Assembly (NCBI GenBank): GCA_016793015.1
Contig: JAEUJD010000135.1
Span: 1-64,000 of the forward strand
Direction of reading: 5' to 3'
Source: Phycisphaerales bacterium
Lineage (GTDB): Bacteria; Planctomycetota; Phycisphaerae; Phycisphaerales; UBA1924
DNA length: 64,000 bases
The position numbers and the translations under genes were made by a program. Of this stretch, positions 1 to 64,000 are shown piece after piece; the stretch's first letter is position 1; the number at the start of each line of letters is the position of its first letter. The notes beneath the pieces were generated by a model. That model was not told where the DNA came from. It was given only the letters and a program-made list of their open reading frames with translations, and did not search any database.

Positions 1-2367
1 TGAGGGGTTGTTGTTGGTCTGCGCCATCAGCAGGCTCCAGTTGTCGAGCATGCCCTGGCGGTGATGGCCGAGGTAGAGCGAACCGGGCGTGATGGGCAGG
101 AAGTTGATGCCGTGGATCTGCGCCGGATCGCCGGTCCACCACGTTCCGTACGCGATGCCATCGCCCCAGACGATGCCCGCGATGCGCTTGGTCAGGGCCG
201 GGGGCATCACCACATCATCCGAGTTGAACCAGTACTGCTGGATCGCGGCTTCTTCGTTCGCGATCATGTACATGCCCAGGTCGCGGATCTCGTTGTTGCC
301 CATGACCGAGCCCCAGAGCGCGACCGCGTTCGAGTAGTTCATGGATTCGGATGACGATTCCTGGTTGTTGCCCGCGGCAAACGCGGCGTGCCCCGAGGCC
401 CATGAGTGGCCCGCGTACGGATCGAACCCGCGGAGAATCGGGAAGCGGGTGTCGGTGCGATCCCAGTTGCTGGCGTCACGGATAAGCAGTTCGACCATCG
501 GCGCGTAACCGGCGGCCCAGGCGGGATCGAACATGGCGATCGTGGCCGCGGCCTGGATGAAGTAGCCGTAGTGGAAGTTGTGGTCGTTCATCTCTGCCGC
601 GAGATTGAACGAGCCCGGGCTGCCCAGGAGCGTGGACCAAGCGGACTGGTAGTAGAAGACGCGCTCCTGCACGTTGCTGCCGGGAAGGTTGAAGCGGATC
701 CAGTCGATGCGTGCGAGTTCACCGGCGTAGGGCGTGTTCGCCTTGATGTAGAGATCGTGCACGCGGTTGTTGCTCGTGAGGGCACTCACGCCCGCGCCGT
801 TGACGTTCATCATGATCTCTGTCCAGGAATTGATCCCCCCGGTATTGCCGATTCCGGCTTCGGCGAGCAATGGGCCGTTGATGGAATCGACACGGACCTG
901 GAAGAGACCGCTGCCGGGGATTTCGGATGCAAAGCGCATCGTCATGCCGATCGGAACGCCGTCCTTGAAATCAACGTTCGAGAGCTTGAACCAGTCGGTG
1001 CCGCTGAAATCAACAACCGCCTGACCTCCCGTGATGTTGCCGACGGCAACGCCGGAGCCATCCGTGAAGTTCTCGCACTGCACGGGCGCGAAAGCGCCGG
1101 TGCCGCTGTTGCTGGCGGGCGAACCGACCATGAACCACTCGTTGAGCTGATCCTTCAGGAAGTTGAGAAAGCGCGTCTTCGCGGCCGTGTGGCCGACCTG
1201 ATCGGCGAGCAGCAGCAATTGCGAGACGCGACCGAACGCCTTGCCCGAGCCATAGGTGTCGTTGGACGGATTGAGATTGGATTCGAGATACGCCTGATTG
1301 ACGTAGGTGTAGAGCTGGGACTGGTTGAGGCCCGCCGCGGCCGGCAGCTTGGGGAGGACGCCCCGATACGGGAAGTTGACGGTGAACTCCGCCGCCTCGG
1401 CCTGCTTCATGATTCCACGCGAGGTGGCGAACGTGCCGCCGACGGTCGGCTGCGTGCTGTTCATCCACTGGTGGCGGTAGAGCGCGATGAGCGGCTTGGT
1501 CTCGGTGCCTTCTTTGACTTCGGTCTGGAAGGTGAAGGTCGAATCCATCGACGAAGTCGCGGCGTTGTAGTTCCACGATGCCACGCTGCCGGTGATGAAG
1601 ACAAAGGCGTGCGCCTGTGCGAGGTCGAGCGAGGCGTTGGACGCATCGGGCAGAACAGCGACCGAGTAGTAATCCTTGCCCGCGAGCGACGATGTTGCGC
1701 CGGACGAATTGGTGGTCCACGTCGCACCGGCGGGTGCGCACAGCGCGTACGACACGCCGGCGATGGTGACGCCGATGATGTTGCCCCGGTTGGCAAAGAC
1801 GGTCGCCGGGCCGGCGGCAGCGCGGAACAGCACCTTGGCGTTGCCACCGGTCACTTTGCAATAAGCAAAGGGCATTCCGTGGCCCATCGTGACTTCAAGC
1901 GAGCGGGTCGCATCCGCAAAGCGGGCAGTCATGGTCCAGTCGCTGGCCGCGGCAAGGCGGCAATCGGGCGAATTCAGCCCTTCGACGGAGAGGCTGAGCG
2001 CGACGCGCGTGCCGCTGAAGTCGTAGGAGTATCCGGTATCCCAGATTCCCGGCGAGGGCACATAACCAATGCGCATCCCGTCGGCGTCGGGGCGTGCCGA
2101 GAGCGGATGCGGGTGCATGTTCTGGCCCCAGTTGTCACCGGCGTAGCGCGGGTAGACAAGGCTCGACCACCATTCATTGGTGGGAACCGGCCCGGAGAAA
2201 CCGGGTGCCGTGCGGGGCAGCACCGGCGCATTATCGGCATTGCTCGGAACCGGATAGCCCGCAGGGACACCGTTGTAATAGCTGCCCGAACCGGCGGGGA
2301 CCACGGGCTGGGCGAGCGCGTGTGAAGAGATCAGTAGAAACGCGGACATGGTGACGACTCGACGCAT
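1..2367 (-). CDS. GH81 endo-beta-1,3-glucanase with an inserted CBM6-like module (3' end beyond window)
   Basis: Secreted hydrolase predicted to cut beta-1,3-glucan (laminarin, curdlan type). The frame is open for 789 codons and runs off the left edge, so the C-terminus is not seen. The start ATG has an upstream AAGGA and gives a signal peptide (MRRVVTMSAFLLISSHALAQ). GH81 signatures are clear: NDHNFHYGYF near residue 600, FPILRGFDPYAGHSWASG with the candidate catalytic Asp near 649, and NNQESSSE with the candidate catalytic Glu residues at 670-674. Between about 429 and 560 the GH81 fold is interrupted by a module starting ENFTDGSGV and ending ARIDWIRFN, which reads as CBM6-like. Family assignment is firm from motifs. 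The CBM6 label is by resemblance. A dockerin-like tail, as in its neighbours, is expected beyond the edge but cannot be seen. Confidence 0.9.
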   Translation of the reverse strand, partial: MRRVVTMSAFLLISSHALAQPVVPAGSGSYYNGVPAGYPVPSNADNAPVLPRTAPGFSGPVPTNEWWSSLVYPRYAGDNWGQNMHPHPLSARPDADGMRIGYVPSPGIWDTGYSYDFSGTRVALSLSVEGLNSPDCRLAAASDWTMTARFADATRSLEVTMGHGMPFAYCKVTGGNAKVLFRAAAGPATVFANRGNIIGVTIAGVSYALCAPAGATWTTNSSGATSSLAGKDYYSVAVLPDASNASLDLAQAHAFVFITGSVASWNYNAATSSMDSTFTFQTEVKEGTETKPLIALYRHQWMNSTQPTVGGTFATSRGIMKQAEAAEFTVNFPYRGVLPKLPAAAGLNQSQLYTYVNQAYLESNLNPSNDTYGSGKAFGRVSQLLLLADQVGHTAAKTRFLNFLKDQLNEWFMVGSPASNSGTGAFAPVQCENFTDGSGVAVGNITGGQAVVDFSGTDWFKLSNVDFKDGVPIGMTMRFASEIPGSGLFQVRVDSINGPLLAEAGIGNTGGINSWTEIMMNVNGAGVSALTSNNRVHDLYIKANTPYAGELARIDWIRFNLPGSNVQERVFYYQSAWSTLLGSPGSFNLAAEMNDHNFHYGYFIQAAATIAMFDPAWAAGYAPMVELLIRDASNWDRTDTRFPILRGFDPYAGHSWASGHAAFAAGNNQESSSESMNYSNAVALWGSVMGNNEIRDLGMYMIANEEAAIQQYWFNSDDVVMPPALTKRIAGIVWGDGIAYGTWWTGDPAQIHGINFLPITPGSLYLGHHRQGMLDNWSLLMAQTNNNPS

Positions 2368-2674
2368 GAGGGAGGGTCCTTGAAGATCAACGGATGGGCG
2401 TGGGCTGCGGGCGGGCATGAAATGGGGAGAACGAAAAACGCCGACGGCCGCGGGTGCGAACATCGGCGCGAGTGAATGGAACGGGATCAACACCACATGT
2501 TCTTCGGACGCTGTGTTGGCCCACGGCGTTCGACGAACTCATCAATACAAAGTTGCACGGAGCGGGCAGAAGAGCCAGTGCGGCGCGTGCGCTTTGTCGC
2601 AAGTCGTGCAGTTTCATCCTTGGATCTGGTGTTACATGGAGGGAGTTCGCCGGAATGAGACAAAGCTCACACGC
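2368..2674. other. Intergenic region upstream of the GH81 gene
   Basis: 307 bases between the GH81 start and the end of the next upstream minus-strand gene. It should hold the GH81 promoter. I found an AAGGA ribosome site next to the start but no convincing -35/-10 pair, hairpin or small ORF. Confidence 0.4.
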
Positions 2675-3442
2675 TCACGGGCAGACGAGTTCGTTATACG
2701 GAACAACAAAGAGTGTGAAGTCGGTGTCGTCGACGAACTGGTCATCGTTCAGATCGGCCGGGCAATCGACGGGCATGGCCGGATCGGCGCAGTCGAGGAT
2801 GTTGTACGCGCCGGCGAATCGGGTGAAATCTTCATCGTTCACGAGGCGATCGCCGTCGAGGTCGGCGGGGCAGGGGCCTCCGATCAGCGAGACCGATGCG
2901 ATGCCCCAGCAGAGGTGATTGGAGTTGAACTGCCCGGTCGCGGTGGTGACGAGACTGAGTGTGGAAGCGCCGACGACGCTGACTGCGACGGGCATGCTCG
3001 GCGCGTTGCGCCCGCTGATGGAAGTCTCGGACTGCACGACGTTGTCGACGAGCACGGTGAAGACTCCCCCGTTGTTGCTGAGCGAGGTTGGGAAATCGAC
3101 CCCCACGCGTGCGACGAAGACCGCAAGGTCGTAGGTGGTGTGTACGCGGATCGCGCCGAGGTCAAAGTCGATCCGCTTCTGTCCGGACTGGAACGGATGC
3201 TGTCCGATGCCTTTCGCGAATGGTCCGGCGTCCTGAAAACTGATGAGCGACGAGGCAAACGTGCCCGGGCAGTCCACGCCAAAGCCGTAGGGCAGCGCGC
3301 CGCCGGGGATGGACGTGTAGGGCGGATTCGCGGCAACCGCCGCCGTGCCCGCCGGCGCGCCCAGGTAGTCGCTCAGAGAAATCGGGTCCGCCCCGAACGA
3401 CGCGGAGGCGAACAGCGATGTGCAGGCGAGGAGCACTTTCAT
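2675..3442 (-). CDS. Secreted NPCBM-like carbohydrate-binding protein with dockerin-like tail
   Basis: 255-residue secreted protein with no catalytic domain. The ATG at 3442 gives a short signal peptide (MKVLLACTSLFASASFG). Residues about 25-185 resemble NPCBM: FDLGAI, then FVARVGVDF, GGVFTVLVDN, SLVTTATG and HLCWGIASVSL follow the order of conserved strands in that family, which is usually fused to glycoside hydrolases. Residues 190-255 hold two Cys-bracketed EF-hand repeats and the protein ends ELVCP. Only 25 bases separate it from the upstream LamG gene, so they are probably co-transcribed. The longer ORF in this frame (to 3634) has no signal peptide and overlaps the neighbour, so the inner start is preferred. 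Likely role: sugar binding at the cell surface, by inference. Confidence 0.75.
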   Translation of the reverse strand: MKVLLACTSLFASASFGADPISLSDYLGAPAGTAAVAANPPYTSIPGGALPYGFGVDCPGTFASSLISFQDAGPFAKGIGQHPFQSGQKRIDFDLGAIRVHTTYDLAVFVARVGVDFPTSLSNNGGVFTVLVDNVVQSETSISGRNAPSMPVAVSVVGASTLSLVTTATGQFNSNHLCWGIASVSLIGGPCPADLDGDRLVNDEDFTRFAGAYNILDCADPAMPVDCPADLNDDQFVDDTDFTLFVVPYNELVCP

Positions 3443-3467
3443 GTGTGGTGTCCGGGTGGGGGTGCGA

Positions 3468-4652
3468 TCAGGGTTGGCAGAGCAGCGTGTCGTACGCGCC
3501 GGCAAAGAGGACAAAGTCGGCATCGTCGACGAATCCGTCTCCGTTGAGATCGCAGAGCGGATCTGCCGGGGGGATGACGAGCTCGTTGTAGGACTGGGCG
3601 AAGGCCACAAAGTCGGAATCATCGACCTGGGCATCGCAGTTGAAATCGGCGGAGCAGACTTTGATCGTGGCCGGGGTCGCGGCAGATGTGCCGCTGCACG
3701 CGGTCACGGTGCAGCCGATTGTGTGTTCGCTCGCCCCGGCGATGTTACCGAGCGTGAGCGTCTGCGTCGCGCTGCCCGAAACGGTGATCCCGCTGGGGAG
3801 CGTGCCATCGGACGCGGGCAAGCCATCGATCGTCCACGCGTACGACGGGCTGGCGGTTGCGAGGTGCAGCGCCCGGAACGATGCGGTTCCACCGGCGCAG
3901 ACGCCGGAGGTGGGGGGCCAGACGGCGACGGCATCGGCGGGGTTGGAATAGAGCGCGTGCACTTCATCCTGCGAGAGTGAACGATCGAAGATGCGGATCT
4001 CGTCGATGGTGGCGGGGAGATACAGGCTGAGGTTGTTGAACTTGCCAAACTGCACGGGCTTGCCGTAATCGCTGAGCGCGCCCGATGCGGGGTGCTGATC
4101 GACCAATTCACCATTGGCAAAGAAGCGGACGGCGGCGCCGTCGTACGTGCCGACGACGCAGTACCACTGGTTGGGCGACCAGAAGTTGCCGCCGGTCGAG
4201 GCGCCGAAAGGCGCGGCGCCGGCACCGCAGTAGAAGCCAAACGAAGCGGGGCTGTTCCCGTACAGATTGCCGGTGGTGTTCAGTTGGTACTGGTAGTACG
4301 GATACGAGTGGCCGAAGTAGCCCTTGTCGATGATGGGGTCGCTGCCGCTGCCAGAGAAGGTGCGGGGCTTGACCCAGGCAACGAGCGACATCGCGCCGGT
4401 CGGGTTGAGCGAGGGGGCATTGGCGACGCGGACGAAATCGGTGGTGCCGTTGAGTTCGAGCGCCTGCCCCGCTTTGCCGGGCACGTAGTTCGGAGTCGAA
4501 CCGAAGAAGATGCCGTCGTTGGCGAGGCCGGAGGAGTCCAGTGTGTTGCCGTCGAAGCGCCAGTGACCGACTTGGCCCGCGCAGGATTGGGCCGAGGCCT
4601 GGCTGGAGACAGCGGCCAGAGCAACGAAAGAGCCGAGAACGAAGCGGTTCAT
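3468..4652 (-). CDS. Secreted LamG (concanavalin-like) protein with Ig-like domain and dockerin-like tail
   Basis: 394 residues, signal peptide MNRFVLGSFVALAAVSSQASAQ. Residues about 25-235 form a LamG/Laminin_G_3 jelly roll: GHWRFDGNTLDSSGLANDG, MSLVAWVKP, WYCVVGTYDG and IDEIRIFDRSLSQDEV are the standard block order. Residues about 240-325 look like an Ig-like or PKD-like module (SYAWTIDG). The tail from about 330 has two EF-hand loops but is a variant: the linker Cys is replaced (NELVIPPADPLCDLN), an extra Cys lies in the first loop (DFNCDAQVDD), and it ends LLCQP rather than CP. The gene sits 40 bases downstream of the tandem-repeat protein gene. Likely a polysaccharide-binding or adhesion protein; no catalytic residues seen. 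Confidence 0.8.
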   Translation of the reverse strand: MNRFVLGSFVALAAVSSQASAQSCAGQVGHWRFDGNTLDSSGLANDGIFFGSTPNYVPGKAGQALELNGTTDFVRVANAPSLNPTGAMSLVAWVKPRTFSGSGSDPIIDKGYFGHSYPYYQYQLNTTGNLYGNSPASFGFYCGAGAAPFGASTGGNFWSPNQWYCVVGTYDGAAVRFFANGELVDQHPASGALSDYGKPVQFGKFNNLSLYLPATIDEIRIFDRSLSQDEVHALYSNPADAVAVWPPTSGVCAGGTASFRALHLATASPSYAWTIDGLPASDGTLPSGITVSGSATQTLTLGNIAGASEHTIGCTVTACSGTSAATPATIKVCSADFNCDAQVDDSDFVAFAQSYNELVIPPADPLCDLNGDGFVDDADFVLFAGAYDTLLCQP

Positions 4653-4692
4653 GCGTGTGTCCTGTGCGAGGTGAAAACCAGGCGAAGAGCGA

Positions 4693-6108
4693 TCAAGGGC
4701 AAAGCAGAATGTTGTACCCAACAACAAAGACGACAAAGTCGGCGTCATCGACGAAGCCGTCGTTGTTGAGGTCGGCGGGGCATCCGGCCGGGATCGCGGG
4801 ATCGGCGCAGTCGAGGAGGTTGTATTCCTGGACGAAGATGACAAAGTCGGCGTCGTCCACCAGTTCGTCGTTGTTCAGGTCCTGAAGGCAGCGGCCGCCC
4901 AAGGTGAGGTGATCAAACGCGATGCCGTCGCCGAAAACTCCGACGCGGCTGTTGGCGAAGCGGATCGAGGAGATGCTCGAGCCATCGAGCGCCTTGATGC
5001 GGAAGAAGCCTTGGCGGTTGCTGTTCTGCGAAAGGCCGGAGAGCGTGCTGAAGTCGCCGATATCGCGATCGTTCACGATGATGCGGGTCGTGCCCTCCAT
5101 CTGCTGCACGCTGACGCCCACGCGTTGCTGGGGAGGAGCGAACTGGAAGATGATGTCGCCCCAGTTGGTCCCGGCGGAGTAGTTGAAGGATTGATTGCCT
5201 CGCCCGCTGATGACGCAGCGCGTGCCGTCCCAGACGCCGCCCACGAACGCGTTGCCGAAGGCGTCGTCGGTGATCGGGTTGAAAAGGTGGGGGAGCGTGC
5301 TCGAGAGCGCGATGTTGCCGGCCGGCGCTTCCCACGCGATGGAAAGCCCGGGGATCAGCGCTGCATCCTCGAAGTTTTCAAAGACGGCGTTTGCGACGCC
5401 GAGCGCGGTGTTGTCGATGCCCCAGTAGGAAGGGCCGAAACCGCTGATGAGAAGGGATGGAGCGGGCTCGGTGCTGAAAGCGAGGTGATCGAACGTGAAG
5501 CCGTCGCCCGAAGGTACGGAGCCGTTCTTGATCGTGATGGACGAGATGGTGTCGGCGCCGTCGGCCTTGACGAGAACGTAGCCGTACTTGCCTCCGTTGG
5601 GAGACAGACCGGTGAGCGTGCTGAGTTTGCCCTTGCTCACGCCGTTGATGAAGAGCCCGAGATCGGTCTCGTTTTGATGGATGCTGAAGCCGGCGATGCG
5701 GATCGGAGGATTAAAAATGAACGTGACATCGCCGTAACTCGGGCTGTCGCTGTAGGTGAAGGGTCGATTGGTTCGGGTGTTCAAGAGACAGCGGGTGCCG
5801 TCGTATGTGCCACCGATGAACGCAGAGCCAAACGCATCGTCGGTGTTCGGGTTGAACGTGCTGGGAAGCGTGGAGGTCGGGCCGAAGTTTCCGGCCGGCG
5901 CTTCCCACAAAATCTGCAAGCCGGGCGCGAGGTTGACGTCTTCAAAGTCTTCCACCGTGGCGTTGCCGACGCCGATCGCACCGCCCGTGAGACCCCAGCG
6001 CAGGGGTGTGATTCCGTACACGGAAACCGCGCCTGAGGCCCGGTCTGCAATCAAACCGATCGTGGCGAGCAGCAAGGGAACGAAGAGAGAACGAAGAGAA
6101 CTCGGCAT
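4693..6108 (-). CDS. Secreted protein with a tandemly duplicated ~185-residue domain and dockerin-like tail
   Basis: 471 residues. The ATG at 6108 is preceded by AGGAG with good spacing and gives a signal peptide (MPSSLRSLFVPLLLATIGLIADRASG); the longer ORF to 6159 lacks these. Two copies of one domain follow each other, about residues 30-215 and 217-400. Shared landmarks are WEAPAGN, FNP-T-DDAFG-AF-GG, DGTRC, GD(V/I)-F-F-PP, LSTL(T/S)GLS and DG-(T/A)FDHL. The pattern resembles surface proteins of planctomycetes and cyanobacteria with a terminal FDHL strand; I cannot name a family. The dockerin-like tail is standard and ends ILLCP. Probably the first gene of a transcript with the LamG and NPCBM genes. 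Confidence 0.7.
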   Translation of the reverse strand: MPSSLRSLFVPLLLATIGLIADRASGAVSVYGITPLRWGLTGGAIGVGNATVEDFEDVNLAPGLQILWEAPAGNFGPTSTLPSTFNPNTDDAFGSAFIGGTYDGTRCLLNTRTNRPFTYSDSPSYGDVTFIFNPPIRIAGFSIHQNETDLGLFINGVSKGKLSTLTGLSPNGGKYGYVLVKADGADTISSITIKNGSVPSGDGFTFDHLAFSTEPAPSLLISGFGPSYWGIDNTALGVANAVFENFEDAALIPGLSIAWEAPAGNIALSSTLPHLFNPITDDAFGNAFVGGVWDGTRCVISGRGNQSFNYSAGTNWGDIIFQFAPPQQRVGVSVQQMEGTTRIIVNDRDIGDFSTLSGLSQNSNRQGFFRIKALDGSSISSIRFANSRVGVFGDGIAFDHLTLGGRCLQDLNNDELVDDADFVIFVQEYNLLDCADPAIPAGCPADLNNDGFVDDADFVVFVVGYNILLCP

Positions 6109-6130
6109 GGAACAAATCTCCTGGGCCAAG

Positions 6131-6159
6131 ATTGTCGCGAAAGAGGTCCGAGACGACAA
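6131..6159 (-). promoter_or_regulatory. Candidate promoter for the 4693-6108 gene
   Basis: On the minus strand, TTGTCG (6159-6154), a 17-base spacer and GACAAT (6136-6131) sit about 25 bases before the ATG, with AGGAG between. Four of six bases match consensus in each box. Confidence 0.4.
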
Positions 6160-6488
6160 GCACGATGTAAAAGAGAAGTCGCGCCAAAAACGGGTGAAAA
6201 CATGGTTTTCGGACCGTGCCGGGTCGCTGCTATTCGGTCAGTGGCAGATTCGGGCCGCGAGGGAGCGTGAGAGAGGGGGGAGAAGACTGCCGCCGGGCGT
6301 GGGAATCTCACGGAGAAACGGGAGTGTGCGACGCATGAAGAAGTCCGTGGTAGAGGGAGTCGATGCAAATGGAGCGTGAAGAAGCGGCGCGTGCGGCCCG
6401 CGTTCAAAGGCAGTCTACCCGATAGCGAGGCACGCCGCGGTCTCGCGGCGCGAGAATGCGACGAATAGACAGCTTCTTTTCGAGATTC
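6160..6488. other. Intergenic stretch without gene
   Basis: 329 bases between the candidate promoter and the terminator-like hairpin of the upstream gene. Short ORFs here lack SD sites, signal peptides or recognisable motifs. I see nothing further. Confidence 0.4.
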
Positions 6489-6532
6489 TGCCGGGCCAAA
6501 GGTGTGGAAGCGCGTTTGGCCCGGTTCCGGCA
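6489..6532 (-). terminator. Hairpin downstream of the choice-of-anchor-C gene
   Basis: Arms CCGGGCCAAA (6491-6500) and TTTGGCCCGG (6515-6524) are perfectly complementary, with TGCCGG and CCGGCA extending the base. It lies directly after the stop codon of the minus-strand gene ending at 6535. There is no clear T-run, so it may be a terminator or an mRNA-stabilising hairpin. Confidence 0.45.
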
Positions 6533-6534
6533 GG

Positions 6535-7296
6535 TCAAGAGCAAAGCAATTGGTTGTACGCGCTGACGAAGATGACGAAGTCTTCGTCGTTGACGAATCC
6601 ATCCAGATTGAAATCGCCGGTGCAGCCCGGGAACGGGCCCGGGCAGAAAACCTGCTCGTACGCGTGAACAAACTCGACGAAATCGGCATCATCGACGTAG
6701 GCGTCGTAGTTCAAATCGGCGACGCAGCTCGCCGGGCGCACGACAACATCATCGAGCGCGGGGCCGCCGAAGCTGCTGGGGTTGCCGCTGTAGAACTCGA
6801 GCGTGGTGGCGGTGCTGACTGCACGGAAGGCGTAGATGTACTTGGTCCAGCGCATGTCGGAAAAGCTGGTGCCGGTGTTGTCGAACTGGACGGAGGGATT
6901 CTGGCCGACGACGGCGATCTTGAGGATCTTGATCGCGGGCGCGGCGCCGCCATTTCCCGCGACGTAGAACGAGATGGTGTAATCGCGATTTGGCGTGGTG
7001 GCGAAAGTCTGGGCGACGCCGCCGGAACCGGGCGAGCCGTTGAGATCGAGGCTTCGCAGCCCGTCGATCTGCTGCCAGGCGCTGGTGACGATATCGATCT
7101 GGCCGCGCGTGACGATCCAGCCGGGCATGGCGGTGGAACCGGCATCGAGCGGCAGGAATGCCCCGGGGATCGCGGGACCGTTCTCGAAACTGGGGTTGAC
7201 CAGCATGTTCTGAGCGAGCGATGACACTGCGCAGCAGGAAAGCGCTATCGAGACGAGACCGATCCGCACCGTGAACGGGTTGAATGAATTCCCCAT
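6535..7296 (-). CDS. Choice-of-anchor-C family secreted protein with dockerin-like tail
   Basis: 253 residues. The ATG at 7296 follows AAAGGAG and gives a signal peptide ending near SSLAQ; the longer ORF to 7404 overlaps the upstream gene. Residues about 30-190 match the choice-of-anchor C pattern: NMLVNPSFENG, GSTAMPGWIVTRGQIDIV, WQQIDGLRSLDLNG, GVAQTF, ISFYVAGN and GPALDDVVV. Such domains occur in surface proteins with different C-terminal anchors. Here the anchor position holds two EF-hand repeats with four Cys, ending LLCS instead of CP, and the linker is FCPGPFPGC rather than the usual LDCADPAMP form. Function is unknown; a binding role at the surface is inferred. Confidence 0.75.
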   Translation of the reverse strand: MGNSFNPFTVRIGLVSIALSCCAVSSLAQNMLVNPSFENGPAIPGAFLPLDAGSTAMPGWIVTRGQIDIVTSAWQQIDGLRSLDLNGSPGSGGVAQTFATTPNRDYTISFYVAGNGGAAPAIKILKIAVVGQNPSVQFDNTGTSFSDMRWTKYIYAFRAVSTATTLEFYSGNPSSFGGPALDDVVVRPASCVADLNYDAYVDDADFVEFVHAYEQVFCPGPFPGCTGDFNLDGFVNDEDFVIFVSAYNQLLCS

Positions 7297-7394
7297 CGTT
7301 CGACTCCTTTTGTTCAGAGTCAGCGTCTCACGGAGCGGGCGCTCCGGCAAGCAAAATCCGGGGGGATTGAATGGGTGCGACCCGACCCCCGCGT

Positions 7395-8270
7395 TCAAGG
7401 GCAAATCAGCGAGTCGTAGGCTCCGACGAACGAGACGAAGTCGGAATCATCCACGGTGGAATCGGCATTCAGATCCGCGGGGCATCCTGGCGGCATGGCG
7501 GGATCGGCGCAGTCGAGCAGGTCGTAAGCGGCCGCGAACAGGACGAAATCAGAATCATCCACAAAGCCGTCGGCGTTGAGGTCGCCCGGGCAGGGCGGGG
7601 CGCCGAGGGTGATCGAGAGCGTGGCGCGTCCGCCTGCCCACTGCTCGTAGCCGGAGAACCCGAAGATGCGTTGTGCCGCGTTGCCGACCAGCGTGGTGAT
7701 GCTGCCCCCGATGATGATGGAGCCTTGCGGGATGCGGCTGCTCAGCGCCTCAAAAAAGGCGGGCGCGGTGAGGGCCACGGGGACCAGCCCGGGGCCGGTG
7801 TTGGGCGCCGGCTCGTCGGCGATGGAGATCGAGCGTGCGCCGTAGTTGTTGCCGGTTCCGAGGTCGTCGAAGACGTCGGTGCGTCCGCTGATCGATGCGC
7901 TCTCGTTGATGAGCACGGGGTAGTTGGCGGGAGTGACATCGAAGAGCGTCCAGGTTTCCGACGCATCAACGCTGAGATATCCATGCCAGGGGAGTTTGCC
8001 GATCAGGGTGGCCGCGATGATCTGTTTGCCGGGCGGGACAAGATCCGGCGGCAGGTTGAAAACAAAGTAATTGCGGAAGATGGTCGCCGTATCACGCCCG
8101 CAGAGGATGTTCCCTGGGCCGGCGTTGTGGCCTTTGTTGTTCTGACCCCAACTGGTGAAGATGCCCTGGACGGAGGCATCGATTGATACGGTTGTGTCCG
8201 CCGAGGCACGCAACGCGGCAAGCATGAGCGCGGCGGATGCGAGGACGATGCGATTGGTGCAAGTGGGCAT
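7395..8270 (-). CDS. Secreted DNRLRE-like (CBM96-like) protein with dockerin-like tail
   Basis: 291 residues; ATG at 8270 follows AAGGAG and gives a signal peptide ending near ALRASA. Residues about 25-225 contain FRNYFVFNLP, then IIAATL, YLSVDASETWTLFDV and a closing RATLSITLG. That arrangement resembles DNRLRE/CBM96-like beta-sandwich domains, in which a row of F-x-F-L strands is followed by A-x-L; the resemblance is moderate and could be wrong. The tail has two EF-hand repeats, four bracketing Cys and ends SLICP. Intergenic distances of 98 and 95 bases to its neighbours would allow co-transcription with the two paralogues upstream. Confidence 0.65.
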   Translation of the reverse strand: MPTCTNRIVLASAALMLAALRASADTTVSIDASVQGIFTSWGQNNKGHNAGPGNILCGRDTATIFRNYFVFNLPPDLVPPGKQIIAATLIGKLPWHGYLSVDASETWTLFDVTPANYPVLINESASISGRTDVFDDLGTGNNYGARSISIADEPAPNTGPGLVPVALTAPAFFEALSSRIPQGSIIIGGSITTLVGNAAQRIFGFSGYEQWAGGRATLSITLGAPPCPGDLNADGFVDDSDFVLFAAAYDLLDCADPAMPPGCPADLNADSTVDDSDFVSFVGAYDSLICP

Positions 8271-8365
8271 GGCAACTCCTTCGTGCGAACGGATGTGTTC
8301 GCGCATTGGAATTGCGGTACCGCCGGGCCCGGGCCCTCACGAAAAACCGAAGAAGGGGCGAAAAA

Positions 8366-9610
8366 TCAGAAGCTGCACAGCAGGCGGTTGTAGGCCTGGG
8401 CGAAAAGCGTGAAATCCGCGTCGTCCACGGCGCCATCGAGGTTGAGGTCGGCGGGACAGCCGACGGGCATCGCGGGGTCGGCGCAGTCGAGGATGTTGTA
8501 GCCGACGAGGAAGCCGGTGAAATCGGCATCATCGACGGCGGCATCACAGTTGAAGTCGGCGCGGCAGAGCGCGAACGGGATGTTGGGTGTGGTGAAACTG
8601 CCGTAGGCGTTGGTCACCACGCACGAGTAGTTGCCTTCGTCCTGCGCTCCGGCGTTTGAAAGCAGGAGCGAGAAGGTGGCGGCGGTGGGGTTGAGGTTGG
8701 TGTCGATCGGGTTGCCGTTTTTGTACCACTTGTAGGTGAACGGGTCCGTGCCGACGCCGTAGACGTTGATGGTCGTGCTGCCGCCGGGGCAGATGCCGGC
8801 GTACTGCTGCGCGAGCGCCCGTGCCGGAAGGAACCCGAAGGCAAGCCCTCGGGCCTGGAAGTTGTCGGCGAGCAACGGGCCGTTGACGTAGGAATTACCG
8901 ACGAGCTTGATGAGCCGCCGACCGTCGCCGTCGATGAACCAGACGTCGCCGTTGGCGGGGTTGATCGCGGCGTCGAACCAGTTGGCCTTGGCGGGCGGCG
9001 AAGCAAACGCGCCGAACGCGGGATTGGGAAGGAGCGTGGTCAGGTTTTTCACGCGCGGTGCGGAGGTCGCATTGAGATCAAAGAAGAGATCCTGGGTGGC
9101 GGAACTCGCGATGTAATCCAGATCAGAAATGCCGGCGAGTGCTCCGGTCGTCGAGAGGACCGCGCCGTTGAGCGGGTTGACGAGCGCGAGGCGGTTGGTG
9201 CCGAAGTTTCCGAATGCCCCGAAACTGACGAGGAGCGCGTTGTGGCGAGGGGAATACTCGATGCCCTCGGCGTAGGACGTATTGAGCGGCGTGCCGTAGG
9301 CCATCGTGGCGGATGTGCCGGTCGTCGGATTGATCTTCATGTAGAGCGAGGCGGAGTTCGCCGTCCCGTCCACATAGAGAGACGCGGCGAGTGTGTTGTC
9401 GGGGAGGGCAGCAAGGAATCGCATCTCACGCCCGGCGGGCACTGTCACGGACATGTAGGGAAGGTGCGCGCCGCTGTTTGGGTCCACGATGAAGAGATCG
9501 ACGTTGGTGCCGCTGGTGGGGCTCGATGCGATCATGGTCTGGGCGTGCGCGGAAGCGGCTGCGCCGGCGAGCATGGCAAGAACGGTGAGCGTGCGGGGAA
9601 CGGATCGCAT
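8366..9610 (-). CDS. Secreted protein, beta-propeller-like region plus Ig-like domain and dockerin-like tail (paralogue 1)
   Basis: 414 residues with signal peptide (cleavage near SAHAQ). Residues about 25-290 are rich in short strand motifs such as LFIVDPNSGAHLPYMSV, AEGIEYSPRHNALLVSFG, RLALVNPLNGAVL and DVWFIDGDGRRLIKLVG, which suggests a beta-propeller of the YncE or NHL kind; no family is certain. Residues about 295-350 are Ig-like (FTYKWYKNG, then DEGNYSCVVTNAYG). The dockerin-like tail has an extra Cys inside the first loop (DFNCDAAVDD) and ends LLCSF. It is the tandem paralogue of the gene at 9671-10936, with a 60-base gap and the same domain order. Confidence 0.7.
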   Translation of the reverse strand: MRSVPRTLTVLAMLAGAAASAHAQTMIASSPTSGTNVDLFIVDPNSGAHLPYMSVTVPAGREMRFLAALPDNTLAASLYVDGTANSASLYMKINPTTGTSATMAYGTPLNTSYAEGIEYSPRHNALLVSFGAFGNFGTNRLALVNPLNGAVLSTTGALAGISDLDYIASSATQDLFFDLNATSAPRVKNLTTLLPNPAFGAFASPPAKANWFDAAINPANGDVWFIDGDGRRLIKLVGNSYVNGPLLADNFQARGLAFGFLPARALAQQYAGICPGGSTTINVYGVGTDPFTYKWYKNGNPIDTNLNPTAATFSLLLSNAGAQDEGNYSCVVTNAYGSFTTPNIPFALCRADFNCDAAVDDADFTGFLVGYNILDCADPAMPVGCPADLNLDGAVDDADFTLFAQAYNRLLCSF

Positions 9611-9670
9611 GATGGGGCCTTTCGGATGGAGCCGGCGAGCGGCGTCTGCAGACCAGAGCGGAATCCGCTC

Positions 9671-10936
9671 TCAGGCCCCGCAGAGAAGCCGGTTGTAAGC
9701 CTGCACAAACAGCGTGAAATCGGCATCATCCACGACGGCATCGCTGTTGAGGTCGGCCGGGCAGCCAGCGGGCATGGCCGGGTCGGCGCAATCGAGCATG
9801 TTGTACGCGGAGAGGAAGCCGATGAAATCGGTGTCGTCCACGCCTCCGTCGCAGTTGAAATCGGCGCGGCAGAGGATGAAGGGGACGGCATCGGAAATGT
9901 GCTGCCCGCAGGCGTTGGTGATGACGCAGACGTAATCGGCTTCGAGCGTCGCATTCGCCGGTCCGAGTTCAAGATCGGGCTTCAGCGCGGTCGGATTGGC
10001 GATCGGATCGATATCGATGTTGTTTCGGCGCCACTTATAGCTGAACGGGGGTGTGCCGACGGCGTGAGCGCTGATGATGGATGAGGAACCGGAACAAGCG
10101 CCGGCATACGCGGGCATGATTGACTTGGGTGGAAGGTTGGCCCATGCGAGGCCTCGGATGGCGGCGCCATCCGCGAGCGTGGCGCCGTTGACGTACGCAT
10201 TGCCGACCAGGCGGACCAGTCGCTTGCCCCCGGTGTCTGTGAAGATGATCTCGCCGGTGGTTGGATGCCGTGCGCCGTCCCAGTAGTTGGTGAGAGACGG
10301 AGGGGATGCAAAGCTCGCGAATGCTGGTGTCGGCATTAACGCGGTCAGTCGCTTGACACGCCCCGAGGCCGAAGTGGCGTTGTAATCGATGAACAGATCG
10401 TCTGTGTCGGTGCTGAGGATGTAATCCATGTCGCTGATACCAGCGAGCGCGGTGGTAGATGAGATGACCGCTCCGTTTGCCGGGTTGATGAGGGCAAGGC
10501 GAGTGGTGCCGAAGTTGTTCAGCGCGCCGAACGAGATGAGGATTGCACCGTGTCGTGGCGAGTAGTCCATGCCTTCGGCGTAGAGTGTGCCGACAGGCGC
10601 GCCGTAGTTCATGATGTTCACTGTCGAGGTCAGCGGGTCGATCGTGACCAATTGAGAAGTGACGTTTGCAGAACCGATGTCGCGGTAGAGGGACGCGGCA
10701 AGTTTGCAGCCGGGGAGTGCCGCGAGGTGATAGAGCAGCCGGGTGCCGGTGGTGTCGTGCGGGACGCGCATGTAGAAATCGTGTGTGCCGGTCGTGGGAT
10801 CGATGACGATGAGGTCGCTTCCGGTGGCACCTGCTTCGGGCGGCATGGCACCGATGAGGGACTGGGCATCGGAATATTGAGCGAGCGCGCCCGCAATCAA
10901 AGCGGTGAACGCGAGAAGACCTTTGGGCTGCATCAT
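9671..10936 (-). CDS. Secreted protein, beta-propeller-like region plus Ig-like domain and dockerin-like tail (paralogue 2)
   Basis: 421 residues. I use the ATG at 10936 (MMQPKG) because AGGAGG lies just upstream; the next ATG at 10933 is equally possible, and the longer ORF from 10957 lacks an SD. Signal peptide ends near YSDAQS. It is collinear with the 8366-9610 gene: AEGMDYSPRHGAILISFG, RLALINPANGAVI, LAGISDMDYI, then an Ig-like unit (FSYKWRRNN, YVCVITNACG). The tail has DFNCDGGVDD in loop 1 and ends LLCGA. A local duplication explains the pair. Function unknown; an extracellular binding role is likely. Confidence 0.7.
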   Translation of the reverse strand: MMQPKGLLAFTALIAGALAQYSDAQSLIGAMPPEAGATGSDLIVIDPTTGTHDFYMRVPHDTTGTRLLYHLAALPGCKLAASLYRDIGSANVTSQLVTIDPLTSTVNIMNYGAPVGTLYAEGMDYSPRHGAILISFGALNNFGTTRLALINPANGAVISSTTALAGISDMDYILSTDTDDLFIDYNATSASGRVKRLTALMPTPAFASFASPPSLTNYWDGARHPTTGEIIFTDTGGKRLVRLVGNAYVNGATLADGAAIRGLAWANLPPKSIMPAYAGACSGSSSIISAHAVGTPPFSYKWRRNNIDIDPIANPTALKPDLELGPANATLEADYVCVITNACGQHISDAVPFILCRADFNCDGGVDDTDFIGFLSAYNMLDCADPAMPAGCPADLNSDAVVDDADFTLFVQAYNRLLCGA

Positions 10937-10955
10937 GACCCTCCTGAACAGGTTC

Positions 10956-10983
10956 ATTGTCTTCGCGGACGGCTTCTCGTCAA
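10956..10983 (-). promoter_or_regulatory. Candidate promoter for paralogue 2
   Basis: Minus strand TTGACG (10983-10978), 16-base spacer, GACAAT (10961-10956). The predicted start point leaves a short leader that contains AGGAGG before the ATG. Confidence 0.4.
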
Positions 10984-11103
10984 GGAGAATTCGAGCATTG
11001 CACGCCGGCTCGTGTCACAGCGGCCCGTCTGGTGTTATCGGGTTTGTGAAATAAGAAGGATTTCACGCTGCGGCCAGGTGAAGCGGTTCTCGCTTCGAGA
11101 GAG

Positions 11104-12435
11104 TCAGGGACATACCAGCTCGTTGTACGCCTTCGCGAACAGGACGAAGTCGGTGTCGTCGACGAATCCGTCGAAGTTGAAATCTGCGGGACAGGGAGCC
11201 GGCATGTTGATGTCGGCGCAGTCGAGGATGTTGTACGCGCCGACGAACGTGACAAAGTCGGTATCGTCGACGGAGCGGTCGGCGTTCAAGTCACCGATGC
11301 AGAAGGGCGCGAAGGCGCTCCAGGATTCGAGGGCGTTGCCCGTGAAATCGAAGAGCGCGAGATTCTCCCAGGGTGTCGGGAGACCAGGGAAAGCAGCAAA
11401 CTCGGGCGCCCAGTAGCAGACGCCGGCGCCGAGATTGCCCGAGACGCGGCGATGCGCGTCGAAGAGTTTCAGGAGGAAGTCGCGCTGGCCAGAAACGCTT
11501 GCGCCGTACTGCGGCAGCAATTGCGAACTCTGCCAGACGAAATTGTTCTGCGTGTCGGCCCAGCCGAGAGTCCAGGGGTATGCGGTCTCGGCGATGAGCA
11601 CCGGTTTGTTGTAACGGGAGGCGGCGTCCGCAAGGTTCGCGCGCAGGTCTTCGAGCGAGCCGTGCCACCACGGGTAGTACGAAAGCCCGATCATGTCGAA
11701 GGCGACATCGTACTGCTGCGCGCGATCGAAAAAGGCGCGGGTGCCGGCGTTGTCGCCGCCCCGATCGATGTGGAGCATGATGCGGATGTTGTTGCCGCCG
11801 GGCGAGAGCCGAACACCTTCGGCGCCGGCGTTGAGCAGCTCGGCGAGATTCTGCCAGTTGGGATCACCCCAGAAGGAAACCTTGCCGTCATTCCAGAGCA
11901 TGCCGCCGGTGATCTCGTTGCCGAGCTGGACGATGTCGGCGGGCGTGCCCTGTGCCGCGAGCGCGGAGAGTGTTTGAAGGGTGTAGAGCCGCATCGCGAC
12001 TTTGAGTTGAGAGAAGGAAAGCGACGACCAAGACGCGGGCTTGGCCTGCTGGCCGGGGTCGGTCCATGTGTCGGAGTAGTGAAAATCAATCAACAAACGC
12101 ATTCCCGAGTCGTGCACGCGCTGCGCGAGGGCGAGGGTTTGGGATGTGCCGCAGAAGCCGTTGATGGGTGAATGCCAGACACGGAGCCGGATCGTGTTGA
12201 CACCCTTGGAAGCAAAGAAAGCGATCGGGTCCACGGGCGTGCCCTGAACGCGGAAGACACCCCCGAGTGATTCGATCTGGGGGATGAAGGAGCAATCAAC
12301 AGCGCGGATCACTTCCGGTGGATCGGGAACTTCCGAGGCATGAGAGCCTGCAACGAGCATCAGCAGCGCGGCGAAATACGGCGCGCAGGAAGCACGCCGG
12401 AACGAAACAGAAGTGTGGCGATCGGGGAGTTTCAC
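11104..12435 (-). CDS. GH53 arabinogalactan endo-beta-1,4-galactanase with dockerin-like tail
   Basis: Secreted endo-acting galactanase cutting beta-1,4-galactan side chains. GTG at 12435 overlaps the stop of the upstream GH15 gene (GTGA), giving 443 residues with a signal peptide ending near VAGSHA; coupling would explain the lack of an SD. GH53 hallmarks: GVNTIRLRVWHSP, LLIDFHYSDTWTDP, QLGNEITGGMLW with the acid/base Glu at about 174, MIGLSYYPWWHG, and PVLIAETAYPW with the nucleophile Glu at about 283. GVCYWAPEF closes the barrel. The tail (from about 378) has two EF-hand repeats with linker LDCADINMPAPC and ends ELVCP. A later start near the LLMLVAG segment is possible but would truncate the signal peptide. 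Confidence 0.92.
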   Translation of the reverse strand: MKLPDRHTSVSFRRASCAPYFAALLMLVAGSHASEVPDPPEVIRAVDCSFIPQIESLGGVFRVQGTPVDPIAFFASKGVNTIRLRVWHSPINGFCGTSQTLALAQRVHDSGMRLLIDFHYSDTWTDPGQQAKPASWSSLSFSQLKVAMRLYTLQTLSALAAQGTPADIVQLGNEITGGMLWNDGKVSFWGDPNWQNLAELLNAGAEGVRLSPGGNNIRIMLHIDRGGDNAGTRAFFDRAQQYDVAFDMIGLSYYPWWHGSLEDLRANLADAASRYNKPVLIAETAYPWTLGWADTQNNFVWQSSQLLPQYGASVSGQRDFLLKLFDAHRRVSGNLGAGVCYWAPEFAAFPGLPTPWENLALFDFTGNALESWSAFAPFCIGDLNADRSVDDTDFVTFVGAYNILDCADINMPAPCPADFNFDGFVDDTDFVLFAKAYNELVCP

Positions 12436-15400
12436 GGACAAACGAGCAGGTCGTAGGCGGCAGCAAACAGAACGAAATCGGTGTCGTCCACGACGCCGTC
12501 GAAATTCAGGTCGCCCGGGCAGTTCGCGGGCATCGAGGGATCGGCGCAGTCGAGGATGTTGTACGTACTGGCGAAGATGACGAAGTCGGTATCTTCGACG
12601 ACGCCGTCGTTGTTGAGGTCGGCGGGGCAGCCGGTCGCGACGACGAAGTTGGTGATAGAGCCTGCGCCGGTGTCGAGCGCGGAGTTGATGGCGACCGTGC
12701 CGATCGAGGGGCTGTAGGAGAATGAGAAGGGCGAGCCGTTGCGGTAGACGCCGGCGATCGTGCTGTTCGCGGGAATGCGGACGACGGTGTTGACGGAGAG
12801 TGCAAAGCCGCTGTCGTTGCGGAACGAGTGGGTGTAGGTTGGGGCGCTGGGGACGGAAGTGTTCTCGCTCACGGTCAGATCGACCTGATGACGCCTCGCG
12901 CTCGGCTGGTGTTCGAGGATCAGGTTGTTGAACGTCATCGTCGTCCAGGCCGAAGGCAGCTTGGGCTTGAAGTTCATTGTCTGGTTCGGTGCATCGGGGT
13001 CGTATCCGGCAAAGGCCATGACGGAATCGACGAAGGTGCTCATGCTTTCCCACGCGTTGGGCCACGCGGTTTGCAGGACGAAGTTGGGATACTGAACCGA
13101 GTTGTCGTAGCTGATCTGCTCGGCGCCCATGCCGGCCGGGCCGAGGCGGTCGATCATGAGGTCCATGCGCGACTTGTGGTTGTCGATATCGGTCTTGCCG
13201 GGCGTGACGTCGGCACGCTGGGCGTAGTAGAGGCCGTACCAGAGAGTGGAGAGGAACCAGGGGCCGCCGTTCCAGTAGTTGTCGCCCCAGTAGCGGTTGA
13301 TGGTGTTCTGGTGCTGGCCGCCGAAGTTGATGAGCGGGTGGTTGTTGCCGAAGGTGTCGGTCGCGACGCCGTTGATGCGGTCGACGACTTTGGCAACGCG
13401 AGCATCGGTCGCGCTGTGACTCTCGAACGGATACACGATGCCGAGCTGCGAGATGTCGGTGTTCTCGCCGTTCCAGTCGAGTCGCGCGTTGAGTGCGGGG
13501 AGCAGGGCGTTGGCTTTCCCGTTCGCGGTCGCGGCCTCAGAGCCGAGCCCGAGCACGCCGAAGATGTTCGCGGCATCTTTCAGCCCGCGATGCACATTGG
13601 CGTTGCTGTAGATGAACGTGTCGTAGGAGTCTTCCCAGACGTTATTGGAATACATCAGGCCGAAGGCGACCTTCAGGCGCGACGGGTCGCTTACCGATGT
13701 CTGCGTGATGGTGTAGACCGAATCGCGGACCTGATCGACGAACGAGCCGAGAAGGCCGGCGTCGGCGTTCATCTTGTAGTGGAAGTAGAGGCCCCAGGGG
13801 AGCACGGCCGTCTCGTCGATCTGCGGGGCGCCCCAGATCACGTAGCCATCGGTGCTGTACTTCTGCTTCCAGAACCCCTTGCGGGTGCCGTAGAGCGGGT
13901 TGTTGCCGATCGCATTGCCGGGGGGCGTGTTGCCCGCATCCCAGGTTTCGAAGTCGCGATAGCAGGTGTCGCGCATCCACTTGTAGACATTGAACGATTC
14001 GAGCAGGTGGCCGGTGCGGGCGAGCGTGACTGCCGCGTAAACCGCGTCGCGGGGCCAGACGTAGGGATACGCGCCGTTGTGGAAGCCCGCGATCACGCCC
14101 CCGTTCACGGCATCGCAGTGGAGCGCCGTGGCGAGAAGCCCTCGCTTCATGAGCGCGTTGTAGTCGGCATCGGGCGTCGTGACGGTCGTGCCCGAGTCGA
14201 GCCAGTTCGCCCAGTACAGGTCGGTGATCTGGCGGATCAGGCCGATGTCGGTGTTGTAGAGCCAGTTGATGATGTTGGCGGCTTTGATGTTGTATGTCTG
14301 TGTTGCGCCAGCGAAGTCGTCGTGCACGCCGACCATCAGGATGTCGATCGTGACGGGAACTCCTGGAGAAAGCGTCCACTTCAGGCCCATCCAGCCTTGG
14401 CTGTTGTCGGAGGAGGAATCGCGCCAGAATTCGGTGCCGGCGGAGAGCGTATTGCCCCCCGGGCCGTTCACCTTCATCGCGCTGGCGAGATAGAGCGACT
14501 TGTCCTTGGTGTAGCCGCCGGAAGTTGTGGGGTTGTACTCGTTGGGATCGCTGAAGCCGGTGCCCGTGCCGGTGACGACCCGGAAGGTGTTGTCGAAGGC
14601 GACCATCGCGCTGCGGGCGGAATCGACGAACATGCCGTCGTAGTTGTCGCCCCCGTTGAGCGCGGGATCCACATACCAGTAGACGTTGACATCCTGCGCA
14701 TTCGCCGTGTTGTTCGTCAGCGTCAGCCGCTTGATATAGATCTGCTTCTGCGGCTGAAAATTCTGATCCGCGGGCCAGTTGATTCCGGCCGGGGCGAAAT
14801 CGACCTGCAAAACCGCGATATTGTTGCCGTTCGCGTTGAGCGTCTGCGACGTCAGGATCGTGTTGCTGGTCGGGACATACGACTGCTGGATGTTGGTGTA
14901 CGAGACGCCGTTGGGGTTGCTGAGCCAGTGCGTGAGGCCGTCGCCGGGCGTGCGGATGCCGATCATGGCCTGGTTGATGTGCATCTGGCCGCGCCAGCCC
15001 TGGGGGAGGCCGGGCGGAAAGGTGTCGGGGCCGTCGACGTAGCCCTCGTTGCGGGTGCCGACGCCGTAGATGCCGCCGACCGTGGGGAAGTGGAAGTCGT
15101 AGAGCGTGCCGTTGCGATCGAGTTGCCCCGCGCAGAAGTTGTTGCCGAAGATGGCTTCTTCTTTATAGAACGAAATGGGCGGGTAGCCATCGCCGGGGTT
15201 GGCGTTGCCCGCGCCGCGGCCGGGCCAAGCGAGCTTGGTGAAGTAGGAGTATGCAGCGCCGCCGTTGGCGAAGACTTCGCTGCCGTTGAACGGTTTCCAG
15301 GCGCTGATCTTGTACTTGATGTTCTTCGCGTATGCGCGGGTGCCGGGCGGGAGCGTGCCTTTCCACCAGTCGCGCGTGCCGCCGCTGTTTTCGTTGCGGA

Positions 15401-15713
15401 CGAAAGAAATCGTCGCGGCATCGTTTGTGAGAACCTGCGTTGTGCCCGTCGGCGATCCGAACGCGCCGGAAGGGTCGCTGCCGTCGATCGTGTAGTAGAT
15501 GCAGACCTTGTCATATGTGAACTGGAAACTGACGCGGAAGAAGAGGCCGACCGCTTCCTCTTCCCGGGGTACATCGGGCTCGCGCTGGGTGATGCCCGAG
15601 GGCTCGCCGAAGGTCTGGGAAGCGGGCACATGCTCGACGCTGCTGGGCTGGGCAAAGGCGAGGCAGGAAAGGCCCGCAGCGATTGCCGCGGCAAGGAACT
15701 TCTTCGGTGACAT
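12432..15713 (-). CDS. GH15 glucoamylase-like enzyme with dockerin-like tail
   Basis: 1,093 residues; ATG preceded by GAGGAG; signal peptide MSPKKFLAAAIAAGLSCLAFA. Predicted to release glucose from alpha-glucans or related dextrans. An N-terminal all-beta region (about 25-490) precedes an (alpha/alpha)6 GH15 domain (about 500-930). Landmarks: YPYVWPRDAVYAAVTLARTG (substrate-binding Arg-Asp), QIDETAVLPWGLYFHYK (candidate acid Glu), GGPWFLSTLWYGLYYA and GAEQISYD (candidate base Glu). A C-terminal beta region comes before the dockerin-like tail, which ends LLVCP. First gene of a two-gene unit with GH53. The large N-terminal domain is like those of bacterial glucoamylases and glucodextranases; exact specificity cannot be set from sequence. 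Confidence 0.88.
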   Translation of the reverse strand: MSPKKFLAAAIAAGLSCLAFAQPSSVEHVPASQTFGEPSGITQREPDVPREEEAVGLFFRVSFQFTYDKVCIYYTIDGSDPSGAFGSPTGTTQVLTNDAATISFVRNENSGGTRDWWKGTLPPGTRAYAKNIKYKISAWKPFNGSEVFANGGAAYSYFTKLAWPGRGAGNANPGDGYPPISFYKEEAIFGNNFCAGQLDRNGTLYDFHFPTVGGIYGVGTRNEGYVDGPDTFPPGLPQGWRGQMHINQAMIGIRTPGDGLTHWLSNPNGVSYTNIQQSYVPTSNTILTSQTLNANGNNIAVLQVDFAPAGINWPADQNFQPQKQIYIKRLTLTNNTANAQDVNVYWYVDPALNGGDNYDGMFVDSARSAMVAFDNTFRVVTGTGTGFSDPNEYNPTTSGGYTKDKSLYLASAMKVNGPGGNTLSAGTEFWRDSSSDNSQGWMGLKWTLSPGVPVTIDILMVGVHDDFAGATQTYNIKAANIINWLYNTDIGLIRQITDLYWANWLDSGTTVTTPDADYNALMKRGLLATALHCDAVNGGVIAGFHNGAYPYVWPRDAVYAAVTLARTGHLLESFNVYKWMRDTCYRDFETWDAGNTPPGNAIGNNPLYGTRKGFWKQKYSTDGYVIWGAPQIDETAVLPWGLYFHYKMNADAGLLGSFVDQVRDSVYTITQTSVSDPSRLKVAFGLMYSNNVWEDSYDTFIYSNANVHRGLKDAANIFGVLGLGSEAATANGKANALLPALNARLDWNGENTDISQLGIVYPFESHSATDARVAKVVDRINGVATDTFGNNHPLINFGGQHQNTINRYWGDNYWNGGPWFLSTLWYGLYYAQRADVTPGKTDIDNHKSRMDLMIDRLGPAGMGAEQISYDNSVQYPNFVLQTAWPNAWESMSTFVDSVMAFAGYDPDAPNQTMNFKPKLPSAWTTMTFNNLILEHQPSARRHQVDLTVSENTSVPSAPTYTHSFRNDSGFALSVNTVVRIPANSTIAGVYRNGSPFSFSYSPSIGTVAINSALDTGAGSITNFVVATGCPADLNNDGVVEDTDFVIFASTYNILDCADPSMPANCPGDLNFDGVVDDTDFVLFAAAYDLLVCP

Positions 15714-15761
15714 CGGGGTCGACTCCTCTGGGCAGGCGGGAGGGCGAAGGCCTGCACATCA

Positions 15762-15790
15762 ACTATCGCGGAAGGCGGGAGATGGGTCAA
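15762..15790 (-). promoter_or_regulatory. Candidate promoter for the GH15-GH53 unit
   Basis: Minus strand TTGACC (15790-15785), exact 17-base spacer, GATAGT (15767-15762), followed about 45 bases later by GAGGAG and the ATG of the GH15 gene. Good housekeeping-sigma match. Confidence 0.55.
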
Positions 15791-15939
15791 CGAAAAAGCG
15801 GGGAATCCGCCCGATTCGGGCGTGGAACCGGGCCGCTCGCCGCAACCGGTCGCAGGAAGATGCGGGAAGAAGAAAGTCCGATAGACTTGTGCCCTGCCGG
15901 CGACGGAGTCTCTTTCGCCCGCTTCCTCGGAACCCACTC

Positions 15940-17184
15940 ATGCACGCATTGATTTCCAGCCGTCCTGTTCTCTCGCTTGTCCGCACTCTGGCGCTCGGCG
16001 CGGGTCTGGGGCTGACCGCCCTGACCGGCTGCGACCGCGGCAGTTCGCCCAGCAACGCGGGCGCGGGCAAGACCGCTTCGAGCGGAACCCCGGCGCCAGC
16101 GCCCGCAGCGACGGTCGGCGACATCGTGATCGGGCATTACGGCTCGCTGACGGGCGCGGAAGCGACGTTCGGGCTCTCGACCGACAACGGCATCAAGTTG
16201 GCGGTGGAGGAGATCAACGCGGCCGGCGGCGTGACCATCGCGGGCAAGAGCCACAAGCTCGTGCTGAAGTCCGAAGACACCGAAGGCAAGCCGGAAAAGG
16301 CGGGCACGGTCGTGACGAAGTTGATCACGGCGGACAAGGTTGCCGCGGTCATCGGTGAAGTTGCATCGAGCGTCACGCTGGCGGGCGCGCCGGTCGCGCA
16401 GCAGTTCGGCGTCCCGATGATCACGCCCAGCAGCACGAACCCGCAGTGCACGGCGGTGGGCGACATGATTTTCCGCGTCTGCTTTATCGATCCGTTCCAG
16501 GGTTTCGCGTGCGCGAAGTTCGCGGCGAGCGATCTGAAGGCCAAGAAAGCGGCGATCCTGTTCGATCAGGCCGCGGCGTACTCGGTCGGCTTGAAGGATG
16601 AGTTCGAGAAGAACTTCAAGCAGATGGGGGGCGAGATCGTCGCGGTCGAGGCATACACCAAAGGCGAGGCGAACTTCAATCCGCTGCTGACGAAGATCCG
16701 TGAGAAGGGCGCGGAGCTGCTGTTCATCCCGGGTTACTACACCGACGTGGCGAACATCGCGCTGCAGGCGCGGAAGTTGGGAATGAAGATGCCCCTGCTG
16801 GGCGGCGACGGCTGGGATTCATCGGACCTTGCAAAGAACGGCGGCGCGGCGATCGAGGGCAGCTTCTATTCCAACCACTACGCCAGCGACCAGCCGACCC
16901 CGGAGATTCAGGCGTTTGTAACGAAGTACAAGGCAAAGTTCGGCGAGACGCCCGACGGGCTCGCGGCGCTTGGCTACGACGCGGCACGTGTGCTCGCGGA
17001 TTCGATGCAGCGCGCCGGCTCGACCGACGGCAGCAAGCTCCGCGACGCGATCGCAACCACGAAGGATTTCAAGGGCGTGACCGGCACGATCTCGATCAAC
17101 GACAAGCGGGATGCCGTGAAGCCCGCCGTCATCGTTGAGATGAAAGGCGGCAAGCCGGTCTTCCGGGCGCGGGTCGAGCCGTAA
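15940..17184 (+). CDS. livJ: Branched-chain amino-acid ABC transporter substrate-binding lipoprotein
   Basis: 414 residues. The ATG at 15940 is chosen over the open frame from 15499 because it starts a lipoprotein signal (LGLTALTGC, lipid Cys about residue 31) followed by a Ser/Pro/Ala linker. The body is a type I periplasmic binding fold of the Leu/Ile/Val class: IVIGHYGSLTG, GIKLAVEEINAAGGV, KLITADKVAAVIGEV, QQFGVPMITPSSTNP, AAILFDQAAAYSVGLKDEF, PLLGGDGWDS and LAALGYDAARVLADS. It should capture branched-chain or other amino acids for LivHMGF, whose genes start 3.8 kb downstream after three unrelated genes. Divergent from the GH15 gene across 226 bases. Confidence 0.9.
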   Translation: MHALISSRPVLSLVRTLALGAGLGLTALTGCDRGSSPSNAGAGKTASSGTPAPAPAATVGDIVIGHYGSLTGAEATFGLSTDNGIKLAVEEINAAGGVTIAGKSHKLVLKSEDTEGKPEKAGTVVTKLITADKVAAVIGEVASSVTLAGAPVAQQFGVPMITPSSTNPQCTAVGDMIFRVCFIDPFQGFACAKFAASDLKAKKAAILFDQAAAYSVGLKDEFEKNFKQMGGEIVAVEAYTKGEANFNPLLTKIREKGAELLFIPGYYTDVANIALQARKLGMKMPLLGGDGWDSSDLAKNGGAAIEGSFYSNHYASDQPTPEIQAFVTKYKAKFGETPDGLAALGYDAARVLADSMQRAGSTDGSKLRDAIATTKDFKGVTGTISINDKRDAVKPAVIVEMKGGKPVFRARVEP

Positions 17185-17348
17185 GCGCATTCAGATCGCT
17201 CACAATTTATTTCTTGTCCGGGTGCCTCGCGGCTTTCCCATGTGTATTTACGCGCATGGTCCGAGAACGCGACTGTTACACTTGAGAGCTGTTCGCAGTG
17301 GAAAACAGGCGACTTCCGCGGCATGAATCCCCCTCACGGAGGTTTTTC

Positions 17349-18920
17349 ATGCGCGTGATTCAGAACGTGGCGGCGGGGTTGGGGTTGTTGTTCGCGAGCG
17401 GGCTTGCATTCGCCCAGCCGACGTACGACGTGCTCGATGTTGGTGATTTGCAGAACGGCATCGGAACCTCCTCTCCGCGCGGCATCAACAACTCGGGTCA
17501 GGTGCTCGGGACAGCCTCTCCCGCGAGCGGAGCGGCCCGGGGCTTCCGCTGGGAGCCAGGCACCGGAGTCAAGAACCTTCTGAGCGCCCTGCCCGGCCAG
17601 ATCAACTCCAACGCTGTCAGCGTGGATCCGTTTTTCATCGGGAACGACGGCGCGGTCTTGGGCGGAGCGCCGGTTTATAACGGTGCGAGCTTCGTGAACT
17701 TCCACGCCGCCAAGTGGACTGATCCGACGACCGCGATCGAGATTCTCAATTCCGGCTCGCAGCGCTCAACCGCCAACGCCGTGAACGCTCTCGGCGATAT
17801 CGCCGGCTACGAGAACGTCCCGCCCGGTTTCAGCCGCCCGCGCGTGTGGAGGGCGGATGGCACGACTGTGCTCATTCCGCTCCTACCGAGCGAAACGATC
17901 GGAATCGCTCAACGCATCACCGACGATGGCCGCACGCTCGTCTACGTGAATCAGTCCGGCGCGCCGTACTTCAAGGCGTTTATCCACGGCCCGAGTGGAA
18001 CCCGCACCGACATCCCGTTCATTCCCGGAACCGAGCAGTTCACGCCCGCCGATATGAACAATCTGGGGCAGGTTGTGGGTGTGGTGCGTCAGGGCAGCCT
18101 GAGCAAGGCAATCATTTGGGACGAAGCGGGCGGGACGCGTTTTCTGCTTCTGGGCACCATGACGCAGTCGGGCGCGATGGGCATCAACGATGCCGGCGCG
18201 ATCGTGGGCTGGGTGCAGGGGCCGGGCTTCCCGGCGCAGACTGCGGCGGTTTGGTACACGCCCCAGTCGAACCCGGTGATCCTGTCGCAGCGGCTTTCGA
18301 CGACCTCTGCAGCGTGGGGCCTGATTGGGGGCGAGGGCGTGAGCGATATCAACGAGAGCGGGTGGATCGTGTTGACGGGGTTGACGCCTCCGAAGCCGGG
18401 GCGGTTTCAGCATGCCGTCGTGCTCGCGCCGGCGTATCCGTGCCCGGTCTTCAGCGATCACCCGGACAACGTGCGGTTCAACTACGCGACGCAGACGATC
18501 TTTCTTGGTGCCGCGGCAAGCTCGAATCAGGTCATCACGTACTCGTGGAAGCGCAACGGGCAACCGGTGACCGACGGGCTGTACGGGGCGACCCGCGTGA
18601 TCGGCGCATCGACAAACTCGATGCGCATCCAGAACCCGACGCCGGCGTGGGCGGGTGAATGGATCTGCTACGCGTCCAACGCGTGCAGCACCGTGGAGAG
18701 CACGCCCGCGCAGGTGACGATCTGCCTGGCGGACTTCAACAACGACGGCCAGGTGGACGACGCCGACTTCAGTACGTTCGCGGTTTCGTACAACGTGCTG
18801 GACTGCTTTGATCCGGGGATGATCCAGGGCTGCCGCGCGGACATGAACGGCGACTATGTGGTGGACGACGCGGACTTCATCGTGTTTGTCCTTGCGTACA
18901 CCGAGCTTGTCTGCCCATAA
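17349..18920 (+). CDS. Secreted HAF-repeat protein with Ig-like domain and dockerin-like tail
   Basis: 523 residues. The ATG at 17349 follows CGGAGG and gives a signal peptide ending LAFAQ. Residues about 30-345 carry degenerate HAF repeats (SPRGINNSGQVLG, NAVNALGDIAGY, DMNNLGQVVGVV, GINDAGAIVGWV, DINESGWIV), an extracellular repeat of unknown function that may fold as a propeller. Residues about 365-455 are Ig-like (ITYSWKRNGQPV, WAGEWICYASNACS). The dockerin-like tail ends ELVCP; its linker LDCFDPGMIQGC differs from most. It is on the opposite strand from the 1-15.7 kb block and sits between livJ and livH, so it is probably an insertion of the same gene family. Confidence 0.8.
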   Translation: MRVIQNVAAGLGLLFASGLAFAQPTYDVLDVGDLQNGIGTSSPRGINNSGQVLGTASPASGAARGFRWEPGTGVKNLLSALPGQINSNAVSVDPFFIGNDGAVLGGAPVYNGASFVNFHAAKWTDPTTAIEILNSGSQRSTANAVNALGDIAGYENVPPGFSRPRVWRADGTTVLIPLLPSETIGIAQRITDDGRTLVYVNQSGAPYFKAFIHGPSGTRTDIPFIPGTEQFTPADMNNLGQVVGVVRQGSLSKAIIWDEAGGTRFLLLGTMTQSGAMGINDAGAIVGWVQGPGFPAQTAAVWYTPQSNPVILSQRLSTTSAAWGLIGGEGVSDINESGWIVLTGLTPPKPGRFQHAVVLAPAYPCPVFSDHPDNVRFNYATQTIFLGAAASSNQVITYSWKRNGQPVTDGLYGATRVIGASTNSMRIQNPTPAWAGEWICYASNACSTVESTPAQVTICLADFNNDGQVDDADFSTFAVSYNVLDCFDPGMIQGCRADMNGDYVVDDADFIVFVLAYTELVCP

Positions 18921-19032
18921 CTCGGGGCGCGATTCCTCGACCTTCGGAGGAGTCCATCGCGCGTGAATTGTTCGGGCGACGCGTGGCGTAACCTCACTCG
19001 GCGTCAATCTGGACGCCGAGAGGGAACCACGA

Positions 19033-19554
19033 ATGATCCAGGGCAAGCGTGACAACTCGACGGTGACTCCGGAAGGCAAGCCGATCCGGAAGATCATCGA
19101 CGGGGTGATTGTGCGTCAGGCAACGACCCACGCGGACGAGCGAGGCGAACTGTGCGAGATCTACGACCCGGCCTGGGGCATCACACCCGAGGCGATGGTG
19201 TATTGCTATCTGACCGTGGTGCGTGCGGGCAAGGTGAAGGGCTGGGTGTACCACGAGGAGCAGATCGACCGGCTCTTTGTGGCGACCGGGGCGCTGAACG
19301 TGGTGCTGTTTGATCGGCGGAAGGATTCGCCCACGCACGGCATGGTGAACGTGTTCACGCTGGGAGAGCGGAACCGCGGTTTGGTCGTGATTCCCAAGCA
19401 GGTGCTGCACGCCGTGCACAACGTGGGGACGACCGAAGCGACGTTTGTGAACCTGCCCTCGAAGCCGTACAACCACGCCAAGCCGGATAAGTTCCGTGTC
19501 CCGTTCGAGTCGCCCGAGATTCCGTACAAGTTCGACAATCGGCTGGGCTGGTAG
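19033..19554 (+). CDS. RmlC-like cupin, dTDP-4-dehydrorhamnose 3,5-epimerase family
   Basis: 173-residue cytoplasmic protein with AGAGGGA before the ATG. The jelly-roll cupin pattern of the RmlC family is visible: THADERGELCEIYDP, GWVYHEEQIDRLFVATGAL, NVVLFDRRKDSPTHG, GLVVIPKQVLHAVHNVG and TEATFVNLPSKPYNH. In RmlC such proteins epimerise dTDP-4-keto-6-deoxyglucose on the way to dTDP-rhamnose. The usual neighbours rmlA, rmlB and rmlD are absent, so the substrate may be another nucleotide sugar. Eight bases separate it from the GT2 glycosyltransferase gene, so the two probably act on the same surface glycan. Confidence 0.75.
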   Translation: MIQGKRDNSTVTPEGKPIRKIIDGVIVRQATTHADERGELCEIYDPAWGITPEAMVYCYLTVVRAGKVKGWVYHEEQIDRLFVATGALNVVLFDRRKDSPTHGMVNVFTLGERNRGLVVIPKQVLHAVHNVGTTEATFVNLPSKPYNHAKPDKFRVPFESPEIPYKFDNRLGW

Positions 19555-19562
19555 GAAGCTCT

Positions 19563-20834
19563 GTGCCGCGGGTCAGCGTCATCATCGCAACGTACAACTG
19601 GAGCGAGGCCCTCCGGTGCGCCCTGCGCTCGCTTCAGTTGCAGACTTTTACGGACTTTGAAGTGCTGGTGGTGGGCGATGCCTGCACCGACGATTCGGCG
19701 GATGTGGTCGCGGGCTTTGCGGACCCACGGTTTCGCTGGATGAACCGCGAGCGGAACGCGGGAGGTCAGTGGGCGCCGAACAACGACGGCATCTCGGAAG
19801 CGGCCGGCGAATTCATCGCGTATCTCGGGCACGATGATCTCTGGTATCCGACGCATCTCGAATCCCTGGTGCGTGCTGCTGATGCGAACCGCGCCGACGT
19901 GGCGTGCGCCATCGCAATGATGTACGGCCCGCCCGAAACCGGCGTGCGCGCCGTCTGCGGCGTCTTCCGCGACGGCGCGATGGATGCGAGCCAGTTTGTC
20001 GTCCCGTCTTCGCTGATGCACACGCGGACGCTGATCGAGCGCATCGGTCCGTGGCGCGATCCGGATGGTTTGCAGATGCCCACGGATTGCGAGCTGGTTC
20101 GGCGCGCGTTTGAGTCGGGCGCGCGTTTCGTCGCCACGGACGAACTGACGGTGTTCAAGTTCAATGCCGCGTGGCGGCGCGATGCGTACGGGCGCAGGCG
20201 AACCGACGAGCAGCGCGAGCTGCTCGCGAAGATCGAGAGCGGGGTTGATTTTCGTACCGGCGAACTGATCGGTCTTGTCCGGGCGTTCGTCAGCAACCGG
20301 ACGATCGAGATCCGGATGCCCGTCGCCGATGAGGCGACCGCAGGGGCGATGCGAAGCACGCGAACCTTCAAGGGCGCGCGGGCCAGCGGCCAGACGATCG
20401 AGCCGCTCCGGCTGGCGCGACTCTTTACGCTGGCTGATCAGCCGCCCTCGCTTGAGTGGTACGCCCCGCAGGGCATGGACGGGCTGGAGTCGTACCGATG
20501 GTCGGGTCCCAGCAATCGCTCGATGCTCCGCTTTCCCGCTTCGCTGGCGGGGACAACGGATATTCGGGTGCATGTCGTCGGGGTTGCCGATCCGGACCGG
20601 CTGGAGGCGCTCGAGATCGAGGTCGACGGTACTCCGGTGGGGCACGCGATCTCGACCAATCCGGACGGCTCGCACACGGTTCGGTTCCGGGCGGAATCCC
20701 CAACTCCCTCGGGAAACGCGGTTTCGATCCAGTTCAAGGTCGAGGGTACAACGCCCCCGGCCAAGGACCCCGATCGCCGCCCCCGCGGGATCGCGGTCGC
20801 ATCGGTCGAGTTCGTCCCCATCAACAGCCGGTGA
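19563..20834 (+). CDS. Family 2 glycosyltransferase with a C-terminal accessory domain
   Basis: 423 residues, GTG start, 8 bases after the cupin gene. Residues 1 to about 220 are a GT-A fold family 2 transferase: PRVSVIIATYNWSEALRCAL, DFEVLVVGDACTDDSADVV, NNDGISEAAGEFIAYLGHDD (the DxD equivalent is HDD) and PTDCELVRRAFESGARFV. It would transfer a sugar from a nucleotide donor to a surface glycan. Residues about 300-423 form a separate beta-rich region (IRVHVVGVADPDRLEALEIE, SIQFKVEG) unlike the usual GT2 C-terminus; its role is not known. No membrane segment is seen. Confidence 0.8.
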   Translation: MPRVSVIIATYNWSEALRCALRSLQLQTFTDFEVLVVGDACTDDSADVVAGFADPRFRWMNRERNAGGQWAPNNDGISEAAGEFIAYLGHDDLWYPTHLESLVRAADANRADVACAIAMMYGPPETGVRAVCGVFRDGAMDASQFVVPSSLMHTRTLIERIGPWRDPDGLQMPTDCELVRRAFESGARFVATDELTVFKFNAAWRRDAYGRRRTDEQRELLAKIESGVDFRTGELIGLVRAFVSNRTIEIRMPVADEATAGAMRSTRTFKGARASGQTIEPLRLARLFTLADQPPSLEWYAPQGMDGLESYRWSGPSNRSMLRFPASLAGTTDIRVHVVGVADPDRLEALEIEVDGTPVGHAISTNPDGSHTVRFRAESPTPSGNAVSIQFKVEGTTPPAKDPDRRPRGIAVASVEFVPINSR

Positions 20835-20957
20835 GAGTCGGCTAAACTCTCCGCCCTCACCAGGCCCGATGCTTTTCCAAGCATCGGACCGTGTGAGGAT
20901 TGGGTGACGACTGGGCGACGATTCTGTAGCGATTCGCGAAATGGGCACACTCTCCGC

Positions 20958-21893
20958 GTGGACACCCTGCTCCAAACCCTCAAGGACGGCCTGACCATCG
21001 GGAGCCTGTACGCGCTCATCGCGCTCGGCTACACGATGGTCTACGGCATCCTGAAGTTCATTAACTTCGCTCACTCGGACATCGTGGTGCTCGGGGCGTG
21101 GCTGAGTCTGGTGATCGCGACGGCGATCGTGAAGGCCCTCGGGCTTGAGGCCGGTCAGACAGCGCCGTGGTGGGTGGGGCCGTTCGTGCTGCTCTGCGCG
21201 ATGCTGGTCTGCGGGCTGATCGGGTTCACAATCGAGCGACTGGCGTACAAGCCTCTGCGAAAAGCGCCGAAGCTGAACGTCCTTATCACGGCGATCGGCG
21301 TTTCGCTCTTCCTTCAGAACACCGGGCAGTTGCAGTTTGTGTTCGGGACGAGGCCGCAGCCGATCCCGTCGCTGCTGTCCGATCAGGTGCTGTTCGCCAT
21401 CGGAAACATGCAGGTGAGGCTGCTCGATCTGGTTGTGATCGGGACGGCGTTCGTCCTCATGATCGCGCTCGAATGGCTGGTCTTCCACACCAAGCTCGGC
21501 CGGGCGATGCGGGCGGTGAGCTTTGATGTCCGCACGGCCGGGCTGATGGGGATTCCGGTTGACCGCGTGATCAGCATCACGTTTGTGATCGGTTCAAGCC
21601 TTGCCGCGGCAGGCGGATTCCTCTGGGCTCTGAGTTTCACCTCGATTAAGCAGCCCGCCGACACCAGCTGGGTGCTGCTGGGCCTGAAGGCTTTCGTCGC
21701 GGCAGTGGTGGGCGGGATCGGCAACGTGCGCGGAGCCATGTTTGGCGGGTTGGCGATCGGGATGCTCGAGGTCTTCGGGCAGCAGTACATCAACCCTGCG
21801 CTTAAGGACGTGTACGTTTTCGCGGCGCTCATCGTCGTGCTGCTCGTGAAGCCGGGGGGAATTCTCGGGAAGGCGACGGTGGAGAAGGTTTAG
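20958..21893 (+). CDS. livH: Branched-chain amino-acid ABC transporter permease LivH
   Basis: 311 residues from GTG at 20958, which gives the normal family N-terminus (VDTLLQTLKDGLTIGSLYAL); the longer frame from 20904 adds 18 polar residues. Multi-pass inner-membrane protein with LivH signatures ALIALGYTMVYGILKFINFA, IERLAYKPLRKAPKLNVLIT, GRAMRAVSFDVRTAGLMGI (ABC-interaction loop) and FVAAVVGGIGNVRGAMFGG. Forms the permease with LivM. First of four genes livH-M-G-F on the same strand; the 81-base spacer to livM is unusually repetitive. Confidence 0.92.
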   Translation: MDTLLQTLKDGLTIGSLYALIALGYTMVYGILKFINFAHSDIVVLGAWLSLVIATAIVKALGLEAGQTAPWWVGPFVLLCAMLVCGLIGFTIERLAYKPLRKAPKLNVLITAIGVSLFLQNTGQLQFVFGTRPQPIPSLLSDQVLFAIGNMQVRLLDLVVIGTAFVLMIALEWLVFHTKLGRAMRAVSFDVRTAGLMGIPVDRVISITFVIGSSLAAAGGFLWALSFTSIKQPADTSWVLLGLKAFVAAVVGGIGNVRGAMFGGLAIGMLEVFGQQYINPALKDVYVFAALIVVLLVKPGGILGKATVEKV

Positions 21894-21974
21894 GAAGAAA
21901 CTCGGAACTCGGAACGGGGAGCGCGGAACGCAAGACACCGGACTCGGGACCAACGGACTCAGGACTCTCTTTTC
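21894..21974 (+). repeat. Degenerate short-repeat spacer between livH and livM
   Basis: The whole spacer is built from variants of (C)GGAACTC/GGACTC: aactcggaactcggaac, then gcggaacgc, then ggactcgggaccaacggactcaggactc. There is no normal SD except a weak purine-rich tract. It looks like a low-complexity or decayed tandem repeat rather than a promoter. Confidence 0.6.
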
Positions 21975-23348
21975 ATGGCGTCACTTCAGGACAGAGCCGC
22001 TCACTTCAAGCCTTCGCCCGCGGGTGGGGTTTGGCGTGCGCTTTGGCCGCTGGTTCTGGCCATCGGCTTTGGCGTGATGATGCAGTTGGTGGTGCGTCCC
22101 AACATCGACGCCTATTCGTCCACGCAGGTTCTCAACATCGGGATCGCGATCATTCTGGCCGTCTCGCTGACAATCGTGAACGGATTCACGGGGCAGTTCT
22201 CGATCGGGCACGCGGGGTTTCTTGCGGTTGGCGGCTATGTCGCCGGCTCGCTCGCGTACTACGGGTCGTTTGCGTTCTTCGGATCGGGCGCGGCAAAGCT
22301 CGGCATGCTGAGCGGGCTGTACGGAGCTCCTGCCGGTGCGCCGATCTTCACCGGGGGCGAGGTTCTTTTCTTCCTGTCGTTGTTGGCGGGCGGGCTGATC
22401 TCGGCTCTGCTGGGCGTCGCCGTCGGCCTGCCGAGCCTCCGCCTGCGAGGTGACTATCTCGCGATCGTCACGCTCGGCTTCGGCGAGATCGTTCGCGTGC
22501 TCATCCAGCAGACGCCTCAGGTCTTGATGACCAGGGAAGCGATCGCGGAATCGCCCGCGTGGAAGGTGCCGCTCAGCGTCGGCGGTTCGCTGGGCTTTGG
22601 CAACGTCCCCAAATACACCAGCCATTTCTGGGTGTATGCCGCGGTCATCATCACGCTCATTTTCGCGTACCGGCTCAAGCAGAGCTCGACAGGGCGGGCG
22701 CTGCTCTCGATCCGCGAGGACGAGATCGCGGCGGAGGCGATGGGCATCCGGACCACGTATTACAAGGTTTGGGGCTTCGTGATCGCGGCGTTTTTCGCCG
22801 GGATTGCGGGCGGGCTCTATGCCCACACGCTCGGCATCTCGCTCAGCCCCGTCGATGCGGGGTTCCAGAAGAGTTTCGACATCATCATCATGGTGGTGCT
22901 GGGCGGGCTGGGGTCGATTTCGGGAGCTGCGATTGCCGCGGCCATCGTGACGTACCTGCCCGAATTGCTCCGCACGCCCGACACGCTTCAGCAGTTCGCG
23001 ATCGTCGGCGTCCCGATGCTGATCGTCGGTTTCTCGATGCTCGGTATGGCGCGGCGCAAGGGCGATGAAGCGGAGCTGCGGAGCGGCCGCGATCGGCGTG
23101 CGCTACCCCGCGTGATCATCGGGATGGGCACCGTCATCGTCGGCTTGAGCGCACTGGCGTTCTTCGCGAAGCGGTTGAACATCAACCTGAGCGAGTACCG
23201 TTTGATCATCTACGCCCTGGCGCTCATTGTGATGATGATCACGCGTCCGCAGGGTTTGCTCGGCGTGCGCGAACTCTGGGATGGTGCCCTCTATCGCCCC
23301 CTCCGCGATTTCTTCGCGCCGCGAAACAGAAGCGGGAGGGGGGCATGA
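21975..23348 (+). CDS. livM: Branched-chain amino-acid ABC transporter permease LivM
   Basis: 457 residues, longer than many LivM proteins (about 300-425). Core signatures: LNIGIAIILAVSLTIVNGFT, GQFSIGHAGFLAVGGYVAG, LPSLRLRGDYLAIVTLGFGE, GRALLSIREDEIAAEAMGIR and MVVLGGLGSISGAAIAAAI. The extension after about 370 holds a charged loop (RRKGDEAELRSGRDRRALPR) and two more membrane segments before the usual MMITRPQGLLGVRELWDG end. The last four bases overlap livG (ATGA), indicating translational coupling. Confidence 0.92.
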   Translation: MASLQDRAAHFKPSPAGGVWRALWPLVLAIGFGVMMQLVVRPNIDAYSSTQVLNIGIAIILAVSLTIVNGFTGQFSIGHAGFLAVGGYVAGSLAYYGSFAFFGSGAAKLGMLSGLYGAPAGAPIFTGGEVLFFLSLLAGGLISALLGVAVGLPSLRLRGDYLAIVTLGFGEIVRVLIQQTPQVLMTREAIAESPAWKVPLSVGGSLGFGNVPKYTSHFWVYAAVIITLIFAYRLKQSSTGRALLSIREDEIAAEAMGIRTTYYKVWGFVIAAFFAGIAGGLYAHTLGISLSPVDAGFQKSFDIIIMVVLGGLGSISGAAIAAAIVTYLPELLRTPDTLQQFAIVGVPMLIVGFSMLGMARRKGDEAELRSGRDRRALPRVIIGMGTVIVGLSALAFFAKRLNINLSEYRLIIYALALIVMMITRPQGLLGVRELWDGALYRPLRDFFAPRNRSGRGA

Positions 23349-24172
23349 CCTCCGGACCTGCTGGTTCGATGATGGACACGGCCGATGTGCTCGCGGGCAC
23401 GGGCGCGGGGGGCGATGCGCTCGAAGTGCGCGACGTCTGCAAGTCGTTCGGCGGCCTGAAAGCGGTTCAGAATTTCAAGCTCAGCCTTCCGCCACGCGGA
23501 CTGTTCGGGCTGATCGGTCCCAATGGCGCGGGCAAGACGACGTGCTTCAACCTGCTCACCGGGGTGTACAAGCCCGATCAGGGCGAAGTGACGATCGGCG
23601 GGAAGTCGCTGGTGGGTTTGCGACCCAATCAGATTGCCGCGGCTGGTCTTGCCCGCACCTTCCAGAACATCCGCCTTTTCGGCGAGCTTTCCGTCCTCGA
23701 GAACGTGAAGCTCGCGTGCCATCTGCGGACCACGCATTCCATGGCCGGTGCGATCATGCGTTCGGGCTGGCAGCGTGCGGAAGAAGCGGCCATCCGCGAA
23801 CGCTCGCTCGCGCTGCTTCAGGTCTTCAAGCTGCTCGATCGTCAGGATGAATCGGCCCGCAATCTGCCGTATGGCGATCAGCGCCGGCTTGAGATCGCGC
23901 GTGCTCTGGCGACGGGGCCCAAGGTGCTTTTGCTCGACGAGCCCGCGGCGGGCATGAACCCGCAGGAAAAGAAGGACCTCCGCAAGCTGATCCGCGAAGT
24001 CCGCGACGTCTTCGGCGTTTCGATCCTGCTCATCGAGCACGACATGGGGGTGGTGATGGACCTGTGCGAGCGGATCACCGTGCTCGATTACGGCGTCGTC
24101 ATCGCCGAGGGGCCGCCCGCCGAGATCCAGAAAAATCCAAAGGTCATCGAGGCGTACTTGGGAAAAGAATAA
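23345..24172 (+). CDS. livG: Branched-chain amino-acid ABC transporter ATPase LivG
   Basis: 275 residues, start overlapping livM. One of the two nucleotide-binding subunits. Walker A GPNGAGKTT near residue 60, Q-loop in GLARTFQNIRLFGELSVLEN, an atypical signature region LPYGDQRRLEIARALA (LivG proteins normally read LxYGxQRRLEIARAL), Walker B KVLLLDEPAAGMNP, and switch His in SILLIEHDMGVVMDLC. A 24-residue Gly/Ala-rich N-terminal extension (MTSGPAGSMMDTADVLAGTG) precedes the domain and is not usual. Confidence 0.93.
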   Translation: MTSGPAGSMMDTADVLAGTGAGGDALEVRDVCKSFGGLKAVQNFKLSLPPRGLFGLIGPNGAGKTTCFNLLTGVYKPDQGEVTIGGKSLVGLRPNQIAAAGLARTFQNIRLFGELSVLENVKLACHLRTTHSMAGAIMRSGWQRAEEAAIRERSLALLQVFKLLDRQDESARNLPYGDQRRLEIARALATGPKVLLLDEPAAGMNPQEKKDLRKLIREVRDVFGVSILLIEHDMGVVMDLCERITVLDYGVVIAEGPPAEIQKNPKVIEAYLGKE

Positions 24173-24262
24173 AATGGCCAAATTTCCAAAGAGCCAAAGC
24201 AGAATCCAACGCCGTTCTCTCGTATTGAATTTGGCCATTTGGAACTTTGGCCATTTGGAGCT
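24172..24262 (+). repeat. Inverted and tandem repeat element between livG and livF
   Basis: A perfect 13-base inverted repeat, AAATGGCCAAATT (24172-24184) and AATTTGGCCATTT (24228-24240), encloses 43 bases. The right arm continues into a tandem pair with 16-base period, TTTGGCCATTTGGA at 24230 and again at 24246. It is AT-richer than its surroundings and starts on the livG stop codon. It may act as an mRNA hairpin in the operon or be a small repetitive element. Confidence 0.65.
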
Positions 24263-24265
24263 TTG

Positions 24266-24973
24266 ATGCTTTCTGTTTCCAATCTCCAAGTCAGTTACGG
24301 CGCGATCCGCGCCCTGCACGGCGTTTCGCTCCAGGTGAAGCAGGGCGAGATCGTCACGCTCATCGGCTGCAACGGCGCGGGCAAGACGACGACGCTCCGG
24401 GCGATTTCCGGCCTTGTGCGTGCCGCCAGCGGCAGCGTGAATTACGAAGGCCGCGATATCACGCGGGTTCGGCCGCACGAACTGGTCCGAATGGGCATCG
24501 CCCACTCACCCGAAGGTCGAGGCGTTTTTGCGAACCTGACGGTGGAAGAGAATCTCGAGCTCGGCGCATACGCCCGCAACGACCACGCCGCGATCGCGCA
24601 GGATAAGGAAAAGGGGCTCGCGCTCTTCCCCCGGCTGCGCGAGCGGCTCAAGCAGCTCTCGGGCACGCTTTCGGGTGGCGAACAGCAGATGCTCGCGATG
24701 GCCCGAGCCCTCATGGCGCGTCCGCGATTGCTGCTTCTCGATGAACCTTCACTCGGCCTCGCGCCGCAAGTGGTGACGACGATCTTTCAGATCATCCGCG
24801 AGATCAACGCGACCGGAACGACGATCCTGCTTGTCGAGCAAAATGCGCACATGGCGCTCAAAGTGGCGCACCGGGCGTATGTGCTCGAAACCGGCGAGAT
24901 CGCCATGGAAGGGCCGGCGCAGCAACTGGCCGAGAGCGACGAAGTGCGCAAGGCCTATCTGGGCATCGGATAA
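24266..24973 (+). CDS. livF: Branched-chain amino-acid ABC transporter ATPase LivF
   Basis: 235 residues from ATG at 24266, with GGAG just upstream supplied by the repeat element; a TTG nine codons earlier lies inside the repeat and is less likely. Second ATPase of the transporter. Walker A reads GCNGAGKTT, with Cys in place of the usual Pro or Ala. Signature LSGGEQQMLAMARALM, Walker B LLLLDEPSLGLAP, switch His position in TILLVEQNAHMAL is Gln-Asn as normal for LivF. The family end AYLGIG is present. Confidence 0.93.
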   Translation: MLSVSNLQVSYGAIRALHGVSLQVKQGEIVTLIGCNGAGKTTTLRAISGLVRAASGSVNYEGRDITRVRPHELVRMGIAHSPEGRGVFANLTVEENLELGAYARNDHAAIAQDKEKGLALFPRLRERLKQLSGTLSGGEQQMLAMARALMARPRLLLLDEPSLGLAPQVVTTIFQIIREINATGTTILLVEQNAHMALKVAHRAYVLETGEIAMEGPAQQLAESDEVRKAYLGIG

Positions 24974-25040
24974 ACCGGCGGATCGTGAGTCCGGATTCCT
25001 GTTCTTTCCCGGCGCGGAATTTCGCGCCCCCCAAACGAAT

Positions 25041-25075
25041 TTGACATTCAAAGTCCAACGGGCGTGTGGTAGACT
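25041..25075 (+). promoter_or_regulatory. Candidate promoter for the beta-helix protein gene
   Basis: TAGACT (25070-25075) is preceded by an extended -10 TG (25067-25068). TTCAAA at 25047 is 17 bases upstream; a perfect TTGACA at 25041 is 23 bases away, too far for a normal pair. The ATG follows at 25128. Confidence 0.35.
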
Positions 25076-25127
25076 CTTCATCGGAGGGAAGGCCATCGCG
25101 GGCCTGCCGCGTGAGGGAGAGAGTTCA

Positions 25128-26453
25128 ATGTCGACCACGCTTTTCGGGTGCGTGTGCGTCGCTGGGGCAGCTTCGCTTTTTGCCGCTGCAAACGCCGGGG
25201 CCGGAGTGATTTACGTTCGTGCAACTGCTCCAGCTGGCGGCAATGGTTCGTCGTGGGCCGCCGCTCGCAATGACCTACAGGCCGCACTTGCTGCGGCCCA
25301 GGCCGGCGATGAAATCTGGGTTGCTCAAGGCACGTACAAGCCCCATCCGACCAATCGCGCGATCAGCTTTGAGCTCAAGGACGGCGTCGCGATCTATGGC
25401 GGCTTCGTTGGCGTCGAAGATTCCCTGCTCCAGCGCAATCCCGCAAACACCAGCACGCTTTCGGGCGAGATCAACAGCGGCTCCACCAACGATAATTCTT
25501 TCCACGTCGTGCGAGCGGTTGAAGTGGGTCCGACCGCGGTGCTCGATGGTTTCCTCATCACCTCCGGTCAGGCCGTTGGCGGGGCTTGGTGGGATCAGGC
25601 GTACGGAGGCGGGCTTTATGTCGACGCGTCATTGGGCACGGCACCCACGATCCGCGGCGTGATGTTCTCGAACAACGCGGCCACTTCCAGCGGAGGCGCG
25701 GTCTATATCGCCGGAGGCCAGATACGTCTGGAGCGGTGCTTCTTCTTCGGCAACCGAATCAGCGGCAGCAGCGGCGTCGGCGGCGCGATCGGGGTCGGCA
25801 CTGTCGTCTCGACCCATTTGACGCTCGCGAACTGCGTCTTTGCCCAGAATTTCACGTTGTCCGCAATCGGCGGCGGCGCGATCCACGCCGACTCGGGCGA
25901 TGTGCTGGAAGTTTACTCATCGACGTTTTACAACAATTCGGCTTCATCCGGCAGCGTTTTCGCCGGAGGAGCTTCGGCCAACTTTCGCAACTGCGTCTTC
26001 GCCGGCAGCGGCGGCTCGGGCGCGTACTTCGCGGCACCGGTCAGCGTGCAGTCGAGCATCGTTCCGGGCGGCATGACCGGCACCGGCAATGTCTCCACCG
26101 GCGCGACGTTTGTGAACGCACCGGCAGCGAACTTCCGACTGGCCCCGGGCTCGACCGGAATCGATGTCGGCAGCAACGCCGCGATTCCGCCCGGCGGATT
26201 GCCGAAGGACTACGACGTGAACCCGCGTGTGCTCAACTTCGTGATCGACATGGGCGCGTTCGAGTTCATCGCGCTCACCTGCGCCGGCGATCTGAACAAA
26301 GACGGCGTGGTCGATGATTCCGACTTCGTCGTCTTCGCTGCCGCGTACAACAACCTGCTCGACCGTGCTGGTGACCTCAACGCCGATCTGGTGACCGACG
26401 ACGCGGACTTTGTTATTTTCGCTTCAGCCTACGACACGCTTGTCTGCCCGTAG
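25128..26453 (+). CDS. Secreted right-handed beta-helix protein with a shortened dockerin-like tail
   Basis: 441 residues; ATG at 25128 follows GGGAGAG and gives a signal peptide ending near AANAGAG. The body starts with IYVRATAPAGGNGSSWAAA and LQAALAAAQAGDEIWVAQGT, the usual opening of beta-helix proteins of the Pmp/pectate-lyase-like class, followed by repeated rungs (GVMFSNNAATSSGGAVYIAG, LANCVFAQNF, VYSSTFYNNSAS, FRNCVFAGS) and the closing LAPGSTGIDVGSNA. No catalytic triad could be picked out, so binding or lyase activity is open. The tail differs from all others: the two linker Cys are both missing (NNLLDRAGDLN) while the first and last Cys remain (TC...LVCP). Confidence 0.8.
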   Translation: MSTTLFGCVCVAGAASLFAAANAGAGVIYVRATAPAGGNGSSWAAARNDLQAALAAAQAGDEIWVAQGTYKPHPTNRAISFELKDGVAIYGGFVGVEDSLLQRNPANTSTLSGEINSGSTNDNSFHVVRAVEVGPTAVLDGFLITSGQAVGGAWWDQAYGGGLYVDASLGTAPTIRGVMFSNNAATSSGGAVYIAGGQIRLERCFFFGNRISGSSGVGGAIGVGTVVSTHLTLANCVFAQNFTLSAIGGGAIHADSGDVLEVYSSTFYNNSASSGSVFAGGASANFRNCVFAGSGGSGAYFAAPVSVQSSIVPGGMTGTGNVSTGATFVNAPAANFRLAPGSTGIDVGSNAAIPPGGLPKDYDVNPRVLNFVIDMGAFEFIALTCAGDLNKDGVVDDSDFVVFAAAYNNLLDRAGDLNADLVTDDADFVIFASAYDTLVCP

Positions 26454-26465
26454 AAGGCAGGCGCT

Positions 26466-29400
26466 TCAGACTACCACGTTCACCATTTTGCCCGGCACGA
26501 CGATGATCTTTTTGACCGGCTTGCCGCCGATGGCTTTCTGCACGGCCTCGTCCGCGAGGGCCATCGACTCGATGGCTTTGGCTTCGGCGCCGGTCGGGAC
26601 CATGAGCCGCGCTCGGATCTTGCCCTGCACCTGCACGGGGATTTCGACCGCGTCATCGACGAGCATGCGTTCATCTACGGCGGGCCAGGTTTGCGTGCTG
26701 ACGCAGCCCGCGCTCTGGGTCAGGCCCATGCGTGACCAGATTTCTTCTGCGATGTGTGGGGCGAGGGGCGAGAGCATGATGCAGAAGCGCTCGGCTTGGC
26801 TCTTTGAGAATGCGCCGGGGCCTTTTTCGCCTGCCGCGGACATCGCCTCGTTGACGAGCTGGATCATCGAAGCGATGGCGGTATTGAACGAGAGGCGCTC
26901 AAAGTCCTGCCCGGCCTTGTGGATGGCGCGCTGCAGGGTTTTCTCGAGCGTCGGGCTCTCCTGTGGCGCGAGCCGGGGCTGTCCGGTTTGCTCATCGATG
27001 AGCACGCGCCAGGCCCGCTGGAGGAAGCGGAAGAGGCCGGGAATGTCCTTGGTATTCCAGGGCTTGGTCGCTTCGAGCGGGCCCATGTACATCTCGTAGA
27101 GGCGAAAGGTGTCGGCGCCGTACTCGTTAATGACGTCGTCGGGGTTGGTGACATTTTTGTACCGCTTCGACATTTTGGTCACAATGGGCGTGACCGGCTG
27201 GTTGTTCACGATCTCGACGAACTTGCCGTCGGCAACTTCTTTGACTTCGTCGATCGCGATGATGGTCTTGTCGGCGCGCTGGTAGGCGAAGCTGGTGATC
27301 AGGCCCTGATGGAACAGCTTCTGGAACGGCTCGGGCGTGCTCAAGTGGCCAAGATCGAAGAGCACGTTGTGCCAGAAGCGCGAATAGAGCAGGTGGCCGA
27401 CGGCGTGCTCGTTGCCTCCGATGTAGAGATCGACGCCTCCCAACTGGTTGTTGTCCTTCTCGCCGTCGGCATCGCCCGTGAGTCGCTTGTCGATGCCGCC
27501 CATCCAATAGCGTTCCGCTTCCTTGCCGACAAGCCGCTCGGAGTTCTTGGGGTCGCAGTAGCGGATGCAATACCAGCTCGAGCCCGCGCTGCCGGGCATG
27601 GTGTTGGTCTCGCGCCGCACGGGTGTTTCGGGCGCGAGGATGTTGGGGTCGACGCCCGCCGCGAACGCGGTGATGTTGGTCCACTGGCGCGCCTTGGCCA
27701 GCAAGGGCTGCGGATCGTCGGATTCCTCGGGCTGGTAGTCGTTCAAAGGAGGAAGAATGACCGGGAGCGACTTCTCGCCCACCGGATAGTGATTCCCCGC
27801 TTCATCAAAGACGATCGGGAAAGGCTCGCCCCAGTAGCGCTGGCGGCTGAACGTCCAGTCGCGCAGCTTGAAGCGGGTCTGCGCCGTGCCGACGCCGGCG
27901 GTTTCCATCCACGCGATGATGGCCTTGATGGCGTCGTCGCTCGAAAGTCCATCGAGGGAAACCGCGGGCAGGTCGCCCTTTGCCGGGCGCGACGAGTGAA
28001 CCGCCACGCCGCCCGCGATTCCTGCTTCGCCCCGCCACGACTGGAACCCGCGCCGATCGAAGATGTGCTTGAGCTGCGCGAGCGTCGCAATGTCCATCGA
28101 CGCGAACGCTTCGAGCCAGGTGATGCGGATGGCGCCGCGGGATTTCATGCCGATCGCGTCGAGTGCCGCGGCATCGATGTGGCCGGTGCTCTCGTTCGAG
28201 CCCGAACTTGCTCGCCTTGTTCGGACGACTTCGAGCGCCTTGGCAAGGTCGGGGGACTCACCCGTGACAATCCCCAAGTAGTCGGCGAGCATCTGCTGCC
28301 AGACGCTGTCGTTCCCTTCGGCCTCGGTCGCGTGGTCGCAGAAGTACTTCATCGCGAGCGCGGTGCGCGGGTAGAGAACGTCCACGATGGGGAGGTTGAA
28401 CTTCCTGGCGAACTCAAAATCGCGTTCGTCGTGCGCCGGCACCGCCATGATCGCGCCGGTGCCGTAGCCCATCAGCACGTAGTCGGCGACCCAGACGGGG
28501 ATCTTCTCGTCGGTGAGCGGGTTGATCGCGTAGACGCCGCTGAAGACGCCGGTCTTGTCCTTGCCCTCCATCCGGTCAACGTCGGAGGTGTTTCGTGCCT
28601 TTGCGACGTACGCGCCGAGCGCTGCAGCATCCGTCTCTGAACTCGGATGGCGCAGCACATGATCGATCAGCGGATGCTCGGGCGCGATGACCATGAAAGT
28701 CGCGCCGAAGATCGTGTCCGGGCGGGTGGTGTAGACCGTGAGCGTCAAAGGCATATCCGCCTTCGCGCTCTTGAGTTCGCTCAGGGCCTGGAGCGAAAGA
28801 GAATGCCCGTCGATATCGAAATCGACCTCGGCACCCGTCGACTTGCCGATCCATTCCGCCTGCTGGATGCGGGTGGACGATGGCCAATCGAGCCGGCCGA
28901 GCTGTTCGAGCAGGCGATCCGCGTACGAAGTGATGCGGAACATCCACTGCTTGAGGGGCTTTCGCAGCACCGGGTAGCCGCCCCGCTCGGAGCGCCCATC
29001 GATCACTTCGTCATTCGCGAGCACGGTGCCGAGCTTGGGGCACCAGTTGACCGTCTGCTCGCCCAGATACGCGAGACGCTGGTTATCGATGAAGAGCCGG
29101 CGTGCCTCCTGCGTGAGTTCGTGCCACGCGCGCCCGAGGTTCATGCCCCCTTCGAGCGGCGCAGCAAAGCCGGAAAGCCCTTCGCGGACGATCTCGCCGC
29201 TCGGGCCGACGCGGATCGCGCCGGATTCGAGTTGAGAGATCAGGTCCGAGATCGGCCGCGCCCGACCCTTCGAGAGCCCGCTCGGTGATTCTGCCTCTTC
29301 ATCAAACCACGAGTTGTACACCTGAAGAAAGATCCACTGCGTCCACTTGTAGTAATCCTCGTCGATCGTGCCGAACTCGCGCGACCAGTCGTAGCAAAAA

Positions 29401-29819
29401 CCAAAGCGCTTCAACTGGCGCCGGAAGTTGTCGACCGCCTTCCTGGTCGTGAACGCCGGATGCACACCGGTCTGGATCGCGTACTGCTCCGCCGGCAAAC
29501 CGAACGCGTCCCAGCCCATCGGGTGCAGGACGTTGAAGCCCTTCAGTTTCTTATAGCGGCAGACGATGTCCGTCGCGGTGTAGCCCTCCGGGTGGCCGAC
29601 GTGCAGCCCCGCGCCCGACGGGTACGGGAACATGTCGAGGCAGTAGAACTTGGGCTTGGAAGCATCGAAGCCCGCCTCGCCCGGGTTGGGCTGGCGGAAG
29701 GTCTGATTCGACTCCCAATAGCCCTGCCAGCGCTGTTCAAGCTGATCCGCAGCGGCAGCGTTGTAGCGGTGGGGGAAGTCGGATTCTCGCGAACTGGAAT
29801 CGGGCGCGCTCTGGCTCAT
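26466..29819 (-). CDS. leuS: Leucyl-tRNA synthetase
   Basis: Class I synthetase charging tRNA-Leu. 1,117 residues against about 820-880 in typical bacteria. The HIGH box is HVGH at about 73-76 (MFPYPSGAGLHVGH), and the KMSKS loop is KMSKR near 881. Extra length lies in at least two places: about 65 residues before LAYLGEQTVNWCPKLGTVL, and another segment (RRASSGSNES to AKGDLPAVS) before RLRDW-type KLRDWTFSRQRYWGEPFP. The zinc-ribbon Cys after VIDG are replaced by RSERGGYP. The editing domain is present (TLTVYTTRPDTIFGATFMV, then MAVPAHDERDFEFA with the conserved Asp). Ends IIVVPGKMVNVVV, the normal LeuRS C-terminus. It follows a dockerin-type gene by 30 bases and is convergent with the beta-helix gene. 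Confidence 0.96.
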   Translation of the reverse strand: MSQSAPDSSSRESDFPHRYNAAAADQLEQRWQGYWESNQTFRQPNPGEAGFDASKPKFYCLDMFPYPSGAGLHVGHPEGYTATDIVCRYKKLKGFNVLHPMGWDAFGLPAEQYAIQTGVHPAFTTRKAVDNFRRQLKRFGFCYDWSREFGTIDEDYYKWTQWIFLQVYNSWFDEEAESPSGLSKGRARPISDLISQLESGAIRVGPSGEIVREGLSGFAAPLEGGMNLGRAWHELTQEARRLFIDNQRLAYLGEQTVNWCPKLGTVLANDEVIDGRSERGGYPVLRKPLKQWMFRITSYADRLLEQLGRLDWPSSTRIQQAEWIGKSTGAEVDFDIDGHSLSLQALSELKSAKADMPLTLTVYTTRPDTIFGATFMVIAPEHPLIDHVLRHPSSETDAAALGAYVAKARNTSDVDRMEGKDKTGVFSGVYAINPLTDEKIPVWVADYVLMGYGTGAIMAVPAHDERDFEFARKFNLPIVDVLYPRTALAMKYFCDHATEAEGNDSVWQQMLADYLGIVTGESPDLAKALEVVRTRRASSGSNESTGHIDAAALDAIGMKSRGAIRITWLEAFASMDIATLAQLKHIFDRRGFQSWRGEAGIAGGVAVHSSRPAKGDLPAVSLDGLSSDDAIKAIIAWMETAGVGTAQTRFKLRDWTFSRQRYWGEPFPIVFDEAGNHYPVGEKSLPVILPPLNDYQPEESDDPQPLLAKARQWTNITAFAAGVDPNILAPETPVRRETNTMPGSAGSSWYCIRYCDPKNSERLVGKEAERYWMGGIDKRLTGDADGEKDNNQLGGVDLYIGGNEHAVGHLLYSRFWHNVLFDLGHLSTPEPFQKLFHQGLITSFAYQRADKTIIAIDEVKEVADGKFVEIVNNQPVTPIVTKMSKRYKNVTNPDDVINEYGADTFRLYEMYMGPLEATKPWNTKDIPGLFRFLQRAWRVLIDEQTGQPRLAPQESPTLEKTLQRAIHKAGQDFERLSFNTAIASMIQLVNEAMSAAGEKGPGAFSKSQAERFCIMLSPLAPHIAEEIWSRMGLTQSAGCVSTQTWPAVDERMLVDDAVEIPVQVQGKIRARLMVPTGAEAKAIESMALADEAVQKAIGGKPVKKIIVVPGKMVNVVV

Positions 29820-29849
29820 GGGAAGGCAAGGGTAGCGCGAAAGCCACTC

Positions 29850-30710
29850 TTACGGGCAGAGCAGCACGTTGTACGCGCCGGCGAAGATGACGAAATCGGT
29901 GTCATCAACAAACCCGTCATTGTTCAAGTCGGCAGGACATCCGGGCGGCATCGCCGGATCCGAACAGTCAAGAATGTTGTATGCGAGCGCGAAGGTGACG
30001 AAGTCGGCGTCATCGACATAGCCGTCGCCACTGAGGTCGCCCGGGCACGGGCGCTGAAAGAGCTCGAATTTGAAGTAGGGTCCGTTCTTGAGCTTGATGG
30101 CGTAGTCGGCTGTTGTATCTCCGCCGTGAAAATTCACGAGTGTGAAATCCCACGAAAGGTGATACTGGACTCCCAAGTCGAGCGCTCCGGTCTGCGTTCC
30201 AAACTGGGGCGACGAGGGCGTCCAAAGCACGCCCGGGCCGTTCAGCGCGACGCTGTTGGTGTACAGAACCGGGCCGTGCGGAATGGCGATCTTGAGGTCG
30301 ACCAGGCTCGACGCGGTTGTCGAGGCGGGCGTGCCGAACTCGACGACGTTCATGAAGCCGGCAAAGGTGTAGGAAAGATTCGGAACGATGGGGGTGAAGT
30401 ACAAATTACCCCGGACCCCCACTTGCGCGCCGGGCCCCCCGCTGTAGTACCCGGCCGCCATCTCGATCACTTGGATCAAAAGCCCGGCCGGCTGAAGTGA
30501 GACGTCATGCTTGCTGACGATAATCGTCTGGGACGGCCCCGTGAGCGGGTTGATGACGGCACCCATGTAAAGGGGCGGGTTGTTGGATCCGATCGCCTCG
30601 GCCTGAATCGATGTGCCGGCATCGACGGTAATCGGCACGACGCCGAGCGACAGCGACTGTTGCGTGCACAATCCAGCCAATAGGCAAAGAGTTGCAAAGG
30701 GCTTTCGCAT
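29850..30710 (-). CDS. Secreted protein of unknown fold with dockerin-like tail
   Basis: 286 residues with signal peptide (MRKPFATLCLLAGLCTQQSLS). Residues about 25-215 are not recognised; they contain DAGTSIQAEAIGSNN, a long hydrophobic-strand pattern and LSWDFTLVNFHGGDTTADY, suggesting an all-beta ectodomain. The tail is the canonical one, linker LDCSDPAMPPGC and end VLLCP. No good SD is seen before the ATG. It lies 30 bases upstream of leuS on the same strand, an odd partner for a housekeeping gene, and 122 bases downstream of folC. Confidence 0.7.
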   Translation of the reverse strand: MRKPFATLCLLAGLCTQQSLSLGVVPITVDAGTSIQAEAIGSNNPPLYMGAVINPLTGPSQTIIVSKHDVSLQPAGLLIQVIEMAAGYYSGGPGAQVGVRGNLYFTPIVPNLSYTFAGFMNVVEFGTPASTTASSLVDLKIAIPHGPVLYTNSVALNGPGVLWTPSSPQFGTQTGALDLGVQYHLSWDFTLVNFHGGDTTADYAIKLKNGPYFKFELFQRPCPGDLSGDGYVDDADFVTFALAYNILDCSDPAMPPGCPADLNNDGFVDDTDFVIFAGAYNVLLCP

Positions 30711-30832
30711 CAGAAGTCACCGAGATCGTCGGTACCCAGCAGAACTTCGCCATTGTACTTTGATGCGAACCGCTCAACAACGCCCAATTCAGGGGCTTTG
30801 GCGGTCTGAGTACCGAATGCGCCTCTGAGCTT

Positions 30833-32380
30833 TCAGCGCCGGGACGGGGCTTTGTTCGCTCCCGCGACAACGCGGACTTGCGCATCACGAGCCTTGCGTG
30901 CTTCTACCAGCCGCTTTGCTTCACCCGCGAGATAGAACGAGCCGGTCACACAAATCAGGTCATCCCTTTGCGCCGCCTTGGCGGCAATATTGATGGCCTC
31001 TTTCAATGACGGGGCAACCTGCGACATTTTTCCGGACGTTTCGGTAAACCGGCGATGCAGTTCGCGCGGGTCCGCGGCACGAGAGTTCAAATCGGCCTTG
31101 GTGAAAATGATTTTGTCCGCACCGGTTCCCAAGCGAGAGAGCATGCCCGCGATGTCCTTATCCGCGGCACAGCCGAAGATCACGATCAGCGAGTCGTACT
31201 TGATGTGAGAGCCGAGCGATTTCATCAGCGCGTGGATCGACTCGGGGTTGTGGGCGCCGTCTACGACGATTCTGGGCTGCGAATAGATCAGTTCCATCCG
31301 GGCTGGGTTCGGAGTCTGGGCCAGGCCTGCCGCGGCACGCCGCTCGGTGATCGCGACGCCGCGTTCTTTGAGGCGGTCGAGAATGGCGAGCGCGATCCCG
31401 CAGTTCAGCGCCTGGTGCTCTCCCTTGAGCGGAACAGCGACGTGCTCGAACTGCATGCGGGGCGTCGAAAGCGAGACCCGCATGTGCGCGCCGAGCTGCG
31501 AGGTGCTCTCGAAGCGGCTCGAGAAATCGATGGTCTGGCCGACAACAGCGATTGGGGCGCCCTCACGGGCCGCGACTTCCTTGATGGCCTCGAGGACCAT
31601 CGGCTTCTGCTGCGGGATCGTGATGATCGGTATCCCGGGCTTGATGATCCCGGCCTTCTCACGGGCGATCTTGTCGAGCGTGTCGCCCAGGATGTGCGTG
31701 TGCTCGAGCTGGATCGAGGTGATCGCGCAGACATCGGGCGTGATGACATTGGTCGAATCGAGCCGCCCGCCCAGGCCGACCTCGATCACGGCGACGTCCA
31801 CGGCCTCTTTGGCAAAGTGAACGAATGCCGCGGCGGTCATGAGCTCGAAGAACGTGGCCGTTCCCGAGCGGCGTTTGATCGATTCCGCCGCGACGGCGAC
31901 CTCGGAGACCAGCGAAACAAAGTCACGCTCCGAGATCATCTGCCCGTTGAGACGGATGCGTTCGCGGATGTCGCCGATGTGCGGGCTGGTGTAGAGGCCG
32001 GTGGTAAGCCCGCATCCGACGAGCGCCGCGCTCGTCATTTCGCAGACGCTCCCCTTGCCCTTGCTGCCCGCGACGTGGACGCTGCGGAAAGTGCGGTGCG
32101 GGTTGTCGAGCGCTTCCATCAGCGCTTCCATCCGGTCGAGCTTCCAGACCTGCGCCGGTACCTTTTTGGGATTGAGCGCTTCGACGTTGGTGCGGCTGTA
32201 GAGGTAGCGCGTCGCTTCGTCGAAATCGGCGAAGCCCTTGAAACCCGGGCCGACGGCCGGCGCGGGCGTTGTGCTGTCCTTGCGGATGACGCGCAGCAGC
32301 GTGTGACGCCGACGCTTCTTCGTCAGCTTGCTCGGCTTCTTTCCATCACGACGCGGGGTTGGCTTTTTGGCTGGAGGCAT
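30833..32380 (-). CDS. folC: Folylpolyglutamate synthase / dihydrofolate synthase
   Basis: 515 residues. Mur-ligase-fold enzyme adding glutamate to dihydropteroate and folates. P-loop GSKGKGSV follows VHVAG; other landmarks are TTGLYTSPHIGDIRERIRLN, DVAVIEVGLGGRLDSTNV, TSIQLEHTHILGDTLDKIA, REKAGIIKPG, RIVVDGAHNPES and FGCAADKDIAGML. The first 36 residues are an unusual Lys/Arg-rich extension (KKPTPRRDGKKPSKLTKKRR) not part of the family; no alternative start with a better SD was found. A perfect palindrome lies about 85-105 bases upstream of the start. Confidence 0.92.
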   Translation of the reverse strand: MPPAKKPTPRRDGKKPSKLTKKRRRHTLLRVIRKDSTTPAPAVGPGFKGFADFDEATRYLYSRTNVEALNPKKVPAQVWKLDRMEALMEALDNPHRTFRSVHVAGSKGKGSVCEMTSAALVGCGLTTGLYTSPHIGDIRERIRLNGQMISERDFVSLVSEVAVAAESIKRRSGTATFFELMTAAAFVHFAKEAVDVAVIEVGLGGRLDSTNVITPDVCAITSIQLEHTHILGDTLDKIAREKAGIIKPGIPIITIPQQKPMVLEAIKEVAAREGAPIAVVGQTIDFSSRFESTSQLGAHMRVSLSTPRMQFEHVAVPLKGEHQALNCGIALAILDRLKERGVAITERRAAAGLAQTPNPARMELIYSQPRIVVDGAHNPESIHALMKSLGSHIKYDSLIVIFGCAADKDIAGMLSRLGTGADKIIFTKADLNSRAADPRELHRRFTETSGKMSQVAPSLKEAINIAAKAAQRDDLICVTGSFYLAGEAKRLVEARKARDAQVRVVAGANKAPSRR

Positions 32381-32465
32381 GAGGGGTTGCGCCGATCGTA
32401 ACGCGGCGCTTGCCCCGGTCCAAACAAATATTCATTTGCACGCAAGTTCGCATGTTGTGCGCGCC

Positions 32466-32486
32466 CACAGATTTGTGGAATCTGTG
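32466..32486. promoter_or_regulatory. Perfect palindrome between pdxJ and folC
   Basis: CACAGATT (32466-32473), five-base centre TGTGG, AATCTGTG (32479-32486). On the minus strand it lies just after a TTTTTGACG sequence that could be a -35 box for folC. It may be an operator or a short hairpin after pdxJ; there is no T-run for a terminator. Confidence 0.4.
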
Positions 32487-32553
32487 CGTCAAAAATCCGT
32501 AAAACCACCCGGTCCGCGCGCGGTTCCCGGTCGCTCGGGCTGCTCGCAATCCG

Positions 32554-33321
32554 TTATCCGACAAGCCGTTTCATCTCGCGCACCGCTTGTTCCATGCCCA
32601 CAAAGACCGCCCGCGCCACGATCGAGTGACCGATGTGCAGTTCGCGGATGTCCGACCGCGCTCCGGGCAGCGATAGCAGATCCTGCGTGTTTTCATAGTT
32701 CAGGGCATGCCCGGCATGGATGCGGAGCACGTGCGAAAAATCACGCACGCAGTGAACAAAAGCTTCCCGTGCTTGCTGGTACGCGGCGCCGCCCGCGCCC
32801 GTGCGATCGGTCCACGCGTGAGCGAAAGCGCCGGTGTGGATCTCGATCGCGTCGAACCCGGCCTCGGCCGCGGCGGCCGCCTGTTCGGGCTCGGGCGTGA
32901 TGAACGCGCTTGTCACGATGCCCGCTGCCTTGAGCGGTGCGAGGAACTTCTTCCAGTGCTCGATCCGCCCCGCAACCGCGAGGCCGCCTTCGGTCGTCAC
33001 TTCCTGCCGGCCTTCGGGCACAAGCGTGACCTGGTCCACCCGCTGACGCAGCGCGATCGCCTGCATCTCGGGCGTGCCGGCCATCTCCAGGTTGAACTTC
33101 ACATGGCACGAGGCACGCACTAATTCGACATCGCGGTCAATCACATGGCGGCGATCCTCGCGCAGGTGGACTGTGATGCACTCCGCGCCGCCCCGAACCG
33201 CCGCCGCTGCGGCGGGGACGACGTCGGGCTCGCCGTAGCCTGAGCTGCCTCCCGGGCCGCTCCGATAGCGGGCTTGACGGATGGTCGCGACGTGATCGAC
33301 GTTCACTCCGAGTAGCGGCAT
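32554..33321 (-). CDS. pdxJ: Pyridoxine 5'-phosphate synthase
   Basis: 255 residues from ATG at 33321, the normal family N-terminus (MPLLGVNVDHVATIRQAR); the longer frame to 33390 is rejected. Condenses 1-deoxy-D-xylulose 5-phosphate with 3-amino-2-oxopropyl phosphate in the DXP-dependent B6 pathway. TIM-barrel landmarks: CITVHLREDRRHVIDRDV (phosphate/catalytic His and Arg), FNLEMAGTPEM, VTLVPEGRQEVTTEGGL, AIEIHTGAFAHAW, IHAGHALNYEN and ELHIGHSIVARAVFVGM. pdxA, the preceding pathway step, is in the same window at 59.6 kb but not linked. Confidence 0.96.
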   Translation of the reverse strand: MPLLGVNVDHVATIRQARYRSGPGGSSGYGEPDVVPAAAAAVRGGAECITVHLREDRRHVIDRDVELVRASCHVKFNLEMAGTPEMQAIALRQRVDQVTLVPEGRQEVTTEGGLAVAGRIEHWKKFLAPLKAAGIVTSAFITPEPEQAAAAAEAGFDAIEIHTGAFAHAWTDRTGAGGAAYQQAREAFVHCVRDFSHVLRIHAGHALNYENTQDLLSLPGARSDIRELHIGHSIVARAVFVGMEQAVREMKRLVG

Positions 33322-33370
33322 CGCCCGATTGTTAGTCGAAGCCGGAGGGGCTATCGCGTACCGTCTGGGC

Positions 33371-34651
33371 GTGCGCATTCTCTTCGCCACGCTCGGCTCG
33401 GCCGGGGATACCCACCCCTATATCGCGATCGGCGAGGAACTGGTCCGGCGCGGGCACACCGTTGCCATGCTGGCCAACCCGCACTTTGAAGGCCGCATCC
33501 GCCCCTGCGGCATCGAATATCTGCCTCTTGGCGAAGAGAAGGATTTTCTCGAGGTGCTCCACGATCCGAGGCTGGCGCAGCAAGGCAAGAGCCCCTACCT
33601 GGTCATCGAGGCGCTATTCAACAAAACGGTGGAGCCGGCGTACCTGGCGATGCAGGACGCGGTGCGGAGCTTCCGGCCGGACGTGATCGTGCGTCACCAC
33701 ATCCTGTTTGCCGCGGGCTGGGTGGCGGAGCAGCACAAAATCCCGTGCGTGACGGGGGTGCTGACACCGTCGATGTGGTTCCATCCGGACGAACCGACGA
33801 TCCTGCGTTCGTATCTGCCCCGGTCGGTACAGAGGGCGCTTTCCGGGCCGATCCGGGTCGTGGGCAAGTTTGCCCTGAGGTGGTTCATCGATCGGCCGGT
33901 GAATCGGGCGAGAGTCCGGCTTGGCCTGCCACCGATTCGGGACGTCTTCTTCCACGAGAGCAAGGGTGGCGATCGGGTGCTTGGGCTGTGGTCGAAGCAT
34001 TTCCGCCCGCCTCTCGCGGGCGATCCGCCGGGTTCGGAAGTCACCGGATTTTGCTTCTTTGATCGAGCCGGAGGAGATGCGGATCGGGCTCTCGACCCGG
34101 AACTCGAGCGATTTCTCGCGCGCCACGAGGCTCGGCCGCCGGTGATCTTCACGCTGGGGACAACGATCGTTCATCACGCGGGCGACATGTTCGATGTTGC
34201 GGTTCGCGCCGCGCGCGAGATCCGGCGTCCGATTGTGCTGCTTGTTGGAAAGAAGGGGGCTTTCGAGGCGTTTGGTGATGCGCCGGACGTGTGCGTCTGC
34301 GCGTATGCGCCGCACTCCTTGCTGATGCCTCGCGCCGCTGCCTCCATTCATCACGCCGGCGCCGGGTCTGCGGCGCAGGCGCTGCGAAGCGGCCGCCCGA
34401 GCGTTTCGGTTCCCTTTGTGAACGATGAATTTGATATCGCCCACCGAATGCAGAAACTCGGTGTTTCCGCCTACCTGCCGGCGGGGCGGCTTTGGTCGAA
34501 AAATGCGGTCCGGAATCTTGCGGAGGCTCTGCGGCAAGTCACGGAAACACCGAGCTTTCTGGAACGGTCGACCGTCCTTGGGAACCAAATTCGGCTTGAA
34601 TCCGGCGCGGTTATTGCGGCGAACTCCGTTGAAACGCCCGCGTCCTGCTAG
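33371..34651 (+). CDS. GT1-type glycosyltransferase (UGT/sterol-glucosyltransferase-like)
   Basis: 426 residues from GTG at 33371, which starts the typical MRILFATLGSAGDTHPYIAI-like N-terminus. A two-Rossmann (GT-B) transferase: the acceptor half includes EELVRRGHTVAMLANPHFEG and the donor half has PPVIFTLGTTI, then CVCAYAPHSLLMPRAAASIH and HAGAGSAAQALRSGRPSVSV followed by PFVNDEFDIAHRM. These match the UDP-sugar-binding block of family 1 enzymes that glycosylate lipids, sterols or macrolides. No pathway neighbours point to the acceptor. Divergent from pdxJ, with starts 50 bases apart. Confidence 0.85.
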   Translation: MRILFATLGSAGDTHPYIAIGEELVRRGHTVAMLANPHFEGRIRPCGIEYLPLGEEKDFLEVLHDPRLAQQGKSPYLVIEALFNKTVEPAYLAMQDAVRSFRPDVIVRHHILFAAGWVAEQHKIPCVTGVLTPSMWFHPDEPTILRSYLPRSVQRALSGPIRVVGKFALRWFIDRPVNRARVRLGLPPIRDVFFHESKGGDRVLGLWSKHFRPPLAGDPPGSEVTGFCFFDRAGGDADRALDPELERFLARHEARPPVIFTLGTTIVHHAGDMFDVAVRAAREIRRPIVLLVGKKGAFEAFGDAPDVCVCAYAPHSLLMPRAAASIHHAGAGSAAQALRSGRPSVSVPFVNDEFDIAHRMQKLGVSAYLPAGRLWSKNAVRNLAEALRQVTETPSFLERSTVLGNQIRLESGAVIAANSVETPASC

Positions 34652-34771
34652 GCGCGGCAACCCAAGGGATTGTGCCAGTTTCCAGAATAATTGCCACAAG
34701 CCACTAGACAGACACTTCGATTTCGCCTACAACATGTGTGTTCGGGACGGTTTCAACCAGCCCCCACCCCA

Positions 34772-34816
34772 AAGCCCGCGATTGGCCCAAAAGGCAGATC
34801 GCGGGCTTCTTTTTCC
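34772..34816 (+). terminator. Rho-independent terminator
   Basis: Perfect 11-base stem AAGCCCGCGAT (34772-34782) and ATCGCGGGCTT (34798-34808), 15-base loop, then CTTTTTCC. It is 121 bases after the GT1 stop and could end that transcript or a short untranslated RNA in between. Confidence 0.8.
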
Positions 34817-35180
34817 GGACGACTTTTTGTAAGCGCTGAGCGCCGCACGCGAGCCTGATGTGCGGGTTCCATTTCAGTGCGCGTTCCACGTTGCAGCTTG
34901 GTTCGATCGCGTGAAGTTTTCGTGTGTGCTGCGCACAGGCGTGCGGCATGCGGTGGATCGCAGACGCATGTGGCTCGGTGGCCCTCGCGCGAAAGTGTCG
35001 GACAACTTCGCGCCGCGGCGAGGCGCTGAGACCGGCATCGGACCGAGCAACCGGGTTGAAACGGTCGCGATGTTGACCGAGAAGGAGCCTGCTGCACCGG
35101 GAGAACCCGCCCGCCCGGGCAACGTACACTTGCTTTCTTGAACGTGCGGACGGGGCGGGCCCCGGCCGCGGAGCGAATTT
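34817..35180. other. Intergenic region upstream of the FHA-GAF-PP2C gene
   Basis: About 360 bases with no plausible gene. Small ORFs here lack SD sites. It should include the promoter and leader of the 35181 gene; GGAG occurs seven bases before its GTG. I could not recognise tRNA, RNase P, SRP or tmRNA signatures. Confidence 0.4.
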
Positions 35181-36983
35181 GTGGCGACCACCGCGATCAG
35201 TACCCAGCCTCTCCGCCTCTCGGTTGTTGCCGGTCCGGCGATGGACAACCTGGAAATCGCGCCGGAGAAGCCCACCGTTCTGGGCCGAGCGGGTATTGCC
35301 GACATCCGTCTTCTCGATGAGACCGTTTCGCGCCGCCACGCGCAGCTTGCACTTCGCGCCGATACCTGGCTGATTACCGATCTAGAGAGTCGGCACGGCA
35401 CGACGCTGAACAGCGTCCAGCTCGCGCCCAACGCGCCCGCTCCGCTCCAGCACGGCGACATGATCCGTATCGGCCCGTGGATCTTCCGCGTGCTGCTCCA
35501 GGGTGGCGGGCCGACCACGAGCATCGTCGCGACAACGGACGATGCCGGTGGAAGCATCAGTCGCGTTCAGAAGGTGCCCGAGAGCGAACTTTCGCTGCGG
35601 GCTCAGGAACGGCTTGATCTGCTCATCGATGCCGCGGCTGGCATCGCCGGAGCCGATTCCGAAGTCTCGCTCGCCGACACGGTGCTTGATGTGCTGGTCA
35701 AGGCGACGAGCTTCCCGCGGGCCGCTTTCATCAAGCGCGTCGGCGATTCGGATGCGGTCGAACTGGTCGGTTACAAGGGTGCCGATGCCGCCAACTCGAC
35801 GCCCGTTCCGGGCGCACCCGGCGCATCGAACGTCAAGTCCACCGAAGGCGGGTTTCCGAGTTCGTTTTCGCGATCGGCAGCAGCCAAGGCGTTTTCGCCC
35901 AGCCGCTCGCTCATCCGGGCCGCGAGCGAAGGCCAGGTGGTGCGCATCGATGCGGGCAGCAGCGCGAACTACGGGCAGTCGATCATCGACATGGGCATCC
36001 ACAGCGCGATCTGCGCTCCGATCATGGTCGGGCCCAATGCCGCTGCATACCTGTACCTCGATAGCCGGGGCGGCGAAGATGCCGTGGCGCCCGATTCCGC
36101 TGCGTTCTGCCAGGCGCTCTCCAAGATCTGCGGGCTTGCGATGGCCAAGATCAGCGCGATGGCGCTGGCCGATCGCCAGAAGAAACTCGAGGCCGATTTG
36201 CAGGCCGCACGCGATGCGCAGAGCCTAATCATGCCGGTGCCGACGGCGCGTGTCGGCGCGATCACGTACGCCATGCACAGCGAGCCGGGCCGGATCGTGG
36301 CCGGCGATTTGTTTGACGTCATCGCGCTCGACCCCGGGAATCCGTACGGCAAGGTCGCCGTGCTGCTCGGCGACGTGGCGGGCAAGGGCGTCGGCGCGGC
36401 GCTCCGAATGGCGACGGCCCAGGCGTTCATCAACGCCATGCTCACGCATACATCCGACCCTGCGCAGGTGATGAACGCGACCAACCGGCACCTTTCGACC
36501 CGGTGCGATGCCGGGCAGTTCATCTCGATCTGGTTCGCCATCATCGATCCGCGTCCGGAGAGCGAGGGCGGTGGGACGCTCACGATTGTCGACGCTGGAC
36601 ACGGATACTGGTTGCTCATGCCCCCGGGCGAAGAGCCCCAGCGCATCGAGACCGTGGGCGGCGTGCCGATCGGCGTGGATGGCGACTACTGCTACACAGC
36701 CGAAACGGTGAAGATCAAGCCGGGCTCGCGCATCATCCTGTACAGCGACGGCGTGCACGAGCAGCCCTCTCCGGCCGGCGACGAGTTCGGCCTGCAGCGG
36801 ACGGTTGCGGCGCTTTCCAGCAGCGCGAATCCGGAAGAGGACGTGGTGAACCTGGTGCAGTCGGTGAAGGCGCACGCGGCGCCACAGTTGATCGCTCAGG
36901 CGGCCCAGGGTCCGTTCGCCGCGGCACCGATCGTGCCGCTCGCGGACGACGTGACGGTCGCGAGCGTGTATATCTGGGAATAA
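35181..36983 (+). CDS. FHA-GAF-PP2C (RsbU/SpoIIE-type) serine phosphatase
   Basis: 600 residues, GTG start with GGAG seven bases before. Residues about 10-105 are an FHA phosphothreonine-binding domain (PTVLGRAGIADI, then DETVSRRHAQL and DLESRHGTTLNSV). Residues about 140-335 are GAF-like (VLDVLVKATSFPRAAFIKRV, IHSAICAPIMV, AYLYLDSRGG). A short coiled linker (ADRQKKLEADLQAARDAQSL) leads to a PPM/SpoIIE phosphatase, about 360-600: GRIVAGDLFDVI (metal Asp), VAVLLGDVAGKGVGAALRMA, TLTIVDAGHGYWLL and RIILYSDGVHEQ. Such enzymes dephosphorylate anti-sigma-factor antagonists in partner-switching control; no sigma, anti-sigma or STAS gene is nearby. Confidence 0.9.
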   Translation: MATTAISTQPLRLSVVAGPAMDNLEIAPEKPTVLGRAGIADIRLLDETVSRRHAQLALRADTWLITDLESRHGTTLNSVQLAPNAPAPLQHGDMIRIGPWIFRVLLQGGGPTTSIVATTDDAGGSISRVQKVPESELSLRAQERLDLLIDAAAGIAGADSEVSLADTVLDVLVKATSFPRAAFIKRVGDSDAVELVGYKGADAANSTPVPGAPGASNVKSTEGGFPSSFSRSAAAKAFSPSRSLIRAASEGQVVRIDAGSSANYGQSIIDMGIHSAICAPIMVGPNAAAYLYLDSRGGEDAVAPDSAAFCQALSKICGLAMAKISAMALADRQKKLEADLQAARDAQSLIMPVPTARVGAITYAMHSEPGRIVAGDLFDVIALDPGNPYGKVAVLLGDVAGKGVGAALRMATAQAFINAMLTHTSDPAQVMNATNRHLSTRCDAGQFISIWFAIIDPRPESEGGGTLTIVDAGHGYWLLMPPGEEPQRIETVGGVPIGVDGDYCYTAETVKIKPGSRIILYSDGVHEQPSPAGDEFGLQRTVAALSSSANPEEDVVNLVQSVKAHAAPQLIAQAAQGPFAAAPIVPLADDVTVASVYIWE

Positions 36984-37000
36984 GCCCGATCAGCCGCGTA

Positions 37001-38254
37001 TCAACCGTTGGGGTCGGCGGGCGGGTCGGTCGTTCTGAAACTCATGGCGTACTGCGAGCCGTAGAGCGGATAGTCCGACGCGACGCGATAGCCCCGCAAC
37101 TTCATGGGGTCGTACGCCAGTTTCGAGCAGATGAACTCGAGCATCTGGCGGTAGCGGGGGACATCGCTCGACGCGAAGCGGGCCAGACCGGTGCCCAGGT
37201 GTTCGACGGTCTCGAGCAGATCGAACTGATCGATGTCGCGTGCCGGGTCGTTGCGGTCGGCGGTCCCGCGGATCGCGGTGTCGTAGATGCGAAGGTCCGG
37301 GTGCTCGCCGGGGAACAGATCCTGGTGGACGATGGTGTCGAACTGGAAGCGCTGGGCGGGAATGGCCAGATCGCTGGAGGACCACGCACGCCGACCTCGC
37401 GAAGTCTGGACGTAGCGGGCGATCTCCGACCGGTTCACCTCGCAGGTCATCAGTTGGATCGAGTCGCCCAGCTTGACGCCTTCGAGCAGGTAGTGGGTCT
37501 GCTCGCCGACGATCTGCGCCGTCAGGGCGGGCGTCGGGCTGGTGCAGAATTCGGGGACGACGGCGTTCTGGACCGAGTCGATCGGTTCGCCCTGAAGCGT
37601 CACGGGCAAGCGCGTGTTGGGCGTTTCGACGCCCCGCTTCGATGTGAATTTCACCACGGCCGCAGGGCGGAGCCGGGAAAGGCCCGAGACGGCCTTAATC
37701 CAGACCACATCGCAGTGCTGGCCGTCGGCGCTGGGGGTGAAGATTGCCGTTTCAGCGAAGACGTTGGCCTGGACTCCCTTGAGCTGGCTGATAGCCCGGA
37801 ACGCGGCCTGTTTGCGCCGAAGCTCGAACTCACGTCGGGCTTCGGGCACCCACGCGCTCAGGATGGCCTCGAGTGAACTGCGGTCGCCGGCGGCGCTGTC
37901 GATCAGGTTCTCGAAAGCGTCCACGGCCTCGTGGGCTGCCGCGAGGACGTCGGCGGGCACGCCGTGCTTGGCGCTGGCCTTCAGGACCCGCCGGAGTGGC
38001 TCGGGCCCTGGAGTCCGGTGGATCATGCTCATGGAATCGGGCGAGCGAACCGCCTTGAGCAAGCGGGAGGCGAGCACGGTGTCCACACCCAATTCGGTTG
38101 CCAGCCTTTGGGGGCCGGCATCGTTGCCGGGGACAAACTTCAGCACCTTGGTCAGCCCGCTCATCAGTTCGTCACCCGTTCGCATAATGCGGACGTCCAA
38201 GGCATCGCTCGGAGGTAAGCCGGCGGCGGATCGGTGGGTGGCGACTGGTGTCAT
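37001..38254 (-). CDS. Conserved-looking hypothetical protein with possible N-terminal helix-turn-helix
   Basis: 417 residues, soluble, not recognised. The N-terminal part (about 30-110) is helical and includes PQRLATELGVDTVLASRLLK, which could be a winged helix-turn-helix. The middle (about 150-290) looks alpha/beta with PAAVVKFTSKRG and HYLLEGVKLGDSIQLMT; the C-terminal part includes RYRQMLEFICSKLAYDP. No membrane segment, signal peptide or catalytic motif is evident. It is convergent with the FHA phosphatase and divergent from the PEP-CTERM gene across 210 bases containing a perfect palindrome, so a self- or neighbour-regulating DNA-binding role is possible but speculative. Confidence 0.6.
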   Translation of the reverse strand: MTPVATHRSAAGLPPSDALDVRIMRTGDELMSGLTKVLKFVPGNDAGPQRLATELGVDTVLASRLLKAVRSPDSMSMIHRTPGPEPLRRVLKASAKHGVPADVLAAAHEAVDAFENLIDSAAGDRSSLEAILSAWVPEARREFELRRKQAAFRAISQLKGVQANVFAETAIFTPSADGQHCDVVWIKAVSGLSRLRPAAVVKFTSKRGVETPNTRLPVTLQGEPIDSVQNAVVPEFCTSPTPALTAQIVGEQTHYLLEGVKLGDSIQLMTCEVNRSEIARYVQTSRGRRAWSSSDLAIPAQRFQFDTIVHQDLFPGEHPDLRIYDTAIRGTADRNDPARDIDQFDLLETVEHLGTGLARFASSDVPRYRQMLEFICSKLAYDPMKLRGYRVASDYPLYGSQYAMSFRTTDPPADPNG

Positions 38255-38327
38255 GGGTGTAAGCAGATCGTAAACGGGCTCGAATTCTCATCATAACACG
38301 GGATCCAGACAATTTGCGATAAATCTC

Positions 38328-38348
38328 GGAAGTTTCCTTGAAACTTCC
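38328..38348. promoter_or_regulatory. Perfect palindromic operator candidate
   Basis: GGAAGTTTC (38328-38336), CTT, GAAACTTCC (38340-38348). It abuts the -35 box of the rightward promoter at 38349, as expected for a repressor or activator site in this divergent intergenic region. Confidence 0.6.
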
Positions 38349-38377
38349 TTGAATGTAGTTCTTGGGCTTGGTATACC
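38349..38377 (+). promoter_or_regulatory. Promoter for the PEP-CTERM-type protein
   Basis: TTGAAT (38349-38354), exact 17-base spacer, TATACC (38372-38377). The start codon at 38465 follows a leader of about 80 bases ending in GAGGAGAG. Confidence 0.6.
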
Positions 38378-38464
38378 TTCACAAGTGCCGTGGAATTGGA
38401 CTCTTGGAGTTTCGATTGCACGCGGCAGGAACCCGCGTATTCCGCACGCTGAGGAGAGCAAGAC

Positions 38465-39115
38465 ATGACCCGCACACGTTCACTGTTCATTGCAGGCGCG
38501 ATGGCTGTTGCCGGCGCGACCGCCGGTTCGGCGACTGCCGCGACAATCTGGGATACCGGCTCGCCGGAAGGCGGCTTCTTTGGGTACACCGGTTACGACG
38601 TCTTCGTCGGACAGTCGGTCGCCGTGGCGTTCACCGTCACCCAGACCTACTCGCTCGATCGCATCGGCGTCTGGATGATGAGCAACGACTGGGAGAACTC
38701 GGGCCGCACGTACACGCTGTCGATTCGCACCGACGCTAACGGCGGCGCGACGAATCCGAGCAACACGATTCTTGAATCTTGGAATATGGCGACTGGGGCG
38801 GTGGGCTGGAGCCCGGTGCTCGACATGGCCGAATCGTCGCTGCACCCGATTCTGACTGCGGGCCAGACCTATTGGATCGTTGCGGAAAGCACCGAGGAGC
38901 CGTTTGTCGATCCGGTCTGGGTTTGGGCGAACTACTGGGATGGAGCGCTCTCGGGCAACATCGATTGGATGTCCAATCCGGGTGTTTGGCAGACGGGCGT
39001 GACCTACGGCAGCACGCCGGGAACGGTCATCGAGGGCACGCTGGTTCCGGGCGCTGGGACGCTTGGACTCGCGGCGATGGCGGGCCTGGTCGGCTCGCGT
39101 CGGCGGCGGCGCTGA
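38465..39115 (+). CDS. Secreted PEP-CTERM-type exported protein
   Basis: 216 residues with a signal peptide (MTRTRSLFIAGAMAVAGATA... SATA) and AGGAGAG before the ATG. Residues about 25-190 are an all-beta domain rich in Trp and Tyr (FVGQSVAVAFTVTQTYSLDR, SLHPILTAGQTYWIVA), resembling the choice-of-anchor R or DUF4082-like pattern. The C-terminus is a sorting tail: VPGAGTLGLAAMAGLVGSRR followed by RRR, a Pro-containing motif, a hydrophobic helix and a basic end. That is a VPEP/PEP-CTERM variant expected to be cut by an exosortase-like enzyme. It is the only protein here with this tail; the others carry the dockerin-like one. Terminator follows at 39171. Confidence 0.8.
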   Translation: MTRTRSLFIAGAMAVAGATAGSATAATIWDTGSPEGGFFGYTGYDVFVGQSVAVAFTVTQTYSLDRIGVWMMSNDWENSGRTYTLSIRTDANGGATNPSNTILESWNMATGAVGWSPVLDMAESSLHPILTAGQTYWIVAESTEEPFVDPVWVWANYWDGALSGNIDWMSNPGVWQTGVTYGSTPGTVIEGTLVPGAGTLGLAAMAGLVGSRRRRR

Positions 39116-39170
39116 GCGAATTGAACAACCATCTCACGGAGCGAGACCCCACGCTCGCCCCGTGCACACG

Positions 39171-39198
39171 AACAGCCCCGAGCAGGGGCTGTTTTATT
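39171..39198 (+). terminator. Rho-independent terminator, possibly bidirectional
   Basis: AACAGCCCC (39171-39179), GAGCA loop, GGGGCTGTT (39185-39193) followed by TTAT. It lies between the PEP-CTERM gene and the convergent GNAT gene. Confidence 0.8.
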
Positions 39199-39811
39199 GC
39201 CCGGACGCGGCGTGGATTCGCGATTCGAGTTTCTGCTTTACGCCGGGCCATTCCGAGGCCAGGATGCTGAAGTAGACGGCGTCGCGGACCTCCGGGCCGG
39301 AGGGCGTTGACGCGATGCGCGAATGTCGGAGCGTGCCCTCGCGGACTGCTCCGAGTTTGCTGATCGCGGCCTGGCTGTGGAGGTTGGTGCCCCCGGTGAC
39401 GAGTTGCACGCGGATCGCCGCGGGCGCAAGCGTCTCGAACGCGTGGCGCAGCATGAGATACTTCATTTCCGGGTTGATCGCGGTTCCGTGATACGCGCGG
39501 CCGATCCAAGTACGACCGATTTCGACGCCCCGGTGCTCGGCCTTGATGTCCATGAACGTCGAGCGGCCGATGGCTTTTCCGGTCGATTCGAGCACGACGG
39601 CGAGCGCGACCGAATCCGGGATCGCGTTGACGGAAGCGATTTCAAGTTCAAAGCCCTTGGCGCTCCATTCGGGAGGCTGCTGGGCGGTGAAACGAAAAAG
39701 GTCGGGGTCTGCCGCGGCGAGCAGATCCGGGGCGTGCTTCGCCTCGAGCGGTTCGAGACGGACGCGCCGGCCGCGGAGTGTTGCGGGCGTGATCCAGGTC
39801 TGCGTGGCCAT
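39194..39811 (-). CDS. GNAT family N-acetyltransferase (RimJ/RimL-type)
   Basis: 205 residues. Acetyl-CoA-dependent transferase of the RimL-like subgroup: GRRVRLEPLEAKHAPDLLAA at the N-terminus, VEIGRTWIGRAYHGTAINPE matching the G-x-W and NPE block typical of this subgroup, LMLRHAFETLAPAAIRVQLV and NLHSQAAISKLGAVREGTLR. The acceptor could be a protein N-terminus or a small amine and cannot be set. It is 12 bases downstream of ilvE on the same strand, so probably co-transcribed with it. Confidence 0.87.
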   Translation of the reverse strand: MATQTWITPATLRGRRVRLEPLEAKHAPDLLAAADPDLFRFTAQQPPEWSAKGFELEIASVNAIPDSVALAVVLESTGKAIGRSTFMDIKAEHRGVEIGRTWIGRAYHGTAINPEMKYLMLRHAFETLAPAAIRVQLVTGGTNLHSQAAISKLGAVREGTLRHSRIASTPSGPEVRDAVYFSILASEWPGVKQKLESRIHAASGQ

Positions 39812-39823
39812 GTGGGGGCGGGG

Positions 39824-40825
39824 CTATTCCTCGGGAACGGCGTTGCTGGTCACAATCTCGCGGAACTTGGCGCGGAGCTTTTTGGTGATCGGGCCTTCGC
39901 CGTTGCTCGTGCCGATCTTGTTCGCCTTGGTGATGTTCTTGCCGTCGTGCTGATCGATCTGCGAGACGGCGATGATCTCCGCGGCGGAGCCGGTGAGGAA
40001 GACTTCGTCGGCCTTGAGCAATTCGTCGAGCTTGAAGTTCTTTTCGATGCACTTGAGGCCGAGCGCGGGGCAGAGGGTCTTCTGCACGAACTCGCGAGTG
40101 ATCCCCTCGAGGATGCCGGCGTCGCTGGGGGTTGTGTAGACCGCGCCGTCCTTGATCAGGAAGATGTTGTCGCCCGAGCCTTCGGTGACGTATCCATCGG
40201 TGTTGAGCATGACGACTTCGTGGCATCCGTAGTCGATGGCCTCGCACTTGGCGAGGATGTTGTTGAGGTAGTTCAGGCTCTTGATGCGGGGATCGAGGCA
40301 GGGGATCGGCGTCTTGGGGCGGTTGGCGACGACGACGCGCATGCCTTCTTCGTACATCTCTTTGGGGAAGAGGTGGATTTCGTCGGCGATGCAGATGACG
40401 CCTGGGACGGGGCACTTGCGCGGGTCGAGTCCGAGCGTGCCGTAGCCACGGCTCACGACGAGGCGAATGTAGCCTTCGGAGATGTTGTTCATCTCGATGC
40501 AACGGCGCTGCACGGCGACCATCTCGCTCGGCGTAATCGGGATTTGGAGTCGGATCGCCTCGGCGCACTTGTAGAGGCGGTCCATGTGCTGCTTGGACTT
40601 GAAGATCCTTCCTCGGTAGACGCGGATGCCCTCGAAGACGCCGTCGCCGTAGAGCAGGCCGTGGTCGTAGACGCTGACCATCGCCTTGTTCTTGGGGAGC
40701 ATCTGGCCGTTGACGTAGATGAAGGGGCGCTCTTCCTGGGCGCTTGGGACGTGGAAGACGGCGGGGCCGGGGAGCGCGACGGCTGTGTTGCCGGCGGCGT
40801 TCGGAGCGATGGTCGAGGTGCCCAT
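39824..40825 (-). CDS. ilvE: Branched-chain amino-acid aminotransferase
   Basis: 333 residues from the ATG at 40825 (TGGAG upstream); the longer frame to 40909 has no SD and runs into the promoter. PLP class IV aminotransferase converting branched 2-oxo acids to Val, Ile and Leu. Landmarks: FIYVNGQMLPKNKAMVSVYD, HGLLYGDGVFEGIRVYRGRI, YIRLVVSRGYGTLGLDPRKC, RIKSLNYLNNILAK with the PLP-binding Lys, DGYVTEGSGDNIFLIKDG and EVFLTGSAAEIIAV. Preceded by a perfect LacI-type palindrome overlapping the expected -35 position. Confidence 0.94.
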   Translation of the reverse strand: MGTSTIAPNAAGNTAVALPGPAVFHVPSAQEERPFIYVNGQMLPKNKAMVSVYDHGLLYGDGVFEGIRVYRGRIFKSKQHMDRLYKCAEAIRLQIPITPSEMVAVQRRCIEMNNISEGYIRLVVSRGYGTLGLDPRKCPVPGVICIADEIHLFPKEMYEEGMRVVVANRPKTPIPCLDPRIKSLNYLNNILAKCEAIDYGCHEVVMLNTDGYVTEGSGDNIFLIKDGAVYTTPSDAGILEGITREFVQKTLCPALGLKCIEKNFKLDELLKADEVFLTGSAAEIIAVSQIDQHDGKNITKANKIGTSNGEGPITKKLRAKFREIVTSNAVPEE

Positions 40826-40907
40826 GTAAAGACTCCAGGCGGCTGCGAACAGAACCCGTCGCCCCGCGAAACTCCCTTGGCCGGGCGGCGGTCTGTCTTC
40901 CGAAACC

Positions 40908-40949
40908 ATGATACGGATGCAAATTGGCGGGGGACTGAAACGGTTTCAG
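40908..40949 (-). promoter_or_regulatory. ilvE promoter -10 with LacI-type operator
   Basis: Minus strand TATCAT (40913-40908) is a 5/6 match to -10. The palindrome CTGAAAC-G-GTTTCAG occupies 40935-40949, centred near -41, and covers the -35 position, where no consensus box is present. The symmetric CTGAAAC/GTTTCAG form is typical of LacI/GalR-family operators. Confidence 0.55.
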
Positions 40950-41246
40950 CGGTCGATCGGGGAGAGGTGCGCGTCGAGGACGCGAGCTGCCGAGCGGGGC
41001 TGGTTGCACTTTCCTGCGGTGGTCCCGAAAGAAAATCGGGGAGTCCGGGTTTGGCCAATTTCCTCCAAAATCGACTTGGGCTCTGAGTGGCTTGGTTGAG
41101 GTGCGCATCTGACAGCCTTGCCGATCGCCGTCTTTCGGGCCGCGAAGCCGGGATTTGTATGGAAATGCTCTTGTGAGCGGCCCGTGCAACTTCTCGATGC
41201 GGACGCCGAATAAGCGGGGTTGCTTCCGTGGGCTTAGGGAGCTGGG
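40950..41246. other. Divergent intergenic region between ilvE and the AraC regulator
   Basis: About 300 bases with no gene. It should hold the promoter of the araC-type gene; AGGGAG at 41236 is that gene's SD. No convincing -35/-10 pair was found. Confidence 0.4.
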
Positions 41247-42122
41247 ATGCGTTCGCAAACGACGGTACTTGTCCGAACCAATCACTTCGAAGCGGGCGTG
41301 TTCCGGTCGCTGAGCCGGACGCCTGGGGAGCTGCGCCATTCGGTCGCGCGGTCACACCTCATCGCGATTCCGCGCAGCGTCATCGCGGTGACGCAGGCGG
41401 GCCGGGGCGAGCGGATCACGACCCCTGTTCGGGCGGTTTTTTACAACAAGGGTTGTCGTTACACGGCGCGGAGCGTTTGCTCGCTGCGCGAGACGACGCT
41501 TTTTATCCGGGTTCCGGCGTCGATCCTTGCCGATGCGATTCGGCCCCACGATCCGCGGGTGGATGCGCGGCGGGATCAGCCGTTGACGTTCGTGGATGGG
41601 CCGATGAGCGACGCGACGTATCTGGCGCTTTCGCGACTCGCGAACGAGCTGCCGCGCCGGGGGGAAACGGACGACGTTCTGCGAGAGGCTGTCGGGTCGC
41701 TGATCGACGGCGCGTATGCGGAGCGAACGCTCCGCGCGCCCTCACGCCACGGGGTGAAGGACGATGACTATGTGCGGTGGGCGCAGGAACTGATTTCGCT
41801 GAGCATCGGCGAGAACATCGGGCTTGATGAGATTGCGCGCCGCGTGGGTGTTTCGACGTCGCATCTCTGCCAGGCGTTCAAGCGGCGGATCGGGATGACG
41901 ACGCAGGAATTTCGGGCGTGTCTGCGCCTGAGGTCCGCAGTGGATCGGCTCGCGGCGGTTCGAGCGCCGATCGGGGCGATTGCTTCGGGCTTCGGGTATT
42001 CGGACCCCGCCCAGTTTGCGATGGAGTTCCGCAGGCGCTTCGGTCTTACGCCGGAGCGCGTGCGGTCGGTTCTTCGAGCCGGCGTGCTGCACCCGGCGGG
42101 CCGCTTGGCACGGGGCGGGTAG
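41247..42122 (+). CDS. AraC-family transcriptional regulator
   Basis: 291 residues; AGGGAG six bases before the ATG. Residues about 20-150 are a divergent cupin-like sensory region. Residues about 185-280 are the double helix-turn-helix: GLDEIARRVGVSTSHLCQAF then KRRIGMTTQEFRACLRLRSA, and PIGAIASGFGYSDPAQFAME then FRRRFGLTPERVRSVL, the standard AraC signature. The N-terminal part has several Cys and Arg (FYNKGCRYTARSVCSLRET). The target is unknown; divergence from ilvE makes that gene a candidate. Ends 10 bases before the convergent pheT. Confidence 0.88.
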   Translation: MRSQTTVLVRTNHFEAGVFRSLSRTPGELRHSVARSHLIAIPRSVIAVTQAGRGERITTPVRAVFYNKGCRYTARSVCSLRETTLFIRVPASILADAIRPHDPRVDARRDQPLTFVDGPMSDATYLALSRLANELPRRGETDDVLREAVGSLIDGAYAERTLRAPSRHGVKDDDYVRWAQELISLSIGENIGLDEIARRVGVSTSHLCQAFKRRIGMTTQEFRACLRLRSAVDRLAAVRAPIGAIASGFGYSDPAQFAMEFRRRFGLTPERVRSVLRAGVLHPAGRLARGG

Positions 42123-42131
42123 TTCTCAGAA

Positions 42132-44249
42132 TCAAACGCCCCGGAACTCGGCGTGAAGATCGCTCTTCATCCGATCCATCAGTACGTTCACTTCGGGGTC
42201 TACTTCTTCGTGGCGGAGCGTTTTCGCCGGATCGCGGAAGACGACGCGGAGCGTCACGCTCTTCTTCCCCTCGCCGAGCTGCTTGCCCCGGTAGGTGCCG
42301 ATGAAGCGGAACGATTCGATGCGTTTTCCTTCGTTCGATGAGCCGACACCCTGCACGAGGCGGGAGACATCGGCCCAGGTCGTTGATTCCGCAACCACAG
42401 GCGAGAGGTCGCGTTCGACGGACGGGAACGCGGGGAGAGGCGTGATGCTGCCTCGCGGTGGATAGAGCGCGAGGAGCGCATCGACGAGGAGTTCGCCACC
42501 GGCGAGCGGCTGCTCAAGGCCGAAGCTCTTGATGGCGGGGGCTGCGAGCAGGCCGAAGTGCCCGAGCTTGGTTTCGCCGAGATGGACGATCGCGAATGCG
42601 CCGGGTTCGAAGGCGGCGGAGGTCGCGGGTGCGGGCTCGAAGCGGAGAGTCGACGCGGCTTTCGTGCCGCCCAGGGAAGTGACGACGGTTTCGATCACGC
42701 CCCGCAGCGCACGAACGCCGTCCTGTTTTTCGATAAGCGAGACGGATTTGCCGGCGACGGCGACATCCATGAGAAGGCCGAGGCTGCGGTGTTCGACGGC
42801 GTTTGCGTCGGCACTCTTCGCGAAGACGGACGCGGTCTCGTACAGGCGGATGCCGCCGGAATTGGTGACCTGGCCATCGAGATTCGCCTTGCGGCAGGCG
42901 AGCAAGCCGGTGAGCAGGCTCGGACGCAGGGTGGGTTCTTCGCCACGGCGGTCGTCATCGACCCCGATGGTGGTGAGGCCAGCGGGAACGAACGCTGCAG
43001 CGCGCTCGGGGCGGGTGAACGAGAAGGTGACTGTTTCGAAGAAGCCGAGGCCACCGAGCACCGCGCTCAGCTCGCGGCGGGCGCGCACGCGGTCCTGCGG
43101 GCGCTTCACGGAAACGGCAAGGCGCGGCGCGAGCGGGATCTGGTCGAGACCGTGCTGGCGGGCGATTTCTTCGATGAGGTCGATCTCGCGGGTGAGATCC
43201 GGGCGGAAGGCGGGGATCGTGCAAATGAGCGAGCCGTCGGAAGCGTCCGGCACAGTCTTGATTTCGAGTTGATTGAAGATCGCTTGGACTTTGGAGAGGG
43301 GGACTTCAATGCCAAGAATCTTTGAAATGCGAGCCGGACGGAGCTTGACGAAACGCGGGGCTTCGAGACAGAGACCTTCGGAAATCACACCGGAGAGTAA
43401 TTGACCGCCGGCGACTTCGACGATGAGGCTTGCGGCGCGACGGGAGGCTGATTCCAGCGTGCGGGCATCGACGAAGCGTTCGTAGCGATGGCTTGCATCG
43501 GTGCGGATCTGGAGGCGGCGTGCCGCGGATCGGACGCGGACGGGATCCCACGTTGCGACTTCGAGAGCGACATCGGTGGTGGAGGCGGAAACTTCAGAAT
43601 CGCCGCCGCCCATGATGCCGGCGAGGCCTTGGGCGCGCTCTGCATCGGCGACGACGATTTCGCCGGCTTTGAGCACGCGCTGTTTGCCGTCGAGGGTGAG
43701 AAGTTTCTCGCCTTCGGTTGCTTCGCGAACGACGATGGCGCCACCGGTGAGTTTCTTGAGGTCGAAGACGTGGCAGGGGTTGCCGAGTTCGAAGTTGATG
43801 AAGTTGGTGATGTCAACGACGTTGTTGATCGAGCGCTGGCCGACGGATTCGAGCGCCTTCACGAGCCACGTGGGGCTGGGACCGACCTTGACGCCTTTGA
43901 TGACGCGGAGCGTGAAGAGCGGGCAAGCCGGGGGCACGCGGTTTTCGAGCTTGATGGCGGAAGTGACGCCTTCGGACGCGGGCGTGGGCTCGGGCTTTTC
44001 CTTGCCGCCGGTTCCGGGTGATTTGAGCTTTCGGCCGGTTTTCGCGGCGGCTTCACGCGCGAGGCCGACGAGGCTGAGGGCGTCGCCCCGGTTGGACGTG
44101 ATCGCAACGTCGAACTTGGTGTCGCCGTCGGGAAGCTTTTCCTGCGATTCGATTTCGAAGCCAGCGTCGATGAGGGCCGCTTCGATTTCGGCAGGGGTCA
44201 GATTGCCGGGTTCGAGGTAGGAATTGAGCCAGTTGGCCGCGATATGCAT
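42132..44249 (-). CDS. pheT: Phenylalanyl-tRNA synthetase beta subunit lacking the N-terminal OB (EMAP) domain
   Basis: 705 residues against about 790-800 in most bacteria. N-terminal B1 start (MHIAANWLNSYLEPGNLTPA, then AALIDAGFEIESQEKLPDGD) passes straight to KFDVAITSNRGDALSLVGLA, so the roughly 100-residue tRNA-binding OB fold with its HPNADKLRV-like motif is absent. The B3/B4 editing module follows (NNVVDITNFINFELGNPCHVF, GGAIVVREATEGEKLLTLDG, RVRSAARRLQIRTDASHRYE), then B5 (KILGIEVPLSKVQAIF), the catalytic-like core (SFTRPERA, RPSLLTGLL) and a complete FDX-ACB anticodon domain (PSVERDLSPVV, SVTLRVVFRDPAKTLRHEEV). pheS is not adjacent. Confidence 0.93.
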   Translation of the reverse strand: MHIAANWLNSYLEPGNLTPAEIEAALIDAGFEIESQEKLPDGDTKFDVAITSNRGDALSLVGLAREAAAKTGRKLKSPGTGGKEKPEPTPASEGVTSAIKLENRVPPACPLFTLRVIKGVKVGPSPTWLVKALESVGQRSINNVVDITNFINFELGNPCHVFDLKKLTGGAIVVREATEGEKLLTLDGKQRVLKAGEIVVADAERAQGLAGIMGGGDSEVSASTTDVALEVATWDPVRVRSAARRLQIRTDASHRYERFVDARTLESASRRAASLIVEVAGGQLLSGVISEGLCLEAPRFVKLRPARISKILGIEVPLSKVQAIFNQLEIKTVPDASDGSLICTIPAFRPDLTREIDLIEEIARQHGLDQIPLAPRLAVSVKRPQDRVRARRELSAVLGGLGFFETVTFSFTRPERAAAFVPAGLTTIGVDDDRRGEEPTLRPSLLTGLLACRKANLDGQVTNSGGIRLYETASVFAKSADANAVEHRSLGLLMDVAVAGKSVSLIEKQDGVRALRGVIETVVTSLGGTKAASTLRFEPAPATSAAFEPGAFAIVHLGETKLGHFGLLAAPAIKSFGLEQPLAGGELLVDALLALYPPRGSITPLPAFPSVERDLSPVVAESTTWADVSRLVQGVGSSNEGKRIESFRFIGTYRGKQLGEGKKSVTLRVVFRDPAKTLRHEEVDPEVNVLMDRMKSDLHAEFRGV

Positions 44250-44270
44250 AGGGCGGAAGGGTAGGAAAGA

Positions 44271-44292
44271 GGCGGGTCGTGAAAGACCCGCC
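44271..44292 (-). terminator. Hairpin terminator downstream of the flotillin gene
   Basis: GGCGGGTC (44271-44278), six-base loop, GACCCGCC (44285-44292). Read on the minus strand it is followed by TCTTTCC. It separates the flotillin stop from the pheT start. Confidence 0.55.
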
Positions 44293-44337
44293 CCGTTGCG
44301 ATCTCTGGCGGGCTTTGTGACGCCGGAAGCGGCGCGG

Positions 44338-45963
44338 TTACTTGCGGGGCTTGATTTCGGGCGCGGTTTCGATGTCGCCGTTGGTGTGGCTGTCCGCCCT
44401 GTTATTCGCGGCCACCCGCCCCAACGCGGGCGGCAACTCGATTCCCGCCTGGCTGGCCAGTTCGTGGAGTTTCGGCAGTGCGCCGACCATGCCGGAGACC
44501 CAATCGGCGGTCGTGTTGCGGCCGCTGCCGTTCTGGTTGCCGCTGTCCCAGACAGTGATCTTGTCGATCTTGAGGTTCTGGACTGCCTTGACCTGCTCGG
44601 CCACTAGCTGCGGCAACTGTTCGATGAGCAGCAGCGTCGGTCCAACTTGCGGGTTGCTGCCGCAGGCCTCGATCAGTTTGCGGTAGCCCTCGGCCTTGGC
44701 TTCGAGGACTTTCTGCGTACCCATCGCCTCGGCTTCGTACTTGGCGAGAATGGCGTCGGCGGTGCCTTGCGCTTCGATGCGCTGACGTTCGGCCTCGGCA
44801 CCTGCTGCGATCTCGATGCGTTTGCGTTCGATCTCCTGCGATGCGAGAATTTCCTTGCCGAGTCGGGCGAGTTCCTGTTCGCGTTGGGCGATCAGGATGG
44901 CTTCCTGAGCCTTTGCCGCGGCGACCTCGGAGCGCTTGCGCGAATCAGCCTGAATCTCGGCGAGTTTGGCGTTGCTCTCGGCCATGGTTGCGCGGGCGGT
45001 GTTTTCGCCGGTGGTCGCGAGCGTTTCGGCCTGGGCGATGGAGATGCGCTGTTCCTGCTCGGCCTTCTTTTTCGCGGCCATGGATTCGGCATCGCGCTGG
45101 GCTCGCGAGACTTCCATATCGCGGTTGGACTGCGCTTCACCGGCGATGGCCTGGGCTTCCAGCGCCGCGACCGCCACGCGGCGATTCTGTTCCGCGTCCT
45201 TCTGGCCCTTTTCCGCCATTGCGGTTTCGTTGGCAACTTGCACGTTTCGCTCGCGGATGGCAAGTGCCTCACCGATCGCACCGTCGCGTTCCTGCTGGGC
45301 GACTTCGACCTTGGCGCGGTTGATGGCTTCTGCCGCGGCACGCTTGCCTATGGCCTGGATATAGCCGGATTCGTCGGTGATATCGCGGACGTTGACGTTG
45401 ATCAGTTCGAGGCCGATCTTGTTGACTTCTTTGGCGACGTTTTCGTTCACCAGGGTCATGAACTTCTCACGGTCCTTGTTGATCTCTTCGATCGAGAGGG
45501 TCGCGATGACGAGGCGGAGCTGGCCGAGGATGATGTCCTGGGTTTGCTCGCGGATGGCCTGGAGAGGCAGATTCAACAGGCGTTCCGCGGCGTTGTTCAT
45601 CAGCACCGGATCGGTGGAGACGCCGACGGTGAAGGTGGCGGGAACGTTGACACGGATGTTGTTCTGAGAGAGAGCGCCTTCGAGCGGGATGTCGATGCAG
45701 ACCGGTTCGAGCGAGAGATACGAGTAGTCCTGAATGAGCGGGACGACGAACGCGCCGCCGCCGTGCATGCACTTGGAGGCGCGATTTCCACCGACGCGGC
45801 CGTAGATGACGAGGATGCGGTTGGAGGGGCAGCGTTTGTACTGCTTGACCACGAAGATGACGAAGAAGAGCATGAGCAGCAAACCGGCGCCGACAAGGCC
45901 GAGCCAGATAAGAGGCTGGGTTTGCTGCGTGCCGACCTGTGCGAGCGAGTTGATCTGGTTCAT
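44338..45963 (-). CDS. floT: Flotillin family (SPFH) membrane-scaffold protein
   Basis: 541 residues from ATG at 45963 (AGAGGG upstream); the frame to 46044 adds 27 unlikely residues. One membrane segment (about 18-40, LIWLGLVGAGLLLMLFFVIF) is followed by KRCPSNRILVIYGRVG and an SPFH/band-7 domain (about 60-230: GGAFVVPLIQDYSYLSLEPV, INVNVRDITDESGYIQAIG). Residues about 230-430 are Glu/Ala-rich coiled coil (AEQNRRVAVAALEAQAIAGE). The C-terminal region has EGYRKLIEACGSNPQVGPTL. It should organise membrane microdomains. The NfeD-like gene 87 bases upstream is its usual partner, as in bacterial yuaF-floT pairs. Confidence 0.93.
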   Translation of the reverse strand: MNQINSLAQVGTQQTQPLIWLGLVGAGLLLMLFFVIFVVKQYKRCPSNRILVIYGRVGGNRASKCMHGGGAFVVPLIQDYSYLSLEPVCIDIPLEGALSQNNIRVNVPATFTVGVSTDPVLMNNAAERLLNLPLQAIREQTQDIILGQLRLVIATLSIEEINKDREKFMTLVNENVAKEVNKIGLELINVNVRDITDESGYIQAIGKRAAAEAINRAKVEVAQQERDGAIGEALAIRERNVQVANETAMAEKGQKDAEQNRRVAVAALEAQAIAGEAQSNRDMEVSRAQRDAESMAAKKKAEQEQRISIAQAETLATTGENTARATMAESNAKLAEIQADSRKRSEVAAAKAQEAILIAQREQELARLGKEILASQEIERKRIEIAAGAEAERQRIEAQGTADAILAKYEAEAMGTQKVLEAKAEGYRKLIEACGSNPQVGPTLLLIEQLPQLVAEQVKAVQNLKIDKITVWDSGNQNGSGRNTTADWVSGMVGALPKLHELASQAGIELPPALGRVAANNRADSHTNGDIETAPEIKPRK

Positions 45964-46050
45964 GGTTCCCTCTTGGTGGTCTCGAAGACCGATCCGGCCC
46001 GTACGGCCGTATTCCTCGTTCTCTCCCGGGCTGGCCCGGAGCATGAAAAC

Positions 46051-46629
46051 CTAGTTTTCGACCGCGATGACGCCGACGGTGTTGTCTTGGTGAACTCGGA
46101 CAACGCGGATGCGGCGAGCCGAGGCGATCGCATCACCTTCGGATTTCGCGTTGACGATCCGCATCCGATCGTTCATCACGAGACGCACCTGACCCGAGCC
46201 CATTCCGGAAGCCGGGATGTTGACATACACCTCGCCTTCGCCACCGAGAGCGGAATCGAGCGAGATGTTGCCGCTCTGTTGCATGTCGAAGATGGCTTTG
46301 AGCATGAGAGCGAGGAACCAGACCATGCCGATGCCGGCGACGACGCCAACGAGCACGCTGGTCTGCCAAGGCCATCCGGCCCCTCGGTAGCCACCGAGTC
46401 CGCCCCAGCCGAAACCCATGGAGAAGGTCGACACGCTCTGGAGGCTGAGGAGTTTGAAGGCTTCGCCGGGATCGGGATGGGAGCCGTCGACGTGGGCGTC
46501 GACGTGAAGATCCATGCCGTGGGCATGGCCCAGCATGAGGAAAGCGAGGCGGAATAGGAAGAACGCCGTCCCGAGTGCCGCGGGAAGTGCGAAGTAGCCT
46601 GCATTGTCACCGAAGAAAAGTTCGAGCAT
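46051..46629 (-). CDS. NfeD-like (YuaF-type) membrane protein, flotillin partner
   Basis: 192 residues from ATG at 46629 with AAAGGGGG upstream; a GTG two codons earlier overlaps that SD. Two or three membrane segments (YFALPAALGTAFFLFRLAFL and TSVLVGVVAGIGMVWFLALM) flank a His-rich loop (GHAHGMDLHVDAHVDGSH), which could bind metal. The C-terminal 60 residues form an OB-like beta barrel (GEGEVYVNIPASGMGSGQVR, IRVVRVHQDNTVGVI), as in NfeD-type proteins. Located just upstream of the flotillin gene on the same strand. The family label rests on topology and context more than on strong motifs. Confidence 0.75.
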   Translation of the reverse strand: MLELFFGDNAGYFALPAALGTAFFLFRLAFLMLGHAHGMDLHVDAHVDGSHPDPGEAFKLLSLQSVSTFSMGFGWGGLGGYRGAGWPWQTSVLVGVVAGIGMVWFLALMLKAIFDMQQSGNISLDSALGGEGEVYVNIPASGMGSGQVRLVMNDRMRIVNAKSEGDAIASARRIRVVRVHQDNTVGVIAVEN

Positions 46630-46735
46630 CTGCACCCCCTTTCAACGCATGATCGTAACCGATCTGCGCTGGCTCCTCGGCGGCTTGTTCCGAAAAGCGA
46701 CCCTCTGGTTTCACGAAGGCTGTTGGGCGCGAATA

Positions 46736-46764
46736 TTGACACGGAGCGCGCAAGTGTTCACTAT
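46736..46764 (+). promoter_or_regulatory. Candidate promoter of the Hsp70 gene
   Basis: Perfect TTGACA (46736-46741), 17-base spacer, CACTAT (46759-46764). The expected start point falls at or within a few bases of the GTG at 46773, implying a leaderless transcript; no SD is present. Confidence 0.5.
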
Positions 46765-46772
46765 CGTTGTGC

Positions 46773-48668
46773 GTGGCAGAAGGCGCTCCATCCAAGTCTT
46801 TCACAGTCGGCATCGACCTGGGCACGACCAACAGTCTTGTTGCCTTTTGTGATGCGGGCGGGCCGCGCATTCTGCCGGATGCGAGCGGAAGGGCGCTCGT
46901 GCCGAGTGTGGTCCGGTTCGAGCAGAACTCGGTCGTGGTGGGCGGTGCGGCGCGGGACGGCGCGAGCGAAGACCCGGAGCGCACGATCTCCAGCGTCAAG
47001 CGGTTGATGGGTCGATCTCTGAAGGATGCGCAGGCGGATCTGCGCTATCTGCCTTATTCGGTGGTTGCGGGCGAGGGTGAGACGGCGCGGGTTTCGATTC
47101 CGACGGCGGGCGGCGGCGCCAGCATTGTTTCGCCCCAGGAAGTGTCGGCGCAGATTCTTCGGTCGCTGAAAGAACAGGCGAGCGCGGCACTTGGCGGTCC
47201 GGTTTCGCGGGCGGTCATCACGGTGCCGGCGTATTTCGATGATGCGCAGCGTCAGGCCACGAAAGACGCGGGGCGGCTTGCGGGGCTGGATGTGATTCGG
47301 ATTGTGAATGAGCCGACCGCTGCGGCATTGGCGTATGGGCTTGGAGCGGGACTGTCGGCGGAACATGTCGGCGAGCGGACAATCGCGGTCTTTGACCTCG
47401 GTGGCGGCACGTTTGATATCTCGATCCTCCGGATCACGCCGGCCGACTCTGGCAATGAAACGAGTTTCTTTGAGGTGCTCGCGACTTCGGGCGATACGCA
47501 CCTCGGGGGCGACGATGCCGATCACGCGTTGATGAGGTTGCTGCTGGGGGGCGATCCGGAGTCGCTGTCGGCGGCGGATCGCCGGATCCTGAAGCAGGAG
47601 GCGGAAGCGGTCAAGATCCGGCTGAGCGAGTATGAGATGGTGCAAGCCGCGTTCGCGCTCAGCAGTCGCCGGATCGACGCTCGCGTTGGTCGCGCGGAGT
47701 ACGAAACGATGATTGCACCGCTCGTACAAAGAGCGATTGAGAATTGCCGGAGGGCGCTCGCGGATGCGGCACGCACGCTCAAGCAGGCGGCCGCTCCGTC
47801 GATTGATCGCGTCATCATGGTCGGCGGGATGACGCGCACCCCGCTTGTGCGGAAGGCAGTGGGGGAGTTCTTCGGGCTGGAGCCGTACATCGCGGTCGAT
47901 CCGGATCAGGTGGTTGCGCTCGGGGCGGCGGTGCAGGCGTCGATCTTGTCAGGCGAGACGAAGGGGGCCTTGCTGCTGGATGTGATTCCGCTTTCACTGG
48001 GGATCGAGACCGTGGGCGGCGCGGTGGCAAAGCTGATCGTGCGGAACAGCACCGTGCCCGCAAAGGCGAGCGAGTTCTTCTCAACCAGTGTGGACAATCA
48101 GACTTCGATTCGGCTTTCGGTGTATCAGGGCGAGCGGGAGATGGCGGCGGACTGCCGCAGGCTGGGAGAGTTTCATCTTCGTGGCATTCCGCCGATGCCG
48201 GCGGGGATACCGCAGCTCGAAGTGCAGTTCCTTGTCGATTCGAGCGGAGTGCTGAATGTTTCTGCGCACGAACGTCGGAGCGGGAAGCGGGCGACCCTGC
48301 AGGTCGTTCCGAATCACGGATTGACGCGTGAAGAAGTGGACAAGATGGAGCGCGATAGTTACACGCACGCGCGGGAAGACATGAAGCGTCATCGCATTGT
48401 GGACCTGATTGCCAATTCCAAGCTGGACCTGAAGTGGATCGGCGAGCGATTCGAGCGATTCAAGGACATTCTCGAAGCAGAGAACCGCGTGGTGCTGCAG
48501 CGCGCCATGGAGACGTTGCGGGAGTTTGTCTGCAAGGCCGAGGCGGATTGGAACTCGGTGGATGCGGATGAATTCCATCACGCCAAGGAACAGCTCGATC
48601 GCGCCAGCATGCGGCTGCAGGAAGTGGGAATCGCGATGTCGCTCAAGGCCTCGCAGCCGAAGATCTGA
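46773..48668 (+). CDS. HscA-like Hsp70 chaperone
   Basis: 631 residues from GTG at 46773; a TTG two codons earlier is the only alternative. ATPase domain: [93 protein letters not shown] and [20 protein letters not shown]. Substrate-binding domain: [37 protein letters not shown] and [20 protein letters not shown]. The [10 protein letters not shown] segment, the R-x-L-x-x-F-x-L-R-G-I-P-P block and the length favour HscA (iron-sulfur cluster chaperone) over DnaK. No iscU, hscB or fdx is adjacent, so the role is inferred. Convergent with the M16 gene, three bases apart. Confidence 0.85.
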
Positions 48669-48671
48669 AGA

Positions 48672-49913
48672 TCAGGCTGTGGGAGCCTTCAGTTCCGCAG
48701 GGCCGACTGTCTGAATGGTCATCTGGCCGAGCTGGCGCCGCGACAGGTAGTCGTTCACGCGATCGAGCGTGAGTTCATCGACTTCGCGGGCGAGTTCTTG
48801 GAGGGTGCGGCATTTGCCGAGGCGGAAATAGTCGGAGCCGAGTGCCGCGGCACGGGCGGCGGACGATTCACCGGAGAAGACGAGTCGGCTCTTCATTCCG
48901 ATTCGAGCACGTTCAAACTCCTCTGCCGTGATCGCGCCCTCGCGGGTCAGGATTCGGCGGAGTTCGGCGACGAGGACATCGAGGCTTTCCTGAGCGCGCT
49001 CGGGCTTGGTGCCGACGTACGCGACGACACCACCGGTATCGCGATCGCCCCGGTAGCCCGCGCTGACGCTGTAGCACAGGCCGCGCTTTTCGCGGACTTC
49101 GCTGAACAGGCGGCCCGACATGCCGCCCGAAAGAACACTGACGGCGATCTTCTCGAGCAGCGCATCGGGCGAGGACTCGGGCGGGGCGTCGTAGACCAGC
49201 ACGATCTGCATCTGGTTGGTTTCGTCGGCCTCGTGCGCGTATCCGCGCGGGGCGATTCCTTCGACGGCGGGCTCGGGATCGGTGCCGGTCCAGTCGGCAA
49301 AGAGTTCGTCGAGTTGCTGGGCGAGTTCGACCGCATCGACCGCGCCGGCGGCACAGAACATCGAGCGCGAGGGGTTCTGGACCTCGCTCCAACCCTTGAC
49401 AAGTTCGTCATGGGTAATGGAGGTGAGGCCGGCCTCGGTGCCCAGGCCGGAGCGGTTGAGCGGGGAGCGGAAGTGCCGCTCGCGTGCCGCGAGGACGGCT
49501 CGCTCCTGCGGATCGTCGGCGAGCGAGGCGATGGCCTGAAGTGCGAGATCGCGAGCGGGCTCGACGGCGTCCTGATCGAACCGGGGACGGAGCACCATGT
49601 CGGTGAGCAGGGGCAGCGTGGGCCGGAGGCGCTCGCCGAGCAGGATGGAACTGACGCGAAGGAAGTAAGTGCCGTTGTCGACGTGGCGCGACGCACCGAG
49701 GCGATCGACGGCGTCGGCGTGGGCGCGGGATTCGAGCGACTGGGTCCCCCGCATCAGCAGCTCGGTCCACATCGCGGCGCGGCCGAGCCGTGAAGCCGGG
49801 TCTTCGGCGGAACCTCCGGGCACGAGCCATGAGAGAGCGAGGGAGCGGACGGCGGGATTGGGCTCGACGAGCAGCGCCATGCCGCAGCGGAGTTTGGAAA
49901 CATGGATCGACAT
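48672..49913 (-). CDS. M16 (insulinase-like) peptidase homologue lacking the zinc site
   Basis: 413 residues; the ATG at 49913 (MSIHVSKLRCGMALLVEPN) starts the normal family fold, and the much longer open frame upstream is spurious. Two M16 half-domains are clear: LALSWLVPGGSAEDPASRLG then RAAMWTELLMRGTQSLESRA in the N half; YDAPPESSPDALLEKIAVSV, LSGGMSGRLFSEVREKRGLC and YSVSAGYRGDRDTGGVVAYV in the C half. The position of the catalytic HxxEH reads MWTEL, and the downstream zinc-ligand Glu position lies in LALQAIASL, so all metal ligands appear lost. This matches non-catalytic subunits that pair with an active M16 protein; no such partner is in the window. Confidence 0.85.
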   Translation of the reverse strand: MSIHVSKLRCGMALLVEPNPAVRSLALSWLVPGGSAEDPASRLGRAAMWTELLMRGTQSLESRAHADAVDRLGASRHVDNGTYFLRVSSILLGERLRPTLPLLTDMVLRPRFDQDAVEPARDLALQAIASLADDPQERAVLAARERHFRSPLNRSGLGTEAGLTSITHDELVKGWSEVQNPSRSMFCAAGAVDAVELAQQLDELFADWTGTDPEPAVEGIAPRGYAHEADETNQMQIVLVYDAPPESSPDALLEKIAVSVLSGGMSGRLFSEVREKRGLCYSVSAGYRGDRDTGGVVAYVGTKPERAQESLDVLVAELRRILTREGAITAEEFERARIGMKSRLVFSGESSAARAAALGSDYFRLGKCRTLQELAREVDELTLDRVNDYLSRRQLGQMTIQTVGPAELKAPTA

Positions 49914-50036
49914 GGGCTGCGAGTGTAGGAAACGCGGCTTATCGGAATACGGCAAAGTACCGGAACGCATCGGTTGGCCGGGCGGGCTGGACCGGCCGCG
50001 GCAACCGTCCGATGGGGGGGATGGGGGTTCTTCTCG

Positions 50037-51281
50037 ATGCTCAGAGTGACGACCTACCAGGCCCGGGACGGCATGATTGTGGCGATGCCGGTGCTTCACC
50101 CGCGACGGCCGGAAGTGGTTCTGCTGCGCCCGGGCGCGGTGCTGGATCCGCACACGATCGCGAAGATGCGCGAAATCGGGCTGCACGAGGTCTGGGTGAA
50201 ATACCCCCGCCTCGACCGGCTCAATGAATATTTTTCTTCCGGGGTCGTGCAGGCGTGTTCGGCGGTGACGGGGCAGATCCGGCTCGCGCTCGACAGCGTG
50301 ATCTCCGATGCCCATGCGCGCCTCGACTATGTCTCGTACAAACGGGCGGTTTCGGGTCTGCTCGAGAAGTTCTGCGAGCGGCCCAAAGCGGCGATGTTTG
50401 TGCACGAACTTGGCGAAGGATCGTCGCCGGCGCTCCGGCACGCGAGCAGCGTGTGTTTGCTGAGCGTGCTGATGGGGATCAAGCTCGATTTCTATCTGAT
50501 ACACGAGCGCATCCGGCTCGCGGCACACAGCGCGAAGGACGTTTCCAATCTCGGCGTCGGAGCGATGCTGCACGATATCGGTATGCTCCGGCTGGACCCG
50601 GCGGTGCGCGAGCGGTGGGAAAAAACCGGCGATGAATCCGATCCGGGGTATCGCGAGCACGTGCAGATCGGGTACGACCTGGTGCGGGATCAGGTCGAGC
50701 CGTCTGCCGCGGCGGTCGTTCTGAATCACCATCAGACGTTCGATGGCAAGGGCTTTCCGGCGCGCCGTGACGAAGAGGAAACGGCGCCGAAGGGCCAGGA
50801 GATTCACGTCTTTGCGCGGATTGTCGCGGGGGCGGACCTTTTCACGCGGCTGCACCAGGGCGGCGGGGCGAAGGGGGCATCGATCCCGACTGTGCGCGCG
50901 CTCAGGATGATTCAGCAGCCGCAATATGCACGTCGGCTAGACCCGATCGTGCTCAAGGCGATTCTCAACGTTGTACCGGCGTATGCGCCCGGCACGATCG
51001 TGACGCTATCCACCGGACACGAGTGTGTGGTGACGCAATGGACGCACGACAAGCCCTGCCGGCCGGTGGTCGAGACGCTTCTGCCGCACGGAAGGGAAGG
51101 GGAGCCGGAGGTGTTCGATCTGCGAATTCGACCGGATATTGCGATCGTGCGAGCCGAGGGGCATGCGGTCGCGGACGACAATTTCGCCCCGCCCACGCCG
51201 CATGCGTACGACCTGATGCACGGCGCGCCGGGGCTGGAGAATCGTGCCGCGGAACTGCTCCGGCAGCGAAAGGCCTCGTAA
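50037..51281 (+). CDS. HD-GYP-type phosphohydrolase with variant motifs
   Basis: 414 residues from ATG at 50037. The N-terminal 110 residues are an accessory region (LRPGAVLDPHTIAKMREIGL). The HD-GYP domain, about 135-320, shows RHASSVCLLSVLMGIKL, AAHSAKDVSNLGVGAMLHDI then GMLRLDPAVRERW, REHVQIGYDLV, NHHQTFDGKGFPAR and VFARIVAGADLFTRLHQGG. Compared with the consensus, HDIGK is HDIGM, HHE is HHQ and GYP is GFP. It may hydrolyse c-di-GMP or be altered in activity. A C-terminal beta-rich region (PGTIVTLSTGHECVVTQW) is normal for this class. Divergent from the M16 gene by 123 bases. Confidence 0.85.
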   Translation: MLRVTTYQARDGMIVAMPVLHPRRPEVVLLRPGAVLDPHTIAKMREIGLHEVWVKYPRLDRLNEYFSSGVVQACSAVTGQIRLALDSVISDAHARLDYVSYKRAVSGLLEKFCERPKAAMFVHELGEGSSPALRHASSVCLLSVLMGIKLDFYLIHERIRLAAHSAKDVSNLGVGAMLHDIGMLRLDPAVRERWEKTGDESDPGYREHVQIGYDLVRDQVEPSAAAVVLNHHQTFDGKGFPARRDEEETAPKGQEIHVFARIVAGADLFTRLHQGGGAKGASIPTVRALRMIQQPQYARRLDPIVLKAILNVVPAYAPGTIVTLSTGHECVVTQWTHDKPCRPVVETLLPHGREGEPEVFDLRIRPDIAIVRAEGHAVADDNFAPPTPHAYDLMHGAPGLENRAAELLRQRKAS

Positions 51282-51291
51282 AAAGAGGGCG

Positions 51292-51310
51292 GCCCGCTTA
51301 CTTCGCGGGC
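51292..51310 (-). terminator. Hairpin spanning the stop of the membrane-fusion protein gene
   Basis: GCCCGC (51292-51297), loop containing the minus-strand TAA, GCGGGC (51305-51310). On the minus strand a T-run (complement of 51280-51284) follows about seven bases later. Short stem, so modest support. Confidence 0.35.
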
Positions 51311-53070
51311 TGCGAAGCATCGGCCTGCTTGGCGGCTGCCTGCTTGGCATCGGCCTGCTTGGTATCGGCTCTGACCTGTGCCGGAGTGGCCGCAGCGGTT
51401 GCCGCGGGCTTGGCGGTATCGGCGGGGGGTGTTGCTTCGGTGCTCGGCTTGGATTCGGACTTCTTCGCTGAGGCGACGGCGCTCTTCTGCGCTGTGTTTT
51501 CTTTGACGATCGGGTTCCCCTTTTCGTCGAGCGAGTAGCCCGCGAGTTCGAGCTTGGGCTTTTCCCAGCCGCCCGCGAGAACTTCCGAGGGGGTTGGATC
51601 GCGGAGCAGAATGGTGCGACCCGCATCGGCACCGGCGAGGATCTCGGCGAAAGTGTCGGAGCGTTTGCCCAGCTTGATCGGGATGCGCTCGTAGCGCCCG
51701 GATTTCTGGGCGTACACGAAGCGGACGGGTCCATCGGTAAAGACGCCCTGGACAGGAATCGCGATCGCGTTCTCGATGCGTCCCATGGTGAGGCGGGCCT
51801 CGCAACGCATGGAGGGTTTCAGGAGCGCGATGTCGTCTTCGCCTTCGATTTTGATCTTGACGGTGTATTCGCGACGATCCGGGTCGCGCCAGCCGCCGGA
51901 TTCCGCCAGGACGCCGATGGAATCGACGACCCCCTGAAAGACTTTTCCGTTCGCGGCATCCACTTTGACGGTGGCGCTCATGCCCGCCTTCACATCGCCC
52001 GCGAGGCTCTCGTGGACTTGCACCGAAGCAACCATTTCACTGGTGTCGGGGAGGACGATGAGCAACTCGTTGGGATAGACCTGGCGGCCGATTTGCAGCG
52101 GGCCTTCGTTTCCGCCCCAGCCGTTTCGGCGCATGCTCGTCGCGTAGACGACCAGCCCGGCGGACGGCGCTTTGACCGTCGAAGCATCGAGTTGCTGGCG
52201 CTGCTTGGCGAGAGAGTTTTCGCGGATGGTGAGCTGGGTGCGCTTGTTGTTGCGCTGTGCCGCCTTGCTGGCCAGGTCGATCTCGGCGTTCATCTTGACC
52301 TTGACGAGTTCGCTGTTGGCTTGTTCGAGATCGCCCTGCTTCTGCTTCTGATCCTTCGGGAACTGGAACTCCTCATAGACCTTGTCGTCCAGCTGCGACT
52401 TGATCCACGCGCTCTGGTTCTTGATGTACTCGAGTTCGTCCTTGTCCATCTCGTCCTTGGAGAGGAAGCCCTGCTCCTGGAGTTTCTGAGAGCGGATCAC
52501 TTTTTCCGCGAGACGGTCGAGTTCGAGTTTCGACTGCGACAGCGCGAGCCGGTTTGCCTCACGCTTGGTTTTCACTTCGCCTTCGAGCCACTGCTGGAGT
52601 GACAACTGCGCGAGCGTGACTTTCAATTCGGCGTTGCGGAGGTTGTTGGCGTTCTCGTTGACCTGGATGTTGTAGCCGTTCTCTGCCGCGACCAGTTCGC
52701 TCTTGGACGTTTCGATCTGGAGCAGTTGCTCGTCGATCGACGTGAGGATGCGATCGGCGTTCAGGCGCACGAGCACATCGCCTTCCTTCACGCGTGTGCC
52801 CTCGGGCAGGATCTCCTGAATAACGGCCTGCTGCTCGACGCGCGAACGGATCTCGACCTGCTTTTTGGCTTCCAGCTCGCCCGTCGCGAGGGTCGTGATA
52901 TCGAAGCTGACCCGGGAGATTTCGGCCGTGTCGGTCGTCGGGAGCATGTCCGACCCCGCCCCCTGCCCGCTCGAGGTCGAGCCGCCCCGGAGCGACCAGA
53001 CGGTCCCGGCGACGAGAACCAACGCCACACCCGCTGCGACGACCCAGGTCTTTCGCCTTGATTTGACCAT
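51298..53070 (-). CDS. HlyD/RND-type membrane-fusion (periplasmic adaptor) protein
   Basis: 590 residues from ATG at 53070 (AGGAGA upstream); the longer frame to 53127 overlaps the divergent region. One N-terminal membrane anchor (WVVAAGVALVLVAGTVWSL). Half-lipoyl motif ILPEGTRVKEGDVLVRLNAD, then a long coiled-coil hairpin (about 125-330, rich in EL-K-Q), second lipoyl half STVKAPSAGLVVYATSMRRN, and barrel strands (SVQVHESLAGDVKAGMSATV, KPSMRCEARLTMGRIENAIA). After about 530 there is a low-complexity Lys/Ala/Gln tail (KQADAKQAAAKQADASQ). It would link an inner-membrane exporter to the outer layer, but no ABC or RND partner lies in the window. Confidence 0.85.
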   Translation of the reverse strand: MVKSRRKTWVVAAGVALVLVAGTVWSLRGGSTSSGQGAGSDMLPTTDTAEISRVSFDITTLATGELEAKKQVEIRSRVEQQAVIQEILPEGTRVKEGDVLVRLNADRILTSIDEQLLQIETSKSELVAAENGYNIQVNENANNLRNAELKVTLAQLSLQQWLEGEVKTKREANRLALSQSKLELDRLAEKVIRSQKLQEQGFLSKDEMDKDELEYIKNQSAWIKSQLDDKVYEEFQFPKDQKQKQGDLEQANSELVKVKMNAEIDLASKAAQRNNKRTQLTIRENSLAKQRQQLDASTVKAPSAGLVVYATSMRRNGWGGNEGPLQIGRQVYPNELLIVLPDTSEMVASVQVHESLAGDVKAGMSATVKVDAANGKVFQGVVDSIGVLAESGGWRDPDRREYTVKIKIEGEDDIALLKPSMRCEARLTMGRIENAIAIPVQGVFTDGPVRFVYAQKSGRYERIPIKLGKRSDTFAEILAGADAGRTILLRDPTPSEVLAGGWEKPKLELAGYSLDEKGNPIVKENTAQKSAVASAKKSESKPSTEATPPADTAKPAATAAATPAQVRADTKQADAKQAAAKQADASQPAK

Positions 53071-53265
53071 GCTGGGTCTCCTGCCCGGGCGGGCTCGATC
53101 GGCGGGACGAGGATCGTTCCACTTCATCGCCGAACCGCTTACCGGCTATCGTGCTGCTGGTTGCCTCCGGATGAATCCGGGGGCAGCCGCAATACGCCTA
53201 AGGATAGCGAAGGAACGCGCGAATCCCAAGCGCGATGGCGATTGAAACGCAAAGGTTCTCCGAAA

Positions 53266-53988
53266 TTGATCACCCCGAAACGATCCGATGAACGGTGTTT
53301 GATCGTGGTCGCGGCCCCTGCGGAGGCTCGGGCGATCCTTGCGGGGTTCGGAAGCAATGCATCAATTCCAGACGAGTGGAATTCGATCAGTCTCGGCGCG
53401 AGCTTTGACCTGCTGCTCAGCGGCGTGGGCAAGGCGAATGCTGCCGGCGCGACGTCGCTGGCGATCGCGCATACCGCTCCGAGCCGGGTGCTGAATCTTG
53501 GAATCTGCGGGGCGCTGCCGCACGCGGAGCCTGTGAAGATCGGAGAGTCGGTGCTCGCGACCCGGTGCCTGCTCGCGGACGAGGGCATCGAGACTCCGAG
53601 CGGCTGGATTCCGCTTGCGAACGCGGGATTTCCCGGAGCGATCGATGCGGATTCGATCTCGCCCGATGCAACGTTCAATCAATTGCTGATGCCGCTCGCC
53701 GATCGGGCCGGGGTGATCGCGACGGTCTCCTCGTGCTCGGGCAGCGATGCTCGCGCCGAGGAAATCAGCCGGCGCTGCTCGCTCGAAGGGCTTGCGGAGG
53801 CGATGGAAGGCGCCGCGGTCGGTCTTGCCTCAGCGAGGCAAGGCACGCCGTTCGCGGAGCTGCGTGTGGTGAGCAACCGCACCGGGAACCGTGAATCACA
53901 AGGGTGGGATCTTGCCGGGGCGATCGCGGGGCTGCAATCGATCGCGGCGCAGCTTTCCGCGCTCGTCGGAACACGATCCTCGATCTGA
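53266..53988 (+). CDS. mqnB: Futalosine hydrolase
   Basis: About 240 residues. The start is uncertain: TTG at 53266 gives the usual family length with IVVAAPAEARAILAGF near the N-terminus, while the open frame reaches back to 53161. Nucleoside-phosphorylase-like fold that cleaves futalosine to dehypoxanthine futalosine in the alternative menaquinone pathway. Diagnostic block: GLAEAMEGAAVGLASARQG then FAELRVVSNRTGNRESQGWD, which is closer to MqnB than to MTA/SAH nucleosidase; also LLLSGVGKANAAGATSLAIA and VLNLGICGALP. Implies that this organism makes menaquinone by the futalosine route. Other mqn genes are not in the window. Confidence 0.85.
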   Translation: MITPKRSDERCLIVVAAPAEARAILAGFGSNASIPDEWNSISLGASFDLLLSGVGKANAAGATSLAIAHTAPSRVLNLGICGALPHAEPVKIGESVLATRCLLADEGIETPSGWIPLANAGFPGAIDADSISPDATFNQLLMPLADRAGVIATVSSCSGSDARAEEISRRCSLEGLAEAMEGAAVGLASARQGTPFAELRVVSNRTGNRESQGWDLAGAIAGLQSIAAQLSALVGTRSSI

Positions 53989-54194
53989 CACAAAATACAG
54001 CGATGTCGGCGCGTTATCGGTCGGGGCACCGACGCGTGCGGGTTGTAACCGTCGCGCCGGTTGGGTGGATCGCGCTGGGGGGTGGGGGCGAGAACACGTC
54101 GGAGCTTCCGGCCCTTGATGCGGGCGTCAAGCACCGGCGGTGTCGGGTCGATCCACTCGCGTCGCTTTCGACGACGCGGGAGGGATTGCAGCGC

Positions 54195-55328
54195 ATGGCG
54201 CTCGAATTGTTGCGAAAACTCAACTCCGTCGGGCTTATGAAGCAGCTCTCGCCGGCGATCGGCGTCGATTTCGGCGTCACGTCGCTGAAGCTGATCCAGG
54301 TGCAGCCCGGGCCGGTGCCCACCCTTATCGCCGCGGCGATGATCGACACGCCCGACGAAATGGTGGACGACCATGCGCAGCGCCTCGATTTCCAGCTTGC
54401 GCAGCTCTCCAAGCTGATCAAGAAGGGTGGTTTCCGGGGCAAGCGCATCATCTGCTCGCTCCCGAGCTGGCAGCTCTTCTGCAAGCATCTTCAGGTGCAG
54501 CGCATCGACGGCGTCCCGATGAGCCAAGTTGTCGGCGCCGCCGTCGGCCAGCAGATCGGCTGCGATCCTGGCGCGCTGGTGCTCCGCCACCGCGAGGTTT
54601 CTGCCGCCGGTTCGGCCAAGGTCGAAGTGATCGTCAACGCGGCCGCTCGCTCCGCCGTGCAGCACATGGTGCACACGATGCGCAAGAGCGGACTCGAGCC
54701 CGTGGGGATGCACAGCGAGTTCGATGCCGCGATGAAAGCGTTCGAGATCGCCGGCGGCGGCGACCAGGATGGCATCGCGCTCTATCTCGACTTCGGCGCG
54801 CACACGACGAAGGCGATGATCGGCCATGGCAAATCGATCGTCTTCGAGCGGATCATCGAAGTCGGCGGCCGCCAGCTCGACCGGGCGGTGGCGAAGCAGC
54901 TCAAGTGCAGCATGAACGAGGCGAAGCGGACGCGTCTGGCGCTCGAGCGCATGATGCCCGAGTCGCAGGCTGGTGAAGGCATGGCGATGCTGCGTGCGGC
55001 AGAGCAGGCGTCGCCGAACGATTCCGAGGTCAATCTGCGAGAGCCGCTCGAGATCCTTGCGGACGAGATCCGGATGGGTCTGCGTTATCACGACGGTCTC
55101 TTCCCCGGCAAGCGCATCGATCAGGCGGTCTTTCTCGGTGGCGAGAGCCGCCAGCAGGCGTTCAGCCGCGCAGTCGCGACTGCTCTGGGAATGAACACCA
55201 AGCTCGCCGATCCGCTCGCCAAAGTGGCGCGCACCGGTTCGGAGCCGAGTCAGGGCGTTGATCTCAAGCAGCCCCAGCCGGGCTTCGGCGTCGCTGTCGG
55301 ACTCTGTCATTGCCCCGCGGATCTCTAG
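54195..55328 (+). CDS. pilM: Type IV pilus assembly protein PilM
   Basis: 377 residues from ATG at 54195, preceded by GGGAGGG at loose spacing. An earlier ATG at 54003 would add a 64-residue Arg- and Gly-rich stretch unlike any PilM. Actin-like ATPase fold on the cytoplasmic side of the inner membrane: PAIGVDFGVTSLKLIQVQPG, RIICSLPSWQLFCKHLQVQR, DGIALYLDFGAHTTKAMIGH, FERIIEVGGRQLDRAVAKQL and RIDQAVFLGGESRQQAFSRA. The family's usual N-tail binding to PilN fits the next gene. First gene of a pilM-N-O-P-ATPase operon with 24-base spacings or overlaps. Confidence 0.88.
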   Translation: MALELLRKLNSVGLMKQLSPAIGVDFGVTSLKLIQVQPGPVPTLIAAAMIDTPDEMVDDHAQRLDFQLAQLSKLIKKGGFRGKRIICSLPSWQLFCKHLQVQRIDGVPMSQVVGAAVGQQIGCDPGALVLRHREVSAAGSAKVEVIVNAAARSAVQHMVHTMRKSGLEPVGMHSEFDAAMKAFEIAGGGDQDGIALYLDFGAHTTKAMIGHGKSIVFERIIEVGGRQLDRAVAKQLKCSMNEAKRTRLALERMMPESQAGEGMAMLRAAEQASPNDSEVNLREPLEILADEIRMGLRYHDGLFPGKRIDQAVFLGGESRQQAFSRAVATALGMNTKLADPLAKVARTGSEPSQGVDLKQPQPGFGVAVGLCHCPADL

Positions 55329-55352
55329 TTCCTGTTCCGGAAAGGTCACACC

Positions 55353-56156
55353 ATGAACCCGTTTCTTCGACAGAACAACGAGGCACCCGCCGGGACGAGC
55401 TTCCTCCCCGAAGATTACGTCGAGCGGCAGAGCTCGTCGCGTGCGAACGCCCTCGCGCTCACGCTCTTTGCCATCGTCATGGTGGTCGTCATCGCGGCGT
55501 TCTTCGTCACGACGCGCCGGTGGGAGACCGTGCGCGCCGAGCAGAGCAAGATCAACGAGCTGTACGCTCAGGAAGCCAAGAAGATCGAGCAGCTCAAAGC
55601 GCTCGAGTCGCAGCGATCGCAGATGCTCGATAAGGCCGAGATCACCACGGCTCTCACCGAGCGTATCCCGCGGAGCGCGCTGCTCGAGCAGATCGTGAAC
55701 CGCTGCCCCGACGATTCGCTCGCGTTCTCTGAACTGGAACTCAAGAGCAAACGCATCGAACCGCCCAAGGAAATGCCCAAGACTGACGGCAAAGCGCCGA
55801 CCGTCAAGTCGCTGACCGATGCCAAGAAGGACCCGGGCAGCGAGAAGAAGGATCCGATCCGGGCGCCCAAATTTGAGTACACGCTCACGATCAACGGGCT
55901 TGCGCAGCGCAACACCGACGTGACCGATTTCCTGGCCAAGCTGGGCGAGTGCAACCTGCTCGATCGCCCCGATCTGCCGTTCATCGACACGGTCAAGATC
56001 GATCAGACGACGTTCCGGAAGTTTCAGATCACGGCCGGTCTGAACGCCACGGTCGACGCCCGGATGTTGCAACCGATGGCGAGGGCTGAAAAGAACGAAC
56101 CCGTCAAGGGGCCCGTGAAGGCGACCGCCGGTGCGGACACAAAGGCCAACGACTGA
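55353..56156 (+). CDS. pilN: PilN-like pilus assembly protein
   Basis: 267 residues. A 30-residue cytoplasmic N-tail with FLPEDYVERQSSSRAN (the PilN motif that docks in PilM is a similar N-L-L-P or F-L-P stretch) precedes one membrane segment (about 33-55, ALALTLFAIVMVVVIAAFFV) and a periplasmic coiled coil (EQSKINELYAQEAKKIEQLK). The rest is a ferredoxin-like PilN domain (EYTLTINGLAQRNTDVTDFL). Longer than the usual 180-200 residues because of a Lys/Pro-rich loop (PPKEMPKTDGKAPTVKSLTD). Forms the inner-membrane alignment platform with PilM and PilO. Confidence 0.82.
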   Translation: MNPFLRQNNEAPAGTSFLPEDYVERQSSSRANALALTLFAIVMVVVIAAFFVTTRRWETVRAEQSKINELYAQEAKKIEQLKALESQRSQMLDKAEITTALTERIPRSALLEQIVNRCPDDSLAFSELELKSKRIEPPKEMPKTDGKAPTVKSLTDAKKDPGSEKKDPIRAPKFEYTLTINGLAQRNTDVTDFLAKLGECNLLDRPDLPFIDTVKIDQTTFRKFQITAGLNATVDARMLQPMARAEKNEPVKGPVKATAGADTKAND

Positions 56157-56180
56157 ACACGTCCACCGGAGTGAACACCC

Positions 56181-56726
56181 ATGCGATTCGGATTTCGCGA
56201 ACTCGTGCTCATGCTCATCCTTCTCGCGGTGCCGCTGTCGAGCTACTGGCTCGTCTTCCGCCCCGTGAACGCCGAGATCGAACTGGCCAAGGCCGAGGTC
56301 GATCTGAAGCGTGACCGCCTCAGCAAGCTGCGAGAGGAAACCTCGCGCAACGCCGACCTCGAAAAGGAAAATAAGGACATCGCCGCGAGCATCGATGCCT
56401 TCGAGGCCAAGCTCCCGAGCAAGAAAGAACTGGACGCGATCGTGCGCCAGGTCTCGGAGCTTGCAACGCAGCAGGGCCTGAGCTCACCGACGGTGAAGAG
56501 CCTCAAGGCGGTGAAGGCCGCGATGTACATGGAGCAGCCGCTGGAGCTGTCGCTGCAGGGGAACTTCCGATCGTTCCACGACTTTGTGCGCAAGCTCGAG
56601 CAGTTGCCCCGGATCACCAAGATCCCCGACTTCAAGCTGAAGCGGGCGACGGACAAGAACGGCGACATGCTGGCCACGTTCACACTGAGCATCTACTACG
56701 TTGACGAAGGGGCAAAGACACAATGA
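56181..56726 (+). CDS. pilO: PilO-like pilus assembly protein
   Basis: 181 residues. Short cytoplasmic start, membrane segment (about 7-27, ELVLMLILLAVPLSSYWLVF), coiled coil (KRDRLSKLREETSRNADLEK), then the PilO periplasmic ferredoxin-like domain: VSELATQQGLSSPTVKSLKA, QPLELSLQGNFRSFHDFVRK and LEQLPRITKIPDFKLKRA. This is the normal PilO layout. The stop overlaps the next start by four bases (ATGA). Confidence 0.88.
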   Translation: MRFGFRELVLMLILLAVPLSSYWLVFRPVNAEIELAKAEVDLKRDRLSKLREETSRNADLEKENKDIAASIDAFEAKLPSKKELDAIVRQVSELATQQGLSSPTVKSLKAVKAAMYMEQPLELSLQGNFRSFHDFVRKLEQLPRITKIPDFKLKRATDKNGDMLATFTLSIYYVDEGAKTQ

Positions 56727-57415
56727 GCGCCGCCAACAAGGAAAAACGTCTCCCCGGCGAGGTTGCTCCCGGTGAAGGACAGGCGATGCCCGGAGCGTTT
56801 GCTGCGGGAATGGCGATCGGTGATGCGCACGGTCTTTCCGCCGCCCCACGCACGCGATTCCATACGCAGCACGTGATCATTGTCACGACGCTCGCGCTCT
56901 CGGTGGCGCTGATCTACGGCATGCGTCGCTACGGCATGCAGTCGGGTCTCAAGTTCAATATCGCCGATCTCAGCTACAAGCGGGATGAATCGCAGCACCG
57001 GCGCGCCGAGGGCTTCCAGCGTGTGATGGCCGAGCTCAACGCGATGAACCACCAGAGCACCGAGGGCGTGCGTCTGAATCCGTTCAAGCTGATGGGCGCC
57101 GAGGCCGGTGATGCCAAAGCCGAGCCGACCCCACGCGACGACAGCGCGGACATCGCGCGGCGCAAATCCGAGGAACGCAGCAAGAAGCTCGCGGACGAAC
57201 TTGCGACCTTCAAGCTCGGCAGCATCATGAAGGGGCGCGTGCCGCTGGCGCGTATCAACGACGAACTGGTTCGGGTGGGCGACCGGGTCGGCGAGAATTT
57301 CACGGTCGTCTCGATTCAGCCGCTCAGCGTGACGTTCGAGGCCGACGGCAAGAAGTTCACGATCGAGCTTGCCGAAGAAGGCGCCGCCAAGCCCAGGCCA
57401 GCCAAGGCGAAGTGA
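56723..57415 (+). CDS. PilP/GspC-like pilus assembly protein
   Basis: 230 residues, start overlapping pilO. A 48-residue Gly/Ala-rich cytoplasmic region, one membrane segment (about 50-66, HVIIVTTLALSVALIYGM) and a charged periplasmic stretch lead to a C-terminal beta domain: LGSIMKGRVPLARINDELVR then VGDRVGENFTVVSIQPLSVT. The pattern G-x-x-x-x-x-x-x-x-I-N-x-x-x-V-x-x-G-D-x-V-x-x-x-x-V-x-x-I is that of PilP and GspC HR domains, which contact the secretin. True PilP is a lipoprotein; this one has a membrane helix instead, as in GspC. No secretin gene is in the window. Confidence 0.72.
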   Translation: MSAANKEKRLPGEVAPGEGQAMPGAFAAGMAIGDAHGLSAAPRTRFHTQHVIIVTTLALSVALIYGMRRYGMQSGLKFNIADLSYKRDESQHRRAEGFQRVMAELNAMNHQSTEGVRLNPFKLMGAEAGDAKAEPTPRDDSADIARRKSEERSKKLADELATFKLGSIMKGRVPLARINDELVRVGDRVGENFTVVSIQPLSVTFEADGKKFTIELAEEGAAKPRPAKAK

Positions 57416-57481
57416 CTAGTTCCAATCTTCTCAACCCCCGCGGCCGATCGCTCAAGGCCGTCCAAACCGGATCAATCGCGC

Positions 57482-59584
57482 GTGGCCAAGTACAACATCG
57501 ACGACATTCTCAATGAGCTGGGCGTCGACAAGCCCGCTAAGGCGTTGCCCTCCAGAGGTGAAGATGCGCCCTCGCGCACCCAGCCCAAGCGGGTGAGCGT
57601 CGATGACCTCGGTTCCATGCCGGCGTCCGTGCGAGCCGCCGGACCCGATGCGCAGGAACTGGCGATGAGCCCGATCCCGGCCGTCCCCGCAAACCAGCGC
57701 ACCTACGGGGAACTTGTCAAGCTCCGTGAAGGAAGCGACTCGGGTGAACTCCCCGCCAACGACGACCCGGCTGTCAAGCAGATCCTGCCGGCAGCGCCGC
57801 GATCGTCGGTCGGAAGCGCGATGTCCGATCTCTACCGCCCCGAGCAGGTTGCTGGCGCACTCGCAAAGGGCGGCGGCGCTGACCTTGCCGAGTACCTCCT
57901 CTCCCGAGGGCTGGTTCCGGCGGATCGGATGACGGTCGCGCAGGGCGTGCTCAAGCAGTCGCCCGGACGCCGCCTCGCCGACATCCTGATCGAGCAAGGC
58001 GTCGACGAGGTCATCATTCAACGCGCCGTCGCCGAACTTGCCGGCATTCCGTTCGAGCGCATCGATCTCTCCAAGGGACTCGACGGCGGGTTCGATGGCA
58101 AGCTCCTGCAGTCGCTCACGCCCGATTTCTGCAAGAAGAACGGCGTCATCCCGCTCCGAATGGACGGCGCGCGCGGTGTGCTTGGTGTCACCCGACCCGA
58201 CGATGTCTTTCTGCTCGACGAGATCAGGGGGCGGCTGCGGGCTACCGGCATCAAGGTGGTGATGGTGACGGGCTTTGACCTGCGCGGCGCGATGGAGATC
58301 GTCGGCGCCGGCAGAGAAGAGGCCAGCGTCGATGTCTCCGAACTGCTTGCCGAGGTCAGCGAAGGCGACGTGCAGGTCGAGAAGAGAGAATCCAACGAGG
58401 TCAACCTCGAAAAGGAAGCCGCCGAGTCGCCGGTCATTCGCTACGTCAACTACATCATCCAGACCGCCGTGAAGGAAGGCGCATCGGATATCCACGTCGA
58501 GCCCGCCGAGAAGAAGCTCCGCGTGCGGTTCCGAATCGACGGCGAACTCTTCGAGATGATGAACCCGCCCGGCGCGATGTCCGCGGCGATTACCAGCCGC
58601 CTGAAGATCATGGCGAACCTCGACATCTCCGAGCGTCGCCTTCCCCAAGACGGGCGCATCCGGTGCGTTGTGCAAGGCAGAAAGCTCGACCTTCGCGTTT
58701 CCACTCTTCCCACCGGTTACGGTGAGAAGACGGTCATGCGTATTCTCGATACCAAGAGCATCAACGTCGAGCTCGACAACCTCGGTTTCCACGCCGACAC
58801 CCTCGAGGTCTGGCGCAAGATCATCGATCTGCCCCACGGCATCGTGCTTGTCACGGGTCCGACCGGCTCGGGTAAAACCACCACGCTGTACTCGTCGCTG
58901 CGTCAGCTCGACAAGAACACGATGAATATTTCGACGGTCGAAGACCCCATCGAATACCACCTCGACGGTGTCACACAGACCCAGATGCACGAGAAGATCG
59001 GCATGACCTTTGCCGCGGCGCTCAAGAGCCTGCTGCGGCAGGATCCGGACGTGATCATGCTGGGCGAAATCCGCGACATGGAAACGGCGCACATCGCCGT
59101 CCAGGCCGCGCTCACCGGCCACTTGGTGCTCAGCACCTTGCACACCAACGACGCGCCCGCGTCGATCACGCGCCTTGTCAACATCGGGCTCGAGCCGTTC
59201 CTCGTGGGTGCCGCAGTCAACGGCGTGCTCGCGCAGCGGCTGATCCGCCGTCTCTGTACCCACTGCAAAGTGGAGGAGACTCCTTCCGCCGATATGGTCG
59301 AGTATCTCACGATGCAGGGCCTGCCCACCGACAAGATGTGGGCCGCGAAGGGCTGCGAACGCTGCCGCAACACCGGATATAGCGGCCGTGTCGGCATCTA
59401 TGAACTCCTGACCGTGGACGATCAGTTGCGCGACGTCATCGCCCGCAACCCAAACGTCTCCGAGTTCCGACGCATGTGCCTCGAGCGTGGCATGGTCAGC
59501 CTCCGAATGGACGGCGTCCGCAAGGTTGCCCAGGGTTTGACCACCGTTTCGGAAGTGCTCCGCGTCACCGAAGCAAACGCGTAA
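57482..59584 (+). CDS. GspE/PilB-type assembly ATPase
   Basis: 700 residues from GTG at 57482. A poorly conserved 130-residue N-tail starts MAKYNIDDILNELGVDKPAK-like. GspE N1-type domain about 140-280 (LYRPEQVAGALAKGG, LADILIEQGVDEVIIQRAVA, GIPFERIDLSKGLD). The ATPase core has Walker A GPTGSGKTTT near 458, Asp box STVEDPIEYHLDGVTQ, Walker B DPDVIMLGEIRDMETAHIAV and His box LTGHLVLSTLHTNDA. A zinc tetracysteine follows: CTHC near 593 and CERC near 623, then TGYSGRVGIYELL. It powers pilus or pseudopilus extension. Downstream partner of pilMNOP; no PilT or PilC in the window. Confidence 0.93.
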   Translation: MAKYNIDDILNELGVDKPAKALPSRGEDAPSRTQPKRVSVDDLGSMPASVRAAGPDAQELAMSPIPAVPANQRTYGELVKLREGSDSGELPANDDPAVKQILPAAPRSSVGSAMSDLYRPEQVAGALAKGGGADLAEYLLSRGLVPADRMTVAQGVLKQSPGRRLADILIEQGVDEVIIQRAVAELAGIPFERIDLSKGLDGGFDGKLLQSLTPDFCKKNGVIPLRMDGARGVLGVTRPDDVFLLDEIRGRLRATGIKVVMVTGFDLRGAMEIVGAGREEASVDVSELLAEVSEGDVQVEKRESNEVNLEKEAAESPVIRYVNYIIQTAVKEGASDIHVEPAEKKLRVRFRIDGELFEMMNPPGAMSAAITSRLKIMANLDISERRLPQDGRIRCVVQGRKLDLRVSTLPTGYGEKTVMRILDTKSINVELDNLGFHADTLEVWRKIIDLPHGIVLVTGPTGSGKTTTLYSSLRQLDKNTMNISTVEDPIEYHLDGVTQTQMHEKIGMTFAAALKSLLRQDPDVIMLGEIRDMETAHIAVQAALTGHLVLSTLHTNDAPASITRLVNIGLEPFLVGAAVNGVLAQRLIRRLCTHCKVEETPSADMVEYLTMQGLPTDKMWAAKGCERCRNTGYSGRVGIYELLTVDDQLRDVIARNPNVSEFRRMCLERGMVSLRMDGVRKVAQGLTTVSEVLRVTEANA

Positions 59585-59612
59585 TCGGGCCGCGTGCCGT
59601 CTACCGTTCCCG

Positions 59613-60662
59613 GTGAGCAGCTTTGCCCGCCCCAAAGTCGCGATCTCGCTTGGCGATCCCGGTGGCATCGGCCCCGAAGTGATCGTCAAGGCACTTGCCG
59701 ATCCGGCTTTGCGCAAGCAGGCGCACTTCCGGATCCTCGGCGCGCAGGCACCGCTCGATGCCGCGGCACACGCGGCGGGGATCGAACCCTTCTGGTGGCG
59801 TGTCAGTGCGCAGAGCCCAGCGGCCGAAACCGCCGGAGTGCACGATGTTGTCCTTCTCGACTACGAGCCAGGTGGTGTGGTACACGCCCCCCGCGCCACA
59901 AAGGCCTGCGGCGAGCTTTCTTTCCGCTTTATCGACGATGCCATCGCGCAGGTCAAGCTGCCCGTTTCCCATCCGCTGCACGCGGACGCGATTGTCACCG
60001 GCCCGATCAATAAGGCCGCGTGGGCAAAGGCCGGTCACAAGCAGTTTCCGGGACACACCGAATTGCTCGCGGATCGCTTTGGCGTCAAGCACTTCGGCAT
60101 GATGTTCCATGCCGCGGGCGAGCGCGGCTCGCCTCAGATGCCACACGATCTGAATGTCATTCTTGCGACGGCCCACATCCCGCTGATGGAAGTCCGCAAT
60201 GTTCTGACGATCGGCCGCGTTTCGGACACGATCGATCTTGGATCAGACGCGTGCAAACGGCTGGGAATCAGGAATCCGCGCATCGCCGTCTGCGGCCTCA
60301 ACCCCCACGCCGGAGAAGAGGGGCTGCTCGGTGATGAGGATCAGCGTCTCATCGAACCGGCAATCAAGATCGCGCGGAGCAACGGAATCGATGTCTCCGG
60401 CCCGTTCCCCGCCGACACAATCTTCATTTCCGCGATTCAAGGCAAGTTCGATCTGGTGGTCGCCATGTATCACGATCAGGGCCTGATCCCGGTAAAGCTG
60501 CTCGCACGCGACCGTGCGGTGAACATGACCGTCGGTCTCCCCGCGATCCGCACCAGCCCGGATCACGGAACTGCGTTCGACATTGCCGGTAAGAATCTGG
60601 CCGATCCGGGCAGCATGCGCAGCGCGATCCTGCTTGCCTTGCGGATGCTCGCGGCGCGATAG
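59613..60662 (+). CDS. pdxA: 4-hydroxythreonine-4-phosphate dehydrogenase
   Basis: 349 residues, GTG start 28 bases after the ATPase gene. NAD-dependent oxidation and decarboxylation of 4-phosphohydroxy-L-threonine to the substrate of PdxJ. Landmarks: PKVAISLGDPGGIGPEVIVK, DAIVTGPINKAAWAKAGHKQ, FPGHTELLADRFG (metal His), LATAHIPLMEVRNVL, AVCGLNPHAGEEGLLGDED (metal His), FDLVVAMYHDQGLIPVKLLA (metal His), and LPAIRTSPDHGTAFDIAGK. Full length for the family. With pdxJ at 33 kb it marks the DXP-dependent vitamin B6 route. Confidence 0.96.
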   Translation: MSSFARPKVAISLGDPGGIGPEVIVKALADPALRKQAHFRILGAQAPLDAAAHAAGIEPFWWRVSAQSPAAETAGVHDVVLLDYEPGGVVHAPRATKACGELSFRFIDDAIAQVKLPVSHPLHADAIVTGPINKAAWAKAGHKQFPGHTELLADRFGVKHFGMMFHAAGERGSPQMPHDLNVILATAHIPLMEVRNVLTIGRVSDTIDLGSDACKRLGIRNPRIAVCGLNPHAGEEGLLGDEDQRLIEPAIKIARSNGIDVSGPFPADTIFISAIQGKFDLVVAMYHDQGLIPVKLLARDRAVNMTVGLPAIRTSPDHGTAFDIAGKNLADPGSMRSAILLALRMLAAR

Positions 60663-60699
60663 GTCTCGGACGCTTCTCCTAGGATCAGCCCCCTCACCA

Positions 60700-62295
60700 A
60701 TGTCGCACGCTACCGAAACAACCTCCTCCCAGGCTGTCGCCGCCTCCCAGCGCTCGCCGCTGATGGAACTGCTCGCGATCGCGATCCCCACGGTCGCGAC
60801 CATGACCAGCTACACACTGATGACGTTTGTGGACAAGCTGATGGTGAGCAGGATCGGTCCCGATCCGGTGTACGTTGGCGCGCAGGGAAACGGTGGCATT
60901 ACAAGCTGGGTCGCGGTCTCGATCGTCTTCGGTGCGCTCACGGTTGTGAACACATTCGTCAGCCAGAATTTCGGCGCGGGCCGGGCCGATCGTGCGCCGG
61001 CGTACGCGTGGAACGGTGTCTGGCTTGCGATCGTGGCGTGGATGGTGCTGATCCTCCCGTACGCCGCGGTTCTTCCGATGGTGTACGCAGCGGTGCGTGA
61101 CACGAGTTTGCCCCCGGAGGCCTTGGCCGACGTGATCCGCCGCGACAAGATGGCGGTGTCGTTCGCCCAGATTCTGCTGGTTGGCTCGATCATCACGATG
61201 GCCCGCCAGGCGATCGGCCAGTTCTTCTACGGCATGCACAAGCCGACGATCATGCTCGTTGCGGGTGTTGCGGGAAACATTACCAATTTCGCGCTGAATT
61301 CGATGCTGATTTACGGCGCCGCGGGGCCGACCCGCGGCACAGGCACCGGCATGCTCGATGCCGCGATCAATTGGTGGTTCGCTGGTGCATCGTCGATGGC
61401 CGCAACGCTGCACATCCCGGCACTTGGCGTCACCGGTGCCGCGATCGGGACGGTGCTGGGAACGGTCATCGAGTTCGCCGTCATGCTCGTTGTCTTCCTG
61501 TCTCCCAAGTACAACGCCAAGTTCGCGACGCGCACCGGTTGGCGGCCATCCTGGCAGCATCTCAAGGACATCTTCCGGCTTGGGTGGGCACCCGGTCTGA
61601 TGTTCGGCAACGAGATGGTCTGCTGGGGTCTGTTCATGGTCTACTTCGTGGGCCACTTCGGCGCGCAGCACTCGACCGCCGGCTTTATTGCCCACCAGTG
61701 GATGAGTCTTTCGTTCATGCCCAGCGTTGGCATTTCGGTCGCGGTGACCGCTGTTGTCGGCAAGTGCATGGGCATGGGCCGGCCCGATCTCGCGGCACAG
61801 CGTGCCCGCCTCGGACTTGGCTTGTCGATGGCCTACATGGGCACGTGCGCGCTCTGCTTTATTCTCTTCCGGCATTGGCTGGTCGGTGTGTTTATCGACC
61901 CGCAGACCGCCCCCGAAGTCGCTGCCGAAGTCCTGCGCCTTGGCTCCAGCTTCCTCATTCTGACCGCAGTCTTCCAGGTTTTTGATGCTATCGCCATGAC
62001 GCTCTCCGGCGCCCTGCGCGGCGCAGGTGATACCACGTACGTCGGCGTCGTCACGGTCATCAGTTCGTGGCTCGTCATCGTCGGCGGCGGGTGGGTCGCG
62101 ATCCACTACTTCCCGCAGTTTGAATCCGCCGGACCATGGGCCGCGGCAGCGCTCTACATCATCACGCTCAGCGCGTTCATCCTCGCACGCTTTCTTGCCG
62201 GAAAGTGGAAGAGCATCAGGCTCGTGCGCGATGACAAGCACCCAGGACCCGAGCCGCAGGTCACCGCCGGAAGCGTCGCGGATGGCGTGCTCTGA
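60700..62295 (+). CDS. MATE family efflux transporter
   Basis: 531 residues from ATG at 60700; the open frame from 60583 overlaps pdxA. About twelve hydrophobic segments in two halves. Landmarks: LLAIAIPTVATMTSYTLMTF, VDKLMVSRIG, TVVNTFVSQNFGAGR, MARQAIGQFFYGMHKPTIML, LGVTGAAIGTVLGTVIEFAV, GWAPGLMFGNEMVCWG and the closing DAIAMTLSGALRGAGDTTYV. It is longer than the usual 450-470, with an extended loop (TRGTGTGMLDAAINWWFAGA) between segments 6 and 7. Exports cationic or aromatic compounds by Na+ or H+ antiport; substrate not predictable. Confidence 0.9.
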   Translation: MSHATETTSSQAVAASQRSPLMELLAIAIPTVATMTSYTLMTFVDKLMVSRIGPDPVYVGAQGNGGITSWVAVSIVFGALTVVNTFVSQNFGAGRADRAPAYAWNGVWLAIVAWMVLILPYAAVLPMVYAAVRDTSLPPEALADVIRRDKMAVSFAQILLVGSIITMARQAIGQFFYGMHKPTIMLVAGVAGNITNFALNSMLIYGAAGPTRGTGTGMLDAAINWWFAGASSMAATLHIPALGVTGAAIGTVLGTVIEFAVMLVVFLSPKYNAKFATRTGWRPSWQHLKDIFRLGWAPGLMFGNEMVCWGLFMVYFVGHFGAQHSTAGFIAHQWMSLSFMPSVGISVAVTAVVGKCMGMGRPDLAAQRARLGLGLSMAYMGTCALCFILFRHWLVGVFIDPQTAPEVAAEVLRLGSSFLILTAVFQVFDAIAMTLSGALRGAGDTTYVGVVTVISSWLVIVGGGWVAIHYFPQFESAGPWAAAALYIITLSAFILARFLAGKWKSIRLVRDDKHPGPEPQVTAGSVADGVL

Positions 62296-62425
62296 TGTTG
62301 GAAACGCGACAACATGTCGATCAGCGTCGGGCACCATCCGATCGATGAATCAGCGCAGGCGGTCCGCTGATGAGAAAAACTGCTTTTGGTGAGGCTGTTT
62401 GTCAGGGTCCGGTTCGGTTTTGCAT

Positions 62426-62453
62426 TTGACCGGCGGCTTCTGGCCTCTAGTCT
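62426..62453 (+). promoter_or_regulatory. Candidate promoter of the TPR-alpha-CTD gene
   Basis: TTGACC (62426-62431), 16-base spacer, TAGTCT (62448-62453), with the ATG at 62517 after GGGAG. Confidence 0.5.
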
Positions 62454-62516
62454 CCTCTCAGACCTCAACCCGTCGGCATGTGCCGCACGGCAACCGGCCC
62501 TGATTTGGGAGCATTC

Positions 62517-63452
62517 ATGAGCAGCGATCCAATGGACATGGTGATCGGTTCCAGCACCGCGACGCGTGACGTCGCGGCAGCGGGCAAGCACATCAGCGCC
62601 GCCAAGCAGGCGACACAGTCGGGCAACCGAGGCGATGCAATCATCGAGCTTCGGAAGGCCCTTTCGAATGACCCCAACAACGCCGAGGCGCTCTTCAACC
62701 TGGCCTACCAGCTCGATCTGGTCGGCGAAGAAGACGAAGCGGTTTCGCTCTACGAGCGTGCCGCGAACCGGCAGCCCGCGCACATCAACGCTCTCATCAA
62801 CCTCGCGGTTATGTACGAAGATCGTGGCGATCTCGTCCGCTCCGAGCGCTGCCTGCGTCAGGTGCTTGACACCAACCCGAATCATCCCCGCGCCCGCATG
62901 TACATGAAGGATGTGATGGGCAGTAAGGAGATCATCGTCGAGGACGAAGCCGATCGCGATATCTTCAAGCGTCGCGCTCTGCTCGATACTCCGGTGACGG
63001 ATTTCGAACTCTCGGTTCGCGCCCGCACCTGCCTCAAGAAGATGAACATCCGTTCGCTCGGCGACCTGCTCAAGATCACCGAGGCCGAACTGCTCAGCTA
63101 CAAGAACTTCGGCGAGAGCAGCCTGCAGGAAATCAAGGCCATGCTCGTGCAGAAGAATCTGCGTCTCGGTCAGGGCCTTGAAGATGCGCACCGTGCCGCA
63201 CGCCGCGCTCTGCAGGATCAGTACAAGGGCACCGGCCAGGAGCAGACGCTCGGCAAGCCCGTCACCGATCTCAATCTTTCCGTCCGCGCCCGCAAGGCTC
63301 TCCAGCTTCTCAATATCCAGACGCTGGGTGACCTCGCGAGCCACACCGAGGCGGAGCTCATGGGTATCAAGAACTTCGGCGCGACCTCGCTCACCGAAAT
63401 CCGCGATCGCCTCACCGAGTTCGGGCTTGGTCTTCGCAAGCTCGACAGCTAA
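62517..63452 (+). CDS. TPR protein with two RNA polymerase alpha-CTD-like domains
   Basis: 311 residues from ATG at 62517, which has GGGAG upstream; an ATG at 62478 lacks an SD. Residues about 22-130 are three TPR units (AIIELRKALSNDPNNAEALF, AVSLYERAANRQPAHINALI, SERCLRQVLDTNPNHPRARM). An acidic linker follows (IIVEDEADRDIF). Residues 158-218 and 247-306 are two copies of the alpha C-terminal domain of RNA polymerase: PVTDFELSVRARTCLKKMNI then KNFGESSLQEIKAML; PVTDLNLSVRARKALQLLNI then KNFGATSLTEIRDRL. The Arg that contacts UP-element DNA in E. coli (R265) is kept in both (R168, R258); the K298 position is Ser or Thr. There is no alpha N-terminal domain, so it cannot replace RpoA. Strong terminator follows. 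Confidence 0.88.
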   Translation: MSSDPMDMVIGSSTATRDVAAAGKHISAAKQATQSGNRGDAIIELRKALSNDPNNAEALFNLAYQLDLVGEEDEAVSLYERAANRQPAHINALINLAVMYEDRGDLVRSERCLRQVLDTNPNHPRARMYMKDVMGSKEIIVEDEADRDIFKRRALLDTPVTDFELSVRARTCLKKMNIRSLGDLLKITEAELLSYKNFGESSLQEIKAMLVQKNLRLGQGLEDAHRAARRALQDQYKGTGQEQTLGKPVTDLNLSVRARKALQLLNIQTLGDLASHTEAELMGIKNFGATSLTEIRDRLTEFGLGLRKLDS

Positions 63453-63476
63453 GCGGTTCGAATCCGTCCTTTCCAG

Positions 63477-63505
63477 GCCCCCGATTGTCGGGGGCTTTTT
63501 GTTTT
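63477..63505 (+). terminator. Strong rho-independent terminator
   Basis: GCCCCCGA (63477-63484), TTG loop, TCGGGGGC (63488-63495), then TTTTTGTTTT. Ends the TPR-alpha-CTD transcript. Confidence 0.92.
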
Positions 63506-64000
63506 CACGCGCCCGTTTCTGCATCGCCCGGATTGATCACCTTGACGTGCGTGAGATACGTTGCGTCCGGCACGCGGGCGTTCGCTTCTTCGCGCCGTGC
63601 GTATCCCCGGGATTCGAAAAAATGCAAATTCCGTGTGTGCTCGGCATCCGGCTTGGAGAAAGCCGGCAACTTCACAGACACCGAGCGCACGCCGCTGCCC
63701 GCGAGCCGGTATTCCGCGTGACTCAGCAGTCTCGTGCCGATCCCGCGGCCACCAAAGTCGCGGTGCACCGCGACGCAACGCACTTCCGCAGAAGATTCGG
63801 CTTGCCGCTCGATCGTGACAAACCCGACATCCCGGTCCACCCCGTGGTCCGCCACCCAGGCAACAAACGTCGGCATTCGCCCGCTCGCGTCGATGAATGC
63901 TTGCGATGCTTTCGCCGCGCCCGACCTGACGAAGGCAGATCGCACGATCGGCTCGATCCTTCGCGGCGCGTCTCCATCGCAGAGCTCAATGCGAATAAGA
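63505..64000 (-). CDS. GNAT family N-acetyltransferase (5' end beyond window)
   Basis: The frame is open from the stop at 63505 to the right edge, so the start is not seen; the last codons read LIRIELCDGDAPRRIEPIVR, a plausible GNAT N-terminus. Fold landmarks: MPTFVAWVADHG, DVGFVTIERQAESSAEVRCV, AVHRDFGGRGIGTRLLSHAE (the R/Q-x-x-G-x-G/A acetyl-CoA loop as GGRGIG) and NLHFFESRGYARREE. An internal GTG at 63945 would drop the first strand and is less likely to be the start. Substrate unknown. Convergent with the TPR-alpha-CTD gene. Confidence 0.82.
   Translation of the reverse strand, partial: LIRIELCDGDAPRRIEPIVRSAFVRSGAAKASQAFIDASGRMPTFVAWVADHGVDRDVGFVTIERQAESSAEVRCVAVHRDFGGRGIGTRLLSHAEYRLAGSGVRSVSVKLPAFSKPDAEHTRNLHFFESRGYARREEANARVPDATYLTHVKVINPGDAETGA

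Follow-up and report, generated by a model that had tools for sequence, protein, structure and literature searches.

A TPR protein with two tandem RNA polymerase alpha-CTDs, probably a transcription factor, is conserved across the Planctomycetota

What use does a bacterium with a canonical RNA polymerase alpha subunit have for a second protein that carries two copies of that subunit's C-terminal domain (alpha-CTD)? The question is raised by a gene at 62517-63452 on the forward strand of the window, the 64,000-nucleotide stretch of a Phycisphaerales genome analysed here. The open reading frame, Pfam and orthologues agree on a product of 311 aa in which TPRs precede two tandem alpha-CTDs (CTD1 and CTD2). 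In close relatives, conservation begins with the ATG at 62517, and an in-frame ATG at 62478 lies further upstream. In Pfam, RNA_pol_A_CTD matches twice (whole-protein E 2.2e-39), several TPR families exceed their cut-offs (E 1e-13 to 1e-9) and no family for the alpha NTD matches; the AlphaFold2 model described below agrees with the domain count. A previous reading of this DNA without database searches (the sequence-only reading) had proposed three TPRs, two alpha-CTDs and a missing NTD, all of which is borne out. The NCBIfam rpoA models matched at C-terminal positions only, scoring around 125 bits where the cut-offs are at least 228.

With 77 orthologues as input, AlphaFold2 gave a full-length model with a mean pLDDT of 87 and a pTM of 0.51, so that the placement of the domains relative to each other is uncertain. 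It contains three TPR hairpins (residues 19-119; 62571-62873, + strand, as are all features of the protein given here), which are also supported by Pfam and by structural matches to TPR proteins, a long predicted helix leading from the TPRs to CTD1 (residues 124-156; 62886-62984) and a second predicted helix between CTD1 and CTD2 (residues 219-235; 63171-63221). The acidic linker of the sequence-only reading is indeed an acidic stretch, and is predicted to form part of the continuous helix 124-156. CTD1 (residues 152-210; 62970-63146) and CTD2 (residues 241-301; 63237-63419) score 73 and 70.1 bits, both above the curated PF03118 cut-off of 23.8, and residue mapping places both on the E. coli domain. 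When the tandem CTD part was modelled alone (pLDDT 86, pTM 0.62), Foldseek and VIA-align matched it to alpha-CTD structures at 0.7-0.8 Å rmsd, about 46-50% identity and Z 12, among them the Caulobacter alpha-CTD on AT-rich DNA (9zum) and the E. coli alpha-CTD with CAP and DNA. Modelling therefore shows the alpha-CTD fold; the structural matches listed cover CTD1 and barely CTD2, for which the fold is supported by the Pfam score and the model. A fold search with the full-length model returned TPR proteins only among the matches listed.

We propose that this protein is probably a phylum-wide transcription factor. The more specific reading that we favour, with about even confidence, is that of a minor-groove-binding, polymerase-associated core factor of the Planctomycetota, an alpha-CTD provided in trans, whose binding and partner we infer. 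CTD1, like the CTD of RpoA, would bind A/T-rich DNA near promoters by inserting the helix with its R265 equivalent into the minor groove, and CTD2 would do likewise with altered specificity, while the TPR unit on its long helix would recruit or sense a protein partner. Such a factor would be located at promoters, would contact RNA polymerase or sigma, and could either activate or repress transcription.

The distribution of the protein favours this in-trans reading. At E 1e-5 it is matched in 389 of 392 Planctomycetota genomes, and by a count from the table about 368 of the 392 reach E 1e-30 or better, which RpoA by itself, without the TPR protein, is taken not to attain. The planctomycete occurrence mentioned in the sequence-only reading thus holds for nearly all genomes sampled from the phylum. 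Furthermore, a PF03118 census of 35 genomes found one RpoA and one tandem pair in nearly all of them; the exceptions were a single domain in two genomes and one or two extra single CTDs in a few. In the window genome, a single canonical rpoA lies on a separate contig (C141), flanked by ORFs that read as ribosomal proteins S11 and L17, the place in the ribosomal-protein cluster (rpsK/rplQ) outside which the TPR/tandem alpha-CTD gene is found. The form found in the window's order is short (about 310 aa), and open frames in other classes mostly span 430-490 aa, with extra TPRs at the N terminus. Matches in the contig scan are labelled planctomycete except for a few, which we presume to be mislabelled. 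On plasmids and named phages, no match covers 80% of the query; the matches there are TPR-only or RpoA-like, and of two that were inspected, one is a canonical RpoA and the other has no annotated gene.

Near-universal retention would also be expected of a nucleoid-associated protein, in which a linked pair of minor-groove domains would coat or bridge A/T-rich DNA throughout the genome and the TPRs would drive self-association, and the two putative DNA-binding domains per chain, carried on predicted helices, fit this idea. However, the net charge of the two domains is near neutral (0 for CTD1 and +1 for CTD2 in the window protein), unlike that of typical abundant nucleoid proteins, and CTD1 has fixed sigma-contact residues, so that we regard this role as improbable.

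Sequence conservation points to where the constraint lies. Among 32 genomes, pairwise identity averages 68% for CTD1, 53% for the RpoA CTD and 49% for CTD2, and CTD1 exceeds the RpoA CTD in 93% of the pairs. The CTD1 domains form one clade (support 0.86), as do the RpoA CTDs (0.89). For the DNA face we used 12 positions (264, 265, 267, 268, 269, 293, 294, 296-299 and 302), picked from knowledge of the E. coli alpha-CTD-DNA contacts together with direct neighbours rather than computed from coordinates, and compared them with 26 other polar positions in 40 genomes sampled across the phylum. Mean modal conservation of the DNA face versus the other polar positions is 98% versus 68% in CTD1, 77% versus 48% in CTD2 and 80% versus 52% in RpoA, and random position sets of the same size reach the DNA-face values in at most 0.1% of draws. 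The DNA face is therefore the site of highest constraint, and CTD1 is tighter there than the polymerase's own CTD. Both the identity of CTD1 (68% against 53% for the RpoA CTD) and its DNA face (98% against 68%) favour the in-trans reading. Of the options that the sequence-only reading had raised, a putative bridging of UP-like DNA to a TPR partner is the one best supported by DNA-face conservation.

Individual residues add to this picture. The equivalents of R265 and E302 are 100% conserved in both CTDs, most CTD1 and CTD2 domains have an extra Arg at position 267, and CTD1 retains acidic residues at the sigma-contact positions (D259 in 95%, E261 in 100%). Acidic residues 259 and 261 of the E. 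coli alpha-CTD touch sigma region 4. We count this pattern in favour of the in-trans reading, and, given the retained acidic pair, CTD1 might sit beside the -35 element through a possible contact with sigma region 4. The close fit to DNA-bound alpha-CTDs (about 0.7 Å) is a further argument on the same side. In the window protein, R168 of CTD1 and R257 of CTD2 correspond to R265, in line with the sequence-only reading. That reading had also marked the replacement of K298, correctly as to the residues (S201 in CTD1, T290 in CTD2). As a difference that sets the two domains apart from RpoA, however, it is ruled out, because position 298 is Thr in 97% of the RpoA CTDs sampled across the phylum, including that of the window genome. 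The difference that matters is at N268, a residue important for DNA contact in the E. coli alpha-CTD, whose equivalent is Thr in CTD1 (T171) and Lys in CTD2 (K260) of the window protein, a change that the sequence-only reading had passed over; in the phylum-wide sample of 40 genomes, CTD1 keeps Asn at this position. The Thr and Lys in the window protein count against the in-trans reading. Moreover, descent from a DNA-binding domain would by itself predict some conservation of the face, which we likewise count against it.

The same residues bear on the possibility of a decoy or adaptor, in which the alpha-CTDs would mimic that of RpoA and bind activators, sigma, NusA or Spx-like proteins, which the TPRs hold or sequester, and DNA binding would be secondary. 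Alpha-CTDs bind many proteins, and complexes with Spx, CAP, sigma region 4 and AfsR are among the alpha-CTD structures matched by the model. Acidic residues 259 and 261 are fixed in CTD1, and N268 has been lost in the window's lineage, all of which would suit such a role. But in CTD1 and CTD2 alike, conservation peaks on the DNA face and exceeds that of the other polar surface, and for this reason we consider a decoy or adaptor unlikely, if worth keeping in mind.

Gene context points in another direction. A search of 40 diverse genomes located RuvA_N in 34, and in 17 of these 34, from 12 family-level groups, ruvA lies just downstream of the TPR/tandem alpha-CTD gene on the same strand, followed by ruvB in several. 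The gap between the gene and the ruvA open frame is 33-46 bases in two genomes from a single family, and in one genome (G206) a RuvC-like ORF lies between the two. The protein could accordingly be an accessory of RuvAB in recombination and repair, its alpha-CTDs, which are HhH-like, binding DNA near junctions and its TPRs contacting RuvA or RuvB. This linkage is absent from the window's class and from the Planctomycetia, where the protein is nevertheless conserved. Furthermore, RuvA_N (PF01330) had no match in six near-complete genomes (G152, G167, G283, G369, G377 and G307), the first five of which carry the tandem pair, and none in the window genome (G000, 87% complete); RuvA may be divergent or missing in all of these. 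The domains are specifically alpha-CTDs and not RuvA-like HhH domains, and the neighbours of ruv operons are often functionally unrelated to them. We therefore think a RuvAB accessory improbable and take the adjacency as a weak pointer to a role in recombination; it suggests an ancestral gene order that was later broken. A replacement of RuvC by the protein was ruled out, since 29 of the 31 genomes checked encode RuvC.

Other Phycisphaerae have a SpoIID-like protein, tgt, yajC and secD downstream (names by reading of the sequences). That ruvA, tgt, yajC and secD are not transcription genes counts against the in-trans alpha-CTD reading. The upstream neighbours in the window's order are MatE and PdxA. 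In the window, the stretches at 57482-60662 and 60697-62295 upstream of the gene hold genes for a T2SSE/MshEN ATPase (PilB-like), a PdxA-like protein and a MatE transporter, and PdxA and MatE relatives recur near the gene in other Phycisphaerales.

The region upstream of the gene contains a conserved, promoter-like footprint at 62400-62431 (+), defined by alignment with six close relatives and comprising TGTCAGGG, GTTNGGTTTTG and a -35-like TTGACC at 62426-62431. Sixteen bases after the latter follows a -10-like TAGTCT (62448-62453, +), which reads TAGTNT or TAGCGT in close relatives. The six closest relatives all have TTGAC(C/T), closely preceded by a T-rich tract and followed by a -10 of the TAG type, and the DNA flanking the footprint aligns poorly among them; more distant Phycisphaerales have different -10-like motifs. 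The sequence-only reading had seen a strong promoter here. A promoter-like element is present, but its strength was overstated, as the fit to consensus is not good and no promoter upstream of the gene passed a sigma-70 scan. The 19-base core of the footprint has one exact occurrence in the genome, and as a common motif it was discarded, with 11 matches at up to three mismatches compared to eight for the reversed control and thus no enrichment. Downstream, a terminator search found an intrinsic terminator-like hairpin followed by a T run at 63475-63497 (+), in agreement with the terminator of the sequence-only reading. The description as a single gene holds in the window's order, whereas in other parts of the phylum ruvA often follows it.

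Compared with known systems, the two domains share the fold and family of the RpoA CTD (PF03118) and keep its DNA-contact residues R265, G296, S299 and E302. The protein differs from RpoA in the missing alpha NTD, the tandem arrangement of two CTDs and the fusion to TPRs, and the canonical RpoA of the genome is separate. Alpha-CTDs outside RpoA are already in databases, including free single alpha-CTDs (NCBIfam NF005841/PRK07758), which likewise have no NTD. Unlike the protein described here, these have one domain in frames of about 90-150 aa and no TPRs, and the 311-aa protein falls far short of the NF005841 cut-off. An extra free single alpha-CTD of this kind occurs in some planctomycete genomes (L186:2836-3300, L187:2957-3226 and L188:3047-3457; frames 90-155 aa), with an RpoA-like start, LEMSTAEIGLxVRTTNCLE. 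BREX PglW kinases also contain an alpha-CTD-like domain in a non-polymerase protein, but they are very large defence-system kinases with a single divergent domain. Two very large frames with one divergent alpha-CTD-like segment (L189:2485-6753 and L190:3400-7815) are probably PglW-like BREX kinases. AfsR is a TPR-bearing regulator that works through the alpha-CTD and sigma region 4 (PMC10936776). It and other TPR-bearing SARP activators resemble our protein by analogy only, as AfsR binds the CTD of RpoA and contains none itself. For the combination of TPRs with tandem CTDs, no description or function was found in the open-access literature. Should the protein act at promoters, it would be an undescribed transcription factor of an entire phylum, made from the DNA-binding tail of the polymerase and more strongly conserved than that tail, and models of planctomycete promoters would change. 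Genome-wide transposon-insertion data exist for Planctopirus limnophila (PMC10632474).

Small single alpha-CTD proteins also turned up when viral contigs were scanned with the CTD profile (L206:2974-3309; L209:2773-3204, also in L207 and L208; L210:2968-3186). L206-L209 represent two related phages, with a terminase large subunit in L209 (PHROGs) and a similar ORF in L206. The alpha-CTDs of L206-L210 share 61-63% identity with CTD2 and 48-52% with CTD1 or RpoA, and in a FastTree phylogeny of about 60 columns they nest, with moderate support, inside the CTD2 clade (0.83-0.86) and not with RpoA. From these sequences we infer planctomycete hosts and capture of the CTD2-like copies from the host. 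The nesting favours the in-trans alpha-CTD reading; a doubtful extension of it is that a dedicated general transcription factor adds an alpha-CTD pair in trans and that some phages counter or exploit it through captured CTD2 copies. Other viral contigs (L211-L222) carry diverse NTD-less alpha-CTD-like proteins, with two such ORFs in succession in L211, L213 and L214 and long N-terminal extensions in L215 and L220.
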